The translations under genes and the position numbers were made by a program. From positions 1,900,954-1,964,953 of the forward strand of contig NZ_CP026995.1 of NCBI RefSeq assembly GCF_013407185.1: 64,000 nt of DNA. Reading direction: 5' to 3'. Positions 1 through 64,000 of this stretch are shown here, in pieces; positions within the stretch are counted from its first letter, which is position 1, and each line of letters starts with the position of its first letter. The stretch is from Nitrosopumilus ureiphilus. GTDB lineage: Archaea; Thermoproteota; Nitrososphaeria; Nitrososphaerales; Nitrosopumilaceae. The notes beneath the pieces were generated by a model. That model had not been told where the DNA came from. It worked only from the letters and a program-made list of their open reading frames with translations, and ran no database searches.

Positions 1-213
<213 letters not shown>

Positions 214-325
214 TTATTATCACAAGATTACATATTGTCAAAATAGACAATAAAAGATCACAAGCTGTGCAATATTTTTTAATCAAGTTTTCAGAAATTT
301 AGAGATTACTCTAAGGAAATATAAT

Positions 326-347
326 AAAATGAAAAGGAAAAGGTTGG
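326..347 (-). terminator. Pyrimidine-rich trailer after amoA
   Basis: Directly after the amoA stop the minus strand carries a 22-base C/T-rich run ending in TTTT. The same 22 bases follow amoB at 3023-3044. Archaeal transcription commonly stops at U-rich tracts, so a terminator is the simplest reading. Confidence 0.5.
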
Positions 348-349
348 AT

Positions 350-1000
350 TTAGTCCCACTTTGACCAAGCGGCCATCCATCTGTATGTCCAAGTGTTCAG
401 TTTGCAACCTAATGCTGCAAAAGTACATGCCAATACTGCACCCGCACCTGCACCTAAAGCCACTGGGCTGTTATAGAACTTTCCAACTTGAGGTTCTATT
501 GGTGTCATGTATGGTGGCAATGTTGGTCTTGGATATTTGAATGCCGTTTCTAGTGGGTCTGCAACTGTTATCAGGTTTACCATATTGAATAATGGTAATG
601 ACATTCCTACCAGTACGCCGCCAAACAGTATCAAGGAGTGCTTGTTCTTCTTTGTTGCCCAGTATACCAAGTCCAACAGCATTGCTGATGGTAACCAAAC
701 TGGAACTACAATGAAGTCATATGGATATCCTAGCGAAAACCATGCGGCTTTTGCTACCCATGTGTATACTGTCATAATTAGAGCGTAGTACGTTGCTGTG
801 CCTGGAACGCCTGTAAATGTTAGGTAATATGTTGCACCCACAATTAGCATCAACGTTTGCGATATTGAAAATACCGTGTACGAAGTCCAAGCCCAGTCAG
901 TGTAGAAGATGTAGTCTCCTGCATTAATTGTTAACAGTGTTGAGTTAACTGCAACTACTACTATGAATAAGTAGTGTGTACATCGTCTTAACCAGACCAT
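350..1000 (-). CDS. amoA: Ammonia monooxygenase subunit A
   Basis: This is the 216-residue archaeal AmoA, recognised over its whole length, from the start MVWLRRCTHYLFIVVV to the end CKLNTWTYRWMAAWSKWD. It is a polytopic membrane protein with several hydrophobic segments and no signal peptide. It is part of the copper-dependent AMO complex, which oxidises ammonia to hydroxylamine at the outer face of the cytoplasmic membrane. It heads away from amoX and amoC on the same strand. A TATA-like box 23-30 bases before the ATG indicates its own leaderless promoter. The length matches group I.1a AmoA. Assignment is essentially certain. Confidence 0.98.
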   Translation of the reverse strand: MVWLRRCTHYLFIVVVAVNSTLLTINAGDYIFYTDWAWTSYTVFSISQTLMLIVGATYYLTFTGVPGTATYYALIMTVYTWVAKAAWFSLGYPYDFIVVPVWLPSAMLLDLVYWATKKNKHSLILFGGVLVGMSLPLFNMVNLITVADPLETAFKYPRPTLPPYMTPIEPQVGKFYNSPVALGAGAGAVLACTFAALGCKLNTWTYRWMAAWSKWD

Positions 1001-1021
1001 ATGAAGTCAAAGAAACGGTCA

Positions 1022-1031
1022 GTATATAAAA
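1022..1031 (-). promoter_or_regulatory. TATA box of amoA
   Basis: The minus strand reads TTTTATATAC about 23-32 bases upstream of the amoA ATG. This is the spacing expected for a leaderless archaeal transcript beginning at or near the start codon. It suggests that amoA is transcribed from its own promoter as well as, or instead of, by read-through from amoX. Confidence 0.6.
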
Positions 1032-1148
1032 TTTTAGAGTGTGCAGAAGATCGTCGTTTTTGACTTGGTTAAAACAGTAAAAAACGCAACGTAGGTCATT
1101 GAATTAAACTAAAATGAAAAAGAAGTGTAATGAAGGGTTTCCTTCTGA

Positions 1149-1511
1149 TTACCAACCAACGAATAGTGATACGAATAGTACGAATGCGGCTGCACCTGCA
1201 ACACTAGCACCAACTATACCATTACTATTTTTGTTGGAACCTTCTTCCATGACTTTAACACAGAAGATGTAACCTATTGCCTCAATGATTGTAAGGACGA
1301 TGAATGCAAAGTGACCACTTGCTGTTGGATATGCCCATGGATAATAGAAGTATCCAGCCGCAGTACCACCAAAAGTAGCTAATATTGCTGCCCAGAATGA
1401 AATTGTTATCATACCAGTCATGTTTTCAACGCGTCTGCCAATCATTCGTTCTATATCGGCACTTGATGATCCACCAGTGCCGCCAGAACCGAATCCTTTA
1501 GGAAGAGTCAT
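1149..1511 (-). CDS. amoX: AmoX, archaeal AMO-associated membrane subunit
   Basis: A 120-residue protein sits between amoA and amoC on the same strand, the position of amoX in ammonia-oxidising archaea. The first 30 residues are Gly/Ser-rich and polar. Three or four hydrophobic segments follow (about residues 33-52, 60-80 and 98-119). AmoX has been found as a component of the purified archaeal AMO complex; it has no bacterial counterpart and its exact role is unknown. An AT-rich TATA-like stretch at about 1536-1545 precedes the ATG. Identity rests on gene order, size and topology. Confidence 0.9.
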   Translation of the reverse strand: MTLPKGFGSGGTGGSSSADIERMIGRRVENMTGMITISFWAAILATFGGTAAGYFYYPWAYPTASGHFAFIVLTIIEAIGYIFCVKVMEEGSNKNSNGIVGASVAGAAAFVLFVSLFVGW

Positions 1512-1589
1512 TCTGGAATTATTCTAATTCAGATTCTTTTAAGTCTTTCTTAAACTGGAAGGTTAGTACGATCCACGTCTTTTTTTAAA

Positions 1590-1623
1590 AATAATAAAAG
1601 AGAAAAAAGTGTGCTTTTGCACA
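1590..1623 (-). terminator. Hairpin plus T-rich tract after amoC
   Basis: On the minus strand just past the amoC stop there is a five-pair stem, TGTGC-AAAA-GCACA (1610-1623), followed by a run of T-rich sequence. This resembles an intrinsic terminator and separates amoC from amoX. Confidence 0.45.
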
Positions 1624-1629
1624 ATTTGT

Positions 1630-2193
1630 CTATGGAATTGATCTGCTGTACAATTTGCCTTCTAAGGCCATCTTGTACATCTCTGCAACATATGGGTTCT
1701 CTCCTGGAGTTTCTGCACCTAATTCTACGAGTCTAGCATATACTCTGACTACGTATGCAAGTGCGCCCATGAATGCAACTACTACACCCATGTTAAACAT
1801 CCAGTGGTTTGGAACCGCAAATATTTCTTCTACAAACCAGAAGTGCCACATCTCATTGACCCCAATTGTAAACATAGTTGCAAGGTAACCAAGAATGGTC
1901 ATCTTCAAACCTGTGTTCATTGAATTATTAGGACCTCTAAGAACTGGAACTTTTCTATCATAGATTGCTGCTGCTCCCCATCCAAGTGGTAATGTGATGA
2001 AGTGGGAATACAACCACCAGTGTGCTGGTGTAAATGCACTATCTCTGATAGAAGTCTGATGTAGAGAACCATCAACGAAGTTGTCTACTTCGACTGATGC
2101 TGCAGTGGATCCCATAGCAATAACGATGAGCCAGATTTTTTTAAGTCTCTGAATCTCAACTTCTTTTGGGATTAATGCGGGCATCTGTGCCAT
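1630..2193 (-). CDS. amoC: Ammonia monooxygenase subunit C
   Basis: This 187-residue membrane protein is archaeal AmoC. Asp41, His45 and His58 have the same spacing as the CuC-site ligands of particulate methane monooxygenase subunit C (Asp-x3-His, then His 13 later). Asn113 and His117, with His130, recall the second copper site of PmoC. The rest consists of hydrophobic helices with a short cytoplasmic tail. It is expected to carry the catalytic copper of AMO. The gene is divergent from amoB across about 250 AT-rich bases and has a TATA box at 2216-2224. Only one amoC copy lies in this window; some thaumarchaea have more. Confidence 0.97.
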   Translation of the reverse strand: MAQMPALIPKEVEIQRLKKIWLIVIAMGSTAASVEVDNFVDGSLHQTSIRDSAFTPAHWWLYSHFITLPLGWGAAAIYDRKVPVLRGPNNSMNTGLKMTILGYLATMFTIGVNEMWHFWFVEEIFAVPNHWMFNMGVVVAFMGALAYVVRVYARLVELGAETPGENPYVAEMYKMALEGKLYSRSIP

Positions 2194-2215
2194 GACATTA
2201 GTGATGTGAATTCAG

Positions 2216-2224
2216 AATATAAAG
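2216..2224 (-). promoter_or_regulatory. TATA box of amoC
   Basis: The minus strand carries CTTTATATT about 23-31 bases ahead of the amoC ATG, giving a nearly leaderless transcript. It is one arm of the divergent amoC/amoB promoter region, which is otherwise very AT-rich. Confidence 0.6.
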
Positions 2225-2447
2225 TAAGAGTTTGAAGAGGATGAATTTTTATCAAATTATTTACAAATTATTTACAAAATTAACAAAATTTCAGTCATTT
2301 TTGAATAATAATATAAAATTATTTTAAGATTTTTTTACCATTTTCATTGTATAACATCAATGATTAACATATATTCAAACATCGATCCTCGTGATTAAGG
2401 TAAAACATATAACGATGTGTATTATTTCCTCAATATTAGGGATAACT

Positions 2448-3017
2448 ATGGTCGAAAAAAGAATTTTCGTATTTGGACTAGCTGTAGTACTTGCACTAGG
2501 AACATTAGGTTTCAACTGGGTTGAATCCGTCATTCCAACTGCAGATGCACACGGTGTTCAAGCACAACTCCAGAGTCGTTTCATCAGAATTGAGGATGAA
2601 ACCTTTAACAGACAATCCTTACAAACTGGCGAAACCTTGACAGTTCAAGGAACATTAGTCAGTCTTGTAGAAAGAGACCTAAGAGGATGGCTCTCAATAT
2701 TCACAGAGTCAACCAACGCAGGTAACAGATGGGAGATGTTAGCAAGAGATCCACCAGGAAACGTCTTTGACATTCCAGGTAACGCTGTCGTCGATTATTC
2801 ACTATCTGCAAAAGCACTTGAAGCAGGGGTATATCACGTACACACCCAACTCAATGTAGCAAAAGTTGGTCCAGGACTGGGTCCAGGTCAAACAGTAGTC
2901 GTTGAAGGAGAACCAATTATCAAACCAATCCCATATACTAACATCGCATATCAATCAATTATGATAGGTGTTGGATATGTCATTACGTTTGCAACACGAC
3001 CCTGGCAAGTAATCTAA
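2448..3017 (+). CDS. amoB: Ammonia monooxygenase subunit B
   Basis: A 189-residue exported subunit of AMO. The frame is open further upstream, but the ATG at 2448 gives the expected MVEKRIFVFGLAVV signal sequence, and the size fits archaeal AmoB, so this start was chosen. Cleavage after ADA would leave His35 at the mature N-terminus, and the YHVHTQ motif supplies His130 and His132. These are the three ligands of the CuB site in PmoB. A beta-sandwich domain follows, with one C-terminal hydrophobic segment. Archaeal AmoB lacks the second cupredoxin domain of bacterial AmoB. It is transcribed divergently from amoC. Confidence 0.97.
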   Translation: MVEKRIFVFGLAVVLALGTLGFNWVESVIPTADAHGVQAQLQSRFIRIEDETFNRQSLQTGETLTVQGTLVSLVERDLRGWLSIFTESTNAGNRWEMLARDPPGNVFDIPGNAVVDYSLSAKALEAGVYHVHTQLNVAKVGPGLGPGQTVVVEGEPIIKPIPYTNIAYQSIMIGVGYVITFATRPWQVI

Positions 3018-3022
3018 ACAAC

Positions 3023-3044
3023 CCAACCTTTTCCTTTTCATTTT
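3023..3044 (+). terminator. Pyrimidine-rich trailer after amoB
   Basis: This 22-base C/T-rich tract ending in TTTT begins six bases after the amoB stop. It is identical to the tract that follows amoA on the other strand (326-347). It is probably a terminator or a conserved 3' end signal. Confidence 0.5.
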
Positions 3045-3114
3045 TAATTAGTCATTACGAATAGTATAATTATTTTAAATCAAGTTTTATGTTCTAGAAA
3101 AAAGTATTGAAAAC

Positions 3115-3429
3115 ATGTTAAGTTTTAAGATAATCAAATTAGATATTTTTCAAAGTTATTTTTTTGGAGAAGTTGAATTTCGTTCTGACATATTCAAAGT
3201 CAACATACAAAATCAGAGAAGAGGCAAAGTTCTCAAATTACCTTTTGAAATAAAATCAAAAAATGAGAAAGTTATTGTCAGAATGACAGGACCTGATGAT
3301 TTGTTTGTGGAAGATTATCTCCCTTACAGAGGAGAATCAGAATGGTTAGAAATTGACTCAGACGAAATAACGTATTTTCTTGCAGACCATCAAGACCAAT
3401 TTGATACAATTGAGATTATGTTGGAATAA
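3115..3429 (+). CDS. Hypothetical protein, 104 aa
   Basis: An acidic, soluble-looking protein with no signal peptide or membrane segment. Alternating polar and hydrophobic residues throughout suggest mostly beta structure. I do not recognise a family. It follows amoB by about 100 bases, with a TATA-like AT-rich stretch (about 3063-3080) before the ATG. It is followed 38 bases later by another hypothetical gene on the same strand. Its place between amoB and the small membrane genes hints at an ammonia-oxidation context but proves nothing. Confidence 0.7.
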   Translation: MLSFKIIKLDIFQSYFFGEVEFRSDIFKVNIQNQRRGKVLKLPFEIKSKNEKVIVRMTGPDDLFVEDYLPYRGESEWLEIDSDEITYFLADHQDQFDTIEIMLE

Positions 3430-3467
3430 GAGAAAGGACTTTAAGGAAACTATCTGAATTCATCACT

Positions 3468-3998
3468 ATGATATGGCCTGGTACCAGTGATCCGTACAAG
3501 AGGAAAAAAACCTTCAAATTTCTTGCAATTACTGCAGGGATAGGAATAGTCGCTGTAATGTTTACCTTGTTAGTGGTAAATCCATTCATTGCTGGACAAC
3601 CACGAAGTGCTTGTATTAATGATATAGACACAAATTGGAAAATTCAATTTACTGTAGAAATAATTGTAGATAATCTCAAAGTCCCGATTCCCGCAAATGT
3701 TGGAATTACAGATGAATGCCAAAGAGCAATTTACACACTAAGTGATGACGGCACAGTTTATGCAGAATGGACTGAAGATCCGGAATTCGAAATTGGTCAT
3801 TTTATGTGGATTTTCAAAATTCCTCTCAAAGACATGGATCAAACAAAATCGTCTATTTACGTCAACGATAAAGAATCACCCCATTTCTCCCATCATCCTT
3901 TACAAGATGGGCTTCACTACAAAATAGTACTTACCTCAAAGGATTATGATTCATCTAAAGACAAAGACTTCCTTCCAGAACTGAAAACTAGTGATTGA
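3468..3998 (+). CDS. Membrane-anchored extracytoplasmic hypothetical protein
   Basis: 176 residues: a basic N-terminus, one transmembrane helix (about residues 17-38, FLAITAGIGIVAVMFTLLVV), then a domain outside the membrane. That domain contains VPIPANVGITDECQRAIYTLSDDGTVYAEW. This recalls a thaumarchaeal extracytoplasmic module with a proline-glycine motif, a conserved cysteine and a G-x-V/I-H/Y-x-E strand; the resemblance is from memory and is weak evidence. A His-rich patch (HFSHH) lies near the C-terminus. It may take part in envelope redox or metal handling, but no function is assigned. Confidence 0.75.
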   Translation: MIWPGTSDPYKRKKTFKFLAITAGIGIVAVMFTLLVVNPFIAGQPRSACINDIDTNWKIQFTVEIIVDNLKVPIPANVGITDECQRAIYTLSDDGTVYAEWTEDPEFEIGHFMWIFKIPLKDMDQTKSSIYVNDKESPHFSHHPLQDGLHYKIVLTSKDYDSSKDKDFLPELKTSD

Positions 3999-4121
3999 AG
4001 ACTTTGTTCCATAATTAGAAAAACATCCAATTAAAGAACTCTGAAAAATTTGAATTTTTTAAAACACCATAGTTTTCACTAAAAGATATTAAAAATAATG
4101 AAAAGAAGAAAGGAAGTAATT

Positions 4122-4391
4122 TTACCAGTATTTACCGTTGTCTGGAATCAGACCAATGCCTTCTCTTTCAAAGTGTCTGTCCAACTCATCGACCCATCTC
4201 TCACGGTTGTCTTTGTAAGCCCATCCGTGTACACGCAACCAGAATGAGATAATTCCAAGAAGGAATATTGTGAACATCATGGTTCCGAAGATGTAAATCA
4301 TTACATCATAGAATAATGGATCATAGTTTGGTCCCAGTTGTCCTGTAATTGATGACAGGATGCTTAGGAAAGTTCCTACGATAGGAGTCAT
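4122..4391 (-). CDS. Small membrane protein, candidate extra AMO subunit (AmoY/AmoZ type)
   Basis: 89 residues with one strong transmembrane helix (about 30-52, VMIYIFGTMMFTIFLLGIISFWL) and a charged, Trp-rich C-terminal tail (HGWAYKDNRERWVDELDRHFERE). It lies in the amo neighbourhood, on the same strand as amoA, amoX and amoC. Two small helical subunits, AmoY and AmoZ, have been reported in purified archaeal AMO. Size, topology and position fit one of them, but I cannot tell which, and no alignment was possible. It has a TATA-like box at 4415-4422 and shares an upstream 15-base motif with the next gene. Confidence 0.7.
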   Translation of the reverse strand: MTPIVGTFLSILSSITGQLGPNYDPLFYDVMIYIFGTMMFTIFLLGIISFWLRVHGWAYKDNRERWVDELDRHFEREGIGLIPDNGKYW

Positions 4392-4414
4392 GATAATTTG
4401 GCTCTATTTGTACG

Positions 4415-4422
4415 ATATATAC
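4415..4422 (-). promoter_or_regulatory. TATA box of the 89-aa membrane protein gene
   Basis: The minus strand reads GTATATAT 24-31 bases before the ATG at 4391, preceded by an A-rich BRE-like stretch. This fits a leaderless transcript. Confidence 0.55.
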
Positions 4423-4442
4423 ATTTCTTTTATTATCAGAAA

Positions 4443-4457
4443 GTACGAGATCAGTAT
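4443..4457. repeat. 15-base motif, copy 1
   Basis: GTACGAGATCAGTAT occurs here, about 21 bases upstream of the TATA box of the 89-residue membrane protein gene. It recurs identically at 4907-4921, upstream of the 110-residue gene. A 15-base exact match is unlikely by chance within 500 bases, so it may be an operator or activator site. Confidence 0.5.
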
Positions 4458-4501
4458 CCACTAAGAGATAGATAATAAAATAAGAGAAAAGTGAGGTTTG
4501 A

Positions 4502-4834
4502 TTATCCTCTGCCCATTGCTGCGTATTTGCCAGATCTTCCTCTAATGAAGAATGCTCCTGCAATACCACCGAACACTGCACCTGCAATAACTGAGGCACC
4601 AACTACACCACTTGCATCAAGATATGGAGTTCCTGAGCCAGAGGCGGGGTTTGCTTCAGCAGCTTCAATTCTTCTTCTTTGAATTTCAAGTGCTTCCTCT
4701 AAGGTGTACGATCCGGTTTCTCCTTCACTACCAACGTTACCCATGTATTGTGCAAATGCTATTGCATCTTCTGCATAGAGTCCTATAGTGAAGACAGCAA
4801 CTAAGGATGCTGCTAATAGTATTTTTGTATTCAT
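4502..4834 (-). CDS. Small exported membrane protein, second candidate extra AMO subunit
   Basis: 110 residues with a clear signal peptide (MNTKILLAASLVAVFTIGLYAEDAIA, probable cleavage near residue 26-28). A charged helical stretch rich in Glu and Arg follows (about 42-62, EEALEIQRRRIEAAEA). Then comes a Gly/Ala-rich transmembrane helix (about 75-98) and a short basic tail. With the neighbouring 89-residue gene it forms a pair of small membrane proteins in the amo neighbourhood. That is the reason for proposing AmoY/AmoZ; homology has not been tested. The ATG start is the only one that gives the signal sequence. Confidence 0.7.
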   Translation of the reverse strand: MNTKILLAASLVAVFTIGLYAEDAIAFAQYMGNVGSEGETGSYTLEEALEIQRRRIEAAEANPASGSGTPYLDASGVVGASVIAGAVFGGIAGAFFIRGRSGKYAAMGRG

Positions 4835-4906
4835 ACCGTTTACCTGCTCGTTTTGAAGCCAGTGAGTTATTTAACTTTTATTCTAAACCCCAAATTTCGA
4901 TATAAT

Positions 4907-4921
4907 GTACGAGATCAGTAT
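4907..4921. repeat. 15-base motif, copy 2
   Basis: This is identical to 4443-4457. It lies about 33 bases upstream of a TATA-like TTAAATAA (minus strand, 4867-4874) of the 110-residue membrane protein gene, in the divergent region shared with rpS15. It could act on either gene, but copy 1 has only a minus-strand gene beside it. Confidence 0.5.
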
Positions 4922-4958
4922 AAGTAACGTTTAATTCTGTACTTTAATCAGCCAAATC

Positions 4959-5408
4959 ATGGGACGAATGCATACACATAGACATGGAAAGTCACATTCT
5001 ATTAGACCAGCTACATTACGTGCACCCTCATGGATTTCACAAAGTCCTAAAGAAATTGAAGAATTAGTTGTAAAGTACTCCAAAGATGGTTTAACCCCAA
5101 GTCAGATTGGAATTAAATTAAGAGATCAACATTCAATTCCCCTAATCAAACCAATTACCAAAAAAAGTATGGGTGAAATTCTTGAAGAAAATGATTTGAA
5201 ACCAGAAATGCCAGAAGATCTTGAAAACATGGTCAAAAAAGCAGTGGGTCTTCAAAAGCATCTGAAGGAAAACAAAGGTGACAATAGAAATGTGAGATCT
5301 TTGGAATTAATCGAAGCCAAAGTCCACAGATTATCTGTTTACTACAAAAGAATTGAAAGAATTCCTAAAACCTGGAAATATAAATCCGTGGTTGCTCAAT
5401 TAGAATAA
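4959..5408 (+). CDS. rps15: 30S ribosomal protein S15
   Basis: 149 residues of the archaeal/eukaryotic S15p/S13e family. The N-terminus MGRMHTHRHGKSHSIRP is typical of the archaeal proteins. A helical core follows, ending with the S15 signature region NVRSLELIEAKVHRLSVYYKR. S15 binds the central domain of 16S rRNA early in small-subunit assembly. The gene heads an information-processing cluster: its TAA shares one base with the ATG of the DHH nuclease, so the two are likely translated in a coupled way. Confidence 0.97.
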   Translation: MGRMHTHRHGKSHSIRPATLRAPSWISQSPKEIEELVVKYSKDGLTPSQIGIKLRDQHSIPLIKPITKKSMGEILEENDLKPEMPEDLENMVKKAVGLQKHLKENKGDNRNVRSLELIEAKVHRLSVYYKRIERIPKTWKYKSVVAQLE

Positions 5409-6829
5409 TGACAAAATCACTTGATGAGTCACTTTCATATTTCAAAGATAAAATTTTAGATTGCATTAAATCAAAAAAATCAATTTTTGTAACGACCCAT
5501 ATTGATTGTGATGGACTTACGTCTGGAAGTATTATTACCAAAGCTCTAATCAGGGCAGGTGCAAATTGTACTGTTAGAACATCAAAAGAATTTAGTAAAA
5601 ATGTAGTAGAGTCTTTCAAAACAGATTCTAGGGATTTTCATATAGTTACAGATCTAGGAGGAGGTTTTGCAAGCGAACTTGATTCAACTCTAGGAGATAA
5701 TTGGATTGTATTAGATCATCATCAAATTCCAGATAAAGAGATTGATAATCAAAATGTCATAAATGCCTGGAAATATGGAATTGATGGAGGAGTTGAGGTT
5801 TGTGCAGGAGGAATGACATATCTTGCATCAATGGCACTTGATGAAAAAAATTCAGACTTGTCTGCCATTGCAATTGTTTCGGCATTAGGAGACAGACAAG
5901 ATCAGGGAGAAAGGAAATCATTTACTGGAAAAAATTTCGAGATTGCAAATACTGCAAAAGAACAAGGTTTGGTAGACATTGATCTAGATTTATTATTAGT
6001 GGGAAGAGAAACTAGACCTCTTCCAGATGCACTTGCATTTACTTCACAGCCATTTATAGAAGGTCTGACTTGGAATAGAGATGCATGTCTTTCTCTTCTA
6101 AATTCATCAGGAATTAAGCTAAAGGAAGAAGGAAGATGGAGAGTTCCAGCAGAGTTAAACGAGGAAGAAAAAAGACAGGTAATCGAATCAATTACTAAAT
6201 TCACATCAGGCAAAAATGCTACTGAGATAATGTCAGAACTTATTGGATATACCTATACATTTCCAAGAGAAGATAACAGAAGCTTCCTACGTGATGGAAG
6301 AGAATTTTCAACCATGTTAAATTCCTGTGGAAGAATTAATCGTTCAGGTGTTGGAATGGCAGTATGTATGGGAGACAGAAACAAGATACTAAGAGAGGGG
6401 GAAACCATACTAAGAGATTATAGAAAAATGATCAGAGAATACATGAGCATATTATCAAATGAAAGATGGCGAATTTCGGAAAGTGAAACCTGCATCATGG
6501 TAAATGGGGAAGACATAGTACCAGAAACAATGACTGGAACTATATCATCATTAATTGCAGGTTCTCCCAAAAATTCAGGAAAAATCGTAATTTTGAGAAC
6601 AAAGGGAGAAGAAAACACAATAAAGTTCTCTTCAAGAAAATCTTTTGGTTGTAATTCAGACATCAATCTCAGCGAAATAATGAGGGCAGGAGCTGAGAAA
6701 TTTGACGGTATTGGTGGAGGGCACAATGCAGCAGCAGGAGCAAAAATAACTAAAGACAAATTGGACGAATTTCTCAATTATTTAGAAGTAAATGTCGTTA
6801 ACGTGTCAAGTACAAGTAGTTCTCAATAA
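5408..6829 (+). CDS. DHH/DHHA1 phosphoesterase, archaeal RecJ-like
   Basis: 473 residues. The N-terminal DHH domain has HIDCDGLTSG (residues about 28-37), DLGGG and the name-giving VLDHHQIPD, which bind the catalytic metals. The C-terminal DHHA1 domain ends with GIGGGHNAAAGAKI, the substrate-binding glycine motif. Archaeal members include the GINS-associated nuclease GAN and RecJ-like exonucleases acting on single-stranded DNA or RNA. Which subgroup this belongs to cannot be settled by eye. It overlaps rpS15 by one base and the Pcc1 gene by 38 bases, indicating one operon. Confidence 0.9.
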   Translation: MTKSLDESLSYFKDKILDCIKSKKSIFVTTHIDCDGLTSGSIITKALIRAGANCTVRTSKEFSKNVVESFKTDSRDFHIVTDLGGGFASELDSTLGDNWIVLDHHQIPDKEIDNQNVINAWKYGIDGGVEVCAGGMTYLASMALDEKNSDLSAIAIVSALGDRQDQGERKSFTGKNFEIANTAKEQGLVDIDLDLLLVGRETRPLPDALAFTSQPFIEGLTWNRDACLSLLNSSGIKLKEEGRWRVPAELNEEEKRQVIESITKFTSGKNATEIMSELIGYTYTFPREDNRSFLRDGREFSTMLNSCGRINRSGVGMAVCMGDRNKILREGETILRDYRKMIREYMSILSNERWRISESETCIMVNGEDIVPETMTGTISSLIAGSPKNSGKIVILRTKGEENTIKFSSRKSFGCNSDINLSEIMRAGAEKFDGIGGGHNAAAGAKITKDKLDEFLNYLEVNVVNVSSTSSSQ

Positions 6830-7034
6830 TATATCAAAAGAAAAAGCCAAGACCGTCAAAAAAGCACTAGAACCGGACAATGTAAATTTTCCAGAAGGAT
6901 TGAGTCTTTATGTTGAAAATATTGATAACAAGCTAGTTTTTAATTTTGAAAGTAAGAAGAACATGAAACATCTTATTGGAACGATTGATGAAGTATTGGA
7001 ACATATCCAAGTAGCCTTAAAGGTGATTGAGTGA
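6792..7034 (+). CDS. pcc1: KEOPS complex subunit Pcc1-like
   Basis: An 80-residue protein with the Pcc1 pattern: a beta strand (TCQVQVVLNN), a helix, FPEGLSLYVENIDNKLVFNFES, then a C-terminal helix. Pcc1 is the dimerising subunit of the KEOPS complex, which makes N6-threonylcarbamoyladenosine at position 37 of ANN-decoding tRNAs. The partner subunits Bud32 and Kae1 are encoded at 28.9-30.9 kb. The start overlaps the DHH gene by 38 bases, and its stop overlaps the serS ATG (TGATG). Confidence 0.85.
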   Translation: MSLTCQVQVVLNNISKEKAKTVKKALEPDNVNFPEGLSLYVENIDNKLVFNFESKKNMKHLIGTIDEVLEHIQVALKVIE

Positions 7035-8299
7035 TGCTAGATCCAAAATTAATCAAAGAAAATCCACAGATTATTCAAGATATGCTCAAAGCAAGATCAG
7101 TAGAATTTGATTTAGACGGATTAATAGAAGCTGATCAAAAAAGACGTGAATTTATCATTAAAACAGATGAATTGAGAAAAAAGAAAAATCAAGTAGCACT
7201 AGAGATTCCACAGAAAAAGAAGAAAGGAGAAGACACATCATCAATTTTAGAAGAGATGAAGAATGTTTCAGCTAAACTTTCAGAATTAGAATTAGAACAA
7301 GAAAACATTGAAAAATCATATTTGAAATTAGCACTAACAATTCCAAATCTTGTTCACAAATCAGTTCCCGTAGGAGTAGATGAAAGTTCCAACATCGAAA
7401 TTAGAAGATGGGGAAATATACCAAATTTTGATTTTAAAATAAATGATCACATCGATATTTCTGAAAATTTAGACTTGGTGGATCTGGAAAGAGCCGCAAA
7501 GGTAGCAGGTGCCAGATTCTACTATCTAAAAAATGACCTTGTAAGACTAAATCAATCATTAATTCATTATGGATTGGATTTCCTTGCAAAAAAAGAATAT
7601 TCCCTAGTTCAACCACCCTACATGATTAATCGGGAATCAATGGAAGGAGCAGTAATAGCAGATGATTTTGAAGAAGTCATTTACAAAGTTGAGGAGGAGG
7701 ATCTCTACATGATTGGTACATCTGAGCATGCAATGGCTGCAATGCATTCTAAAGAAATCATCGAGGGAAAAGATTTGCCTTTAAGATATGCAGGAGTCAG
7801 TCCATGTTTTAGAAAAGAAGCAGGAGCACATGGAAGAGATCAGAAAGGAATTTTCAGAGTACACCAATTTGACAAAATTGAACAATTTGTATTTTCTAGA
7901 CCAGAAGATTCTTGGAATGAGCATGAAAAAATGATATCAGTTGCTGAAGAATTTTATCAGAGTTTGGAAATTCCGTACAGAGTAATGCTACTGTCAACTG
8001 GAGACATGGGAAAAGTTTCGGCAAAAACATACGATATTGAAGCATGGATGTCAGGACAAAATGCCTACAGAGAGATAGTATCTTGTTCAAATTGTTTGGA
8101 TTATCAGGCAAGAAGACTGAAGATAAGATTTAGAGATAAAACAAATGAAGATACTCAATACCTGCATACACTCAACAGTACTTTGATTGCCACAACTAGA
8201 ATTTTGGTAGCATTAATGGAGAATGGTCAAACAAAAGATGGACACATCAAAATTCCTCATGTTTTACAGAGTTACATGGGAAATCAGAAAGAGATCTAG
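7034..8299 (+). CDS. serS: Serine-tRNA ligase
   Basis: 421 residues of a canonical class II seryl-tRNA synthetase. An N-terminal long-helix coiled-coil arm (about 30-110, rich in Lys/Glu) grips the long variable arm of tRNA-Ser. The class II motifs follow: PPYMINRESMEG, the motif 2 region FRKEAGAHGRDQKGIFRVHQFDKIE, and the motif 3 region around STLIATTRILVALMEN. The ATG at 7034 overlaps the Pcc1 stop; a GTG one codon earlier is also possible. The gene is in the same run as rpS15 and rpS3Ae. Confidence 0.97.
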   Translation: MLDPKLIKENPQIIQDMLKARSVEFDLDGLIEADQKRREFIIKTDELRKKKNQVALEIPQKKKKGEDTSSILEEMKNVSAKLSELELEQENIEKSYLKLALTIPNLVHKSVPVGVDESSNIEIRRWGNIPNFDFKINDHIDISENLDLVDLERAAKVAGARFYYLKNDLVRLNQSLIHYGLDFLAKKEYSLVQPPYMINRESMEGAVIADDFEEVIYKVEEEDLYMIGTSEHAMAAMHSKEIIEGKDLPLRYAGVSPCFRKEAGAHGRDQKGIFRVHQFDKIEQFVFSRPEDSWNEHEKMISVAEEFYQSLEIPYRVMLLSTGDMGKVSAKTYDIEAWMSGQNAYREIVSCSNCLDYQARRLKIRFRDKTNEDTQYLHTLNSTLIATTRILVALMENGQTKDGHIKIPHVLQSYMGNQKEI

Positions 8300-8339
8300 T
8301 GACATACCCTTATATTTTGGGTTCAAAGGTCGATAATAA

Positions 8340-8951
8340 TTGGCACGTAGAAAGGGTCGAGTAAAGGACAAGTGGAGAGAGAAACGCTGGGTCACAGTTA
8401 ATGCTCCAGATTCATTTAACAATGTACCAATTGCTTATGTCCCAATAACTGATGATGAAAATGCATCAGGTAGGGTTTTAGAAGTCACACTTTACGACAT
8501 TCTAAAAGGAGATCCTTCGCAGCATCAATACAAAATCTATTTCCAAATTGACAAGGTTGATGGCGATAAGGCAACAACAATCTTCAAGAGATTCGAATAT
8601 TCAAAGGAATTTTTGCGCAGTTTAGTTAGACGTGGTTCATCAAAAATCAATTTCATCATAGATATCAAAACTAAAGACGGATACATCTTTAGAATCAAAG
8701 TAATTGCTCTAACACATAGACAACTAAATACATCCAGAAAACATGCTCTAAGATTAATTGCAAGAGATGTAATCAATAAAACAGTCCCAGAGATGACAAT
8801 TGAGCAGTTTGTTCAAGCAACTTGTTATAGTAAGATCAATTCAGATATCATGGCAGCATTCAAGAAAGTTATCAGAGTAAGACATGTTGGTCTTGAGAAA
8901 GTAAAACTCATCAGAACTGCAGATAAAGAAACAGTGTTACTTGAAGCATAA
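8340..8951 (+). CDS. rps3ae: 30S ribosomal protein S3Ae
   Basis: 203 residues of the archaeal/eukaryotic S3Ae (S1e) family, with the typical basic start (ARRKGRVKDKWREKRWVTVNAPDSF) and the core signature region (DGYIFRIKVIALTHRQLNTSRKHALR). It is a small-subunit protein absent from bacteria. Translation begins at a TTG, the only start consistent with the conserved N-terminus. A short TATA-like stretch (CTTATATTT) in the 40-base gap after serS suggests an additional promoter. Confidence 0.96.
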   Translation: MARRKGRVKDKWREKRWVTVNAPDSFNNVPIAYVPITDDENASGRVLEVTLYDILKGDPSQHQYKIYFQIDKVDGDKATTIFKRFEYSKEFLRSLVRRGSSKINFIIDIKTKDGYIFRIKVIALTHRQLNTSRKHALRLIARDVINKTVPEMTIEQFVQATCYSKINSDIMAAFKKVIRVRHVGLEKVKLIRTADKETVLLEA

Positions 8952-8977
8952 GTGACGTAAGTTATTCTTTTACAATC

Positions 8978-9406
8978 ATGATTGATAAGATTGAAGTTAC
9001 AATTGATGTAATTGTTCATGCAACAGAAGATATTTCAAAGATCTTCCAATCATTTGAGGACTTACTAGGACTAAAAAAAGAAGAGTTTACAGTTCATGAA
9101 ACTACAGGATATTTTGAAAATCCAATTATCATGTTAAATGTAAAAATTGTAAAAAAACAGGCTGGAAAGTTTATGAAGAAACTTTTAGAATTGCTCTCCA
9201 ATCAACAAATCAGCGAGTTAATTGAAGAGATTGAAGAAAGAACAGTAGATTCCAGATTCCATATGAGACTAGATAAACAAGAACTAATCAATGGAAATCT
9301 CATTATTAGAGAAAAAGACACAATAAAAATAAGAATTCACACACCAATTTACAACAAAAAAGATACTGTCAAAACATTTACAGAAATTTTTCAAATTGCC
9401 AACTAG
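8978..9406 (+). CDS. RNA-binding protein, COG1325 / predicted exosome-associated family
   Basis: A 142-residue protein with mixed alpha/beta character and no membrane segments. The pattern (VTIDVIVHATEDISKIFQSFEDLLGL, GYFENPIIMLNV, RMDKQ-like RLDKQELI) fits the archaeal COG1325 family. That family is predicted to bind RNA and sometimes annotated as an exosome subunit because of gene neighbourhood. It follows rpS3Ae by 26 bases. Biochemical function is not established for this family as far as I know. Confidence 0.75.
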   Translation: MIDKIEVTIDVIVHATEDISKIFQSFEDLLGLKKEEFTVHETTGYFENPIIMLNVKIVKKQAGKFMKKLLELLSNQQISELIEEIEERTVDSRFHMRLDKQELINGNLIIREKDTIKIRIHTPIYNKKDTVKTFTEIFQIAN

Positions 9407-9435
9407 ATTAAATAGGAATAAGAGAACAATTCAAT

Positions 9436-9508
9436 TTGGGAATGAGGAAATAACAGCCGCTCCAGTCTGAGCTAAAGCTATGAAGACGCCGCGACGAACC
9501 GACCCCAT
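9436..9508 (+). ncRNA. Probable C/D box small guide RNA
   Basis: A GC-richer island in an AT-rich gap has the layout of an archaeal C/D box sRNA. A short terminal stem is formed by TGGG (9437-9440) and CCCA. The boxes are a C-like box ATGAGGA (9442-9448), a perfect D' box CTGA (9467-9470), a C'-like box ATGAAGA (9480-9486) and a D-like box CCGA (9499-9502). C'-to-D spacing is exactly 12 bases and the D'-C' spacer is 9, as expected; C-to-D' is 18. C, C' and D each differ by one base from consensus. Such RNAs direct 2'-O-methylation with fibrillarin; the target was not identified. Confidence 0.5.
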
Positions 9509-9594
9509 TTTAATCGATCAACAATCCAGGCACATGAGATTGACACATATCATCATGGTATTATTTTAAATACGGATAGACGAACCGGATTATC

Positions 9595-11052
9595 GTGGTA
9601 GATTACGACGTTATAGTTGCAGGAGGAGGTCTTGCAGGTACAATTACAGCACAAGCAATTTCTCACTATTCAAACCAAAATGCAAAAATTTTGGTCGTTG
9701 ATAGAAATACAGAATTTTTACCAGGTCGAAAATCATTAGCTGGATGGGTATGTGGAGACGCATGCTCTAAAGAAGCAGTAGACTATATGTCAGATCGAAT
9801 CAAGGTCAAATGGACTAGACCAGAAATCGAACATGATGTAAAAGGAGTCATGGCATTTTCACCAGACAGGGAAACTGCGATTCCGTTTGATGGTGCAGGA
9901 TTCATGTTGAATCGTCAAAAGCTTCCTGAAATTCAAAATGAAAGATGCAGAAAGATGGGAATTGAATTTAAGTATGAAATAAATCTCACAGGTCTAGTTT
10001 ACGATGGCCAACAAGTAGTGGGAGTTCAAGGAGTTGATAATAAAACCAAACAGCCTTTTAAGAAAATATCAAAAATCGTAATTGATGCAACAGGTGTAAC
10101 ATCTATGCTCAGAAATGGGCTTCAAAATTCTACTAAAGTAGAAAAGAGAATCGATAGACGAGATTTGGAATCAACAGGTAGATACATCATGTATTTTGAT
10201 CAAGGACAAAAAGATCTTTCAGAATTTGATCCTAATTATTGTATTATTCATTTAGATCAAGACATTGCACCAGGAGGATATGGATGGGTATTTCCTAAAG
10301 CAGAAAACAAAGTCAATATTGGTTTAGGAGTAGAGAAATCACTCTTAGATAAAAGAAACAAGAGATTAGGTAAAAAAGATAATGTCGAGTCGTTAATGAA
10401 AGAATATCTTGCAAGAAATGTAGCTATTAAAAATCCAAGATTGTCCGAAGATCCTCAAGATATCAACAATAATTCCGGGGTTTTCCAGGTATCAGTTAGA
10501 AGACAAAATGATTGCATGGTTTCAGGCGGATATATGATGGTAGGAGATTCTGCATGGATGCCAAAACCAATTGATGCAGGAGGAATAGGACCTGCATTAA
10601 TTGCCGGAACGATTTTAGGAAATAATGTAGCTCAAGCATTACAAGCAAATGATGTTTCAGAAGCTAATCTTTGGCAATACAATCTTGATTATATCAAAGA
10701 ATATGGATACAAAACTGCAGGTCTCGAACTCTTTAGAAGACTAGTGCAACAAATGACTAATGAACAAATTAGTTATGGAATGAAACACTTTTTGGGAAAT
10801 CTTGATGTTGAAGCAATTAGTAAAGGTGAGCATCCAGATTTTACAGGATTAGGAAAAATCGGAATGATCATAAGAGGTGCAATGAACAAGACAGTTGCAG
10901 ATGGATTAAGATACACATCAAAACAAAATCAATGGTTAGTAGAGCATTACCATAATTATCCTAAAGATCCTGCAGGTTTTGATGAATGGAACAAAACATT
11001 ACATCAAAGACTTGATGAAGCATTTACAAAAGTAGAAGCATTTGGAAAATAG
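9595..11052 (+). CDS. Geranylgeranyl reductase family FAD-dependent oxidoreductase
   Basis: 485 residues. The N-terminus YDVIVAGGGLAGTITAQAIS is a Rossmann FAD-binding motif. Further conserved blocks are GWVCGDACSK, GGYGWVFPKAENKVNIGLGV and MMVGDSAWMPKPIDAGGIGPALIAG, the last being the second FAD-binding motif of this group. These enzymes saturate the geranylgeranyl chains of archaeal ether lipids; related ones act on other isoprenoids. The start is a GTG, with a TATA-like TTTTAAATAC about 27 bases upstream. The C-terminal region (about 400-485) is a helical extension. Family is sure, exact substrate inferred. Confidence 0.88.
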   Translation: MVDYDVIVAGGGLAGTITAQAISHYSNQNAKILVVDRNTEFLPGRKSLAGWVCGDACSKEAVDYMSDRIKVKWTRPEIEHDVKGVMAFSPDRETAIPFDGAGFMLNRQKLPEIQNERCRKMGIEFKYEINLTGLVYDGQQVVGVQGVDNKTKQPFKKISKIVIDATGVTSMLRNGLQNSTKVEKRIDRRDLESTGRYIMYFDQGQKDLSEFDPNYCIIHLDQDIAPGGYGWVFPKAENKVNIGLGVEKSLLDKRNKRLGKKDNVESLMKEYLARNVAIKNPRLSEDPQDINNNSGVFQVSVRRQNDCMVSGGYMMVGDSAWMPKPIDAGGIGPALIAGTILGNNVAQALQANDVSEANLWQYNLDYIKEYGYKTAGLELFRRLVQQMTNEQISYGMKHFLGNLDVEAISKGEHPDFTGLGKIGMIIRGAMNKTVADGLRYTSKQNQWLVEHYHNYPKDPAGFDEWNKTLHQRLDEAFTKVEAFGK

Positions 11053-11092
11053 ATCTAATATTAAATATTGTTTAAATCAATGAAAACGTACT

Positions 11093-11887
11093 TTGGAAGA
11101 AGTTCAATATCTTGATTGGAATAATTCAACTCAGATTCTAAACAAAGCATTTGAAGCGGGTCTTTTTGTTCTAATTATTGGACCTAAAGGTACTGGAAAA
11201 ACATCACTTGTCAGAGATTTTGCAAAAAACAATAATGGGAATCTACAATCAATCAATTTCAGCCTTAGAACTAGAGAGAGTCATCTGGTAGGCTCAAAAA
11301 CGCTTACTGATGGAACTGTGACCTTTGATGAAGGAGTTTTGATAAAATCAATGAGAGAAGGAAATATGTTATACTTGGATGAGATTAACGCGGCTGAAGC
11401 AGATGTCTTACTCAGACTTGATGAAGCATTAGATGATAGACGACAAATTGTTTTAAAAGAATCAACTGGAGAGTTAATCAAGGCAAAAGAAAATTGGTTT
11501 GTGATTGCAACAATAAATCCATTAACTCATAGTGGAACAAAAGAACTACCACCTCAAATACTAAGCAGATTCCCAGTACGAATTAGATTAGAATATCCTC
11601 CAGAAAAGATAGAATTAGAAATTGTAAAAAAACATGTTTCTGGAGAACATGAATCAGAAATTATTCAAGCAATAAAATTAGCAAACATATTAAGACAAGC
11701 AGCTGCTGTTGAAGAATTATTTTACTCACCTAGCTTGAGAGAAACCATTGCTTTTGCAAAATTATTAGATAAAGGCATGTCTGCAAAAAAAGCAGCAAAA
11801 TTTGTTTTTGGTAATGTTTACACACAATGGGGAAATATAGAATATCAGAAGGTAAGTGACATCATTACGTCGATGTTTGGTAATTAA
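11093..11887 (+). CDS. MoxR-type AAA+ ATPase
   Basis: 264 residues of a single AAA+ domain. Walker A is GPKGTGKTS (about 30-38) and Walker B is MLYLDEINAAE (about 93-103). Sensor 1 lies in IATINP and an arginine-finger region is present (QILSRFPVRIRL). The MoxR/CbbQ/CobS-like group works with a VWA-domain partner to remodel enzymes, often during metal-cofactor insertion. The next gene starts directly after the stop and encodes such a partner. Translation starts at a TTG; the in-gap ATG at 11080 is in another frame. Confidence 0.88.
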   Translation: MEEVQYLDWNNSTQILNKAFEAGLFVLIIGPKGTGKTSLVRDFAKNNNGNLQSINFSLRTRESHLVGSKTLTDGTVTFDEGVLIKSMREGNMLYLDEINAAEADVLLRLDEALDDRRQIVLKESTGELIKAKENWFVIATINPLTHSGTKELPPQILSRFPVRIRLEYPPEKIELEIVKKHVSGEHESEIIQAIKLANILRQAAAVEELFYSPSLRETIAFAKLLDKGMSAKKAAKFVFGNVYTQWGNIEYQKVSDIITSMFGN

Positions 11888-13450
11888 ATGCAAACAATTC
11901 AACTGCAAACAGAATCCATTGTAGAGATTGCCACTTTTCTTGTAAGAAGGTGGTCTGAAAAAGAAAATATGATTGTTGAAATTTCAGACAAGGTTGAAAC
12001 AAAAACAAGATTAAATGAAAATAAAGTAATCTTAACACCGCTAGAAAAAAGAATTGGAAATGATTTTCAGAAATACCGTCAATTTAGGACATCATTATGG
12101 TATGAAGCAATGAGAGTGAAATTTTGTAAAAAAATTCTCAGTAATGATCATGCATTTGGATTTATTCTCAATACATTGGAAACACAAAGAGTAGAAAGGC
12201 TAGGTAGAGAAATTTGGAAAGGAATGGATGATGAAATCATCTTTAATTATACATACATGCTTGTTGCAAGGCCACAACTACATACAGTTTATGGAAAAGC
12301 AAGGGTTGTAGAAGCATTTTATCAGTATTTCATGTTTGGTATAATTAAAGGAGAAATTCAGTCAAGCCAATTTGAACAAATTAAAAAGGCAACAGCATTT
12401 GCAAAAAAAATAGTCAATAAAGCAATAGATGAAAATTATGAAACTGAATGGCTTGAAGAAAATGTAAGTGAAATAATTAAAATTCTAGAAATTGATTCAC
12501 TTTTAACAATACCTGTGTCCTTACCTTTTATGAAAGCAGGGATGGCACTATCTGAACAAGAATTACTAAAAGTTCTAAAGATAATTTCAAAAAATAAAGA
12601 AGGTGATTTTGGTTCAATAGATCCTGCGGCTATAATGAGGGGAGAGAATGTTTATGATGAATACAAAGTATTACTAGATGAAAATAAAAAAACAGAGAAC
12701 AAAGGATTGAATCCAGAAGCAATAGGAGTTCAAGTTCCTTCTACAAAAAATGTTGATGAAACAATAATTTATGATATGAGTTTGATAAACGGATTAAAAA
12801 TGAAATTTAAAGAATGGAAAACAGGTTGGAAAGAGCAACATCTAAGAACTGGAGATGAGTTTGATGAGGAAAATTACATTGAAGGTAACGAACCATTCTT
12901 TACAGATGTAAAAAAATCTATAAAAACTAAAATTGTGATCTTGTTAGATCATTCTTCAAGTATTGCATCAGATTCCATAGAATATAAAAAAGCAACGCTT
13001 GCTCTTTGTGAAGTTTTATCTTATCTTAAAGTAAAATTTGCAGTATATGCATTTAGTACAGAAAATAGATCAGTGGTTTGTTGGTCCGTAAAACCAGATA
13101 ATGTAAAATGGAATAGCATTACTGCAAAACGATTAGCTCAGATTGTAGCCAATGGCTCTACACCACTAGCAGAAGTATACGATAAGATGTTTCCAATTTT
13201 ACAATCAAAAAGACCAGATATTTTTTTGACATTGACAGATGGAGAACCTTCAGATCCTGATGCAGTAAGAATAATGATCAAATCATTCAAAGGATTAGGC
13301 ATCAATATGGTATCTTTGGGTCTTGGCCCAAATACCGTAAGAGCAACCACCATTGCAAATAATCTAAAACATTTAGGTTATGAAAAAACTATGGCCGTAA
13401 GTAGATTAAAAGACATTCCAAGTAAGGTAATTAGCATTTTAGATGTGTGA
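11888..13450 (+). CDS. VWA-domain protein, MoxR partner
   Basis: 520 residues. The N-terminal 300 residues are helical and unrecognised. The C-terminal VWA domain has a complete metal-ion-dependent adhesion site: DHSSS (about 357), the threonine of GSTPLAEVY, and TDGEPSD. With the ATPase in the immediately preceding gene it forms a MoxR-VWA chaperone pair; the arrangement resembles CobS/CobT of cobaltochelatase and CoxD/CoxE. Its client is unknown. The stop codon lies inside the end of an IS605-type remnant, so the last one or two residues may not be original. Confidence 0.85.
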   Translation: MQTIQLQTESIVEIATFLVRRWSEKENMIVEISDKVETKTRLNENKVILTPLEKRIGNDFQKYRQFRTSLWYEAMRVKFCKKILSNDHAFGFILNTLETQRVERLGREIWKGMDDEIIFNYTYMLVARPQLHTVYGKARVVEAFYQYFMFGIIKGEIQSSQFEQIKKATAFAKKIVNKAIDENYETEWLEENVSEIIKILEIDSLLTIPVSLPFMKAGMALSEQELLKVLKIISKNKEGDFGSIDPAAIMRGENVYDEYKVLLDENKKTENKGLNPEAIGVQVPSTKNVDETIIYDMSLINGLKMKFKEWKTGWKEQHLRTGDEFDEENYIEGNEPFFTDVKKSIKTKIVILLDHSSSIASDSIEYKKATLALCEVLSYLKVKFAVYAFSTENRSVVCWSVKPDNVKWNSITAKRLAQIVANGSTPLAEVYDKMFPILQSKRPDIFLTLTDGEPSDPDAVRIMIKSFKGLGINMVSLGLGPNTVRATTIANNLKHLGYEKTMAVSRLKDIPSKVISILDV

Positions 13451-13735
13451 ACTACCACTCGCTAAAGCATCGTGGCTTCTTCCTGCTTCATCGAGCATCA
13501 AAGTTGCTTTCGCAGACGTTTGTGGTTGTGGCTCTCCCAACCCTGTGTCGGGGTCTATCTTTTCAGATTCAGGCGTTTGTATTTTGATGGTTTCCACAGT
13601 TCCTGCGATACCATATGTCATTGGTTTTCTTACACGCATATTGTATTTGAATATTTCATTGTGTTTTGTTTTGAGTTGTGGTGTGTTCGCTTTCATCCCA
13701 ACCCTAAAGGGTTTGGGTTTTCCCGCTCACATTCT
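13447..13735 (-). mobile_element. IS200/IS605-type remnant with right-end hairpin and tnpB tail
   Basis: On the minus strand, a hairpin of C/A-rich and G/T-rich arms (13697-13717) leads into an open frame of 85 codons (13439-13696). The end of that frame, DEAGRSHDALASG, looks like an archaeal TnpB C-terminus. It is followed by an imperfect hairpin (CCAC...GTGG, 13455-13475) and TAGTTCAC ending at 13447. That last hairpin plus TAGTTCAC is how many archaeal IS605 right ends finish, overlapping the omega-RNA made by tnpB elements. The RuvC part of tnpB is missing. The composition is GC-richer than the flanks. I read it as a deletion derivative or non-autonomous copy. Confidence 0.6.
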
Positions 13736-13819
13736 AAAATCAAAAATTCAATTCACACTATTTTTCTTATGAGATATTTTATATGAGATTACAAATGATG
13801 AAGATTTAGAGGGATAAAG

Positions 13820-15361
13820 ATGGATAAAAATCAAAGTAACAATATGCTATTGCAAAAATTTGAAGATGAAATATGGAATAAAATACCTCATCTAGAAGAA
13901 AATAAAATAGTAAATCCAACACCACTAGTTGATCTAACAGAAGATCTGAAAGAATGTGCTAAAAGCATTTACAAATTAGATCTTGGCGATAAAGATTTGA
14001 AAATTTATGGAAAGTTTGATTCAACATTACTTAGCGGTTCAATCAAAGTCAGAGCTGCTGCTCATATCATTCATGACGCAATTGTTTCTGGAAAATTAAA
14101 AGAAAATCAAACAGTGATTGAAGCTACTTCAGGAAACTTTGGAATAGCACTTGGACAATTATCAAAAATAGGAGTAAATGTAGTTGCACTTGTATCTAGA
14201 AAATTACAAGAAGGAGTCTTTAAAGAATTAAGAAACGAGAACATTCGAATTATGGATTTGGATATGGATATTTGTCCAGCACCAGGAATGGAGAATAAAG
14301 CAGATGAGTTAGCTGCAAAAGCAACTGCAGCAAATATTCGATCACAGTTATCAGATCTTGGATTTGATCCTGAAATTTTTGATAATAATATTCAAGAGAT
14401 AGAAACATTATTAGCTAAACAAGACGTCATAAATTTAGCAAGAGTTCTTGCAAAAATTTATGATTTATTCTGTCCAAAACAATATGACAATGAATTGAAT
14501 ATAGAAATTCATAGAACTGTGACTGCTGTAGAGATTGATCAACAATTACATGAAAATGGAGACTCGTTGAAAGATTATCAGATAGTTTGTTCATTTGGTA
14601 CTGGTGGAACTTCTGGAGGATTGAGTCAACATATGGCTGAAAAATATGATAAAAAATCAGTACATGTTGTTTTTCCTAGTCCAGGTCAAGATGTTGCAGG
14701 AATTAGAACAAAAGCCAAAGCTACAGGATTAACACTATACAAACCTGAAATCTATGCTGCAGAGCATGAAATAGATTATGAAAAGGCAAAATTCCTTTTG
14801 AAATTTTTTGTCGATAAAGGTCATGATATAGGAGAAAGTACAGCTCTTGCATTATTTTCTGTAATGCAGATGGCAAATTCAGGAAATTATAATAAATTTG
14901 TAGTAATTGTAGCTGATGGAATTGGAAAATACAAAAAGAATTTTGAACAAATATCAAAAAAGCAAATTCCAATGACAATTTCCTTAGAAGACGCATCATC
15001 AATTGCAGAAGATTATGACAGGATAATTTGGGTTCATACTCAATACACTCCTAAAGAAGAGGGCATTGAAATGATTGCAAAATCATTAGGTGTTGATAAA
15101 TCAAAAATTTCTGTTCCTAAAGCGAGGACTATTAATCAGCTATTATCAACACAACAGGTTCCAGAAGATCTAAAAAAGGAACTAAATGGAACAAAAGGAA
15201 AGTCATTGTTAGTATGTATGGCTGGAAATACGTCACTTATGACGGCACAAGTTTTGGCCAGTAAGGGAATAATTACCCAAAGTTTGACTGGAGGAATAAC
15301 AAATTTGCCTGAAGGAAGAGGCAGAAATCCCGGTGAATTCATTAAAGCAGCTACCGAATAA
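13820..15361 (+). CDS. PLP-dependent cysteine synthase-like enzyme with rhodanese-like C-terminus
   Basis: 513 residues. The first ~380 are a fold-type II PLP enzyme. Lys76 in SGSIKVRAA is the probable Schiff-base lysine, EATSGNFGIALG is the substrate loop, and FGTGGTSGG binds the PLP phosphate. This resembles O-acetylserine/cystathionine-type synthases, with an insertion around residues 150-235. The last ~60 residues (LLVCMAGNTSLMTAQVL...GITNLPEG) look like the active-site half of a rhodanese domain, with Cys466 as candidate sulfur carrier. The gene lies after the IS605 remnant and is followed by an ASCH gene four bases later. Substrate is not assigned. Confidence 0.8.
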   Translation: MDKNQSNNMLLQKFEDEIWNKIPHLEENKIVNPTPLVDLTEDLKECAKSIYKLDLGDKDLKIYGKFDSTLLSGSIKVRAAAHIIHDAIVSGKLKENQTVIEATSGNFGIALGQLSKIGVNVVALVSRKLQEGVFKELRNENIRIMDLDMDICPAPGMENKADELAAKATAANIRSQLSDLGFDPEIFDNNIQEIETLLAKQDVINLARVLAKIYDLFCPKQYDNELNIEIHRTVTAVEIDQQLHENGDSLKDYQIVCSFGTGGTSGGLSQHMAEKYDKKSVHVVFPSPGQDVAGIRTKAKATGLTLYKPEIYAAEHEIDYEKAKFLLKFFVDKGHDIGESTALALFSVMQMANSGNYNKFVVIVADGIGKYKKNFEQISKKQIPMTISLEDASSIAEDYDRIIWVHTQYTPKEEGIEMIAKSLGVDKSKISVPKARTINQLLSTQQVPEDLKKELNGTKGKSLLVCMAGNTSLMTAQVLASKGIITQSLTGGITNLPEGRGRNPGEFIKAATE

Positions 15362-15365
15362 TATC

Positions 15366-15821
15366 TTGAAATGTCTTTCAGTCTCTCAACCATTTGCTGA
15401 TTTAATAATTTCTGGAAAAAAAACTATTGAATTACGAAAATGGAATACTAATTTTCGCGGAGAATTTTTGATTCATGCACCATTGAAAATCAGAATAGAG
15501 GATTGTAAGAGACTAAAGATGAATAAGAAATTTGTCACTGGCGCAATTGTAGGAAAAGCTGAAATTTATGATGTAAAAAAGTACAGTTCAATTAAAGAAG
15601 TAAAAATAGATCAAAAATTATATTTAGCATCAAAAAATTTTCATGACAGAACTTTTGGATTTAGATTAAAAAATGCAAAATCATTGAGAATTCCAATTCC
15701 GTGGAAAGGTCAACTAGGATTTTTTGATGTAAATTTACCAAAAATAAAAATCAAAAATGCAGAGATAGTATCAGACATAATTGATGAGGAATATCGTTAC
15801 CAATGGATAGGTCATCATTAA
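15366..15821 (+). CDS. ASCH/PUA-like domain protein
   Basis: 151 residues. The start KCLSVSQPFADLIISGKKTIELRKW matches the opening of ASCH domains, a PUA-like fold thought to bind RNA or modified nucleotides; the G-K-K-T-x-E-x-R segment is the family signature. The frame is open further upstream inside the preceding gene, but the TTG at 15366 begins right at the domain and four bases after the previous stop, so it was preferred. The C-terminal 40 residues are not part of the recognisable domain. Confidence 0.8.
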   Translation: MKCLSVSQPFADLIISGKKTIELRKWNTNFRGEFLIHAPLKIRIEDCKRLKMNKKFVTGAIVGKAEIYDVKKYSSIKEVKIDQKLYLASKNFHDRTFGFRLKNAKSLRIPIPWKGQLGFFDVNLPKIKIKNAEIVSDIIDEEYRYQWIGHH

Positions 15822-15885
15822 GACTCGCAAAGATTCAAAAAAATATGACTAGTATATATAAAGGCGCTATTTAAAGTCCCTCGTT

Positions 15886-16449
15886 ATGCCTCAAACAAAG
15901 CCCATTGTTAGTGTTGAAAATGTTGTTGCTTCAGCATCAGTAGACCAAAAAATTGATCTTAATGATATTACAAAAAAATTTCCTGATACAGAATACCATC
16001 CAGAACAATTTCCAGGACTAGTTTTCAGATTAAAGAGTCCTAGGACTGCAACATTGATTTTCAGGACAGGAAAAATGGTTTGTACTGGTGCAAAATCTGA
16101 AGAGATGGCAATTAAAGCTGTAAACACAGTTGTTCAAAAATTAAGAAAGGGAAAAATCAAGATAAAAAAAGATGCAGTTATCACAGTTCAAAATATTGTT
16201 GCTGCAATCAATCTTGGTGGAAAAATTCACTTAGAAAAAGCTGCAAGAACGTTACCAAGAAGTATGTATGAACCAGAACAATTTCCAGGACTTATTCACA
16301 GAATGCTAGATCCCAAGACAGTAATTTTGTTATTTGCATCTGGAAAATTGGTGTGTACTGGTGCAAAAAAAGAATCAGATGTCTATCGTTCTGTTCATAA
16401 TTTACATGCGTTATTAGAAGAAAAGAATCTAATGATTTATGATCAATGA
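15886..16449 (+). CDS. tbp: TATA-box-binding protein
   Basis: 187 residues made of the two TBP repeats. Each has a V-x-N-(I/V)-V-A-(S/A) strand, an EQFPGL(V/I) turn and an R/K-T-x-x-x-F-x-(T/S)-GK-(M/L)-V-C-T-GAK saddle strand. TBP binds the TATA box and recruits TFB and RNA polymerase. A good TATA-like element (GTATATATAA, about 15852-15861) sits about 25 bases before its own ATG. The size and both repeats are complete. Confidence 0.98.
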   Translation: MPQTKPIVSVENVVASASVDQKIDLNDITKKFPDTEYHPEQFPGLVFRLKSPRTATLIFRTGKMVCTGAKSEEMAIKAVNTVVQKLRKGKIKIKKDAVITVQNIVAAINLGGKIHLEKAARTLPRSMYEPEQFPGLIHRMLDPKTVILLFASGKLVCTGAKKESDVYRSVHNLHALLEEKNLMIYDQ

Positions 16450-16485
16450 TTTTTTCACAATTCATATATTTTAAAAAAGTAGAAA

Positions 16486-16707
16486 TTGACTGAAGATAAA
16501 TTTAAAAATGAAAAAATAAAGTTGACTCCTGAAACTGGATTTAACTTAGTTGGGATGGATTATTTTGCAGAACCTGGTAATCAATTGTATTTGGTAGAGC
16601 ATTTTGAAATGTATCAAGATGCACTAAATGCTAAAAAAGATAGAAAAAATCCAGACGAATATTTTGTTTTGTACAAGGGAACAGGAGAAGAATTTTTCTG
16701 CAGATAA
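16486..16707 (+). CDS. Small hypothetical protein, 73 aa
   Basis: A TTG start preceded by a TATA-like TTCATATATTTTAAA at the right distance gives a 73-residue, mostly polar protein. It contains ETGFNLVGMDYFAEPGNQLYLVEHF, suggesting a compact beta-rich fold. There is no signal peptide and no family I recognise. It follows tbp by 36 bases. It could be a small conserved archaeal protein; the coding call rests on the promoter and on codon use like its neighbours. Confidence 0.6.
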   Translation: MTEDKFKNEKIKLTPETGFNLVGMDYFAEPGNQLYLVEHFEMYQDALNAKKDRKNPDEYFVLYKGTGEEFFCR

Positions 16708-16768
16708 ATCAGATACTGTACTAAATTTTACAAACTCTCTTATCATTTGGTTTAAAACTTTCAAATGC

Positions 16769-17356
16769 ATGGCCAATGAGACTAGTGATTTAATTGATAC
16801 ATTGTATGAAAAAGATAATTCAATTCAATCTGAAAATATTCCTCAACGAATTATTCGTAAAAGTCCAAAGGCAAAATATCAGATTTTTGATGAGTCAGAA
16901 TTTACTCGTGGAAGAGAGGTTTTAGGCGATCTTATTGTTCATGGAATGATTGCCTCAGGTGGAACGGATATTGACTGGCTAATTGAGCACAAAGGTGGTT
17001 TTGTCATCTTGGAATTCAAGGGGTTTCACAACGATAAGATCAACATTGCCAAAGGCCAAATGATAGCGTATGAAAAATTACATGAAAAATTAAATCAAAC
17101 TACTAAATGTTATCTTTATGTTGTGGGATGCGACGATATTGATTTTTCAAATCCAGATTCAACAGTGTGGATTTTTGAAATGGGTCAATGGAATGCAGGA
17201 ATAATTCCTAAAAATACCAGTGACATTTACAGTAAAGAAGCAAGTACTAAAAACAAATTCATTGTTTATCGGGAATATATGGATGAAATTAGTGTAGAAA
17301 AACTAAGAGACTTGGTTGACTCACATTGGAAAGAGTTTGAAAAAATTACCCTTTAA
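16769..17356 (+). CDS. PD-(D/E)XK nuclease-like protein of unknown role
   Basis: 195 residues from the ATG at 16769; an upstream extension in the same frame looks non-coding. The centre reads TDIDWLIEHKGGFVILEFKGF, with Asp67/Asp69, Glu82 and Lys84. This is the spacing of a PD-(D/E)XK nuclease core, followed by a helix with a glutamine (KGQMIAYEKL) as in many restriction-like folds. No other domain is visible. The last codons overlap the convergent membrane gene by 11 bases. It could be a solitary DNA-repair or defence nuclease, or an inactive relative. Confidence 0.65.
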   Translation: MANETSDLIDTLYEKDNSIQSENIPQRIIRKSPKAKYQIFDESEFTRGREVLGDLIVHGMIASGGTDIDWLIEHKGGFVILEFKGFHNDKINIAKGQMIAYEKLHEKLNQTTKCYLYVVGCDDIDFSNPDSTVWIFEMGQWNAGIIPKNTSDIYSKEASTKNKFIVYREYMDEISVEKLRDLVDSHWKEFEKITL

Positions 17357-18038
17357 ATGAAAATGGGATAGATTTTGTTTCTTTGCCATTGTCTACTTTG
17401 ATTGTATAAGTGCCAGAACTTTCCCACCCTTGTCCACCAGCAATAGCTAATGTAGAATACTTACCATTACTTTTTAGAGATACTTGTTCTGCCCATACAA
17501 GTTCATTTTTTGGATTTTCAATTGATAAGTTTACAGTTCCTGAAGTATTAGATGTACCACTAATTGAAATTAAATCTTTTTTGTTATAAGATGATAAGTC
17601 AGATTGTATAGATAATGTAACTGGAATAGAATTTTTTGGGTTTTCCACTTTTGGAGTTACATCAAGAACGCCACTAAAGGATACTGCAGATGCTATAATT
17701 ATTATCAAAGCAACAGCTGCAATTCCCAGTATTGTTTTTGAATTTTTTGAATTAAAAGTTCGTATGGTTCGGGGTTGAAATGTTTGCATTTTTTGAATAG
17801 ATGGAGTATTAGGGATTACAACATCAGGAATTTTTGGTTTTTTTTCTATTGATTGGGTTTGAATTACTTCAGGTCTTTTTCCTAGATGCTTTTCGGCAAG
17901 TTTTTGAACATAATTTCTTTCATAATTACTAATTACTTCATTATTTTCACAAGCTCTACAAATTTGCTTTAGAATCCTGTCATCTCCAAAGTCTTTATCT
18001 AAAAGTGCCTTGACATCATCAAGCAAAGAATTATTCAT
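17346..18038 (-). CDS. Single-pass membrane protein with external beta-sandwich domain
   Basis: 230 residues. An N-terminal ~60-residue cytoplasmic helical domain (DDVKALLDKDFGDDRILKQICRACENNEVIS) is followed by a Pro-rich linker and one transmembrane helix (about 105-127, TILGIAAVALIIIIASAVSF). The C-terminal domain looks like an immunoglobulin-like or Big-type beta-sandwich (SLSIQSDLSSYNKKDLISISGTSN...GTYTIKVDNG). Similar modules are common on thaumarchaeal surfaces. The N-terminal domain could relay a signal or oligomerise the protein; no function assigned. It overlaps the convergent nuclease-like gene by 11 bases. Confidence 0.75.
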   Translation of the reverse strand: MNNSLLDDVKALLDKDFGDDRILKQICRACENNEVISNYERNYVQKLAEKHLGKRPEVIQTQSIEKKPKIPDVVIPNTPSIQKMQTFQPRTIRTFNSKNSKTILGIAAVALIIIIASAVSFSGVLDVTPKVENPKNSIPVTLSIQSDLSSYNKKDLISISGTSNTSGTVNLSIENPKNELVWAEQVSLKSNGKYSTLAIAGGQGWESSGTYTIKVDNGKETKSIPFSFKG

Positions 18039-18143
18039 GTGTATTTTCTCTCCTATTGATTATTTATGAATACCTTGTTTAAGATTTTGATTAAGTTCTT
18101 CATGAAAATACAGGAATTTCAAATTTGAATATATTTTTAGAAT

Positions 18144-18320
18144 TTATTGTAAGTAGGTTTTTTGGGCTTGAATAATGACTGTTCTAATGTAATCCTTGGC
18201 AGTAGAATCAGATATGCCCATCTGTTTAGCCCTCAGATAAAGATCATTTTCTGTAGGATTAGTCAGATAGTATTTTAAAAGATAATTGAGCCTATGAAAT
18301 CTCCTTTCATCGCTTTTCAT
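18144..18320 (-). CDS. Small helix-turn-helix protein
   Basis: 58 residues from the ATG at 18320 (MKSDERRFHRLNYLLKYYL). The C-terminal part, TENDLYLRAKQMGISDSTAKDYIRTVI, fits a helix-turn-helix, with AKQMGIS as turn and TAKDYI as recognition helix. The frame extends upstream, but that part is hydrophobic and AT-driven, so the inner ATG was chosen. It is divergent from the P-II gene with about 120 bases between. It may be a local regulator; this is inference. Confidence 0.6.
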   Translation of the reverse strand: MKSDERRFHRLNYLLKYYLTNPTENDLYLRAKQMGISDSTAKDYIRTVIIQAQKTYLQ

Positions 18321-18439
18321 AATCTTACTTTTTTCTAACACTAAAAAGCCCAGTGGATAATAAAATAACCAATAATTCCATTGTATCATAAAATAAGAAT
18401 AAAAACATATGATCTTTTTTAAACAATAGTAAAAAACAA

Positions 18440-18787
18440 ATGAAAATGAAACGAATTGAGGCAACTATTCAAGCAACGAAGATGGGAGTTGTAACTGAGG
18501 CAATTAATGACCTAGTCGGAGGATTTACTATTCTGGAAGGAAATGGTAGAGGTTCCGGAAAGAGACAGCAGGTCAGATCAAGCAGAGGAACAGGCTCAGT
18601 CACTAAAGAATACAACGAAGTCGCAACTGTCAGTATAATTGTTGATGACTCAGATGTAGAAAAGGTTTCAAACGCAATTGCTGATGCAGCTTTTACAGGA
18701 AAGGGCGGAGATGGAATTATTGTTGTATCCAATATCGAAAGTGTATTGAACATAGCAACTAAAAAGAGCGGTACTGAAGCCCTCTAA
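18440..18787 (+). CDS. Nitrogen regulatory protein P-II family
   Basis: 115 residues: the beta-alpha-beta double fold of P-II with KRIEATIQATKMGVVTEAINDL at the start, the T-loop region GRGSGKRQQVRSSRGTGSVTKEYNEV, and the nucleotide-binding B/C-loop region TGKGGDGIIVVSNIESVLNIATKKSG. P-II trimers sense ATP/ADP and 2-oxoglutarate and control nitrogen transport and assimilation. The T-loop lacks the classical YRGAEY core around the uridylylated tyrosine, so covalent modification of that type is unlikely. No ammonium transporter gene is adjacent. Confidence 0.9.
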   Translation: MKMKRIEATIQATKMGVVTEAINDLVGGFTILEGNGRGSGKRQQVRSSRGTGSVTKEYNEVATVSIIVDDSDVEKVSNAIADAAFTGKGGDGIIVVSNIESVLNIATKKSGTEAL

Positions 18788-18834
18788 TCATTTTCTTTTC
18801 TAAAATTCAAAAATATTTGATTTGTAATGAACTA

Positions 18835-18901
18835 CTGAGAGGTTTTAACTATTCCTCTCAGTGTGGTATCCCTTTGGGGGACATGCTTTTTGAAGGGATA
18901 C
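18835..18901. other. Double perfect hairpin between convergent genes
   Basis: Two consecutive inverted repeats lie between the P-II gene and the AsnC-type gene. The first is CTGAGAGG (18835-18842) paired with CCTCTCAG (18854-18861). The second is GTATCCCTT (18866-18874) paired with AAGGGATAC (18893-18901). Stems of 8 and 9 perfect pairs with 11- and 18-base loops, four bases apart, are striking in so AT-rich a gap. They could be back-to-back terminators for the two converging genes or a small structured RNA. Confidence 0.55.
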
Positions 18902-18943
18902 ATTGTATTGCAATCCAAGTATAAAAGCAAAAGAGTTTGAGAC

Positions 18944-19183
18944 CTATTGTTGGCCTTCAATTCCCATCAAGGTCAGAGTAGAACGGATCTTTGGAATTTT
19001 CCTAATTTTCCAAGTAATGGTTTCACGTAATGCTTCAACTTGACCAGATTCAACTTTGGCAAGTATATCATATGCACCAAATGTACCATGTACTTCAACT
19101 ACACCTTCAATGGATTTCAATTCTGAAATTACTGCTTCTTCAGAACCAAGCTCACAGTTTATGAGAACATAAGCTGTTGCCAA
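18944..19183 (-). CDS. Stand-alone Lrp/AsnC ligand-binding domain protein
   Basis: 79 residues: TAYVLINCELGSEEAVISELKSIEGVVEVHGTFGAYDILAKVE is the RAM (AsnC_trans_reg) domain of Lrp/AsnC regulators. No DNA-binding helix-turn-helix is present. Such stand-alone domains bind amino acids and may modulate full-length Lrp proteins or enzymes. It lies next to the P-II gene, convergent with it. Complete at this length. Confidence 0.9.
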   Translation of the reverse strand: MATAYVLINCELGSEEAVISELKSIEGVVEVHGTFGAYDILAKVESGQVEALRETITWKIRKIPKIRSTLTLMGIEGQQ

Positions 19184-19323
19184 TTATGATTCAACTCCAA
19201 TTTTCATACATAAAATGCTATCATGAAATATATAAGAATAGTCCAAATTGCTTAAAAATTCAATACTAATTATGATTGAATCATGAACAAATGTAAAGTA
19301 AAATAGAATAATTTTATAAATTT

Positions 19324-20286
19324 CTAAGATATAGAATACGCATCATTCATAATTTTTTCTAATTCATCAATATTTTTTGAGAGAGTAATTTTGGAACGTA
19401 ATTTGGAACCTCCTTTCATTCCTTTGGTAAACCTCATTGCCTGACTCTTGATGTTGGTAAATTTAATTTTGTATCTAACAGTTAGATGCAGATAATCAAA
19501 AAAAGAATCTAGCCTATCTTTGAAAGAATATTCATGATACGAGTTTGTTTTGAGATAATCATTGATTTGTTCAAATAAAAATGGATTTCCCATTGCACCT
19601 CTACCAATCATTACATAATCACAACCTGTCTCATCAATCATTTCTTTAGCATCTTCAGGGGTAGTGATATCACCATTTCCAACAATCGGAATGCTAGAAA
19701 TCTCTTTAAGTTCTTTGATCATTTTCCAATCTGCATTTCCAGAATATCCCTGACTTACAGTCCTTGGATGTAGAGTAATCATTTGAATTCCTTCATCTTC
19801 TGCAATTTCAGCAATGTCTCTAAAAAGAAATTGACTCGCATTTGTCACACCAGAACGAATCTTTAATGTTACAGGTTTTTTTACAGCATTAACAAGAGTA
19901 TTGAAAATTTGTTGAGTTAGATTTACTTCTTGCAGAAGAGCTCCTCCTGCCATTTGTCGAGTAATATGTGGTGCGGGACAACCCATGTTGTAATCAATAA
20001 TATCAAAATAAGGTTCTACAATCTTTGCAGCTTTTTCTAATGCGACAAGGTCAGATCCAAACAACTGAATTGATAAAGGACGTTCTTCTTCTGAATACTC
20101 AATAAACTCTTGAATTGTTTTCATATTTTCTTTGAGTTGTTTTTCTTTGGCAATGATACTGTGAATATTTGTAAATTCGGTGACAACTAATCCAGATCCC
20201 ATTTGTTTACATTGTAATCGGAGTGCGGGATCACTTACCCCTGCCATAGGAGCTAAAAACGCTCTGCTGGAGAACTTGGGAAGCAT
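19324..20286 (-). CDS. dus: tRNA-dihydrouridine synthase family protein
   Basis: 320 residues of an FMN-dependent TIM barrel. The start SRAFLAPMAGVSDPALRL is the Dus FMN-binding signature. Further motifs are DYNMGCPAPHITRQMAGGALL (with the catalytic cysteine of the NxGCP motif), TLKIRSG, HPRTVSQGYSGNADW, PIVGNGDI and VMIGRGAMGNPFLF. It reduces uridine to dihydrouridine in the D-loop of tRNA. Complete length. It is followed on the same strand by the TSP3-repeat genes, which are unlikely to be functionally linked. Confidence 0.95.
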   Translation of the reverse strand: MLPKFSSRAFLAPMAGVSDPALRLQCKQMGSGLVVTEFTNIHSIIAKEKQLKENMKTIQEFIEYSEEERPLSIQLFGSDLVALEKAAKIVEPYFDIIDYNMGCPAPHITRQMAGGALLQEVNLTQQIFNTLVNAVKKPVTLKIRSGVTNASQFLFRDIAEIAEDEGIQMITLHPRTVSQGYSGNADWKMIKELKEISSIPIVGNGDITTPEDAKEMIDETGCDYVMIGRGAMGNPFLFEQINDYLKTNSYHEYSFKDRLDSFFDYLHLTVRYKIKFTNIKSQAMRFTKGMKGGSKLRSKITLSKNIDELEKIMNDAYSIS

Positions 20287-20345
20287 GAGGTAACTTTACA
20301 GCATGAATATATTTACTATATCAAAATTTGTGTTAAATTATAGTA

Positions 20346-22517
20346 CTAATTATCCGGACATCCGTCTGTGTCTCTGTCACCATCATAATCTTCAGGATCT
20401 AGAGGACATAGATCCTCATCATTAATAATACCATCAAGATCATCATCATGGACAAATCTCTGTTGTTCAGGTGCAATATCGGGGCAACCATCATGATCAT
20501 TATACTTGTTCCATGTTTCAGGTTCAGTTGGACAAGAATCGATTGCATCATGATATCCGTCACCATCAGAATCAATTCTTGTTGGAGTGGTGGATTGAGC
20601 AGCTAATACATCGGGGCAACCGTCCCAATCCAAATATCCATTAAAGTTCTCTTGTTCATCAACACATGCATCTTTTCGATCATCAATTCCATCGCCATCA
20701 GAATCTGGGAAAGTGTATGATGAAACATTAGAGCCAGTCGAGTCAGGGCAGCCGTCCTCATCTTGATAATAGTTGTAAGTTTCAGGCTCTAGAGGACATG
20801 CATCAGAGACATCTACAATGCCATCCATGTCTGAGTCCAATGTAAATACAAATTTGTCTGGGCAGCCGTCCTTGTCTTGGAATTGATTAAATGTTTCAGG
20901 TTGGTTTGGACAAGAATCTAAATTATCAACAATTCCATCACCATCAGAATCAGATGTTAGTTTGTTATCGGCAATTAGATCAGGACAGCCGTCATCATCA
21001 AGATACCTGTTGAAAGTTTCTCTTGCATTAGGACATTGATCTATATTATCTGGAATTCCATCAAAGTCTGAATCACCAAATGAGTCATAGGCTATAGTAT
21101 CAGGGCAGCCGTCCTCATCCTGGAATTGATTATATTTTTCAGCGATTGTGGGACATTCATCAAATATGTCAGGAATTAAATCATAATCAATATCAGACAA
21201 TGCAGATTTGGAGATTCCCGGGATATCAGGGCAACCGTCTTTGTCCAGATAATTATTATAATTTTCTTGCTCATTAAGACATGCATCCCATCTATCATCT
21301 ATTCCATCACCGTCAACATCTGGAAATAGATATGATGAAGTAATTGGGTCTGTGGCATCTGGACACCCATCACCATCTTTGAAAAAATTATAAGTTTCAG
21401 GTTCTAGAGGACAATCATCGGAAATATTTGGAATGCCATCCATGTCTGAGTCAAGTGTGGAATTAAGATTGTCAGGACAGCCGTCTGAATCCAAAATACC
21501 ATTGAATGTTTCTGGTTGGTTTGGACAGTGATCTAAATTATCAACTATTCCATCACCATCAGAATCATAAGTAGATTTGTTATTCACAGTAGAATCAGGA
21601 CAGCCGTCTTCATCTTGGAATTTGTTGTAAGTTTCTTTATTATATGGACAAACATCAAATTGATTTAAAATTCCATCACCATCAGTGTCTCCAGATATTG
21701 CATATTCGATTTCATCAGGACAGCCGTCTTCATCTTGGAATTTATTAAAATTTTCACGATCTAATGGACAAGCATCAACTGAGTCAAGTATACTATCATA
21801 ATCAGAATCAATTAAACCATTAGAAGAAGCACCAAGTACATCTGAGCATCCATCCCAATCTAGATAACCATTATAATTTTCAGGTTCATTTAAACACTGA
21901 TCCCATCTATCATCAATTCCATCGCCGTCAGTGTCTGGAAAATTATATACAGAATCTACAGCATCAATAGAATCAGGGCAGCCGTCTGTGTCCAAGTAAA
22001 AATTGTAAGTTTCAGGTTCCAGTATACATGAATCTAATGTATCAGATATTCCATCTCTATCAGAATCTCTTAAGCTAGATGCATCATCAGGGCAGCCGTC
22101 TTTATCATCAATTCCATTGAATGTTTCAGGACGATTAGGACACAAGTCCATGTAATCTGGATATCCATCTCCGTCTGAATCAGCAATTTCTTTTCCAACA
22201 TCAGGAGTTAAGTCAGGACAACCATCCTCATCCTGGAATTTATTGTAAGTCTCTTTTACAGTAGGACATTTATCAATATGATCTTGAATTCCATCATAGT
22301 CAACATCATACCAGGGAACAAAATCGGCGGGACAGCCGTCTATGTTGTTACCATACTGTGGATCATAATCTTCTAAAAGATGAGGACAAAAATCAATACT
22401 GTTAGGCACACCGTCTCCATCTGAATCAATTGCTTCATTAGCAAAAACACTACTTGGTAACATACCAATAGTAGAAGTAAGCAAAAGTAAAAATCCTAGA
22501 AAATATTGTTTTTTCAT
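20346..22517 (-). CDS. Secreted thrombospondin type 3 repeat protein (copy 1)
   Basis: 723 residues: a signal peptide (MKKQYFLGFLLLLTSTIGMLPSSVFA), then almost nothing but TSP3-type repeats. Each repeat is an aspartate-rich calcium loop (DSDGDGIxDxxDxCPxxPE) followed by a spacer with YN-x-(F/Y)QDxDGCPD. The regularly spaced Cys-Pro pairs should form disulfides. Such repeats bind many Ca2+ ions and stiffen when loaded. There is no visible membrane anchor. It is the first of three tandem paralogues and the same length as the next. Its C-terminal ~110 coding bases nearly match copy 2. A role in the cell surface or in calcium/matrix binding is inferred. Confidence 0.9.
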   Translation of the reverse strand: MKKQYFLGFLLLLTSTIGMLPSSVFANEAIDSDGDGVPNSIDFCPHLLEDYDPQYGNNIDGCPADFVPWYDVDYDGIQDHIDKCPTVKETYNKFQDEDGCPDLTPDVGKEIADSDGDGYPDYMDLCPNRPETFNGIDDKDGCPDDASSLRDSDRDGISDTLDSCILEPETYNFYLDTDGCPDSIDAVDSVYNFPDTDGDGIDDRWDQCLNEPENYNGYLDWDGCSDVLGASSNGLIDSDYDSILDSVDACPLDRENFNKFQDEDGCPDEIEYAISGDTDGDGILNQFDVCPYNKETYNKFQDEDGCPDSTVNNKSTYDSDGDGIVDNLDHCPNQPETFNGILDSDGCPDNLNSTLDSDMDGIPNISDDCPLEPETYNFFKDGDGCPDATDPITSSYLFPDVDGDGIDDRWDACLNEQENYNNYLDKDGCPDIPGISKSALSDIDYDLIPDIFDECPTIAEKYNQFQDEDGCPDTIAYDSFGDSDFDGIPDNIDQCPNARETFNRYLDDDGCPDLIADNKLTSDSDGDGIVDNLDSCPNQPETFNQFQDKDGCPDKFVFTLDSDMDGIVDVSDACPLEPETYNYYQDEDGCPDSTGSNVSSYTFPDSDGDGIDDRKDACVDEQENFNGYLDWDGCPDVLAAQSTTPTRIDSDGDGYHDAIDSCPTEPETWNKYNDHDGCPDIAPEQQRFVHDDDLDGIINDEDLCPLDPEDYDGDRDTDGCPDN

Positions 22518-22605
22518 TATCTCTGACTTTCGCTATTATCAAGTATTTATTAAATCTCACGTTAAATAGATTCTTCTAACAAATCAGAAATTAAGAAAAG
22601 TATGT

Positions 22606-24777
22606 TTAGGGATCTGGACAGCCATCAGTATCTCTGTCACCATCATAATCTTCAGGATCTTTAGGACATAGATCTTCATCATTAATAATACCATCAAGAT
22701 CATCATCATGGACAAATCTCTGTTGTTCAGGTGCAATATCAGGACAGCCGTCGCCATCTAGATATTTATTCCATGTTTCAGGTTGGTTTGGGCAAGAATC
22801 GATTGAATCTGGATATCCATCACGATCAGAATCTGCATATACAGGAACAGTTGATTCAGCTCCAGGTACATCAGGACAACCATCTTTATCTAGATAACCA
22901 TTAAAGTTTTCAGGCACATCAATACATGCATCCCATCTATCTTCTATTCCGTCACCGTCAGTGTCTGGGAATTGGTATTGTAGAGATGTAGAGTCTACAG
23001 TATCTGGACAGCCGTCATAATCTTGGAATTTGTTGTAAGTTTCAGGTTCTAGAGGACATTCATCTAAAACATTTAGAATTCCATCGCCGTCAGTATCAAT
23101 TTTAGATGCTTGTTTGTCTGGACAGCCATCGCTATCTTGGAATCCATTGTAAGTTTCAGGCTGAGTTGGACACAAGTCTAGATTATCAATAATGCCATCA
23201 CCATCAGTATCAAAAGCAAATTTGTTGTCTGCAACATAATCAGGGCAGCCGTCTGAATCTTGATATCTATTGTAAGTTTCTTTAGCAAGAGGGCATTGGT
23301 CTAAATCATCATAGATACCATCAAAGTCAGCATCACCAACTGTTTGAAAGTCAACGCTATCTGGACAACCATCTTCATCTTGGAATTTATTGTATCGTTC
23401 AGCTATTGTTGGACATTCATCTAAGTGATCTGCTATACCATCGTAATCAGCATCAAGCATATCGCCTGCAGTTGTTCCTTTAACATCAGGGCAGCCGTCC
23501 TTGTCCAGATAGCCATTAAAGTTTTCAGGCACATCAATACATGCATCCCATCTATCTTCTATTCCGTCACCGTCAGTGTCTGGGAATTGGTATTGTAGAG
23601 ATGTAGAGTCTACAGTATCCGGACAGCCGTCATAATCTTGGAATTTGTTGTAATTTTCAGGTTCTAGAGGACATTCATCTAAAACATTTAGAATTCCATC
23701 CATGTCAAAGTCAAGCTTAGAATCAAAAGTATCCGGACAGCCATCGCTATCTTGGAATCCATTGTAAGTTTCAGGCTGAGTTGGACACAAGTCTAGATTA
23801 TCAATAATGCCATCACCATCAGTATCAAAAGCAAATTTGTTGTCTGCAACATAATCAGGGCAGCCGTCTGAATCTTGATATCTATTGTAAGTTTCAGGAC
23901 TGTAAGGACATGAATCATTTTGATCTGGAATGCCATCACCATCAATGTCACCAGTTATCATAATTTGTAAGGTATCTGGACAGCCGTCGCTATCTTGGAA
24001 TTTGTTGTAATTTTCACGATCTAACGGACATTCATCCTTATCATCTGGAATGCCATCATAATCAGCATCAGGTGCTTCTAGAGAAGTAATACCAGGTACA
24101 TCAGGACAACCGTCCTTGTCCAGATAACCATTAAAGTTTTCAGGCACATCAATACATGCATCCCATCTATCTTCTATTCCGTCACCGTCAGTGTCTGGGA
24201 ATTGGTATTGTAGAGATGTAGAGTCTACAGTATCTGGACAGCCGTCATAATCTTGGAATTTGTTGTAAGTTTCAGGTTCTAGAGGACATTCATCTAAAAC
24301 ATTTAGAATTCCATCGCCGTCAGTATCAATTTTAGATGCTTGTTTGTCTGGACAGCCGTCTTTATCATCAATTCCATTGAATGTTTCTGGCTGGTTTGGG
24401 CAGGAATCCATATAATCTGGATAACCGTCATTATCAGTATCAGCTATCACTTTACCAGTTTCAGGAGTTAAATCAGGGCAACCGTCCTCATCCTGGAATT
24501 TGTTGTAAGTCTCTTTTACAGTAGGACATTTATCAATATGATCTTCAATTCCATCAAAGTCAGCATCATACCAGGGAACAAAATCAGCTGGACAGCCGTC
24601 TATGTTGTTACCATATTGTGGATCATAATCCTCTTTAAGATTAGGACATTGATCTATATTATTGGGGACTCCATCTCCATCAGTATCAATTCCTTCAGCT
24701 GCATAAACACCACTAGGAAACATGCCAATGGTTGAAGTAAGTAAAATCAAAAATCCTACAAGAAATTGTTTATTCAT
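22606..24777 (-). CDS. Secreted thrombospondin type 3 repeat protein (copy 2)
   Basis: 723 residues: signal peptide (MNKQFLVGFLILLTSTIGMFPSGVYA) plus TSP3-type calcium-binding repeats to the end. It has the same length and repeat order as copy 1, but is more homogenised inside. A block reading from GDGILNVLDECPLEPE to NFNGYLDKDGCPDV occurs three times almost unchanged, also at the DNA level. Acidic, cysteine-regular and anchorless. It lies 88 bases from copy 1 and 10 bases from copy 3 on the same strand, so the three may be co-transcribed from copy 3. Confidence 0.9.
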   Translation of the reverse strand: MNKQFLVGFLILLTSTIGMFPSGVYAAEGIDTDGDGVPNNIDQCPNLKEDYDPQYGNNIDGCPADFVPWYDADFDGIEDHIDKCPTVKETYNKFQDEDGCPDLTPETGKVIADTDNDGYPDYMDSCPNQPETFNGIDDKDGCPDKQASKIDTDGDGILNVLDECPLEPETYNKFQDYDGCPDTVDSTSLQYQFPDTDGDGIEDRWDACIDVPENFNGYLDKDGCPDVPGITSLEAPDADYDGIPDDKDECPLDRENYNKFQDSDGCPDTLQIMITGDIDGDGIPDQNDSCPYSPETYNRYQDSDGCPDYVADNKFAFDTDGDGIIDNLDLCPTQPETYNGFQDSDGCPDTFDSKLDFDMDGILNVLDECPLEPENYNKFQDYDGCPDTVDSTSLQYQFPDTDGDGIEDRWDACIDVPENFNGYLDKDGCPDVKGTTAGDMLDADYDGIADHLDECPTIAERYNKFQDEDGCPDSVDFQTVGDADFDGIYDDLDQCPLAKETYNRYQDSDGCPDYVADNKFAFDTDGDGIIDNLDLCPTQPETYNGFQDSDGCPDKQASKIDTDGDGILNVLDECPLEPETYNKFQDYDGCPDTVDSTSLQYQFPDTDGDGIEDRWDACIDVPENFNGYLDKDGCPDVPGAESTVPVYADSDRDGYPDSIDSCPNQPETWNKYLDGDGCPDIAPEQQRFVHDDDLDGIINDEDLCPKDPEDYDGDRDTDGCPDP
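22898..23127. repeat. Intragenic direct repeat, copy A
   Basis: This 230-base block inside TSP3 copy 2 reads identically at 24128-24357 (copy C). The first roughly 190 bases also recur at 23514-23700 (copy B) with few changes. Identity including silent sites points to recent duplication or gene conversion. Confidence 0.85.
23514..23700. repeat. Intragenic direct repeat, copy B
   Basis: This is the shorter copy of the block at 22898-23127. After the ATTCCATC of the calcium loop it diverges. It has a few single-base differences, including one that changes Thr to Asn in the PETYN/PENYN turn. Confidence 0.8.
24128..24357. repeat. Intragenic direct repeat, copy C
   Basis: Base-for-base the same as 22898-23127 as far as I can read. 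Flanking sequences differ, so the exchange boundaries can be seen. Confidence 0.85.
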
Positions 24778-24787
24778 TCTTTAGCAC

Positions 24788-27223
24788 CTATGGGTCAGGG
24801 CATCCGTCAGAATCAGCATCACCATCATAATCTTCAGGTTCAAGAGGACAGAAATCATTTTCATTGATTATACCATCTAAATCAGAATCATGTTTGTACC
24901 TTGATTGTTCCGGTAAAATATCTGGGCAACCATCACTATCTAGATACTTGTTCCAAGTTTCTTTTTGGTTAGGACATAAATCATTATCATCATATATTCC
25001 ATCTCCGTCACTATCGACCCTTAGATTTCCAGTTGGTAATGTATCAGGACAACCGTCATAATCAACATAATTATTCCAAACTTCATTTTGTTTTGGACAT
25101 AAATCCATTACATCAGGAACACCATCACCATCAGTATCAGGTTGTATGTCATCAACATCTGGGCAACCATCCTCATCTTGGAATCCATTATAATTTTCAG
25201 CAACTAGTGGACAATCATCTTTAACATCATTGATGCCATCGTTATCAGTATCAATTACAAATGATTTTTTCACAGTATCAGGGCATCCATCATCATCTTG
25301 GAATTTGTTGTAAGTTTCTTTAGCAGTTGGACATGCATCAATTGCATCTGGAATGCCATCTAGATCACGATCATTCTTTCCAATATAATCATCAGGACAA
25401 CCGTCTCTATCGAGAATTCCATTATAGGTTTCTGGTTGGTTTGGACAATGATCATTGTAATCATTAATTCCATCTTTATCAGTATCTGGAATTCCTTTGT
25501 TATCTGCAACAGAATCAGGACAACCGTCCTCATCTTGGAATTTATTGTAAGTTTCTGGTGCTAATGGACATTGATCTTTTGAATCAATGATTCCATCATA
25601 ATCTGAATCTAAGCTTGTAATATAATCAGGGTAATCAGGGCAACCGTCCTCATCTTGGAATCCGTTATATCGTTCTCTATCAAGTGGGCATTGGTCTACT
25701 GAATCTAAAATACCATCAAAGTCAGAATCAGATTCTGCCGGATTATCAGGACAACCGTCATGATCTTGATATCTATTCCAAGTTTCTGAGGATGTAGGAC
25801 ATTTGTCTAAATCATCTCTAATTCCATCACCATCTGAATCTAATACTGCAACATCAGGACAACCGTCTAAATCTTGATAACCATTAACAGTTTCAGGTTG
25901 TAGAGGACATTTATCAGTCAAATCAGAAATTCCATCTCTATCAAAGTCAAATGATGATAATGAAGAAACACTATCAGGACAACCATCATCGTCTTGATAG
26001 GCATTATAAGTTTCTTTAGCGGTTGGACATTTATCTAAACCGTCTGGAACTCCGTCTCTATCTCTATCTTGTGTAGATAGTGTATCAGGACAACCGTCTC
26101 TATCAAATATACCATTGAAAGTTTCTGGTTGATTAGGGCAAAGATCTACATAATCATTTATGCCATCACCGTCAGTGTCTGGCATTCCTTTATCAACACT
26201 AACAAAGTCAGGACAGCCGTCATTGTCTTGGAATCTATTGTAAGTTTCTTTTACTTGTGGACATTGATCAATACTATTTGGAATTCCATCAAGATCTGAA
26301 TCAACATCACTTGAATAAGGAGGAATATCGGGACAACCGTCTTCATCTTGGAATCCGTTGTATCGTTCTGGTTCTAATGGACAGACATCATTAACATCTT
26401 TAATTCTATCACCATCTGCATCATTTAATGTACCATCAAATGATGGAGCTGAATCTGGACAACCATCATAATCAGCAAATCGGTTAAAAGTTTCTGGTTG
26501 ATTTGGACAAATATCAAATTGATCTGCAATTCCATCTCCATCTTTATCACTAAATGAAGTATCTAGTAAAACATCGGGACAACCGTCTGTATCCCTATAA
26601 CCATTGTACACTTCAGGTTCTTTTGGACATAAATCAACTTTATCTTGTAAACCATCGTTATCAGTATCAATAAAAGTAAAATCATTAACAGAATCAGGAC
26701 AACCGTCCTCATCTTGGAATCTATTGTAAGTCTCAGCACTTAGTGGGCATTTATCTAAATTATCTGGAACTCCATCTCTATCTCTATCACCTGCACCAAA
26801 ATCATCAGGACATCCATCAGTATCTAAAATACCATTGAAAGTTTCTGGTTGATTTGGACATTTATCTACCAAGTCAGTAAAACCATCACCATCAGAATCA
26901 GGTAATCCACCAGGTCCACCACTTGGTGATAAATCAGGACAACCATCCTCATCTTGGAATTTGTTGTATCGTTCTTTAAGAGTTGGGCATTGATCAAGAT
27001 GATCTTCTATTCCATCAAAGTCTTCATCATACCATGGAACAAAATTAGACGGACATCCATCTATTACACCTTCATAATCTTCTCGTAAATTCGGACAAGC
27101 GTCAATTGAATCATCAACTCCATCTTTATCCAAGTCATCATCAGCAAAAGCTGGGCTGAGAGGCATGCTAGTTAATGTAGTTACAAACAACAATAGGAAT
27201 GGTAAAATATGTATTTTTTTCAA
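24788..27223 (-). CDS. Secreted thrombospondin type 3 repeat protein (copy 3, longest)
   Basis: 811 residues: a signal peptide (MKKIHILPFLLLFVTTLTSMPLSPAFA) and TSP3-type repeats throughout. The same DxDxDG / CP / YNxFQDxDGCPD units are present but with more sequence variety than copy 2. This suggests that copy 3 is the older form or escapes conversion. A short Gly-Pro-rich break (SPSGGPGGLPDSD, about residue 104-116) interrupts the array. The final segment (SRYKHDSDLDGIINENDFCPLEPEDYDGDADSDGCPDP) is shared by all three proteins and may be a terminal cap. It is the upstream-most gene of the tandem set. Confidence 0.9.
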   Translation of the reverse strand: MKKIHILPFLLLFVTTLTSMPLSPAFADDDLDKDGVDDSIDACPNLREDYEGVIDGCPSNFVPWYDEDFDGIEDHLDQCPTLKERYNKFQDEDGCPDLSPSGGPGGLPDSDGDGFTDLVDKCPNQPETFNGILDTDGCPDDFGAGDRDRDGVPDNLDKCPLSAETYNRFQDEDGCPDSVNDFTFIDTDNDGLQDKVDLCPKEPEVYNGYRDTDGCPDVLLDTSFSDKDGDGIADQFDICPNQPETFNRFADYDGCPDSAPSFDGTLNDADGDRIKDVNDVCPLEPERYNGFQDEDGCPDIPPYSSDVDSDLDGIPNSIDQCPQVKETYNRFQDNDGCPDFVSVDKGMPDTDGDGINDYVDLCPNQPETFNGIFDRDGCPDTLSTQDRDRDGVPDGLDKCPTAKETYNAYQDDDGCPDSVSSLSSFDFDRDGISDLTDKCPLQPETVNGYQDLDGCPDVAVLDSDGDGIRDDLDKCPTSSETWNRYQDHDGCPDNPAESDSDFDGILDSVDQCPLDRERYNGFQDEDGCPDYPDYITSLDSDYDGIIDSKDQCPLAPETYNKFQDEDGCPDSVADNKGIPDTDKDGINDYNDHCPNQPETYNGILDRDGCPDDYIGKNDRDLDGIPDAIDACPTAKETYNKFQDDDGCPDTVKKSFVIDTDNDGINDVKDDCPLVAENYNGFQDEDGCPDVDDIQPDTDGDGVPDVMDLCPKQNEVWNNYVDYDGCPDTLPTGNLRVDSDGDGIYDDNDLCPNQKETWNKYLDSDGCPDILPEQSRYKHDSDLDGIINENDFCPLEPEDYDGDADSDGCPDP

Positions 27224-27360
27224 TGCCTAAAATTACCCAGAGGATCCAGTAATTAAACCTCACTCTGAAATTGGCTCAGATTTTTAATTATTTTGGAAAT
27301 ATTTTCCATCTTGGAGAAAAACTCGATCAATTTAAGTAAACCAGAACAAGATTTGAAACC

Positions 27361-28389
27361 ATGAGTTGCTCAGGTGAGATAGTCAAAGAAGATGATCGAT
27401 TAATACAGATCAAGCCTGCAATATCTGAGCAATTAAAAAAAGCAAAATACGGTGTTGCTGATCACTCAACAGTAGAACTATGTCATTGGACAAAAAAATC
27501 ATTCAAACATGAAGGGAGTTGTTACAAACACAAGTTTTATGGAATTTCAACTCACAGATGCATGGAGTTTTCTCCAGCTGGCATGCATTGTGAGAATCGC
27601 TGCGTATATTGTTGGAGACCAATGGAATTTTATGATTCAATGAAGATGGAGCCAGAACAGGTTGCAGAACCAAAAGAAATTCTAACAAAGTTAATGGCTG
27701 AAAGAAAAAAACTGATCAACGGATATTATGGAGATTCTAGAAATGATAAACAAAGATTGGATGAATCATTGTTACCAAGTCATTATGCAATTTCATTGTC
27801 TGGTGAGCCAACAATGTATCCAAAACTACCAGAACTAATCAAATATCTAAATTCACTAGAGGAAACAAAATCAATTTTCCTTGTAACAAATGGACAAGAG
27901 CCAGACATGATTCAAAAATTACAAGACAAAGATGCATTACCAACTCAGTTGTATTTGTCAACAAATGCTGCAGACTATGAATCATTTATGAGAATAAACA
28001 AGCCAAAATACGATGATTCATGGGAGAGGTGGAATAGAACTCTAGACATGTTAAAGGATTTAAACACAAGAACAGTACTAAGAGTCACATTAATCAGAAA
28101 TTATAACGATCAAAAAGAAGTAATTCCAGCATTTGCAGAAATGTTTAGAAAAGCAAGTCCACACTTTATTGAAATAAAATCATACATGCACATTGGACGT
28201 TCTACAAATAGATTAGAGCATGCAAATATGTTAGAAATGGAAGAAGTAAAAAAATTTAGTGAAGAAATTGCAAAACAAAGCAAGATATTTTCAGTGATGG
28301 ATGAAAGTATAGTTTCAAGAATTTCAATTTTACAAAATAATGAGCGATGTATTGATCGTTTTATTCCTACTTATGCAAATACCAATTAG
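27361..28389 (+). CDS. taw1: tRNA 4-demethylwyosine synthase (TYW1/Taw1)
   Basis: 342 residues of a radical SAM enzyme. The cluster motif is CENRCVYCW (Cys-x3-Cys-x2-Cys), preceded by the TYW1-type segment HRCMEFSPAGMH. SLSGEPTMYPKLPELI follows, and extra cysteines near the N-terminus (SCSGE, CHWTKKSF, GSCYKHKFYG) could hold the second iron-sulfur cluster. It builds the tricyclic base of wyosine at G37 of tRNA-Phe using pyruvate. Length fits archaeal Taw1, which lacks the flavodoxin domain of the eukaryotic enzyme. It overlaps the convergent XTPase gene by 23 bases. Confidence 0.95.
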   Translation: MSCSGEIVKEDDRLIQIKPAISEQLKKAKYGVADHSTVELCHWTKKSFKHEGSCYKHKFYGISTHRCMEFSPAGMHCENRCVYCWRPMEFYDSMKMEPEQVAEPKEILTKLMAERKKLINGYYGDSRNDKQRLDESLLPSHYAISLSGEPTMYPKLPELIKYLNSLEETKSIFLVTNGQEPDMIQKLQDKDALPTQLYLSTNAADYESFMRINKPKYDDSWERWNRTLDMLKDLNTRTVLRVTLIRNYNDQKEVIPAFAEMFRKASPHFIEIKSYMHIGRSTNRLEHANMLEMEEVKKFSEEIAKQSKIFSVMDESIVSRISILQNNERCIDRFIPTYANTN

Positions 28390-28915
28390 AAAATTTTTTC
28401 AATGCTTTGTATCTGTGAGATAATTTATTTTTCTCATTCATTTCAGCAAACGTCTTCCTTGAATTTTTTGGAACAAAGATTGGATCATATCCCCATCCTT
28501 TTCCTTTTTGCGATTTTGATATTATTCCATCTAGTTTTGCATCAAAGGATTGCAGAATTGTTTTATCACAATAAGTAATGATCGAGACAAACTTTGCTTG
28601 CCTATTATTTCTTAAGAGATTAAGAATTCCATCATTACCAATTGTTTTGAAAACATATGACGAATAAGGTCCAGGAAAACCCCCTAGTGATTTAATGAAT
28701 AATCCATCATCTTCAATGATTACAGGTTTTTTAAATTTAAAAAATGCATCTTTTGCTTTTCTTAATGCCACATCATCAAGTGAATTTGATTGAATCTCTT
28801 CTAAATCTGATTTTAAAAAACCAAGTTTGATCCCAAAAGTTTCTAGAATGTTTTTTGCTTCTAGGTATTTGTGATCATTTGAAGATACAAAGTATAGATC
28901 AAACGACTTCGGCAT
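28367..28915 (-). CDS. XTP/dITP pyrophosphatase (HAM1/RdgB family)
   Basis: 182 residues: LYFVSSNDHKYLEAKNIL is the N-terminal substrate-binding motif (S/T-x-N-x-x-K). It is followed by EDDGLFIKSLGGFPGPYSSYV with the catalytic Asp, KGKGWGYDPIFVP, and a C-terminal SHRYKAL motif. It hydrolyses non-canonical purine nucleoside triphosphates to keep them out of DNA and RNA. The ATG at 28915 is preferred over one six codons upstream, as it starts at the domain; either way it overlaps the end of bud32, implying co-transcription. Confidence 0.94.
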   Translation of the reverse strand: MPKSFDLYFVSSNDHKYLEAKNILETFGIKLGFLKSDLEEIQSNSLDDVALRKAKDAFFKFKKPVIIEDDGLFIKSLGGFPGPYSSYVFKTIGNDGILNLLRNNRQAKFVSIITYCDKTILQSFDAKLDGIISKSQKGKGWGYDPIFVPKNSRKTFAEMNEKNKLSHRYKALKKFSNWYLHK

Positions 28916-29519
28916 ATCTACCACGACTTTCAATCTCTGAAACTAGTTTAGTGATTTTTGTATAATAGAAAGTTCCAACTACAGATTTGTAACCCAGTAG
29001 AAAATTTTTCCAAGCAAATTGCATTATTTTAGCGTGAGCGCTGTTAAGAATTTCTTTGATTAGCCTCAAATCAACTGCATGATCTTCAGGTTTCATTGTA
29101 TTTTGAGACAATCCAAAATCAATGACATAGACCATATTTTTGAATAGAATAAAGTTCGAAGTCGTTAAATCACCATGCATAATTCCATTTTTATGCAGCA
29201 TTCCAACTAATTTTCCAATTTCTTTTGACAATTTAATAATTTTGGATTCAGATAAATCACGAACCGGTGTTCCAGGAATTTCTTGCATTACAATAGATGA
29301 TTTTTCTAAATTTACAAAATAAACTAGAGGTGTCGGTATTCCAAATGTTCTAGCATGAGATATCATTTGAGATTCTTTAATTGTTCTTTGTTTACGTATT
29401 TTTGAGTCAAGTGAAGAATTGCGATAATTTTTTACTTTTCGAATTTTAAGAATTGCTTTAGAGTTTTGCCATTTAGTTTGATAAATGTCAGCTTCTGCAC
29501 CTTTTTTGATTAATTTCAT
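28899..29519 (-). CDS. bud32: KEOPS kinase/ATPase subunit Bud32
   Basis: 206 residues of a minimal RIO/piD261-type kinase: KKGAEADIY (nucleotide loop), AILKIRKVKNYR (catalytic Lys), MHGDLTTSNFIL (HGD catalytic loop) and VIDFGLS (metal-binding DFG). The C-terminal tail ends with RGRYAEVV, the basic tail conserved in Bud32. It is an ATPase of the KEOPS complex for t6A synthesis in tRNA. It is separate from, not fused to, Kae1, which lies one gene upstream on the same strand. Confidence 0.95.
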   Translation of the reverse strand: MKLIKKGAEADIYQTKWQNSKAILKIRKVKNYRNSSLDSKIRKQRTIKESQMISHARTFGIPTPLVYFVNLEKSSIVMQEIPGTPVRDLSESKIIKLSKEIGKLVGMLHKNGIMHGDLTTSNFILFKNMVYVIDFGLSQNTMKPEDHAVDLRLIKEILNSAHAKIMQFAWKNFLLGYKSVVGTFYYTKITKLVSEIESRGRYAEVV

Positions 29520-29556
29520 TAACGTTATATCCAGAGGAATTCAATAAAAATTAATC

Positions 29557-29868
29557 ATGGAAAAAGGAGAAAATAGAATAAAACAAGAGGATTGTAGTGA
29601 AGATAATTTAGGAGCAGGAATTTTAACATTAACAAATAAAAGATTAGCATTTGATAAAACTAATGCAAGAATAATGGATTTTTCAAAACATTTTGGAGAA
29701 ACTGTAATGGATGTTAAATTAGATGATGTCACAAAAGTTTGGAAAGAGGGATTACTAATGAAAAAAGTATGTTTTACTGCAAAAACAAATGATGGCGAAC
29801 AAACTTTCAAGTTTGGAGTTTTTAACACAAAGGATTGGACTAAAACCATTGAAAAACAGATTAGTTGA
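29557..29868 (+). CDS. Small PH/GRAM-like domain protein
   Basis: 103 residues: GAGILTLTNKRLAFDK, a short helix and then VKLDDVTKVWKEGLLMKKVCFTAKTNDGEQTFKFGVFNTKDWTKTIEKQI. This is the strand pattern of GRAM or bacterial PH-like domains. An antisense frame of similar length exists, but this one has the better protein-like pattern and an ATG. It lies between bud32 and kae1 on the opposite strand. Function unknown. Confidence 0.7.
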   Translation: MEKGENRIKQEDCSEDNLGAGILTLTNKRLAFDKTNARIMDFSKHFGETVMDVKLDDVTKVWKEGLLMKKVCFTAKTNDGEQTFKFGVFNTKDWTKTIEKQIS

Positions 29869-29877
29869 AAACGAAAA

Positions 29878-30861
29878 TCAATAATTAACTTTGACTGTAT
29901 CTAATCTCCAAGATTGTGTTACAAAAGTATCTTTAAGAGAAGAACCAGATTTAACCTGAGATTCTAAAAGTCCAGTCCAACATATTTGACTTCCACAATC
30001 ACCTGCATAACGTAACGGAACTACAAAAAACTTGCAATTGTGACGTTTACAAACATCTTGAAGCATTTCAGACAATCTTTTGTTGGCTGCAACACCACCC
30101 ACTATCATTAATTCTCTTTTCTGTGTAAATGACAATGCACGTTCTACTGTTTCACTGATCATTGCAAAAGCAGTTTCCTGAATAGAGTAACATGCATCGA
30201 CTTTGCTTTTTTTTGCAACAGTTTTTGTTGCAGATAATAAACCTGAAAACGAAACATCATTTCCTTTTACAGAATATGGCAATGTAACATAGTTTGACGA
30301 CGTAGATGCCAACTCTTCAATATTTTTTCCACATGGAGAAGCAAATCCCATAGATCTTCCAAATTGATCAAGCAGTTGACCTAGTGTAATATCCAAAGTT
30401 TCACCGAAAACTCTCCATTGTTTGTTTAGAAATGCCAAAAGCATTGTATGTCCTCCAGATACCAAAAGTACCAGAGGATTTGATGCACCAGTAAGCAATT
30501 TTCCTAATTCAATGTGTCCAATTGCATGATTTACAGGATATATTGGAATTTTATAAAAAGAAGACAAAGATCTTGCAACAACTGCACCTACACGCAAGCA
30601 GGGACCTAACCCAGGTCCTGCAGCATAAGAAATAACATCTAAATCTTTGATGGATGTTTTTGCTTCTTTAAGACATTCTGATAGTACTGAAGAACTGTAT
30701 TCTATATGATGACGCGATGCCTCACGTGGATGAATTCCTTCCCCATCAGCAGGGCGGTAAATTTTTCTAACATCTGAGAGAATTTTCCCATTTTTCCCTT
30801 TTTTTTCAATTATTGCACAGGAAAATGTATGAGCCGTGCTTTCAATACCCAAACCCAACAT
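29878..30861 (-). CDS. kae1: tRNA N6-threonylcarbamoyltransferase Kae1
   Basis: 327 residues: LGLGIESTAHTFSCAII at the N-terminus, HHIEYSS-type region REASRHHIEYSS, NHAIGHIELG (metal-binding histidines), LVSGGHTMLL, GGVAANKRLSEML and AGDCGSQICWTGL. It transfers the threonylcarbamoyl group to A37 of tRNA within KEOPS. The ATG at 30861 lies one base beyond the stop of the GTPase gene; a GTG three codons earlier would overlap it. Pcc1 is at 6.8 kb and Bud32 next door, so three KEOPS subunits are in this window; Cgi121 was not seen. Confidence 0.96.
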   Translation of the reverse strand: MLGLGIESTAHTFSCAIIEKKGKNGKILSDVRKIYRPADGEGIHPREASRHHIEYSSSVLSECLKEAKTSIKDLDVISYAAGPGLGPCLRVGAVVARSLSSFYKIPIYPVNHAIGHIELGKLLTGASNPLVLLVSGGHTMLLAFLNKQWRVFGETLDITLGQLLDQFGRSMGFASPCGKNIEELASTSSNYVTLPYSVKGNDVSFSGLLSATKTVAKKSKVDACYSIQETAFAMISETVERALSFTQKRELMIVGGVAANKRLSEMLQDVCKRHNCKFFVVPLRYAGDCGSQICWTGLLESQVKSGSSLKDTFVTQSWRLDTVKVNY

Positions 30862-30862
30862 A

Positions 30863-32059
30863 TTATCCACGACTTAATGTAGATACAATTTTGATGACGT
30901 CGCCATTTTTTAGTTTTTGATCACCACTAATTCTTTGCTTAGTTTTACAATCAATTGCATGTAGAAACCCCTTTGCAATATCTGCATGAATTAAACTTGC
31001 CAAATCTTTTGCAGTGGAATCCAGAGGAAGTAATTTGGTATCAGGTAAAACCGCACCATCTTTGTTAGTTAGCTTGGTTTCGTCTTCAACTGGATATACG
31101 ACGATGAATTTTAATAAATCAAAAACTGCAGTATTTAGAATTTTTTGAATTCCTGTTGATGGAATTTTAGAAAAGATAGACTTTACTAAATCAAGTGCTT
31201 TTCGTTGTGGAGGCAGAATTTCTTTTCCATCAACAATCGTAAAACTTGTATCACCAGAAGAATAATTTACAATTCCAGCTTTTGATGCTTTTCGTAATAA
31301 TAATTCAGTTTCTGCACTACAAGGAATTACACAATCAGATATTTTATCAAGGATGCCAAGATCAGGACACAGATCTGCTTTATTTGCAGCAATTATCATG
31401 GGTTTTGTATTTTTTCTTAACTCTTTGACAAAGGTTTGGATATCAGAGTCTTGCCATTCCTTTGGATTTCTAGTCATAAGTCCTAGTTTTTGTAATACCT
31501 CTTGTACTTGAAAATCTTTAATCCCCAATCCAGTAAATCGTTTTGCAATACCGTCAGTAAGTTTTGCTCTTTTTTGATCTATTTCACGGACAATCTTATC
31601 CCATTCTCTTTTGAGAATCTCTGCAAACCATTGATCAAACTCATCTTGAACAAATGCTACATCTTCTAAAGGATCATGAGTTCCAACTGGAACTGGTTGT
31701 CCTTGAATATCAGTAGTTCCTGCAACGTCAACTACATGAATCAAAACCTCAGCTTGTCTTGCATCATCAAGAAACTGATTTCCCAATCCTTTTCCTTCAT
31801 GAGCTCCTGGAACTAGTCCTGCAACATCAATGAGTTTTACAGGAATAAGACGAATTCCATTAACACAAAACTCATTTTCGTGTTTTATTCCAAAGTGTTT
31901 ACATGCACAATCTGCTTTAACATATGCCACACCAACATTTGGTTCAATAGTGGTAAAAGGGAAATTACCTGATGCTACAGGAGTTTCAGTTGCAGCAGAG
32001 AAAAATGTTGATTTTCCAACATTTGCTTTACCTAGTAAACCAATTTGCAATATTGTCAA
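30863..32059 (-). CDS. YchF/Obg-related GTP-binding protein with TGS domain
   Basis: 398 residues of the archaeal YchF-like family. The P-loop is GLLGKANVGKST, switch regions lie near FPFTTIEPNVGVAYV, the G3 motif is DVAGLVPGAHEGKGLGNQFLDD and G4 is AANKADL. A C-terminal TGS domain is visible (LDSTAKDLASLIHADIAKGFLHAID). The family is ribosome-associated and used in translation quality control. It is upstream of kae1 with one base between; the pair looks co-transcribed. Confidence 0.94.
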   Translation of the reverse strand: MTILQIGLLGKANVGKSTFFSAATETPVASGNFPFTTIEPNVGVAYVKADCACKHFGIKHENEFCVNGIRLIPVKLIDVAGLVPGAHEGKGLGNQFLDDARQAEVLIHVVDVAGTTDIQGQPVPVGTHDPLEDVAFVQDEFDQWFAEILKREWDKIVREIDQKRAKLTDGIAKRFTGLGIKDFQVQEVLQKLGLMTRNPKEWQDSDIQTFVKELRKNTKPMIIAANKADLCPDLGILDKISDCVIPCSAETELLLRKASKAGIVNYSSGDTSFTIVDGKEILPPQRKALDLVKSIFSKIPSTGIQKILNTAVFDLLKFIVVYPVEDETKLTNKDGAVLPDTKLLPLDSTAKDLASLIHADIAKGFLHAIDCKTKQRISGDQKLKNGDVIKIVSTLSRG

Positions 32060-32124
32060 AAACTCAATTCTACTTAATTAGTATTGCAGAAATCGTTTAA
32101 TCTAGTCCATCATGATTTTATATT

Positions 32125-32673
32125 ATGTCAATAGTAATCACTGGAAATCCAGGCGTTGGGAAACACACCGTTGCAGAAAAAATTGCTCAGATATTAGGAT
32201 TATCCATTATTGATATCAATAAAATTGCAAAAGATGCAGGAATGTTTGAAGAAAATGAGGGTGCAAATGATGTTGATACTGAAAAACTAAAGAAAATCCT
32301 TGCACAGAGAATTTCTGAAAATAATTTGATTGTAGGGCATTTAGCACCATATGTGTTAGAAAAAAACCAAGTAAAGAAAATAATTGTTTTAAGAAGAAGT
32401 CCATATGAATTAATTACAGTCTACAAAAATAGAAAATATCCAGATGCAAAAATTAAAGAGAACACAGGTAGTGAAATATTGGGAATTATTGTACATGATA
32501 CAATTAGCAGATTTGAAGAAAAGACAGTTCAAATTAACATTACAGGGAAAACCATTCAAGAAGGAGTAGAAAAAGTGATTACTCTGATTTCCAGTAATGA
32601 AGGAAATGAAAAAGTGGATTGGCTTGATTTAGTTACAAAAAATAATGATTTAAGAAAATTTTTTGCTGATTGA
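32125..32673 (+). CDS. Adenylate kinase AK6/Fap7-like protein
   Basis: 182 residues: P-loop GNPGVGKHTVAEKIA, then DINKIAKDAGMFEENEGANDVDTEKL with the NMP-binding pattern, GHLAPYVL, and VLRRSPYEL with the LID arginines. This is the Fap7/AK6 family, with adenylate kinase/ATPase activity and a role in late maturation of the small ribosomal subunit in archaea and eukaryotes. It is divergent from the GTPase gene and followed 31 bases later by tgtA. Confidence 0.88.
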   Translation: MSIVITGNPGVGKHTVAEKIAQILGLSIIDINKIAKDAGMFEENEGANDVDTEKLKKILAQRISENNLIVGHLAPYVLEKNQVKKIIVLRRSPYELITVYKNRKYPDAKIKENTGSEILGIIVHDTISRFEEKTVQINITGKTIQEGVEKVITLISSNEGNEKVDWLDLVTKNNDLRKFFAD

Positions 32674-32704
32674 TTAAATAACGCCTTTGAGATTGTGAAA
32701 TTAC

Positions 32705-34216
32705 TTGTTTGAAATATCTAAAACAGATTTGGCGGGAAGAATTGGAACTCTTTATACAAATCATGGTAAGATTGAGACGCCAGCTTATGTTCCAGTAATT
32801 CATCCAGTAAAACAGACAGTCCCATCAAAAAAAATCCGGGATATTGGTTTTGATTTAGTTATTACAAATGCCTACATTACAAGAAACAATTATGGTGATG
32901 AGGCCATAAAAAAAGGAATACACAAAATAATAGATTTTGACGGTGGAATAATGACGGATTCTGGGGGCTATCAAGTTTTAGAATACGGTGATGTCAAAGT
33001 TTCACCACCTGAAATGGCAAACTTTGAAAAAGGAATCTTGACTGATTTTGCAATTCCACTTGATAAACCAACTGGATTTGGAATGCCAATAAAAAAAGCA
33101 GAAGCATATGTGAAGCATACTCTAGAAGTTTCAAAACAAACACTTGAGAACGGTGAAAAGAACGGTCAAATTTGGATTGGTCCCATTCAGGGTGGAGAAC
33201 ATTTTGAACTTGTTGCAAAATCTACAAAGAGTTTAGTCAAGATTGGTTTTCAAATGCTGGCCTTAGGAAGCCCTGTTGAGTTTATGGAGTCATATGAGTA
33301 CAGATTATTAGCACAGATGATTGTGGCTGCAAAAAAACAGATGCCGCATTCAATACCTTTGCATCTTTTTGGTGCAGGGCACCCTCTAACAATCCCATTT
33401 GCCATAGCATTGGGATGCGACACTTTTGATTCAGCCTCATACATGCTTTATGCAAAACAATCAAGATACATTACAGATGATGGAACTAGATATTTGTCAG
33501 ATATCATGGCATTTCCTTGCAATTGTGAAATATGTTCAAAATATTCACCAGATGAATTACGCCAGCTTGATGAAGTTGAGAAAACCAATGAATTGGCAGT
33601 CCATAACCTATATGCAATTAAACTTGAAGTAGATAAAGTAAAACAGGCAATCCATGAGGGGAGATTATGGGAATATGTAATTAAAAAAGCAAGGGCCCAC
33701 CCCAAATTATTTGAAATGATTGAGGTAATGACTGAAAACTACGAATTTCTTGGTTTGAGTACGCCAAAATTTAAGAAAAAAGCCATTTTCTTATTCTCTA
33801 AAGAAGATCAGTATCGTCCAGAAGTTCAATCATATCATGGAATGATTAGAAAATTCAAATCAAAGAAAAAGAAGTTAGTCATTACAAAAGAATCCAGTAC
33901 AAAACCAGGATATTTGTCTAATCAGTATATTGGATTAAAAAGAAAATTCAAAGATTTTGATTCATTCCAAGTGTGCCAATATAATCCCATATTGGGATTA
34001 ATTCCAATTGAGATTTCAGACATATTTCCTGCAGCACATCATGAAACTGCTAGAATTGATTTTGAACCAAAAGAATTTCCCACGTTTGAAAAGACATGGA
34101 ATGAGTTTTTTGCTAACAACAAGTTTTCAGAGATACATTATGACAAAAAGGATGAGTTTCTAAAATATTTTGTAAAAATTATTCCAAAAGAAATCAAGCG
34201 AAAATCAACTGCTTGA
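32705..34216 (+). CDS. tgtA: Archaeosine tRNA-guanine transglycosylase
   Basis: 503 residues: TPAYVPVIHPVKQTVPSKKIRDIGFDLVITNAYI at the start, MTDSGGYQVLEYG with the conserved Asp85, PHSIPLHLFGAGHPLTI, and LGCDTFDSASYMLYA, which carries the probable nucleophilic aspartate. The zinc site is FPCNCEICSKYSP plus a downstream His. It exchanges guanine 15 in the tRNA D-loop for preQ0, the first step to archaeosine. Residues beyond about 370 form the archaeal C-terminal extension; a full PUA domain is not obvious at the very end. Translation starts with TTG. Confidence 0.95.
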   Translation: MFEISKTDLAGRIGTLYTNHGKIETPAYVPVIHPVKQTVPSKKIRDIGFDLVITNAYITRNNYGDEAIKKGIHKIIDFDGGIMTDSGGYQVLEYGDVKVSPPEMANFEKGILTDFAIPLDKPTGFGMPIKKAEAYVKHTLEVSKQTLENGEKNGQIWIGPIQGGEHFELVAKSTKSLVKIGFQMLALGSPVEFMESYEYRLLAQMIVAAKKQMPHSIPLHLFGAGHPLTIPFAIALGCDTFDSASYMLYAKQSRYITDDGTRYLSDIMAFPCNCEICSKYSPDELRQLDEVEKTNELAVHNLYAIKLEVDKVKQAIHEGRLWEYVIKKARAHPKLFEMIEVMTENYEFLGLSTPKFKKKAIFLFSKEDQYRPEVQSYHGMIRKFKSKKKKLVITKESSTKPGYLSNQYIGLKRKFKDFDSFQVCQYNPILGLIPIEISDIFPAAHHETARIDFEPKEFPTFEKTWNEFFANNKFSEIHYDKKDEFLKYFVKIIPKEIKRKSTA

Positions 34217-34254
34217 TTAAAAATAAGAAAAAAGAATGTGCTAAAAGATTCAGC

Positions 34255-34557
34255 TTATAGTGCTGCGTCTTCTGCCCAACCTTTGATGAAGATACCGTTT
34301 TTGTGAAGAGGTACTGGTTGTCCAGCAGTGTAATTCATTGGTCTCATCCAAAAGATTGATTTTGTTGGGCATACACCGATGCATGCACCATCAGAAATAC
34401 ATCTTTCTGGGTAGAAAACAAATGCTTTACCTCTCTTCCAGCCTTCAACTGGTTTTACTCTAAGGACATCAGGACCAAGAGTCGTACAGATTTCTACACA
34501 TAGTGCACATCCGATACATCTTTGTTCATCAATGTCTGGAAGTATTGCTATTGGCAT
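34255..34557 (-). CDS. Two-cluster ferredoxin
   Basis: 100 residues. CIGCALCVEIC and CISDGACIGVCPTKSIFW are two iron-sulfur cysteine sets. The first is a normal CxxCxxxC; the second is CxxxxxCxxxCP, with a longer first spacing. A ~25-residue C-terminal tail follows. It is a small electron carrier, probably abundant, as TTATCTTTTTG-type trailers and a TATA-like TTTAAATAG before the ATG suggest a strong stand-alone gene. The electron partner is unknown. Confidence 0.92.
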   Translation of the reverse strand: MPIAILPDIDEQRCIGCALCVEICTTLGPDVLRVKPVEGWKRGKAFVFYPERCISDGACIGVCPTKSIFWMRPMNYTAGQPVPLHKNGIFIKGWAEDAAL

Positions 34558-34682
34558 TACAAAATTAATATTGGTTGATCACTATTTAAACCATGATCGA
34601 AATTCATAACTCTGTTATGAAAAAGATCGAGTCAAAACATGTGCGCAGAATTTAGATTAAAAAATTTAAAAAACAAAAAGAT

Positions 34683-34699
34683 AACGTGTTTTGCACGTT
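34683..34699 (-). terminator. Hairpin terminator after the 70-aa gene
   Basis: AACGTG (34683-34688) pairs with CACGTT (34694-34699) right after the stop, and the minus strand then continues with T-rich sequence. This is a typical hairpin-plus-T-tract layout. Confidence 0.5.
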
Positions 34700-34911
34700 T
34701 ATTTTCTCATTGCGTCTATTTGACCAGAAGTAACCCAGTCAAGTAATTCTGCAGATGAAGGATTTAGATCTGCTTTCTGATTCATCAGATTGTTAACCCA
34801 AATCCAGTTAAGTTGGTTTAGGAGTGGTTTGTTTGCTTCGTCACCAGCACGTGTTTTAGCGACGACGGCTTGATCTTGTTGTCCTAACCATTCTTGGAAG
34901 CTTCTTCCCAT
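34699..34911 (-). CDS. Small hypothetical protein, 70 aa
   Basis: A soluble helical protein, MGRSFQEWLGQQDQAVVAKT...LLNQLNWIWVNNLMNQKADLNPSSAELLDWVTSGQIDAMRK. It is rich in Gln, Asn and Trp, with no cysteines and no export signal. It has its own apparent promoter (minus-strand TTTAATTA about 22-29 bases before the ATG) and a hairpin terminator, so it is probably a real, separately expressed gene. No family recognised. Confidence 0.75.
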   Translation of the reverse strand: MGRSFQEWLGQQDQAVVAKTRAGDEANKPLLNQLNWIWVNNLMNQKADLNPSSAELLDWVTSGQIDAMRK

Positions 34912-35024
34912 GAGGATCGAATCTTAGCTTACACTAATTAAAGCTTGTGTAGATTCTATGACAGGCATAATGATCGGATAAGCTCTAAGAAGGTTTTAAC
35001 GTCGATAAAAAGTCATCATAATTC

Positions 35025-36290
35025 TTGAATGTTAAAGTTTTGGGAGCTGCAAACGAAGTTGGCAGATCGGGATTCTTAGCTAATTGTAATGGAACAAATC
35101 TCTTACTAGATTACGGAGTATTATTTGGCAGAAGAGGATCACCGCCACAATATCCACTTCATGTAAAACCCAAAGATCTGGATGCAATAATTATCACTCA
35201 CGCTCATTTAGATCATTCAGGAAACGTGCCATCGTTGTTTGTTAGTGGCAATACCGATGTTTATGCCACTCCGCCAACATTTGATTTATCAAAATTATTA
35301 ATTGAAGATATGCTAAAGATTGAAAAAAATTCTCATCCATTTGACCTACCTGAAGTAAATAATATGATGAAAAATGCAAAAGAGATTGGATTTAAGCAAA
35401 AAATTACTAAAGGTAACGCAACTTTTGAGTTAAGGGAATCAGGCCATGTGATTGGTGGAAGTACAGTTTTGGTAGAATCAGAGAAAAAACGGCTCTTTTA
35501 CACGGGGGATATCAAGACTCATGGTTCAAGAATGCTTCGAGAGATGGATTTAGACATCGGAGAAATTGATTTGCTGATTACTGAGAGCACATACGCAAAA
35601 AAGGAACAAAAACCTAGAAAAGAATCAGAAGCAGAACTAATAGAATTTGCAAATGAAGTAATGGATAGAAAAGGAATATTATTTATTCCATCATTTTCAG
35701 TTGAGCGTTCTCAAGAGATTGCATGTGTTTTAAGGAGTGCAAATTTTAAACATAAAATCATAATGGATGGAATGGCATTAAAAGTAAATGAGATAATGTT
35801 TAGATATCCAGAATATCTCAGAGATCCAAAAATATTTTCAGATGCAATAAAGAGTGCAACTTCAATTACAGAACATGCAGATAGAAAGAAAGCAATGGAA
35901 GAACCATGTGTTGTTATATCACCAGCGGGAATGCTAGTTGGGGGAAATGCAGTATATTATTTGCAGCAATTGTCTTTTGATAGTAAAAATGGAATAGCTC
36001 TTGTTTCCTATCAAGGAGATGGAACACCTGGTAGAAAATTACTAGATACTGGAAAGGTTTCAGCTAGAGGAAAAGATCTTAATGTAGAGGCAGAAGTAAA
36101 ACAGTTTGAATTTTCAGGACATGCCGACAAAAAAGAATTATTTGACATGATCAAAAAAATTAAGGGAAATCCCAAAGTATTGACTGTTCATGGTGATTCT
36201 GAATCATGTGATATGTTTGCACAAGAGATTCATGAAAAATTTGGTTTAGAGGCATTTTCACCGGCAGTTAATGAAGAAATAACTGTCTGA
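35025..36290 (+). CDS. Beta-CASP metallo-beta-lactamase ribonuclease
   Basis: 421 residues: THAHLDHSGNVP (HxHxDH zinc motif), SGHVIGGSTVLV, YTGDIKTHGS, ESTYAKKEQKPR, then the beta-CASP insert. FSVERSQE, VVISPAGMLVGG and FEFSGHADKKEL follow, the last being the C-terminal histidine motif. There is no N-terminal KH domain, so it is the short archaeal CPSF-like form (aCPSF2 type) rather than the KH-containing termination factor. Such enzymes cut or trim RNA. It starts with TTG and is followed by the DNA glycosylase gene after one base. Confidence 0.9.
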   Translation: MNVKVLGAANEVGRSGFLANCNGTNLLLDYGVLFGRRGSPPQYPLHVKPKDLDAIIITHAHLDHSGNVPSLFVSGNTDVYATPPTFDLSKLLIEDMLKIEKNSHPFDLPEVNNMMKNAKEIGFKQKITKGNATFELRESGHVIGGSTVLVESEKKRLFYTGDIKTHGSRMLREMDLDIGEIDLLITESTYAKKEQKPRKESEAELIEFANEVMDRKGILFIPSFSVERSQEIACVLRSANFKHKIIMDGMALKVNEIMFRYPEYLRDPKIFSDAIKSATSITEHADRKKAMEEPCVVISPAGMLVGGNAVYYLQQLSFDSKNGIALVSYQGDGTPGRKLLDTGKVSARGKDLNVEAEVKQFEFSGHADKKELFDMIKKIKGNPKVLTVHGDSESCDMFAQEIHEKFGLEAFSPAVNEEITV

Positions 36291-36291
36291 T

Positions 36292-37134
36292 ATGCAAAAA
36301 AATCGTACAATAAATGTTGAAAATTCAATCAACAGCGGTCAGGTATTTCTTTGGAAAAGAAATGGAGATTATTGGTATGGAATAAATGGTCAAGATATTC
36401 TGCGTGTTGATAAAAATGGAATAATCAACTCTTTTCAAAATTCAAAAGTAGATTTTTTTAGAAAAAATGACAATTTAGATGACATTATCAAATCCGTTTC
36501 AAAAGACAAAACTGTAAGAAGGGCTCTAAAACAATATTCAGGGTTAAGAATTCTCAGGCAAGATCCCTTTCAATGCTTAATTTCATTTATTGTATCATCA
36601 AACTCTAATATACAAAAAATCAAAATGAGTTTAGAAAAATTATCAAAAAAGTTCGGAGTAAAAGCAAAATATGAAAATGAAGAGTTTTTTTTATTTCCAA
36701 AGGCAGAAAAACTTGCCAAAGCATCAATTAATGAAATTAAAAGCTGCGGTGTTGGGTATAGGGCTAAATTTATCAATGAAGCAGCAAAGATGATTTTATT
36801 TAAAAAAATTGATTTTGAATTCTTGAAAAATTGCAATTATCATGAAACCAAAGAGAATATTCGCACAATTCCTGGAGTTGGAAATAAAGTTGCAGATTGT
36901 GTAATGTTGTTTTCACTAGAAAAATTAGAAGCATTCCCACTAGATAGATGGATGATTAGAGTTTTGGAAAAATATTATTCAAACAAATTTCAAATAGATA
37001 CTACAACAATTACGGAAAAACAATACGATGTTTTACATGAAAAAATTGTAAAACATTTCGGACCATATGCAGGTTATTCACAACAATTTCTCTTTAAAAT
37101 GGAAAGAGAGAATTATCAAAAAAAGTGGCTCTAA
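36292..37134 (+). CDS. ogg: 8-oxoguanine DNA glycosylase (OGG1 family)
   Basis: 280 residues. The helix-hairpin-helix motif with catalytic lysine is IPGVGNKVADCVMLFS, and the following FPLDRWMIRVLEKYY carries the catalytic aspartate; both align with human OGG1 (VGTKVADC...VPVDVHM). The N-terminus NSGQVFLWKRNGDYWYGI matches the OGG N-domain. It removes oxidised guanine from DNA and can cut the abasic strand. Starts one base after the nuclease gene, so the two are likely an operon. Confidence 0.92.
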   Translation: MQKNRTINVENSINSGQVFLWKRNGDYWYGINGQDILRVDKNGIINSFQNSKVDFFRKNDNLDDIIKSVSKDKTVRRALKQYSGLRILRQDPFQCLISFIVSSNSNIQKIKMSLEKLSKKFGVKAKYENEEFFLFPKAEKLAKASINEIKSCGVGYRAKFINEAAKMILFKKIDFEFLKNCNYHETKENIRTIPGVGNKVADCVMLFSLEKLEAFPLDRWMIRVLEKYYSNKFQIDTTTITEKQYDVLHEKIVKHFGPYAGYSQQFLFKMERENYQKKWL

Positions 37135-37492
37135 ACCCGTGAATTACTTACGACTCTAGTCCTAAGATTCCTTGTTCAATGAGTTTACATGACTATGAGC
37201 TTCTCTGAATAGGTAAATTTGCTTATTCTCATGAGTGTGACTCCCCAATATCATCTGAAAAGTGTATAGTTTGAAGTGTTCTCATTCTAGAGGGGCCGCA
37301 CCACTTTATGTAATGTTGATAAACATTTTTTGAATTGGTTTTTGATTGTAATGCCATAATCTTTTTTTGCAAAGTTCTCAATTACATCATAGTACTGTTT
37401 TACCATCAGCTGATGCCGAGTAATGCACTAGAATTTAACTAATCAGTATGTTCGAATAAACCCTTAAAATGGCAATTAATTGCTAGGTTTTT
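37135..37492. other. 358-base gap with degenerate coding-like sequence
   Basis: No intact gene. On the minus strand a 39-codon frame (37287-37406, MVKQYYDVIENFAKKDYGIT...) has protein-like composition. The next frame continues with KWCGPSRMRTLQTIHFSDDIGESHS before a stop. The GPSRxRT stretch recalls the N-termini of integrases that sit beside archaeal tRNA genes. Together with the adjacent tRNA-Arg, this could be the eroded end of an integrated element. The evidence is weak. Confidence 0.3.
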
Positions 37493-37567
37493 GGGCCTAT
37501 AGCTCAGCATGGATAGAGTGTTGGACTTCTAATCCAATGGTCAAGGGATCGAAGCCCTTTGGGCCCA
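37493..37567 (+). tRNA. tRNA-Arg (anticodon UCU)
   Basis: A 75-base cloverleaf. The acceptor GGGCCTA pairs with TGGGCCC (37560-37566) with discriminator A. The D-arm starts TAGCTCAGCATGG. The anticodon stem TTGGA/TCCAA encloses CTTCTAA with anticodon TCT at 37528-37530. The T-stem AAGGG/CCCTT has loop ATCGAAG. No intron and no encoded CCA. It reads AGA/AGG arginine codons and is a target of the KEOPS t6A modification (an A follows the anticodon). Confidence 0.95.
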
Positions 37568-37607
37568 TTTAACAAAATTATTTATTCTAATTTGCATGTG
37601 ATGTTTT

Positions 37608-37958
37608 GTGAAAGATATAGAATTCAAACTTGATTCAACTGAGATTCATCCAAATTCAGAAATTAAAGGAACAATTTTGGTTTCATATCCTGGAAGATAT
37701 GATGGAGTTGTAATTAACACACAGATTTTAGATTCAAATGAGCACATTGTATACAAATCATACAATGGAAAAAACATATCACAAAATGTTTCAAGATTAT
37801 TTATCAACAAAGATGTGATGCCAGAAAATAAAGCAGAATTTACAGCATTAATTAAGTTTGATCCAAAACAAGAACATGAAGTAAAATTCAGGGCATCAAT
37901 CATTGAACAACACAAGGAAATTGAGAGTCAAATAATTTTTGCAAAGTATTCTAACTAG
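37608..37958 (+). CDS. Hypothetical beta-sandwich protein, 116 aa
   Basis: A GTG start, 40 bases after the tRNA gene. The pattern IEFKLDSTEIHPNSEIKGTILVSYPGRYDGVVINTQILDSNEHIVY resembles the first strands of arrestin-like or similar beta-sandwich domains (a G-x-I-x-V-x-Y-P-G turn). No signal peptide or membrane segment. It overlaps the convergent cupredoxin gene by four bases. Function unknown. Confidence 0.7.
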   Translation: MKDIEFKLDSTEIHPNSEIKGTILVSYPGRYDGVVINTQILDSNEHIVYKSYNGKNISQNVSRLFINKDVMPENKAEFTALIKFDPKQEHEVKFRASIIEQHKEIESQIIFAKYSN

Positions 37959-38416
37959 AATCTACTTACTTCAACAATGATTTTTCCTTTCATCCATGGA
38001 TGTGGTTGGCAGTGATAAGGAACCTCTTGTGGTTCAGTAAATAGGAATTCATATGTGTCACCAGGCTTGAGTACACCGTTAGAACCAAAGTCTCCACTAT
38101 AACTATCAGTTGTTCTGTGATCAGGAGTTACCGTATGGGCAGTATCGTCATCGTTTTGCCAAGTTACTAGATTATTGACAGATAACAAGACATCTGCTTG
38201 GTTTGGTACATAGTTTTGATTTCCTTCAATTACAGCTCCTGGAACAATTTTTATTACAAATTCCTCTTCAGGATTTAAGATAGATTCTGATACTGATGGT
38301 TTTGCCAAAGATTCTGGAAGATAAAATGAAGTGTAAAAGACAACAGTTGCAGACATGCCAATTATTAGTGCAATTAGTCCAATCCCATAAGCATGACTAG
38401 ATGTCGGAGCACTCAT
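37955..38416 (-). CDS. Membrane-anchored blue copper protein (plastocyanin-like)
   Basis: 153 residues: an N-terminal anchor helix (about 10-32) and a cupredoxin domain. The type 1 copper ligands are His in DTAHTVTP and Cys, His and Met in YHCQPHPWMKGK near the C-terminus. Ammonia-oxidising archaea use such proteins in place of soluble c-type cytochromes. It is the last gene of the Rieske-cytochrome b-cupredoxin set, on the same strand and 52 bases downstream, so it probably accepts electrons from that complex. Confidence 0.94.
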   Translation of the reverse strand: MSAPTSSHAYGIGLIALIIGMSATVVFYTSFYLPESLAKPSVSESILNPEEEFVIKIVPGAVIEGNQNYVPNQADVLLSVNNLVTWQNDDDTAHTVTPDHRTTDSYSGDFGSNGVLKPGDTYEFLFTEPQEVPYHCQPHPWMKGKIIVEVSRF

Positions 38417-38468
38417 AATTTTTTTACGCCTCTCAAGTTCTTATAAAGTTTATTTAGAATTTTTGAGA

Positions 38469-40058
38469 TCATGGTTTTGGAAGGTCTCCAGAACCAAGAT
38501 TTAGATTGTTATTAGCACCAACTCCTAAATCTGCTTGAGTCTTGGATGTTGGAACCTCAGGTGCCAATTCTTTTGGTTCAGGTTTTCCTTCAGGTAAAGA
38601 GTCACCTTCAGGAAGTTTACTTTGTTCAACGGATACTTTAGGTTCTGCAAGTTTTGGTTTTTCTTCTTGCACTGGAACAGGTGCTGGTGGTGCATTCTTT
38701 TCTTGACTTAGGGCATATCTGTAGATATGGAAGAATGCTGCAAATACTAACAGAATAATTCCAATAAAGAATAATGATATGTTCTTCATTCCAATCAATG
38801 CTGCATTGTAAGCTGCAATGTTGAGGAATACTTGGAATGCCAATAGTGCAACTAGTAACCAGTTAATCCATTTTTCAGAAAGATTGATAGTTGCTACCTT
38901 CTTTGGACCAGTATTTTTTGCAAGTTTAGATTTTCTTTCAGCTTCATTTGCAAGTTTGATCATCATGTAAGTAAATCCAAAGCCTAGTGGCACCATCAAT
39001 ATCATTGTTGAATAGAAGAATATCGGATCAATTACCAAACGCTCTACTAATGGAACTGATACATCCGGTGAAATATAGAATCCCCAATAAGTCGTAACCA
39101 TGATTTGAGCAAGACTAGTAATACCAAATGCTGTAATGATCGGTCTGTCTCTCCAGGAGAATTTCTTGTATCTATCTATGAATGGTATTAGCACTAATGA
39201 TATGATAAACAACAAAGGCCACAACAGACCTGTTACAAACTTGTCATACTGTGTTCTCATGAATGCATAAATTCCTGTAAGATACCATTCAGGTACAGTT
39301 ACACCAGGCGGTACCGTGGGTTCAAATTTGAATCCCATGTCAATAGGGAAAACACCGCCAGTAATCAGAATTGCACCGCCTATTGCCATTACCATTGGTA
39401 CATCAAAGACTAAGAATCTTGGGAAGTGAACTGCCATTAGTCCAAGCATTACAATAGGTAACAAAAAGACATGTTGTGCATAGAATCTCAATACAAAGTC
39501 TGAGAACCCACTACCTAATGCCGCATCACGAATTGTCGGTCCTGCCACAGGAATTGATGTTGTCAGAGATGCTGCAATACTAATTGCAAGTTCTGCTCTT
39601 TCACTAAAGATAACATCATAGCCAGTAAATGCTTCAAGAATTGTAACAACACCAAGAATGACTCCAGTCATCCACAAAACTTCGTTTCTGATTTTGTATC
39701 TTCCACTAAAGTATTGATAATACATGTGAAGAACAGCTAAGAGTACCATTGCATTGGAACCATGATAGTGAATATTTCTAATATGAAAACCAAATGGGAC
39801 CTCATCATTAATGAATTGAACACTATCCCACGCTCTATCTAACATTGGTTGATAGTAAAACATGAGAAGCGCTCCTGATACTCCAAGGATGATAAACACA
39901 GTAAATGTTAGCATTCCCAAAAATCCAAAAGGACTTACAAATCTTGCAGGAAATGAAAACTTGATTGCAGTAAAGATAGTTCTATCTACGCCATCCCAAA
40001 GCCAGTAAAAGAAGCCAACAGCTCCAGTTCTTCTTTCAAGCGAAGCGGCCATATCCAA
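38469..40058 (-). CDS. Cytochrome b of a bc1/b6f-like complex
   Basis: 529 residues. About residues 25-360 are the cytochrome b core, with haem-ligand histidines in HIRNIHYHGSNAMVLLAVLHMYY and in AQHVFLLPIVMLGLMAVHFPRF. The PEWY quinol-site motif is in VPEWYLTGIYAF. Two further helices follow (about 400-455) and then a ~70-residue cytoplasmic tail rich in Pro, Glu and Lys. It oxidises quinol and pumps protons. Its start overlaps the Rieske gene by 23 bases. The Pro/Glu tail is unusual and of unknown purpose. Confidence 0.95.
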   Translation of the reverse strand: MDMAASLERRTGAVGFFYWLWDGVDRTIFTAIKFSFPARFVSPFGFLGMLTFTVFIILGVSGALLMFYYQPMLDRAWDSVQFINDEVPFGFHIRNIHYHGSNAMVLLAVLHMYYQYFSGRYKIRNEVLWMTGVILGVVTILEAFTGYDVIFSERAELAISIAASLTTSIPVAGPTIRDAALGSGFSDFVLRFYAQHVFLLPIVMLGLMAVHFPRFLVFDVPMVMAIGGAILITGGVFPIDMGFKFEPTVPPGVTVPEWYLTGIYAFMRTQYDKFVTGLLWPLLFIISLVLIPFIDRYKKFSWRDRPIITAFGITSLAQIMVTTYWGFYISPDVSVPLVERLVIDPIFFYSTMILMVPLGFGFTYMMIKLANEAERKSKLAKNTGPKKVATINLSEKWINWLLVALLAFQVFLNIAAYNAALIGMKNISLFFIGIILLVFAAFFHIYRYALSQEKNAPPAPVPVQEEKPKLAEPKVSVEQSKLPEGDSLPEGKPEPKELAPEVPTSKTQADLGVGANNNLNLGSGDLPKP

Positions 40059-40641
40059 TTACTCCATTTTCATTTGCGTTAAACTTTGGTGGTAAAATAA
40101 ATACAAAACCGTCAGAATCAATTTCAAGAGTCAATTGAGCTAGTGTGTTTGATGGGGCAGCTTGCACTGATGCAGGACCAAGAAAAGCTGTTCCAGTAAC
40201 AGGATCATACATACTACCATGACAAGGACATTCGCCTCTCTTTCGACCTTCATCTGGCCAATATTTCCACAAACACCAAAGATGCAAACATATCATACTA
40301 TAGGCTCGAATTGCAGTTGTATCTTTTTTTCCTCCCCCTAATTCTTCAGGAAGTCTAATGAATTGCCACTTTCGAAATGCTTCAGCATCCAGTGCAGTAT
40401 CGCCAGTTGATGGATATGTGATTACTTCGCCGTGATTAATTGGATAAGTATTGATATTTGCCTGAGTGCCATCAGGTAAAATTACTGGAACTTTTTCAAG
40501 AGATGCCTGGTTTGGATTTGGCATGAAATTACCAAATGGGACAAAGGGAGCAAATGCTAATCCTGTTCCTGCGGCACCCATTAACTTTAGAAAGTCTCTT
40601 CTGGATAATCCGCCAGACTTTTTTGTCCCAAGCTCTGACAT
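40036..40641 (-). CDS. Rieske iron-sulfur protein
   Basis: 201 residues. A twin-arginine signal (SRRDFLKLMGAAGTGLAF) doubles as membrane anchor. The Rieske cluster motifs are CLHLWCLW and CPCHGSMYDP, giving the two Cys and two His ligands plus the disulfide cysteines. The first motif is C-x-H-L-x-C as in the classical C-T-H-L-G-C. It passes electrons from quinol at cytochrome b to the copper protein encoded two genes on. First gene of the operon. Confidence 0.95.
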   Translation of the reverse strand: MSELGTKKSGGLSRRDFLKLMGAAGTGLAFAPFVPFGNFMPNPNQASLEKVPVILPDGTQANINTYPINHGEVITYPSTGDTALDAEAFRKWQFIRLPEELGGGKKDTTAIRAYSMICLHLWCLWKYWPDEGRKRGECPCHGSMYDPVTGTAFLGPASVQAAPSNTLAQLTLEIDSDGFVFILPPKFNANENGVIGYGRFA

Positions 40642-40684
40642 TCAAGCTGACGTACTCGCCAAATTGCTTATAAACCTTGTTCAA

Positions 40685-43600
40685 TTATTTGGGAGGTTTT
40701 TGTCTATTGATAAAAATAAACAGTATTCCGATCGCAATTCCGATAACAACACCAATTGCAATACCAGCACTAAAAGATGAATCTGATTCTAGAGATAAAT
40801 CAGACTTGTCTCTAATTGTAGTTTCAGGGATTTTTACAGGTGTTGTGGCATTGTCTTTCAAGTCAGAAATCATAGATTCAGATTCAATTTGGATTTGTTC
40901 ATTGTAAGACAACATTTCAGGCGAAATATTTGTAAATTTAGCTGCAAGTGTAATTGGTTCAGTTGTTGAATTTCCGCCAAACAATGTTGAATGAGTCAAA
41001 AGTGTGTAAGTTCCTGTTTGGTTTATTGGAACAAAAAGAACAGTTGAAGTATCATCCTTGTTTTTTACTGGGAAAAAACCACCACCTTGACTGAAAAGAG
41101 AATTACCCAACCAATCAAGAGAAGGCCATTTTAGAAAATGTCCAAATACACCTGAAGGAACATTGGTTTGTATTATTTTCCCTGATGGATCCATTACAAA
41201 TACTGCAAGATTTGTATCATCGCTAATCCAGGATAGTTCAATTGCTCCAGAATTAATTGATTCATTTTGAATATCAAAATAATATTGTCTCCAGTCACCT
41301 GCCATGTATCGATTAACCATATCAAATGCACCTTTTGTATATCCATTTCCATAAAGTACGTCATCACTTTGTTTTCCTTGAATCAATATTGTTGTCTCGT
41401 TTTCAGTTACAGGTTGTTTAATCACAAAAGATACTGGGGCGTTTACAGTATGTCTATCACTTTCAAAAGTTAAAAATCCTTGATAGACTCCTGTCTGCAA
41501 ATCATTAGGAGTAATCAACGTCACATTAATTGTGGCAGAGTCTTTTGGCGGTACAGATATCATTTCAGATTCTGGCCACAACATGGACCAATTATCTTTT
41601 TTATAATAACTTGCAGAAATTGTATAGTCCATAGAAGTTGAGTTTTGTTTTGTGTCACCTAACCAGTATGAATATCTCGTAGGTACTGGATAAACTCCAA
41701 CTAATGGAACGCCTTCAAACTTTTCATGAGGTTCTGAAATTCTTAATTCCTGAACTGTTCCCCAAGAACCAGCTCTATTAACCATGGATAATTCATCGCT
41801 TGTAATTTTTGTATCATTATTGTTGTCAATCCAATCATAAAGATATAACGAAGAAATTTTCAGATCATCAGCATATACATCAGATGTACTATTCATGAAA
41901 TCACTAAATGGAAAATTAACATTTACTATCATTAGTGATGACTCGTCAGGAATTGGATTTTGTTCATTAAAAAAATCGCCAATGGTTTCATGATTGGTCA
42001 CATCAGATAGTCTAACATAGTTCGGAATGAATGTATCAGTTTTATTCAAAATAGAATCTTGTTGTCGTACAACGGTTTTCCCATCAAATTGATTTTTTGT
42101 GATTAATGACAAGGTCTGTGATTTCACATTAATAGAGAGGGTGTCATTGGTTGGATTTTTAATTGTAAAAGTGGCAGTAGTTCTATCTCCTGGATTCAGT
42201 TGACCTCCAAACCAACTAGTCATAGGAAGAGAATTTGAAGAAAGTTGAAATTGATCAAATCCTATTGCAGTTGAATTGATATTTTCAATTGCAGGTTCAA
42301 GAATCTTTTTGATATTGTCATATGATGCATCATTGTACACAATGAAAACACCATCATTTCCATGAACATAATTCAAAGCAGATTCAACATTTACTAAACC
42401 AGAACCTTGAGTGAAAGGATCGTTTTGTAGATCAGTTGCAGTAGACATTAGGATATTTTTAATCAAAAATGGATCATAATCTTGGGATTGTTTTCTCATC
42501 TCCTCCATCAAGATTGCAGCGCTTCCAGAAACTAGTGGTGCAGCCATACTGGTTCCCCCAAATAATGAAAAAGATTCATCTTTGGAATCTTTTTTAATTT
42601 TTATAACATTTGATGGAGTAAAACCGTGAGCACCAATACTCATTATGTCAGGTTTTGGATCTCCGATGGAGCCTGGACCTCTACTTGAAAAATCTACAAC
42701 CTGATCACGGTGAGTTGTAGTATTCCCAAATCGCGGTTGATCTTTGAACGGACCATATCCAACAAATATGTTGTTAGTTGTTGCACCAACTGAAATTCCA
42801 AAAGGTGATGCATTTGGCAATCCAATTGTTCCATATCCATGTCCAGAATTTCCTGCACTGGAGATTATTGTAATACCAGGATAATCATCATCTAATGAAT
42901 GAGGAGTTACAAGTACGCTTAGAATCAATGACAGTACATCCATTCCAGGTGATGCACTAAAAGATGGAAAATTTGATACGCCCCAACTATTAGAAATTAT
43001 GTCGACTTTGGGTTTGCCTGAAAATTTCCAGGTATGATCTTTGTTTTCAAATCCTGCAGACCACAACCAGCCATAAACTGTATCGCCAAACCATAATGCC
43101 TTTACGGGCACAATCTTTGCATCAGGTGCAACACCAACAATAGTATGTTTTTTGGTATTGTTGTAAATATCATATATCTCCTGACCTCGAGAAGTAATGG
43201 ATGCCGCACTAGAAGTTCCATGACCCATAAAATCACTCATTATACCAAAAAAATTACCATCAGAATCTAATGCGGGTAACAATGTACCATTAATTGCTTT
43301 TAATGAATCATCAATGTCAGTTACATTATTTTTAATTACACCATAAACATCAAGAACTTGTGCACCAAATGTTCCTGCACTATAATCATTTTTTCCATCA
43401 TTGTTTGAATCATAGACTAGAAACTCTTTGCCACTTCCCAGCACAATTGGTTTTTCATCAGTAAAATCAAAGTCATAATTTGGCTTTTGACCTGATTTTA
43501 GATCAAATCTAGTGTAATCTTCCCAAGAGGTACTAAGATCAGGAATCATAGTGTCATAAACTCCAGAAATAAATGAATCGACTACAAGAACTGGTACAAC

Positions 43601-44491
43601 TTGTATTCTAGCTAAAGGTCCCTGTAATCCACCTTGGTAGATTACACCAAGATGGTATACGCCACTTTTTGATTTTATGTAATTTCTATTATCGTTTCCA
43701 ATTTTCATATCTTTGTCTAGTATTCCTTCAAAAATTGGTGATGAACCAAGCTGTGGAAAAAATGAATTATAAATTGGAATTTTACTGCCTTTGCCTCCTT
43801 GGGATACATCAAGAAAAACGCCATCTTTATTCACATATGCTGATGAAGTCATGTCTGGAGGAATTGGTTTACTGTAATTTCTAATGATGTCATTTTTATC
43901 TATATATGCAAAGAAGGTCGCATTTGTTAGAACAATGCCCTGTCCATCAGGATCAAGCATTATAGGATGATTTATTTTATCTCGTGCAACTGAGTGTTGA
44001 ATATCAGGATTTGAGAAATCAACACCAGTATCTATAATTGCAATTACAGTACCATTACCTGATGCACCATATTTTTTTTTAGCAACGCTTGAACCAGTGA
44101 TCTCACCAATTCTTGAAGAATCTGAAATTATATTATCAGACAAATGAAAATCTAATTTGGAATCTTCAATGACATAGTAACCCTGGGAGATAAGGTTGGA
44201 AGCTGATTGTTCAGAAAGAACAGAGATATAAAAAAATCCTGTATCAGATTGAATTCCATATAATGAATTATTTTTTAAAAAATCAATGTCTTGTGTATTT
44301 GTTCCAAAAATTAAATATCTTTTAAAATCATTCTCTATAAAAAAATCAGAATCAACATCTAATATTTCAGAATCAAATGTCATCGGAGTTTTGACATCAT
44401 CTAAAACTAAATCTCCAGGAGTTAATGCATAAGAATTTGTCAATACAGATGAAAGAAGTAGCATGGAAAAGAGAATAGCCGCTTTGGGCAT
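40685..44491 (-). CDS. Large cell-surface subtilisin-like serine protease (S8)
   Basis: 1,268 residues. A signal peptide (LFSMLLLSSVLTNSYA) is followed by a pro-region. The catalytic domain has Asp in VIAIIDTGVDFSNPD (about 152), His in DFMGHGTSSAA, the oxyanion Asn in ISSAGNSGHG and Ser in GGTSMAAPLVSG. A long insertion separates Asp and His (about 270 residues). C-terminal beta domains follow, then one membrane helix (GIAIGVVIGIAIGILFIFI) with a short basic tail. So the protease faces outside, anchored at its C-terminus. It lies beside the S-layer and complex III genes and could process envelope proteins. Confidence 0.93.
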   Translation of the reverse strand: MPKAAILFSMLLLSSVLTNSYALTPGDLVLDDVKTPMTFDSEILDVDSDFFIENDFKRYLIFGTNTQDIDFLKNNSLYGIQSDTGFFYISVLSEQSASNLISQGYYVIEDSKLDFHLSDNIISDSSRIGEITGSSVAKKKYGASGNGTVIAIIDTGVDFSNPDIQHSVARDKINHPIMLDPDGQGIVLTNATFFAYIDKNDIIRNYSKPIPPDMTSSAYVNKDGVFLDVSQGGKGSKIPIYNSFFPQLGSSPIFEGILDKDMKIGNDNRNYIKSKSGVYHLGVIYQGGLQGPLARIQVVPVLVVDSFISGVYDTMIPDLSTSWEDYTRFDLKSGQKPNYDFDFTDEKPIVLGSGKEFLVYDSNNDGKNDYSAGTFGAQVLDVYGVIKNNVTDIDDSLKAINGTLLPALDSDGNFFGIMSDFMGHGTSSAASITSRGQEIYDIYNNTKKHTIVGVAPDAKIVPVKALWFGDTVYGWLWSAGFENKDHTWKFSGKPKVDIISNSWGVSNFPSFSASPGMDVLSLILSVLVTPHSLDDDYPGITIISSAGNSGHGYGTIGLPNASPFGISVGATTNNIFVGYGPFKDQPRFGNTTTHRDQVVDFSSRGPGSIGDPKPDIMSIGAHGFTPSNVIKIKKDSKDESFSLFGGTSMAAPLVSGSAAILMEEMRKQSQDYDPFLIKNILMSTATDLQNDPFTQGSGLVNVESALNYVHGNDGVFIVYNDASYDNIKKILEPAIENINSTAIGFDQFQLSSNSLPMTSWFGGQLNPGDRTTATFTIKNPTNDTLSINVKSQTLSLITKNQFDGKTVVRQQDSILNKTDTFIPNYVRLSDVTNHETIGDFFNEQNPIPDESSLMIVNVNFPFSDFMNSTSDVYADDLKISSLYLYDWIDNNNDTKITSDELSMVNRAGSWGTVQELRISEPHEKFEGVPLVGVYPVPTRYSYWLGDTKQNSTSMDYTISASYYKKDNWSMLWPESEMISVPPKDSATINVTLITPNDLQTGVYQGFLTFESDRHTVNAPVSFVIKQPVTENETTILIQGKQSDDVLYGNGYTKGAFDMVNRYMAGDWRQYYFDIQNESINSGAIELSWISDDTNLAVFVMDPSGKIIQTNVPSGVFGHFLKWPSLDWLGNSLFSQGGGFFPVKNKDDTSTVLFVPINQTGTYTLLTHSTLFGGNSTTEPITLAAKFTNISPEMLSYNEQIQIESESMISDLKDNATTPVKIPETTIRDKSDLSLESDSSFSAGIAIGVVIGIAIGILFIFINRQKPPK

Positions 44492-44522
44492 TAGTTAATT
44501 TGTTTTTATTGTATTATTATAA

Positions 44523-45494
44523 CTATCTTCGTCTAGTAAGAATTGCTACTTGCAATGCAACAATTAATCCAATTGATGCAATAATTGGTAGCATCAATGC
44601 ATTGAGTTGAGAGGAAGCCTCACTAATGAATTTGACAGATGTTGAAATTGTTCCAATATTTTCATCAATCTGAACACTTGCACGGCCTAAAGTTGTATCA
44701 AATCCTTCAATTTCAGATTTGAGTACATTGAGTTCCTCTGATGTCTCACCTAAAATAGAATTTAGTGTAATTATTTGGTCTGAAATTCCTCCTAGATCTT
44801 GACTTAGAACATTTGTAGCTGCAGAGCCATGAGATGTGGTTCCTTGACTAAAGGCAACAACATGAAACACGTGAGTGCCTTCTTCTCTTGGAACATAATC
44901 AACAAAGTATAATCCTTGATGTAGTGTCTTAAATGAATTTGATAAAGGGACAGATATTCCAGAGGGCAAGTGAACATGAGTAGTTCCCAATAATTTTGAA
45001 GGTTCATTTCCAATTAAAAGACCATCACTAGTAGTTTGTACAAATACTCTGATTGGGTGGTTTATTGCAGCAGTTTCAGGTGCAAAGACTAGAGTATTTA
45101 CAATTCTTTCAACAGGTACATCAAGTAATTCTGTCGTAGATGAAAATTTTACATCGATTTTTTGTGAGACGCCATTTTGTTCAGTACTGATTACTTCCAC
45201 AGTATATGTTCCATATGGAAAATTAGTTGATGGTTGAGGCCAGGTTAACAGTCCATAATTAAAAGAACCGTCAGACAGAGTAGTTATTTGGTCAAATTTT
45301 GCAATAGATTCATCAGGAGCAAAAATTCGTATGATCAGATTTTCTTCAGGCAATCCTTTTCCATAAACTTGTAGAGTATGTGCCGGGGCGTAGACTTTGC
45401 TGTTTGTGAATAATTCCAGTTCTTCTGAAAATGAATTAGGAAAATTTACAAATAATAAAAGAATCAGAACAGAAAATACAATTTGAGATTTCAT
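44523..45494 (-). CDS. Secreted, C-terminally anchored hypothetical protein
   Basis: 323 residues: a signal peptide (about 1-23) and two beta-sandwich-like segments. The first contains YAPAHTLQVYGKGLPEENLIIRIFAPD, a common thaumarchaeal surface module. A coiled-coil-prone stretch (about 235-290, DQIITLNSILGETSEELNVLKSEI) and a C-terminal membrane helix with RRR end follow. It probably stands off the membrane like a stalk. It lies between the protease and S-layer genes on the same strand; an S-layer anchor is one guess. Confidence 0.8.
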   Translation of the reverse strand: MKSQIVFSVLILLLFVNFPNSFSEELELFTNSKVYAPAHTLQVYGKGLPEENLIIRIFAPDESIAKFDQITTLSDGSFNYGLLTWPQPSTNFPYGTYTVEVISTEQNGVSQKIDVKFSSTTELLDVPVERIVNTLVFAPETAAINHPIRVFVQTTSDGLLIGNEPSKLLGTTHVHLPSGISVPLSNSFKTLHQGLYFVDYVPREEGTHVFHVVAFSQGTTSHGSAATNVLSQDLGGISDQIITLNSILGETSEELNVLKSEIEGFDTTLGRASVQIDENIGTISTSVKFISEASSQLNALMLPIIASIGLIVALQVAILTRRR

Positions 45495-45603
45495 TTTAAT
45501 TAATTGTCAATGTTCTCCTAGATATTACTTCTGGAAAATTTGTCCATAACTTACGTTAAAGAAGATTCAAAAAAAGAAAAAAGGAAAATGTGAACTAGTT
45601 TTC

Positions 45604-48600
45604 TTACTGTACAGTTATTGTTGTACTAACTGGTGGTGATAATGCCGTAGGATTATCTACTGATTCCCATACAAATGCGGTTGCTGTGTAGCTACCACTT
45701 TGAGTTGGAATCCATGATAATGCTGGGCTGAATGATTGACCGCTAGATAGTGAACCTGTAATCCATGCTAGTGAGACTGTAACACCGTTACCATCCTGAA
45801 TCTGTACCAAGTATGCAAATGCTTGCTCTCTATCCTGACCATTTGCTAAGTCAGCACTGATTTGCACCTGTTGATCAACTGCAACAGTATCTAAACTGTT
45901 ACCGAATGCGTCAACTGTTCTCAAGTTAGCAGCTGGTGCTCTCTCGAGAGGTGGTACAACAGTACCGATTAGTGAAGTGGCAGTAATATCAAGTTCATCT
46001 GCAGTTGTGTATGGATCAGGTAGTGTATTGTCCTCATATTCTGCGGTGACAGTGTCACCTTCTGCGACTCTGAGTCTGTGACCAGATGATTCGTCAGTTA
46101 CTGTGAAGAACACAGTGCCCTCGAATATTCCGGTTGCCTCATTAGTCTCAGTTACAGTAAGGTCAATACCTCCGGCGTCGGAGTCAGACCACACATCGAC
46201 ATCGAAGTTGTCGACTGATTCTGGATCTAAGTTCATGTCTGGATCAATTACTCTTACAACACCTGTTCCGCTAGCTGGGTAGCTTGCTTCAAGCCACTGT
46301 ACCTCACCGATATTCCATCTGATAAGTGCTGAACCAACTACAGTTTCATCCTCTGAGAATTCAAAGGATACTGTAAGTCCGTCATCATCATCAGTTTGTA
46401 GGAATCCATCAGTTGGGCCTCTGGTATTTTTGTTGTTACCAGAAGCATCACCTGTTCTTGGATTAGTATCGAAACCATTAGTTGCTGTACCTGTAGTGAG
46501 ATCACCGTCTGCATCATGGCTGAAACCGGTGAGTATTACTTCACCAGTAAATATGCCTGTGTCAGTACCTGTCTCGACTAACTTGTATGTGTCAAGGTTG
46601 AATCCTCTAGTTGAGATCTTTATTGGATCTGAATTAGTGTTTCCAATCTCATCAATTAAGTTAGAATCGAAGTTGTGATCAGGTGCGACGATTGTGATGT
46701 AGACTTTATCAGTCCAAGTATAGACTTTTTGGTCGAGTTCAACAGTTGCGCCGAAGTTTGATGTAAAGACTGTCAAGTTGACATCTTCATCTTCTTGTCC
46801 AACAAAGTCAGCTCCACTTGGTCCCCAGTCAGTATATTCGAGAACTATTTCCTCTCCTCTTTCGAGGTTATCATTATTCAATGATTTAGGAATTTCGATG
46901 ACAATCTGGAAGATTCCAGTAGAGTCACCTGTTTCTCTAAAGTCTGATGGTTCAGGATCAAAGTCTGCGGCAGTTACACCGGAGATTGCTTTGTCACCCA
47001 TAGTTGTGGTTGCTGCATCAGAGTCCCACTCGATTACATCGATGTCATAGGTCTCTGCTGAGTCGTTGTCAAGATCCCAGTCAGGTTCAATAATAGTTAG
47101 TATCATGTCACTACCGATAATATAGACAGATTTGTCTGACTGCAAAACACCATTTCGAAGATCGAATGTTGCAGAGTCAGTTACTGTGTTTACATCACCT
47201 GAGGCATCGGTTGGATCTCTGTATTCTACTGTGATAATATCACCTTGTAAAATACAATAGTTTGCACCGGCTGCGGATGCTGTATCAAATCTATCTGATT
47301 CGGAAGTTCCTGAATCACCGTCTAAGCTTGTGAAGACGGTAGTTGCTGGACATTGAGTTGAGGCAGGACCATCAGTATATCTGATGGTAAAGTCAAACTC
47401 GAAGATGCCTGCATCTGGAGCAATCTCAGTGATTGGACCGAATGTTCGAACATCTCCAGTTCCACCTGTGCCTGAAGTATTGTTAGCAACGTTAATTCTC
47501 TGTGTAGTGCTAGTTGTTGTACCACCTGCATGAGCAAGTAGAACAGAGTTAGCGCCTCTTGAGACTGTAATCTTTACAGGTCCAAAGGCATGAGAAGAAT
47601 CAACGTTTTGTGCAATAGTATCTTCACCAGATGCTGAAATGTCAAAGTCAGGATCATTGACTCTTATGTGTATAGTCAAGTCACCATTTCCTAGTGTTTT
47701 AGCATCACTATCAATACTTGTATTACCAATACCAGTTGCGTGGATTGGGAATACAGATTTACTGTTAGGTGTGGATGCACCAGTGGTACCACCAAAGTCA
47801 GCGACTGTACCCCATGGAACTGGGTATACAGTTCTGTCAAGGCTAATAGAACCAGTATTGGCTCTAATGCCTGCAGCATCGCCTACTTCAATAATTTCAC
47901 CAGATGCATCTCTAAAGTCAAGATAGTTTACTTCAATGTCTGTACCGGTAACGGAAGTTGATACTCCCGATGTGCCAGTAAATCCAGATCTCTTACAATA
48001 GTTTGTTGGAATTTGGAAAGCACCAGTAAATACACCTGAATCAGATGCAGTTTCTACTAAAGTGAATCCAGTTTCATCAAGACCGTCATCAATGGCTGCA
48101 TCTACTGGGGTTCCACATGTAACGGAACCTTGTGCAGAGTTGAGCCATCTTTCATCATCAAATGTGATATCTAACAATTGTCCAAGATTGCCAAAACCAA
48201 ATGTTGGTTGGCCAGATCTACCGACGGTATCGAAGGCAGGATCACCACTTGTTGAAACAGTTGTATAGATTTCTAATAAATCTGAATCAGTATTAAGGTC
48301 TGAGTCTTCCAAAGTAATTGTAACAGTATCAGCAACTTTGTAATTGCTTGAATCAAATGATACTACACCAGAGTGTGTTGGAGCTTCTTCCTGATCTGCA
48401 ATTTGTGTACTTACGCCGTCTGCACCCAAGTCAAGATAATTGACTCTTGGTGCATCCTCATCAGTCAAGTCTTCAATTACGATAAAGGTTGCTTCATCGT
48501 CAATTGGAGATAGAGATTCGTAAGTAGTTACGTCAAGGATGTTTAGCTGATTCAACATTACATACTCTAATGTACCTTCAAACGTACTGGTGTTATCACC

Positions 48601-50841
48601 AGTTTCTTCTAATTCCAATCTAATGATTTGGTTAGCAACCCTTTCGGATGCTTGTGCACCATCATCTCTAAATCCGAATGAGAAGAAGTCAATTACGAAT
48701 GGATCAGGAGTTGTATCATCAATAAAGGAACTGTTTGTAACAATCAGCAAGCTGATTGGTGCATTGGCTGCTTGTTCTGAAAACAATCTCAAATTGAGAC
48801 TTGTATTATTGATGTTAGTAATTGATCTAGCATCAACATCATTTGCTACCATAATTGCGGCTTGATTGGCGCCGGGAGATACGGTAGTTGTTGTCAGTGA
48901 ACCATTAACAATATAGACATCTACTGTACCAGCAGTTGAATTTATTGCATCCAGTCCTAAGTTGAGGAAGTTAAATCCATGTAATCGGTTAGTTGCAGAA
49001 GGTCTTGTATCACCAATAGAATCTCGTAATTTTTCAATAGTAGTGTTCAAGTCAATCAATAATGCATTACTTGTTTTATCACCAGTTACTGCAGTGGCAT
49101 TTTCAAATATTGCTCTTTGACTGAATGATTCTACTTTGAAATTTACAGATGTTCTATTTTCACCAAATGTGAAAGATACATCTGCATTACCTACATCGTC
49201 TGCATCTGCATCTAAACCAGTAATACTGGTATACATTGCAGTTGGAGCAGAACTAACACCCAATGTGAATGGAGTTCCGGTTTTCAATGTTGGCAATAGA
49301 GATGTACTATTTGATTGCAAGTCCAAGTCTTCATCTGCTCTGCTATTCTTGTTGGCATCAGAGTCAACTAAGACTACTGGAATCTCTTCACCAGAGCTCC
49401 ATTCATCATCAATTGGCTGAATGTCAATAGTTGCAAAGCCGAATCCGGCTAGAACAGTTACAGGGGTCTCATTATAATCAATTGTAGCAGAGGTTCCTCT
49501 AGCTGCGTTTGAGGTAATTTTGAGAACAGATTTATCTGATTCATCATAAGTACCAAAGACACCGCTATTAGGTCCTTGCTCAGTGATAGTAACTGGAACT
49601 GATCCTCTACGTAGCTCGTTTCCTGCCAAAGAGTTTCCTGTTGTTACACAACTGGTTGCAGTATTAGCAGTCGAACATATGAGTTGAGAATCATCGTTGT
49701 CTTGTATAGTGAGTACTGGGTTTGTTGCGCCTTGTGTATTTGCATTGACACGGAGTAAACCGTTGGTCTCTACCATCAAAGCACTCAATTTTGGCTTGAT
49801 GTTAATTACACCGTTTGCAACTGCATCACCTGTCTGTCCACCGTTCTCATCAAAGACTTGGTAATAGGTACCAAATGATGTAGCGTTGGACTTTTGTGTA
49901 CCAAAGGTCCAAGAGTCTTCATCTGTTGGGTCTATGTTTAACCATAAGTCAGTGACAGTTAGGTGGATTTGAGCATTGCGTGTATATACACTTCTATCCA
50001 AGCTTGCGCCTGCATATGCTTCGACGGTATCAAAAGTAAGTGTTGTTGATTGAACACCACCACCTTTGTCGTATTGTACTACGACGTTACCACCGACGCT
50101 AAGTGGATATAGCTGGATGAAAGGCCAGAATGCAGCAGTACTTGTTGAGACACCTTTGGTACCATTGATACCAATTTGTCCAATTCCTACTGTGCTACTT
50201 GCACCTTGAATGTTAAGCTCTTTTGTTTCTCTTAGTACATTCATTGCTAAAGTACCATTGGTACCACCATCAACACTGATTGTACTACAAACTGCAGTAA
50301 TTGCACCACCGGTTGAAGAACCGTTGACACCAAATCCCGCAGAATTAGATTGTATTGTTCCATTAGTATTGTTATAGAATGGAACTGCAACACCTACGGA
50401 ATCTGAAACTGAAATTCCAAGAAAGTTCTTAACATTTGCATCAGAGGAACCACAGAATGTACCAAAGTCTAAACCTTCACCTTTTGCTTGGGAGGAGGTT
50501 GTAGAATCTGCAATTTGTGCTTGATCTCTGTCTGCAAAGTAACCATACCAGTTACCATCAACGGCTTGAGCCATTCTAAGCTTTTTGCCGTTTACTGAAA
50601 CCTTTGGTTCACCTTTGCCTTGATCTGTATCATCAATATCACTATCAATTACAACGACTTCAATTACTTGAGGTCCTGACATGTAATTATCAAACTGTGA
50701 GTTTTCTGCGGAAACAAATAGGTTAGCGTTGGCTGCATGTGCTGCTGGCATCATAGATGGAGCAACAATTGTCATACCACCGGCTAACATAATTGTCATT
50801 AATGTAAGACTAGTTATTTTTCGTCCTATTTCGTTATTCAT
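45604..50841 (-). CDS. S-layer protein
   Basis: 1,745 residues. A signal peptide (cleavage near AAHA/ANANL) is followed by a very long acidic, Thr/Ser/Asp-rich chain of beta domains. Many contain the pattern SSNYKVADTVTITLEDSDLN or VYTWTDKVYITIVAPDHN with D-x-N/D-x-D calcium-type loops and a G-x-F-x-G turn. There is no C-terminal helix. Size, N-terminus and repeat style match the main S-layer protein of Nitrosopumilus. The negative surface is thought to concentrate ammonium near AMO. It has its own promoter with a palindrome and a pyrimidine-rich trailer. Confidence 0.93.
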   Translation of the reverse strand: MNNEIGRKITSLTLMTIMLAGGMTIVAPSMMPAAHAANANLFVSAENSQFDNYMSGPQVIEVVVIDSDIDDTDQGKGEPKVSVNGKKLRMAQAVDGNWYGYFADRDQAQIADSTTSSQAKGEGLDFGTFCGSSDANVKNFLGISVSDSVGVAVPFYNNTNGTIQSNSAGFGVNGSSTGGAITAVCSTISVDGGTNGTLAMNVLRETKELNIQGASSTVGIGQIGINGTKGVSTSTAAFWPFIQLYPLSVGGNVVVQYDKGGGVQSTTLTFDTVEAYAGASLDRSVYTRNAQIHLTVTDLWLNIDPTDEDSWTFGTQKSNATSFGTYYQVFDENGGQTGDAVANGVINIKPKLSALMVETNGLLRVNANTQGATNPVLTIQDNDDSQLICSTANTATSCVTTGNSLAGNELRRGSVPVTITEQGPNSGVFGTYDESDKSVLKITSNAARGTSATIDYNETPVTVLAGFGFATIDIQPIDDEWSSGEEIPVVLVDSDANKNSRADEDLDLQSNSTSLLPTLKTGTPFTLGVSSAPTAMYTSITGLDADADDVGNADVSFTFGENRTSVNFKVESFSQRAIFENATAVTGDKTSNALLIDLNTTIEKLRDSIGDTRPSATNRLHGFNFLNLGLDAINSTAGTVDVYIVNGSLTTTTVSPGANQAAIMVANDVDARSITNINNTSLNLRLFSEQAANAPISLLIVTNSSFIDDTTPDPFVIDFFSFGFRDDGAQASERVANQIIRLELEETGDNTSTFEGTLEYVMLNQLNILDVTTYESLSPIDDEATFIVIEDLTDEDAPRVNYLDLGADGVSTQIADQEEAPTHSGVVSFDSSNYKVADTVTITLEDSDLNTDSDLLEIYTTVSTSGDPAFDTVGRSGQPTFGFGNLGQLLDITFDDERWLNSAQGSVTCGTPVDAAIDDGLDETGFTLVETASDSGVFTGAFQIPTNYCKRSGFTGTSGVSTSVTGTDIEVNYLDFRDASGEIIEVGDAAGIRANTGSISLDRTVYPVPWGTVADFGGTTGASTPNSKSVFPIHATGIGNTSIDSDAKTLGNGDLTIHIRVNDPDFDISASGEDTIAQNVDSSHAFGPVKITVSRGANSVLLAHAGGTTTSTTQRINVANNTSGTGGTGDVRTFGPITEIAPDAGIFEFDFTIRYTDGPASTQCPATTVFTSLDGDSGTSESDRFDTASAAGANYCILQGDIITVEYRDPTDASGDVNTVTDSATFDLRNGVLQSDKSVYIIGSDMILTIIEPDWDLDNDSAETYDIDVIEWDSDAATTTMGDKAISGVTAADFDPEPSDFRETGDSTGIFQIVIEIPKSLNNDNLERGEEIVLEYTDWGPSGADFVGQEDEDVNLTVFTSNFGATVELDQKVYTWTDKVYITIVAPDHNFDSNLIDEIGNTNSDPIKISTRGFNLDTYKLVETGTDTGIFTGEVILTGFSHDADGDLTTGTATNGFDTNPRTGDASGNNKNTRGPTDGFLQTDDDDGLTVSFEFSEDETVVGSALIRWNIGEVQWLEASYPASGTGVVRVIDPDMNLDPESVDNFDVDVWSDSDAGGIDLTVTETNEATGIFEGTVFFTVTDESSGHRLRVAEGDTVTAEYEDNTLPDPYTTADELDITATSLIGTVVPPLERAPAANLRTVDAFGNSLDTVAVDQQVQISADLANGQDREQAFAYLVQIQDGNGVTVSLAWITGSLSSGQSFSPALSWIPTQSGSYTATAFVWESVDNPTALSPPVSTTITVQ

Positions 50842-50867
50842 GTTATTAGTATTTTTCTTTAAAGTTT

Positions 50868-50895
50868 GTATTTAAGCCTAATGGACAATTTGTCC
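50868..50895 (-). promoter_or_regulatory. S-layer gene promoter with upstream palindrome
   Basis: On the minus strand CTTAAATAC (50868-50876) is a TATA box about 27-35 bases before the S-layer ATG. Directly upstream lies the palindrome GGACAATTTGTCC (50883-50895), overlapping where TFB and upstream factors bind. A 5' leader of only a few bases is expected. Confidence 0.55.
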
Positions 50896-51044
50896 ACAAT
50901 CAGGACAGATCTTGTGATAATTTCATTATATTTTAAAATTTTATGTATTTTCTATAATATAATTAGATAAAAATTACATTTAGTGCTTAATTTGATAAAT
51001 TGATCTGTATAAATTCTATTTTTTTCTAAGGATTTATGTAAATA

Positions 51045-52388
51045 TTACAGGCTATTTTGTGTCTTGGTTTCTTTGTTTAAGAGACTTTTGTACAATGCAA
51101 TGGCATCTGACTCATCTTTTGGTCCAACAATAACTGCTGAGCCTTTCTTCATAAGGCTTACAGATAATTCATCAGTTCTCATCGACAATCCCAGTCCTCC
51201 TTGATTTTCAACAATGAACCCTTTTTTCTTTGCAATGCTAGATATAGCATTTTCATCAATATCAAAAGTATCAGTTGGGGTAATAGAGTATGTGCGCTTT
51301 CCTCTGTTTCTTCCACACAGTTCTTCTAAAATTAATTCTTCTTTTTTGACAACTTTAAGTTTTCCTGTTCCACAAATTGGACATTCCTCAGCTCTGAATG
51401 TTCTGACACTATTGAAATCAAGATTTTCCAAATCAATGTGAAGTATTCTTGTTGATAGACTTGGTTTTTTCCCAATAATGATTTTTACAGCTTCTGCAAC
51501 TTCAATTCCACCAACTATCGAAAGTATTGATGGATGAACTCCTTCAATACTACATGTTGGTATTGCATCTTCATTTAGATCAGGGAACATACAATAGTAA
51601 CATGCACTTTCTTTTGGTAAAACTGTAAATGCTTGTCCTGAAACTCCAACTGCAGCTCCCGTCACAAAAGGAATTCCAAATTGGACACACGCTTTGTTTA
51701 AAGCATATCTGGCATTAACGCTATCAAGTGCATCAATAACAACATCACATCCTTCAACAACTTCAAGTGCAGTATAGTCATTAACCGAAATAGCCAGAGG
51801 CTCAATCTTACAATCAGGATTTAGTTTCTGTAATTTTTTTGCAGCCACTTCAACTTTAACTTGACCTACATCATCTTCATCAAACATAGTTTGTCTATGT
51901 AAATTAGATAATTCAATTACATCCCTATCAACAATTCTTAATGTTCCAATACCCATTGCAGCTAATCTTGATGTAATTGGATTTCCCAAGCCGCCAGTAC
52001 CAACAACACAGATTTTAGAATTTTTTAATTTCAGTTGTCCATTATAGCCAATCTCTTCAAGCATTACCTGTCGTGAAAATCTGTCTAGTTCTTTTGGAGA
52101 TAGTTCTTCTGAACCGCCAGCTACTGCAGGTAAAATGTAAATTTCATCACCATCTTTAAGAGTAGTTTGCATACCATCAGAGAATTTTGCGTTCTTTCCA
52201 TTGATGTAGATGTTAATCAATGAACGTGGAGTACCATCATTTTCCAAGACACGTCTCTTAAAGTCATCACCCATTAATTCAGAGATTTTTGCAAATGCAT
52301 CAGTTAATGAATCAGCTGAAATCTCAGTTTTTTTCTCGCCTCCACTTTGATTCAAAACAGAAGGTATTGTGAATGTTATATTTGCCAC
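51045..52388 (-). CDS. Fused MoaD/ThiS-like modifier and E1-like (ThiF/MoeB) enzyme
   Basis: 447 residues. Residues 1-92 are a beta-grasp ubiquitin-like domain ending in VAGG (Gly91-Gly92), as in MoaD and SAMPs. It is joined through SEELSPKELDRFSRQ to an E1 domain. The ATP site GTGGLG is at 130-135, DRD at about 154-156, and the catalytic Cys279 is in PTCSIEGV. The zinc cysteines are CYYC (263/266) and CPIC (336/339). A further ~100-residue C-terminal domain is unassigned. The expected chemistry is adenylation of the Gly-Gly end for sulfur transfer or protein conjugation. GTG start overlapping the threonine synthase stop. Confidence 0.9.
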   Translation of the reverse strand: MANITFTIPSVLNQSGGEKKTEISADSLTDAFAKISELMGDDFKRRVLENDGTPRSLINIYINGKNAKFSDGMQTTLKDGDEIYILPAVAGGSEELSPKELDRFSRQVMLEEIGYNGQLKLKNSKICVVGTGGLGNPITSRLAAMGIGTLRIVDRDVIELSNLHRQTMFDEDDVGQVKVEVAAKKLQKLNPDCKIEPLAISVNDYTALEVVEGCDVVIDALDSVNARYALNKACVQFGIPFVTGAAVGVSGQAFTVLPKESACYYCMFPDLNEDAIPTCSIEGVHPSILSIVGGIEVAEAVKIIIGKKPSLSTRILHIDLENLDFNSVRTFRAEECPICGTGKLKVVKKEELILEELCGRNRGKRTYSITPTDTFDIDENAISSIAKKKGFIVENQGGLGLSMRTDELSVSLMKKGSAVIVGPKDESDAIALYKSLLNKETKTQNSL

Positions 52389-53608
52389 TAGTTTACTACC
52401 GCCGATATCTCAGATATGTCTGCTTTCATCACATCAGGCTTTTTTAAGACTTTCATGATTGATTCAGTTGCTTTTAGACCATTACCAGTAACATAGCACA
52501 CCACTTTGTCATTTGCATCAATCTTTCCTTGTTCTACCATTTTCTGAAGAACTGATATTGAGACTCCACCTGCAGGCTCTGTAAATATTCCTTCAGTTTG
52601 TGCAAGTAGTAAAATTGCATCAAGGATTTCTCTGTTGTTACATTCTTCAGCAAAACCATTGTATTGTGCTAAACGTTTTAGAACATATCTACCATCACCA
52701 GGATCACCAATAGCTAAGCTTTTTGCAACAGTGTCAGGATTCTCCACTGGGATTACTTCTTTGGAATTTCTCTTAAATGCATCAACTATTGGTGCGCAAC
52801 CATGTGGTTGTGCTGCAATCATATGCATATTAGAGACGTCATCAAGTAACGAAACGCTTTGTAATTCTTCAAATCCTTTACAAATTGCATTAAGCATAGC
52901 ACCACTCCCCACTGGAATGATTAGTTGATCTGGTACTTGCCATTCTAGTTGTTCTGCAACTTCATATGCAAATGTTTTAGAGCCTTCCACATAATGAGAG
53001 CGCATGTTGATGTTCACTATTCCAATACTTTTACTATCGCCAATTTGTGCAGCAATTCTGTTTGCATCATCATATGTTCCATCAACTGCAATGTAATTTG
53101 CACCATATGACAATGCCTGTGTTATTTTTGCCATCTCAATATTACTTGGAGCAAAAACATGACAAGGTAATCCAGCTTTTGCTGCATGTGCTGCAGTAGC
53201 TGATGCCAAATTACCGGTAGATGCACAACCAACAGATGATAATCCAAATTCCTTTGCTTTGGATACTGCAACTCCTGCAGGTCTATCTTTGAATGAAAAC
53301 GTAGGATTTACAGAATCATTTTTGATGTAAAGATTGTTTAATCCTAATTTTTCCCCGAGATTGTCAGCCTTGATGAGAGGGGTCATTCCAGCACCAATGC
53401 TGACAATGTTGGATTTGTTCTCTATGGGTAATAATTCAAAGTATCTCCAATAGGTGTGGTCACGATTGGTAAATGTGTTCTTAGTAATTGCAGGAAAATC
53501 ATACTTTACATCAAGTGGCCCAAAACACTTATCACAAATATACTTGAAAGCATCATCATAATCTTTTTTACATTCTCTACATTGCAATGATGTTCTAGTC
53601 AAGATCAA
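52388..53608 (-). CDS. thrC: Threonine synthase
   Basis: 406 residues of a fold-type II PLP enzyme with an N-terminal zinc-ribbon-like segment (CRECKKDYDDAFKYICDKCFGPL), as in archaeal ThrC. The PLP lysine lies in NPTFSFKDRPAG, the SxGN loop in CASTGNLASATAAHAAK, and the phosphate loop in PVGSGAMLNAI. It makes threonine from O-phosphohomoserine. The TAG stop overlaps the GTG start of the fused MoaD-E1 gene, suggesting co-transcription and hinting at shared sulfur/amino-acid metabolism. Confidence 0.93.
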   Translation of the reverse strand: MILTRTSLQCRECKKDYDDAFKYICDKCFGPLDVKYDFPAITKNTFTNRDHTYWRYFELLPIENKSNIVSIGAGMTPLIKADNLGEKLGLNNLYIKNDSVNPTFSFKDRPAGVAVSKAKEFGLSSVGCASTGNLASATAAHAAKAGLPCHVFAPSNIEMAKITQALSYGANYIAVDGTYDDANRIAAQIGDSKSIGIVNINMRSHYVEGSKTFAYEVAEQLEWQVPDQLIIPVGSGAMLNAICKGFEELQSVSLLDDVSNMHMIAAQPHGCAPIVDAFKRNSKEVIPVENPDTVAKSLAIGDPGDGRYVLKRLAQYNGFAEECNNREILDAILLLAQTEGIFTEPAGGVSISVLQKMVEQGKIDANDKVVCYVTGNGLKATESIMKVLKKPDVMKADISEISAVVN

Positions 53609-53810
53609 TTCCTCCTTTGAAAAGATAGATAAAAAATCCTAATATCAAGTTAAGTAATACTTAATTTGATGGGTAAAAAATATAATAACAAATAACGAAA
53701 AATAGAGAAAATCATTAGAATAGAAAGAATATCGATGAAAATTTTGAAAAAACAAACTTTTGACAGAAATTTCAATTATGAGTAAGGTTTTTAGATATTT
53801 TTGAAAACGA

Positions 53811-54392
53811 ATGGTTGTGGACAATAAAACCGTAATCCCAATCATAGTTGGAATAATTATTGTAATTATTGGAATTGTTGTAATAATCAATGAAGAACCA
53901 AACATAATAGAAGTTGAAGATACGATGGATAAAGAAATTTTGCCAGAAGAAGAGGCCATACCAGAGATTCAAGAGAAGTTAGATGAGTTAGAAAAAATAA
54001 ATTTGGAAAATGAGTATAGACCTAAAGAAAGAGAATGGATCACTTCAGGACCATTTCAACTTGATCGTAGTGAATATGTACTTGGAGAAAAAATTTTTCT
54101 TAGAATTGGAGGATTAACTAGCGAAGAAAAAGGACAAGTTGCATTTCTTAGGCCACTAAATGGCACACATTATTCTGTTTATTGGACCATTCCATTTGAT
54201 GGAGCAGAAAAATCAGCATTCAATTATTATTTGCAGCCACAGCTATCAAAAAGACTTGGGTATTGCACAGCAGATGATTTTGTTGGGGAATGGAGGGTAG
54301 TGTTTAGAGGAACAGACTATCCAAACTTAGAATTTAAGATTACAGAAGATATTCTTACAGGAGATGAAGAGGATTATGAACCTGTATGTTAA
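53811..54392 (+). CDS. Single-pass membrane protein with external domain
   Basis: 193 residues: one N-terminal membrane helix (about 8-27, VIPIIVGIIIVIIGIVVII), an acidic coiled-coil-prone linker (about 28-70, EEEAIPEIQEKLDELEKI), then a beta domain. The domain includes GPFQLDRSEYVLGEKIFLRIGGL and WTIPFDG, with two cysteines near the end that may bond. Similar GPFxLDRSxYxLGE modules occur in thaumarchaeal envelope proteins in my experience. Convergent with hisI. No function assigned. Confidence 0.75.
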   Translation: MVVDNKTVIPIIVGIIIVIIGIVVIINEEPNIIEVEDTMDKEILPEEEAIPEIQEKLDELEKINLENEYRPKEREWITSGPFQLDRSEYVLGEKIFLRIGGLTSEEKGQVAFLRPLNGTHYSVYWTIPFDGAEKSAFNYYLQPQLSKRLGYCTADDFVGEWRVVFRGTDYPNLEFKITEDILTGDEEDYEPVC

Positions 54393-54399
54393 TTTATTT

Positions 54400-54723
54400 T
54401 TATAATGAATTATGAAAACAAACTTTTTCACCCAAGTGACACGCGGGGCCTGAAGGGTCTACAAGATAAATTATAGCATCAGAATCACAGTCAACTAAAA
54501 TTTGTTTAATCTTTTGAGTATTTCCTGATTCTTCGCCTTTCATCCAGAGTTTGTTTCGAGAGCGACTCCAAAACCAAGAGTTACCAGTTTTTTTTGCCAA
54601 TTCTAAAGATTCTTTGTTTGCATATGCTAGAGTCAGGACATCTTTTGTATTTGCATCTTGAACTATTACTGGAACCAAGCCTCCGCTTTTCTCAAAATCA
54701 ATATCATCAATAGATTTTTTCAT
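54400..54723 (-). CDS. hisI: Phosphoribosyl-AMP cyclohydrolase
   Basis: 107 residues from the ATG at 54723: GLVPVIVQDANTKDVLTLAYANKESLELAKKTGNSWFWSRSRNKLWMKGEESGN, DCDSDAI (metal-binding aspartates/cysteine) and GPACHLGEKVCF (zinc cysteines). It opens the purine ring of phosphoribosyl-AMP in histidine synthesis. Only the HisI domain is present; HisE is not fused. The frame is open upstream, but that part belongs to the end of the tnpB element. It is cut off from the rest of the his operon by the tnpB element and a toxin-antitoxin pair. Confidence 0.95.
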   Translation of the reverse strand: MKKSIDDIDFEKSGGLVPVIVQDANTKDVLTLAYANKESLELAKKTGNSWFWSRSRNKLWMKGEESGNTQKIKQILVDCDSDAIIYLVDPSGPACHLGEKVCFHNSL

Positions 54724-54748
54724 GACGTAAATTCGGTTCTGTGTTTTA

Positions 54749-56016
54749 GGTTCTGTGAAGTCATGGAGACCTCGACTTTGATACATCTACTATCTGGATT
54801 TCCACACCATCATAGTTTAATGATTTGGGTTCCATCATTCGTGAGAAAAGTTCACTTGTCGCTTCACCTGTATCGCCTCTAGCATGGTTAAACCTAGACC
54901 ACGCCTTGTGGGCAATGTTCATGGATGCAACTACATCCTTGTCCATGCTCTTGCCACAATTAGTGCACAATAATTTACGTCTGTTTTGCCTGTCCTCTTG
55001 GATTCTCTTTCCGCATATTGGACACAGCTTGCTTGTGCGTTTTAGGTCAACAAAGACAACTGGGATTTCAATCCACAATGCCTTGTATTCCATCTGTCTC
55101 TGCAGTTCATAAAACTGCCAGCCGTTTAACTTTCTTCTGTACTTGTTTCCCTGACCATTTCCCTTTCTGTACAGTTTTCTGATTCCCTTCAAGTCCTCAA
55201 AAGCAATTGCAGATTTTGTCTTTACTGCATGATTCACAATATCTTTTGAGATTTTGTGGATGAACTGTCTTGTCCTATTCTGCAGTCTTTGTTGCAGATT
55301 CTTGTAGTATTGTCTCTTCTTTCTGTGATCGTTTCTTTTGAATCCTGCTCTGGCATGAATTGTGTTTTGTTTGATTGAGAGTAACTTGTTTGTCTTGTAG
55401 AATGTTACTAGACTGTCATTGCCACATGTTACGTTTCTTAGGTTTCTGTCTATTCCAACTATCTTGGTACATTCTATCTCTTCAATCTCTTTTGAGATAT
55501 ATAGACTGATGTTGAGGGTAGTCAGTGAGAATGAATGTACAGTCATGGTTGGGTCTGACAGTATTTTTAGAGTGTGATTATTTAGCAGGATGTTTACAGA
55601 CTGATGATACTTGAATGGGATTGACAATAATGAACCGTTAATTTTTATTCCATAGCAGTTTGTCAGATATTGCTTTCTGACAAATGGTGACTTTGTTTTT
55701 CTGCCTCTCTTGATTGACTGTTTCATTTGTGAGAGCCTGCCACATGCTTGTGATATGGCGTTTAGTTTGTAGGATGATAAAATATCATATCTGGATAGCT
55801 CATGGTATGATAACATGGAAAGTCTTTTCAGTGTAGAGCAGTTGTTTTCTAATCCAATTCTGATACAATGGTTTACCATTTTACGGAATGTTTCCATCAT
55901 GGAATCTAAATCATGGTTTTGTGGAACATTCTGTTTTATTGACTTGATTGCCTTCAACAATTATCATTATTTATTATTTTAATTAAGGTTTCAGGTTTCC
56001 ATAACTTCACAGAACC
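54749..56016 (-). mobile_element. tnpB-carrying insertion element with inverted ends
   Basis: An 18-base sequence at 55999-56016 (CCATAACTTCACAGAACC) recurs in inverse orientation, with one mismatch, at 54749-54766, overlapping the tnpB stop. Between them lies only tnpB. No tnpA is present, so this is an IS1341-like, tnpB-only unit. Inverted ends are not a usual feature of IS200/IS605 elements, so the exact borders remain a guess. It sits 26 bases upstream of hisI, separating it from hisF. Confidence 0.6.
54761..55960 (-). CDS. tnpB: TnpB, RNA-guided nuclease of IS200/IS605-type elements
   Basis: 399 residues with an apparently complete active site. RuvC-I Asp171 is in IVGIDRNLRNVTC, RuvC-II Glu255 in IAFEDLKGIRK, the zinc finger is CPIC (313/316) and CTNC (332/335), and RuvC-III Asp342 is in DKDVVASMNIAHKAW. 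TnpB proteins cut DNA next to a transposon-adjacent motif using an RNA made from their own 3' end. Here the last ~120 coding bases could form that RNA, with small hairpins visible. A TTG start is used. No frameshift or stop interrupts it. Confidence 0.92.
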   Translation of the reverse strand: MLKAIKSIKQNVPQNHDLDSMMETFRKMVNHCIRIGLENNCSTLKRLSMLSYHELSRYDILSSYKLNAISQACGRLSQMKQSIKRGRKTKSPFVRKQYLTNCYGIKINGSLLSIPFKYHQSVNILLNNHTLKILSDPTMTVHSFSLTTLNISLYISKEIEEIECTKIVGIDRNLRNVTCGNDSLVTFYKTNKLLSIKQNTIHARAGFKRNDHRKKRQYYKNLQQRLQNRTRQFIHKISKDIVNHAVKTKSAIAFEDLKGIRKLYRKGNGQGNKYRRKLNGWQFYELQRQMEYKALWIEIPVVFVDLKRTSKLCPICGKRIQEDRQNRRKLLCTNCGKSMDKDVVASMNIAHKAWSRFNHARGDTGEATSELFSRMMEPKSLNYDGVEIQIVDVSKSRSP

Positions 56017-56028
56017 CATTTGATTATT

Positions 56029-56054
56029 GTTTATAAGTAAGAAATTTCTTACTT
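56029..56054 (+). promoter_or_regulatory. Promoter and 20-base palindromic operator of the toxin-antitoxin pair
   Basis: GTTTATAAG (56029-56037) is a TATA box. Overlapping its end is a perfect 20-base palindrome, AAGTAAGAAATTTCTTACTT (56035-56054), five bases before the antitoxin ATG at 56060. Binding there would block transcription, as expected for autoregulation by an AbrB-type antitoxin. Confidence 0.7.
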
Positions 56055-56059
56055 TACGT

Positions 56060-56320
56060 ATGAGCGAATCTACACTGAAAACAGTGAGTGTGTCTGAAAA
56101 GGGTCAAATCGCAATACCAAAAGAGATTCAGATACTACTTGGAATCAAAAAAGGAGACAGATTAGTGCTTACTGCAAAAAATGAAAAACTGTTGATTCAA
56201 AAAGCTACAAAAGTTGCAAAACAAATTGAGGTGGATTTTGGACCTTTGACAAAAATGTCTGAACAAACTGCAAAAAAACTGTGGGACAATAAAGATGACG
56301 AGATCTGGAACAGTTTTTGA
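56060..56320 (+). CDS. AbrB/SpoVT-type antitoxin
   Basis: 86 residues: LKTVSVSEKGQIAIPKEIQILLGIKKGDRLVLTAKNEKLLIQK is a swapped-hairpin AbrB DNA-binding domain. A C-terminal helical tail (about 55-86, KMSEQTAKKLWDNKDDEIWNSF) would bind and block the toxin. The ATG at 56060 was chosen over one 11 codons upstream because the palindromic operator and TATA box would otherwise lie inside the gene. It overlaps the toxin gene by 26 bases, typical of coupled toxin-antitoxin pairs. Confidence 0.88.
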   Translation: MSESTLKTVSVSEKGQIAIPKEIQILLGIKKGDRLVLTAKNEKLLIQKATKVAKQIEVDFGPLTKMSEQTAKKLWDNKDDEIWNSF

Positions 56321-56648
56321 GTCTGGAGATATTGTACTTGTTCCGTTTCCATTTACTAATATGTCACAGACAAAACTACGACCAGTTTTCATACTGTCAA
56401 ATAGAACATACAATAGATCTTCATCAGACTTTGTATGCTGCGGTATTACTTCAAATCTGAGTAACAAAGATCATTCCGTTTTACTAGATCTAAAAGACAT
56501 GAAAGAAGGAACCATTCCAAAAAAGAGTAGAATAAAATTCAACAAGATATTTACCTTAGAAAAAACATTGATCATAAAAAAAGTTGGCAGTGTAAATTCA
56601 AAAATATTAAAATCTGTAAAGTCATCACTTTTTTTGTTACTTGGGTAA
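56295..56648 (+). CDS. MazF/PemK-type toxin endoribonuclease
   Basis: 117 residues: SGDIVLVPFPFTNMSQTKLRPVFILSN is the MazF/PemK N-terminal signature, followed by FVCCGITSNL, the position of the catalytic Ser/Thr, and a C-terminal helix. Such toxins cut mRNA at short sequences. The ATG lies within the antitoxin gene. The pair is on the opposite strand to the his genes and lies between hisF and the tnpB element, so it was probably inserted there. Confidence 0.88.
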   Translation: MTRSGTVFESGDIVLVPFPFTNMSQTKLRPVFILSNRTYNRSSSDFVCCGITSNLSNKDHSVLLDLKDMKEGTIPKKSRIKFNKIFTLEKTLIIKKVGSVNSKILKSVKSSLFLLLG

Positions 56649-56683
56649 TCGATCAATACACTTGACGTAGTGATAAGACAGAC

Positions 56684-57487
56684 TTACAATCTTACAGGGA
56701 TTTTTTTTTCTTTTAGGAATGTTTTGACTCCTTTTACACCATGAGTTTCATAGTGAAAAATGGAAGCTGCCAAAGCTGCATCTACATTTGATTTTTTAAA
56801 TACATCAACCATATCATCCGGTTTCCCACAACCACCAGATGCAATTACGGGAACAGATACAGAGTCAACAATTGATTTTGTAAGTAAAATATCATAGCCG
56901 TCTTTTGTGCCATCTCTATCAATACTGGTAAGTAAAATTTCTCCAGCACCAAGACCATCTACCTTTTTTGCCCACTGTATTGCATCAATTCCAGTTCCCT
57001 CTTTTCCACCATAAATGTAAACCTCAAACCAGAATTTTTTATCATCTTCTGAAAATATAGTGATATTTTCTTTGATAGAATAATTTCTTTTAGCATCAAT
57101 TGCAACTACAACGCATTGACGGCCAAACAATTCCATTAGTTCAGTAATAACTTGAGGATTTTTTATTGCTCCAGTATTGATACCCACCTTATCAGCACCA
57201 CTAAGTAAAATGTTTCTTGCATCCTCCAATGATTTAACACCACCTCCAACTGTAAATGGAATGTCAATTACGGATGCAACACTTCTAACTAAATCTTTGA
57301 TTGTTTCTCTTTGCTCATCAGATGCAGTAATATCTAAAAATACTAATTCATCGGCACCTTCATCACTATATTTTTTAGCTAATTCAACTGGATCACCTGC
57401 ATCTTTAATTGATTCAAAATTAAGTCCCTTTACTACTCTGCCATTTTTTACATCAAGGCAGGGAATGATTCGTTTTGTTAAGGTCAT
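56684..57487 (-). CDS. hisF: Imidazole glycerol phosphate synthase, cyclase subunit
   Basis: 267 residues of a (beta/alpha)8 barrel: [16 protein letters not shown] with the catalytic Asp, [31 protein letters not shown] with the second catalytic Asp, and [13 protein letters not shown]. With HisH it forms IGP and AICAR. Its start overlaps the hisA stop by four bases. It is now the last gene of the intact his cluster before the inserted elements. Confidence 0.97.
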
Positions 57488-58191
57488 GCTATTTTTTTTG
57501 CTTCCTCTATTGTGATCTTATTTTCATAAAGAGCCTTTCCAAGTATTACTCCATACGGGTCTTTTTCTTTAACATCTTTAATATCACCAATATTTGATAT
57601 TCCACCACTTGCAATCACATTTGTTTTCTCTAGATTACAAGCCTGTTCCAAAAATTCCAAGTCAGGACCTTCCATAGTCCCATCACGACTTACATTTGTT
57701 AGTAAAAATTCTGTAAAACCCATTTCAAGGAATTCTTTGATAGAATCAATCAAGTTTATTCCAGTTTTATCTTGCCATCCATGTATTACAATTTCACCAT
57801 CTTTGTGATCTACAGAAATTACAATTTTCTTAGCACCTAAAGATAAGAGTAATTTTTTTAACAATTTTTGGTCTTTAAATGCCAGAGTTCCAATTATCAC
57901 TCTGTCACATATTTTGATTATATCTAAAATCAATGATTCATCCCTTAAACCTCCAGCAACTTCTACTGGTATTGTTACTTGTTCCAAGATTTTTTTAATT
58001 ATGGAAATGTTAGAGCCCAATCCTAAAGCTGCATCTAAATCCACTATATGCAGCATATCAGCACCATTTGCTTCCCATTTTTTTGCAATTTCTACAGGAT
58101 TGTCACTATATACGGTTTTTTGTTTTGGATCACCTTTGTAGAGTCGAACCACTTGTCCACCCATAAGATCAATTGCAGGTATAATTTTCAT
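57484..58191 (-). CDS. hisA: ProFAR isomerase
   Basis: 235 residues: a (beta/alpha)8 barrel related to His[20 protein letters not shown] opens the protein with the catalytic Asp; [31 protein letters not shown] and VIASGGISN follow. It isomerises ProFAR to PRFAR. It overlaps both hisH and hisF by four bases. Confidence 0.97.
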
Positions 58192-58793
58192 TTTTTACAC
58201 ACATCAAGAAAATTCTTAATCATTATCTTTCCAACAGAACTTGATTTTTCTGGATGAAATTGAGTACCAATAAAATTATCTTGTTCAACTACTGCTGGAA
58301 TTTTAATACCATAATCAGAAACAGCAGTAATCACATTATCAGAACTTGGTTTAACTCTGTAAGAGTGTACAAAGTAAACCCATGAACCATCATCAACACC
58401 TTCAAGAATTTTACCTGGTCTTTTAATTTCAAGATCATTCCACCCCATATGAGGAACTTTTAGAGATGGTGGCAGTACAATTACTTTACCATCAATTACA
58501 TTTAATCCCTTTTCTTGTCCTTCTTCACTATTTTCAAAAAACATTTCCATTCCAAGACAAATTCCAAGTACAGGCATATCCCCTACATAATCTTTGAATT
58601 CAGTTTTAGAATAATTTCTAATACTATTAATAGCAGGATCAAAGTTTCCCACACCAGGAAGTAGTAAACCTGAGTAGTTGTTGGGTTCATCAAAGTTTGT
58701 TATGACATCAACTGTAGCTCCTGCTTTTTCTAAGGAATTTTTCAAGCTGAAAATATTTCCAGCCCCGTAATCAAAAATTGCTACACTAACCAT
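58188..58793 (-). CDS. hisH: Imidazole glycerol phosphate synthase, glutaminase subunit
   Basis: 201 residues of a class I glutamine amidotransferase. The nucleophile Cys is in PVLGICLGMEMFF, and the catalytic His-Glu in GTQFHPEKSS. IFDYGAGNIFSLKNSLEKAG is the HisH N-terminus. It supplies ammonia to HisF. Overlaps hisB by one base and hisA by four. Confidence 0.97.
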   Translation of the reverse strand: MVSVAIFDYGAGNIFSLKNSLEKAGATVDVITNFDEPNNYSGLLLPGVGNFDPAINSIRNYSKTEFKDYVGDMPVLGICLGMEMFFENSEEGQEKGLNVIDGKVIVLPPSLKVPHMGWNDLEIKRPGKILEGVDDGSWVYFVHSYRVKPSSDNVITAVSDYGIKIPAVVEQDNFIGTQFHPEKSSSVGKIMIKNFLDVCKK

Positions 58794-59380
58794 TACATTG
58801 AACCTTTAGTACTTGGAATTCCTTTTTGTTTTTTATCTAATGTGGATGCATTTCGAAATGCAACAGCAAGTGATTTTATGGCAGCTTCAACTTTGTGATG
58901 ATCATTATCTCCATACTTTACAGTAAGGTGAATGCAGCTGTTAAGATTTTGCAGTAATGATTGGAAAAAGTGTTCAAGATCTTCTTTAGAGACATCTTCG
59001 ATTTTACTTCGCTTAATTAACAGAGTTGATTTCCAAAACGGGCGCTTTATCAAATCAATTGATGCCTCAGCTAGAGATTCATCCATTGGAACTGATGCAT
59101 AACTAAATCTTGTAATTCCGATTCTTGACCCCAGTGCTTTATCAATTGCTTGTCCTAGTGTAATTGCAGTATCCTCAATGAGATGGTGTTCAATTCCATC
59201 ATTTGATTTTGCATTAATCTTCAAATCCATCATACCATGTTTCCCAAAAGATACAATCAGATGATCAAGGAAACTAATGCCGGTTTTGATGCTTGTTTTT
59301 CCAAATCCATCAATGTTTACAGATACTTGAACGCTAGTTTCTTTGGTATTTCGATTGATTGATGCTTTTCTGGAGGCCAT
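58793..59380 (-). CDS. hisB: Imidazoleglycerol-phosphate dehydratase
   Basis: 195 residues with the two half-repeats of His[18 protein letters not shown] and DDHHKVEAA-type [14 protein letters not shown], plus [17 protein letters not shown]; the paired histidines bind the two manganese ions. It is the single-function (dehydratase only) form without a fused phosphatase, which makes the HAD gene next to it interesting. Starts 24 bases after the HAD gene. Confidence 0.97.
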
Positions 59381-59404
59381 ATTTTGCTCAGACTATAATG
59401 TGCT

Positions 59405-60379
59405 TTATTCTAAATTTAATACCTTTGGAAGTAAGTCAATAGAATCCAATACTAGGATAGCATCATTTCTCTCAAATAATTCAAGTTTTTCTTGAGGATT
59501 TTTACTTGTACCTATAATTCCACAAAAAATTGTTTTGTGGCCCAAATCAGTGGCTTTTTTTGCCATTATAAAATCCTCCATTGAATCTCCAACATATAAT
59601 GTACAGATACTATTCATTCCAATAATGGAGTCTAGAAGGGATTTAGGATTAGGTTTTGCAAGTTCTCGTGATTCATCTTCGAGGAATGCTGAATTTTTTA
59701 AATCAAATTTTTGCAATAATTCCTTTAATGAGTAACTAACTGATTCTTTTCCTCTACCAGTCACCATGGCAATTTTTGAATCAAATTTATTTTGCAATTT
59801 TTCAAGTAAAAAATCATTTAAAATCACATCGTCCTGTTCTATTAACCCTGGAGCGTTGAATTTTGATTGTTTTCCAAATAACTTGTAATACAATTCTGGT
59901 CCATAAAAAATTTGATCAAAAATTTGATACAAAATATTTTCATGATGTGGACCAGGATAGGATAATTGTTTTTTGATTTCAGAGACATCAGTTAGGTTTT
60001 TCAGATGTTTTTCTACAGATTCAATACCAGTGGAATCGGAATTTTTTATCATATCAAAAATAAAACTGGACGGATCTTTTTGTAACTTTTTTGCTGCCAC
60101 TAGAGAGATTATTGCAGCATATGTGAGATCAACCTCATCATTGAATCCACCAGTAGATTTGAATCCATCAATTATTTTAAAATCAACATCTATAGAGTCG
60201 TTAATTTTTGCAAAAGTCTCCAAGATGTACTTAGTAGTTTTAATGATTGCCAAATCATATGATTTTGTAATATCAATTAAGACACCATCACAATCAAATA
60301 TTACAGCATCAATTTCATCCAATACATCAATGCATGAGTTATCAATGTAAATCCCATCAGATTTGTTTGTTAAAGTCAT
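59405..60379 (-). CDS. HAD-superfamily hydrolase, candidate histidinol-phosphate phosphatase
   Basis: 324 residues: motif I VIFDCDGVLIDITKSY (nucleophile Asp29, acid/base Asp31), motif II in AMVTGRGKES, the conserved lysine in ELAKPNPKSLLDS and motif III/IV YVGDSMEDFIMAKKA. A large cap domain (about 50-190) lies between motifs I and II. It is embedded in the his operon, with a four-base overlap with hisC. No HisB-fused or PHP-type HolPase is in this operon. Histidinol-phosphate dephosphorylation is therefore the likely job, but that is inference from position. Confidence 0.85.
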   Translation of the reverse strand: MTLTNKSDGIYIDNSCIDVLDEIDAVIFDCDGVLIDITKSYDLAIIKTTKYILETFAKINDSIDVDFKIIDGFKSTGGFNDEVDLTYAAIISLVAAKKLQKDPSSFIFDMIKNSDSTGIESVEKHLKNLTDVSEIKKQLSYPGPHHENILYQIFDQIFYGPELYYKLFGKQSKFNAPGLIEQDDVILNDFLLEKLQNKFDSKIAMVTGRGKESVSYSLKELLQKFDLKNSAFLEDESRELAKPNPKSLLDSIIGMNSICTLYVGDSMEDFIMAKKATDLGHKTIFCGIIGTSKNPQEKLELFERNDAILVLDSIDLLPKVLNLE

Positions 60380-61446
60380 CCCAACAAATCACGAATTGCC
60401 AATAAGAATTTTGAGTTCATCTCTTTAGTACCAATTGAAACTCTAAGACATCCTTCATGATTACCAATTTTCCCTAATTTACGAATTGAGATTCCTTGCT
60501 CTGCAAGTGCTGCAAATACTCGTTTGTAGGAACCATGAGCATCAAAAAGCACAAAATTAGCCTTGGAATCAAAGACTTCAAAGGAATCATATTTCCGTAG
60601 AGTTTCAATAATTCTTTTTCTTTCAGTCTTGATGATATTTACTGCATCATTCATTAGATTTGCTTTTTCTAAAGCTGAAATTCCAGCTTCAATAGTAATA
60701 GTACTTAGAGGATATGGATATTGTAGTACATTCATAAAAGTATCAGTGAATTTCTTATTTGCAATAAAATATCCCAATCTAAGTCCTGCCAATCCAAATG
60801 ATTTTGATAAAGTCTGTACAACAATCAAATTTTCATGGGTTTTTACCATGTTGGCAAGAGAATAATCACCAAATTCTCCATATGCCTCATCAATTATCAC
60901 AAGACCCTCAAAAGATTTCACGAGTTTTTGTAATTCATTTTTTGGGAATTGAAATCCAGTAGGATTATTGGGAGAGTCAAGATAAAGAATTTCTGCATCA
61001 CTGGATTGTTTTATGAAATCTTTAATGTCTAGTTTCATAGTGTTTGAAAATGGAATTGCAATCAAAGGAATTGAATATAGTTTACAGCGCTCTTCAAAAA
61101 ATCCAAATGTAGGATTTGATGTAAGAACTTTGGTTTCTTTTGATGCAAAATTAGAAAGGATCAAATCTAAAATTTGATCAGAACCATTTCCAATACCTAT
61201 CATTGAGGAAGGGATTTTAATGAATTTAGATATCATGTCAATTAATCGCTCTACACCACCTAGTGGATATTCTCGTACGTCAGATTTTTTTTTTGCTGAT
61301 AAAAGTATGTCATTTTGAAACTGTTTTGGAATTACATAGTTTTCATTTGAATCAAGTTTTACGGCATCTTTAAGAAGATCAGGTTTTTTGTAACCTCCAA
61401 TAGAAGAGTATTTTTTAATTTTTTCATCAAACCAATTTTTTTTCAT
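60376..61446 (-). CDS. hisC: Histidinol-phosphate aminotransferase
   Basis: 356 residues of a fold-type I PLP enzyme: KLDSNENYVIPKQF at the N-terminus, GNGSDQILDLILSNF, YLDSPNNPTGFQ, VIIDEAYGEFG, and the PLP lysine in TLSKSFGLAGLRLGY. The C-terminal arginine for carboxylate binding is in LRVSIGT. It forms histidinol phosphate. Overlaps hisD and the HAD gene by four bases each. Confidence 0.97.
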   Translation of the reverse strand: MKKNWFDEKIKKYSSIGGYKKPDLLKDAVKLDSNENYVIPKQFQNDILLSAKKKSDVREYPLGGVERLIDMISKFIKIPSSMIGIGNGSDQILDLILSNFASKETKVLTSNPTFGFFEERCKLYSIPLIAIPFSNTMKLDIKDFIKQSSDAEILYLDSPNNPTGFQFPKNELQKLVKSFEGLVIIDEAYGEFGDYSLANMVKTHENLIVVQTLSKSFGLAGLRLGYFIANKKFTDTFMNVLQYPYPLSTITIEAGISALEKANLMNDAVNIIKTERKRIIETLRKYDSFEVFDSKANFVLFDAHGSYKRVFAALAEQGISIRKLGKIGNHEGCLRVSIGTKEMNSKFLLAIRDLLG

Positions 61447-62717
61447 TTCAATCTACCTCTAACTGATTCATAATGATTGAATAGTCCTTCAGCTTTTGTT
61501 AAAACTTGTAGATGTTTTGAAAGTTTTGACAATGATGATTTTGAGCATTTAACTTGAGTACTAATTTTCATAAAATCCAAAACTGAAAGTGAACCACGAA
61601 TTTTTCCAAATCCGCTGGTAGGAAGGATGTGATTTGAGCCTAAAACATAGTCACTAGCAGAAGAAGGAGTATCATTTCCAAGTAAAATAAGACCTGAAGT
61701 AGTTATTTTGGAGGAAATTGATTCAGGATTTTTTGTCATTATTTGTAGATGTTCAGGAGACAAGAGATTTGCAAGTTTTACCATATCAGATTGTGTTTTA
61801 CAAATTGCAATAAATCCATTATTTTTTAGACTTGCTTTTACAAAATTTGCTCTTTGAATTTGAGGCAATAATTCAGAAATCGTATTACTTACTGACTTTG
61901 CAAGTTTTTCTGAAGTAGTAATAAGATAGCAAAAAGTATCACTGCTATGTTCTGCTTGAGAAATTAAATCCAAGGCAATAAATTTTGGATTTGCTGAATT
62001 ATCTGCAATAATTCCTAATTCTGTAGGACCTGCAAGCATATCAATTCCAGTTTGTTCACTGATTAGAGATTTTGCACTAGTAACAAATGTACCACCAGGA
62101 CCAACTATTTTATCAACTTTGGAAATAGTTTTTGTTCCAAATGATAGCGCAGCAATTGCTTGCACACCACCTGTTTTGTATATTTCATTTGCGCCACAAA
62201 TATCTGCAGCAACAATTGTCAATGGATCAACTTTACCATCAGAGTTTGGAGGAGATACAACTGCAATTCTAGGAACTCCTGCAACTTTTGCTGGAACTAT
62301 AGACATTATTGCAGAACTTGGATATCTTGCCAATCCTCCTGGTATGTAGCATCCTGTACTTTGAATTGGAACAAATTTTTTGATGATCTTTATTCCATCA
62401 TTGTTAATTGTTTTATTTTTTAAAAGAGATTTGATAGCAGATTCTGTTTTTTCTAGTCTTGTTTTTGCTAAATATAGAGCATCAAGTTCAGATTTTGATA
62501 TCTTGTAATATGCATTTTTTATTTCAACTTGAGATAAACGTAATGAAGAGATATTTGCCTTGCTGAATTTTTTTTCATATTTTCGTAATGCATCATCACC
62601 ATTTTTTTTTACATTCTTTAAAATGGATTCAACGATGGATTTGTTTTTTTGAGGCTGTTTTGGAAGAATTTCAGATGCAAACTTTTCAATGTTATTTACT
62701 TTGATTATTCTTATCAA
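61443..62717 (-). CDS. hisD: Histidinol dehydrogenase
   Basis: 424 residues. IDMLAGPTELGIIAD and DLISQAEHSSDTFCYLIT carry the zinc- and substrate-binding residues, SPEHLQIM is the conserved Glu-His motif, and GCYIPGGLARYPSSAIM and GPGGTFVTSAK are further blocks. It performs the last two NAD-dependent steps to histidine. Overlaps hisG and hisC by four bases each. Confidence 0.97.
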   Translation of the reverse strand: MIRIIKVNNIEKFASEILPKQPQKNKSIVESILKNVKKNGDDALRKYEKKFSKANISSLRLSQVEIKNAYYKISKSELDALYLAKTRLEKTESAIKSLLKNKTINNDGIKIIKKFVPIQSTGCYIPGGLARYPSSAIMSIVPAKVAGVPRIAVVSPPNSDGKVDPLTIVAADICGANEIYKTGGVQAIAALSFGTKTISKVDKIVGPGGTFVTSAKSLISEQTGIDMLAGPTELGIIADNSANPKFIALDLISQAEHSSDTFCYLITTSEKLAKSVSNTISELLPQIQRANFVKASLKNNGFIAICKTQSDMVKLANLLSPEHLQIMTKNPESISSKITTSGLILLGNDTPSSASDYVLGSNHILPTSGFGKIRGSLSVLDFMKISTQVKCSKSSLSKLSKHLQVLTKAEGLFNHYESVRGRLK

Positions 62718-63691
62718 TTTTCTTCGTCACGTTTGATCTCCTCAAGCTCAAGAATTTGTCGTGGTTCATGAACTACAAGACCTTGAGCAATCTTTCGGAG
62801 TTTAGGAATGAGTTTGTGAAATTCTTCTTTTTTTATGACTGTGTTTATTCCAAACCATCCTTCCTCACTTAATGGACTAACAGTAGGTCTTTTGAGTGAA
62901 GGCATCTCTGCTAAAAGTTTCTTTAGATTTTTTTCCTCTACATTTAGGTAAATGTGCAAATATTTTCTACCATGAACAGCACCTCTCATAAGAGTAACAA
63001 TATCAAATATTTTTTCACGTTTTTTTGGATCTTTTAGCGATTTTTTGTTTACAATCAAATGTGCAGTGGATGTAAGTACTTCATCAACAATTTTTAGTTT
63101 ATTTTGTTTTAATGTTGTTCCAGTTTCAGTTACATCCATTATAGCATCTACATCTTCAGGAGGTTTTGCTTCAGTTGCACCAAATGATAAATGAATTTGA
63201 ACATTTTTGTTTGTTCCCAATCTAACCCAAGGTGTTACAATTAGTGGATCTTTGGAACCATGATATTTTTTATAAGACTTTGATTGTTTTAGAAATTTAG
63301 ATGCAGTTGTAAGATATTCCGAAGAGATACGAAGTGTTTTTTTCTTTTTTCCGTAATCTGCAATCATTTCATCGAGAGTTTTATAATGATATTTATCAGG
63401 AAAAGCTATTACTAGTCTGATTTTTCCATATTCTAAATCCAAAATAGCTTCAACGTCAGAATTTGTTTCCCCCACCCAATCTTTGCCTGTAATTCCTACA
63501 TCATACAGTCCTTCTGCAACTAGAGTTGGAATTTCTTGGGGACGGAGCATCTTTACAATGATATTTGGATCATCCAAATACACTCGATAGGTTCTACTCT
63601 TTCGATTAACTTTAGTCCAAGATTTTTCTAATAATTTGAAAGTAGCCTCTTCTAAACTTCCTTTAGGAATAGCAAATTTTACTTCAGTCAT
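62714..63691 (-). CDS. hisG: ATP phosphoribosyltransferase, long form
   Basis: 325 residues: FAIPKGSLEEATFKLLEKSW at the start, GLYDVGITGKDWVGE, DAIMDVTETGTTLKQNKLKIVDEV as the PRPP loop, and a C-terminal regulatory domain (about 225-310, LHIYLNVEEKNLKKLLAEMPSLKRPTVSPL), characteristic of the long, histidine-inhibited form that needs no HisZ. It catalyses the first step of the pathway and heads the operon. A TATA box at 63712-63720 gives a leaderless transcript. Confidence 0.97.
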   Translation of the reverse strand: MTEVKFAIPKGSLEEATFKLLEKSWTKVNRKSRTYRVYLDDPNIIVKMLRPQEIPTLVAEGLYDVGITGKDWVGETNSDVEAILDLEYGKIRLVIAFPDKYHYKTLDEMIADYGKKKKTLRISSEYLTTASKFLKQSKSYKKYHGSKDPLIVTPWVRLGTNKNVQIHLSFGATEAKPPEDVDAIMDVTETGTTLKQNKLKIVDEVLTSTAHLIVNKKSLKDPKKREKIFDIVTLMRGAVHGRKYLHIYLNVEEKNLKKLLAEMPSLKRPTVSPLSEEGWFGINTVIKKEEFHKLIPKLRKIAQGLVVHEPRQILELEEIKRDEEN

Positions 63692-63711
63692 TTTGAGATA
63701 TCAAAGAAACT

Positions 63712-63720
63712 GTATAAAAG
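63712..63720 (-). promoter_or_regulatory. TATA box of the his operon
   Basis: CTTTTATAC on the minus strand lies 21-29 bases before the hisG ATG. No obvious leader peptide or attenuator fits in the gap, so control is more likely at the promoter or by HisG feedback. Confidence 0.55.
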
Positions 63721-63747
63721 CCTCAATTTAACTTTAAAATTAATAGC

Positions 63748-64000
63748 ATGAACTTGGGTAAAATTGCAATAGTTAGTGTAGTGATTATAGGAATTACAGT
63801 ATCTGCACTCTATTTTGCAGATGAAGGAAGTTTACTGAATAATTTAGAAGAAAATCAAAATGACGAAGTCGGATTAATTGAATGGAATTCTGAAGAATTG
63901 TTCAGAGTTTTAGTAGACCCAGATGATCTTATAGTAATTGATGGAGTAACAATTCCACTAAAGGCCACATTTGATTTAAAAAAAGAATTAGCCCAAACAT
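63748..64000 (+). CDS. Membrane-anchored hypothetical protein (cut by window edge)
   Basis: An ATG at 63748 opens a frame to the window end (84 codons seen): MNLGKIAIVSVVIIGITVSALYFADEG is one membrane helix or uncleaved signal. An acidic linker and the start of an external domain follow (IEWNSEELFRVLVDPDDLIVIDGVTIPL). Divergent from hisG with 56 bases between. No family recognised from this part. Confidence 0.7.
   Translation, partial: MNLGKIAIVSVVIIGITVSALYFADEGSLLNNLEENQNDEVGLIEWNSEELFRVLVDPDDLIVIDGVTIPLKATFDLKKELAQT

Follow-up and report, generated by a model that had tools for sequence, protein, structure and literature searches.

A ubiquitin-like protein joined to an E1 enzyme in Nitrosopumilus as a probable proteolytic precursor

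A gene of Nitrosopumilus ureiphilus, lying in the 64,000-nucleotide stretch of DNA analysed here (the window), encodes a ubiquitin-like (Ubl) domain that ends in Gly-Gly and is followed, in the same polypeptide, by an E1-like adenylating domain and a TBP-like C-terminal domain. The fusion is best read as a linear precursor, with a SAMP/Urm1-like Ubl standing ahead of its own E1. It would be cut by a JAMM metalloprotease, its E1 would charge the Ubl so released, and the charged Ubl would serve tRNA thiolation and possibly lysine conjugation. Taken whole, this account is rather more probable than its denial; its parts do not all carry the same weight. The architecture, its conservation, the gene inventory and the order of evolutionary events are observed, whereas cleavage, the JAMM responsible, the source of sulfur and the acceptor are inferred.

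Architecture of the fusion protein

The reading frame lies on the minus strand, with a GTG start at 52388 and a stop at 51045. The plus-strand frame over the same interval (51045-52388) is broken by many stops, and was rejected as coding. The host genome (G000) is complete, at 2.17 Mb, and belongs to the Nitrosopumilus group; in a tree of E1 domains, the closest relative is the E1 of Nitrosopumilus salaria. The features of the locus are these:

51045-52388, minus: Ubl-E1-TBP fusion gene, 447 amino acids; orthologues begin at the matching Met
52113-52388, minus: N-terminal ubiquitin-like domain, SAMP1/MoaD-type beta-grasp, residues 1-92 (Pfam ThiS; SAMP1 and moaD_arch models; nearest solved structures CysO-type proteins, 3dwg and 4n6e)
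52113-52118, minus: Gly91-Gly92 after LPAVA, predicted cleavage/activation site (invariant in 87/87; outgroup Ubls stop right there)
52080-52112, minus: linker, residues 93-103, varying in length and sequence (50 distinct versions, 10-48 amino acids; pLDDT < 50 at 88-111)
51369-52079, minus: E1-like adenylating domain of the MoeB/ThiF/UbaA superfamily, residues 104-340 (PF00899, 2.2e-72; ThiF 1zud, MoeB 1jw9)
51552-51554, minus: Cys279, predicted catalytic cysteine (invariant; aligns with the ThiF cysteine)
51591-51602, minus: zinc CxxC, Cys263/Cys266 (invariant)
51372-51383, minus: zinc CxxC, Cys336/Cys339 (invariant)
51048-51368, minus: TBP-like C-terminal domain, residues 341-447, with invariant EELC(358)GR...GKRT (TBP 2z8u: profile E=6.6e-4, VIA-align Z 9.2)
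52388-53608, minus: thrC-type PLP enzyme directly upstream of the fusion (PRK08197, 309.5 bits, cut-off 303)

Pfam places ThiS at residues 49-92 (1.8e-8) and ThiF at 104-337 (2.2e-72). This confirms the central observation of the initial annotation, a Ubl domain ending in Gly-Gly and fused to an E1. The Ubl part scores above the cut-off with PF02597, and at 48.5 bits with the SAMP1 model, below its cut-off of 60.

The E1 domain holds every residue by which the MoeB/ThiF/UbaA superfamily is recognized: the ATP loop, the Arg/Lys/Asp set, the catalytic Cys and the two CxxC pairs. Across a 38-row alignment of fusions, the glycines of the Gly-rich ATP loop (G130, G132, G133, G135), D154, R165, K178, D222, Cys279 and the zinc cysteines (263, 266, 336, 339) are all invariant, as is Gly91-Gly92; for the GG and the cysteines, the same invariance is found in a larger set of 85-87 rows. 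Cys279 lines up with the ThiF cysteine in "NCRTAGV." The complete ATP site, Cys279 and the zinc cysteines, reported earlier for this one protein, are thus shared by the aligned fusions. Scores with the curated equivalog models remain under their cut-offs for MoeB (225.6 against 449 bits), UbaA (222.2 against 450) and ThiF (218.1 against 275), and because of this the domain is given none of those three names. A plasmid search returned distant MoeB/ThiF-type matches only.

The C-terminal 100 or so residues, which the initial annotation had left unassigned, are TBP-like, both by profile and by fold. The match to 2z8u rules out an unknown fold for this domain. Within it, Cys358 (51315-51317, minus strand) is invariant in 85/85 of the rows that reach it; a persulfide or thiol role is possible.

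The Gly-Gly junction and its processing

The motif LPAV(A/S)GG is kept in 87/87 fused orthologues (families f1, f2, f3 and f5). Conservation of the two glycines among orthologues had been set beforehand as a test by which the reading of the initial annotation could be refuted, and it was passed. Behind the GG stand 50 different linkers of 10 to 48 amino acids, one of them with a Ser/Asn-rich run. In the predicted structure, the GG and linker (residues 88-111) are the sole internal stretch of very low confidence (pLDDT < 50), as would be expected of an exposed site.

Natural history supplies a view of this junction before it became one. In seven outgroup loci (families f6, f7, f11 and f14), a reading frame of its own encodes the Ubl, with a stop codon directly after the GG and the E1 gene next. 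The fusion thus arose when the stop codon that followed an already functional Gly-Gly terminus was lost. In the E1 tree, the fused state takes three changes: one in the thaumarchaeal group, one for an independent fusion (L194), and one for a later split. The split lineage (L129/L151, support 99/85) is nested among fused ones. The Ubls that have been secondarily split off in L153 and L151 retain 8 and 15 residues beyond the GG, and these short tails would also have to be trimmed.

A Gly-Gly inside a fusion cannot, of course, be adenylated. The initial annotation had reasoned that the carboxylate must be free, and had offered a JAMM enzyme as the candidate protease. The reasoning is supported by the two JAMMs that the genome encodes, and by precedent. 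Both in vivo and in vitro, HvJAMM1 cuts SAMP1-MoaE exactly after the GG, and the fusion is inactive if left uncut (PMC4443979); CsJAMM of Caldiarchaeum cleaves its own SAMP precursors (PMC6043591). Precursor processing is favoured because of these precedents, because the fused GG is not open to adenylation, and because the GG-linker looks, in the model, to be exposed. It is very likely that the fusion is processed as a precursor, and likely, if a little less so, that a JAMM does the processing. The literature searched contained no work, proteomic or biochemical, on the fusion protein in Thaumarchaeota.

Family searches of the genome give the inventory from which such a pathway could be assembled. 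They find two Ubl domains and one full-length E1. The second Ubl is N-terminal to the KEOPS subunit Cgi121, with an internal HGG (L002 982-1755, minus strand; G000:C1:1853998), and its GG is invariant among the orthologous fusions aligned. In one relative (L203), the Ubl-Cgi121 frame is broken 7 residues beyond the GG, where an assembly error is possible; this tail, too, would have to be removed. Both Ubls of the genome thus carry their GG internally, so that neither has, as encoded, a free C-terminus without proteolysis.

The search for JAMM proteases suggested at the outset found two (Prok-JAB), both with intact HSHP-x7-S-x2-D metal motifs. For one of them (JAMM1, G000:C1:1594361), PfJAMM1 is the closest solved structure (3e-15); it is desampylase-like at 52.9 bits, under a cut-off of 130. 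Here the fusion has no JAMM gene in its neighbourhood, which counts against the precursor reading. Across the class, JAMM (Prok-JAB) is found in 146/150 genomes; the three f7 genomes sampled have none, and the Ubls of family f7 end at a GG-stop. This distribution fits Ubl processing, but is confounded by phylogeny. In the L194 relative, an operon (2274-5424, plus strand) holds a cystathionine gamma-synthase-family enzyme, a JAMM and the independent fusion, here Ubl-E1-rhodanese; the JAMM and fusion genes overlap by 4 nt. The operon looks like a protein-thiocarboxylate sulfur pathway.

The events proposed for the thaumarchaeal precursor are then as follows. A JAMM encoded elsewhere, the PfJAMM1/desampylase-like JAMM1 being the top candidate, would cut after Gly92, yielding, in equimolar amounts, E1-TBP and a free Ubl with VAGG at its C-terminus. 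The E1 would adenylate the C-terminus of the Ubl, and Cys279 would help turn the adenylated Ubl into a thiocarboxylate, with sulfur from a rhodanese-type donor. The same processing would free the second Ubl from Cgi121, giving the single E1 two substrates. This is unlikely to be the "self-contained" system of the initial annotation, since a separate protease, sulfur source and acceptor are needed.

Acceptors for the charged Ubl

The phrase "MoaD chemistry," also from the initial annotation, fails in its molybdopterin sense. MoaE is absent: PF02391 gives nothing at E<=0.1 in the genome, and control genomes do match. A molybdopterin role was rejected for this reason. One relative does bear Moco genes, and its MoaD is a separate protein. 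The Moco operon of that relative, a member of the Nitrosopumilaceae (L102 172-2803, minus strand), contains a MoaC-MoaB fusion and a MoaD-GG-MoaE fusion; this MoaD, apart from the fused Ubl-E1, is a third Ubl, again a GG-fusion.

Under the preferred reading, the Ubl thiocarboxylate would supply an NcsA/TtuA-type tRNA 2-thiolase. The genome encodes a thiolase of this type (L166), which matches the U34-tRNA thiolase 6scy at 1e-50 and scores 190 with the NcsA equivalog, where 500 is the cut-off. Rhodanese domains are plentiful. The NcsA gene is not linked to the fusion, and it speaks against a tRNA role that the conserved neighbour is thrC, and no tRNA gene. MmNcsA can, further, use inorganic sulfide in vitro (PMC10067955), so that the presence of NcsA is no proof of a Ubl donor. 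The case for tRNA thiolation as the main role of the E1-charged Ubl stands at an even chance, or slightly above it.

The released Ubl may also be conjugated to lysines, as by UbaA/SAMP in Haloferax. It can be argued that such sampylation-like conjugation is the main role of the Ubl, and that the fusion just couples the dosage of E1 and modifier. A single E1 together with a pair each of Ubls and JAMMs is, indeed, the Haloferax kit (PMC4443979). With NcsA present as a sulfur acceptor, we regard conjugation as the main role as unlikely.

Another alternative keeps the JAMM-type release, but makes the Ubl mainly a thiocarboxylate carrier for a PLP enzyme, either the adjacent ThrC-type protein or an unlinked acceptor. 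The overlap with thrC had been remarked on earlier, and the neighbour proves to be real and deeply conserved. The thrC stop and the GTG of the fusion overlap by a single base, the first of the GTG (TAGTG), and the order thrC-ubl-e1 holds, fused or split, in 93/93 lineage loci with room to show it, in 8 families. A carrier would also suit the CysO-type structures nearest to the Ubl, the second ThrC homologue (L148, TIGR00260 192 bits), which could provide threonine, and the L194 operon, where a Ubl-E1 fusion has a JAMM and a cystathionine gamma-synthase-family enzyme for neighbours. The genome yielded no full MetB/MetY-type enzyme (the best partial match has 28.8 bits), and this points the same way. 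However, the adjacent ThrC passes the cut-off for true threonine synthases, a CysK/CysM-like enzyme (L147) exists in the genome, and unrelated amino-acid genes stay together in compact archaeal operons; hisI, for example, adjoins the thrC-fusion locus. The PLP neighbour here is ThrC-type, and JAMM, present in the operon of the L194 relative, is absent from this one. Plain operon conservation is the more likely meaning of the thrC link, and a carrier devoted mainly to a PLP enzyme is unlikely. The more specific proposal, that Ubl-COSH from the E1 serves the adjoining ThrC-type enzyme of ammonia-oxidising archaea in a third protein-thiocarboxylate amino-acid pathway (making, for example, homocysteine from O-phosphohomoserine), with all Ubls released by JAMM, is very unlikely.

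Other features of the window surround this locus. A TnpB-like (IS200/IS605) open reading frame (54761-55960, minus strand) lies between hisI and the upstream his genes, and overlaps the start of the hisI frame by 26 nt. Overlapping AbrB-like antitoxin and MazF/PemK-like toxin frames (56027-56648, plus strand) form, by eye, a probable toxin-antitoxin pair. On the other side, at 45604-50841 (minus strand), a protein of 1745 amino acids with a signal-like N-terminus and no Pfam match is probably a large surface protein.

It is very unlikely that the fusion stays uncut, its N-terminal Ubl being the regulatory pseudo-substrate of the initial annotation and its E1 acting on another Ubl: the fusion is old and stable in the E1 tree, as this would have it, but the one other Ubl in the genome likewise has its GG inside a fusion, which would leave the E1 without a substrate, and an invariant LPAVAGG before a free linker, outgroup Ubls ending at a GG-stop and natural splits would all be unexpected.

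Known systems and implications

The fusion had been thought possibly undescribed. Its architecture is, in fact, already known. "Ubl-E1-TBP in Thaumarchaeota" is listed, as is the Ubl-Cgi121 fusion, by Makarova and Koonin in their 2010 paper (PMC2948915), and a 2024 fusion survey has a MoaD-MoeB fusion, cluster 356.1, in 61/98 Thaumarchaeota (PMC11237513). Domain order and lineage are identical, and the gene is a member of this group. Passages of both papers on the fusion give the architecture; conservation of the GG, the lack of free Ubls and processing of the fusion are not discussed in them. New here are the 87/87 invariant GG with its variable linker, the outgroup GG-stop, the lack of any free-GG Ubl, and the sole E1 with two JAMMs and no MoaE.

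The mechanism has close precedents as well. SAMP1-MoaE with HvJAMM1 (PMC4443979) and the Deinococcus MoaD-MoaE with DRJAMM (PMC8832034) likewise have an N-terminal Ubl, an internal GG and a JAMM in the genome, and in all of these the fused form is expected to be inactive. The partner here is, however, an E1 and not MoaE, and cleavage is what we infer; the Haloferax fusion was engineered. The ubiquitin/SAMP precursors of Caldiarchaeum subterraneum (PMC6043591) also carry residues beyond the GG and undergo JAMM-type trimming, but these are short tails, where here an entire E1 domain follows. With TtuA/TtuB/TtuC and Urm1/Uba4/Ncs6 the likeness lies in a genome that encodes an NcsA/TtuA-family thiolase alongside one E1 and a Ubl; the genes here are unlinked, the Ubl is fused, and the C-terminal domain is TBP-like, not rhodanese.

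CysO-CysM-Mec+ and HcyS-MetY are protein-thiocarboxylate pathways, in which CysO serves CysM and HcyS serves MetY. Here, too, a CysO-type Ubl, an E1, a JAMM and a PLP enzyme occur in one cell, and the PLP enzyme adjoins; but it is a threonine synthase, the JAMM gene lies elsewhere in the genome, and transfer of sulfur is putative.

Ammonia-oxidising archaea of this kind rank with the most abundant archaea on Earth. Should the precursor reading be true, every Ubl in this genome, and probably family-wide, would be born as a fused precursor, as is eukaryotic ubiquitin, and one protease would gate all Ubl chemistry. A role for archaeal JAMMs in maturation, beyond the removal of modifiers, would then become directly testable. 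The conserved thrC-ubl-e1 order is a lead on a sulfur or regulatory link.
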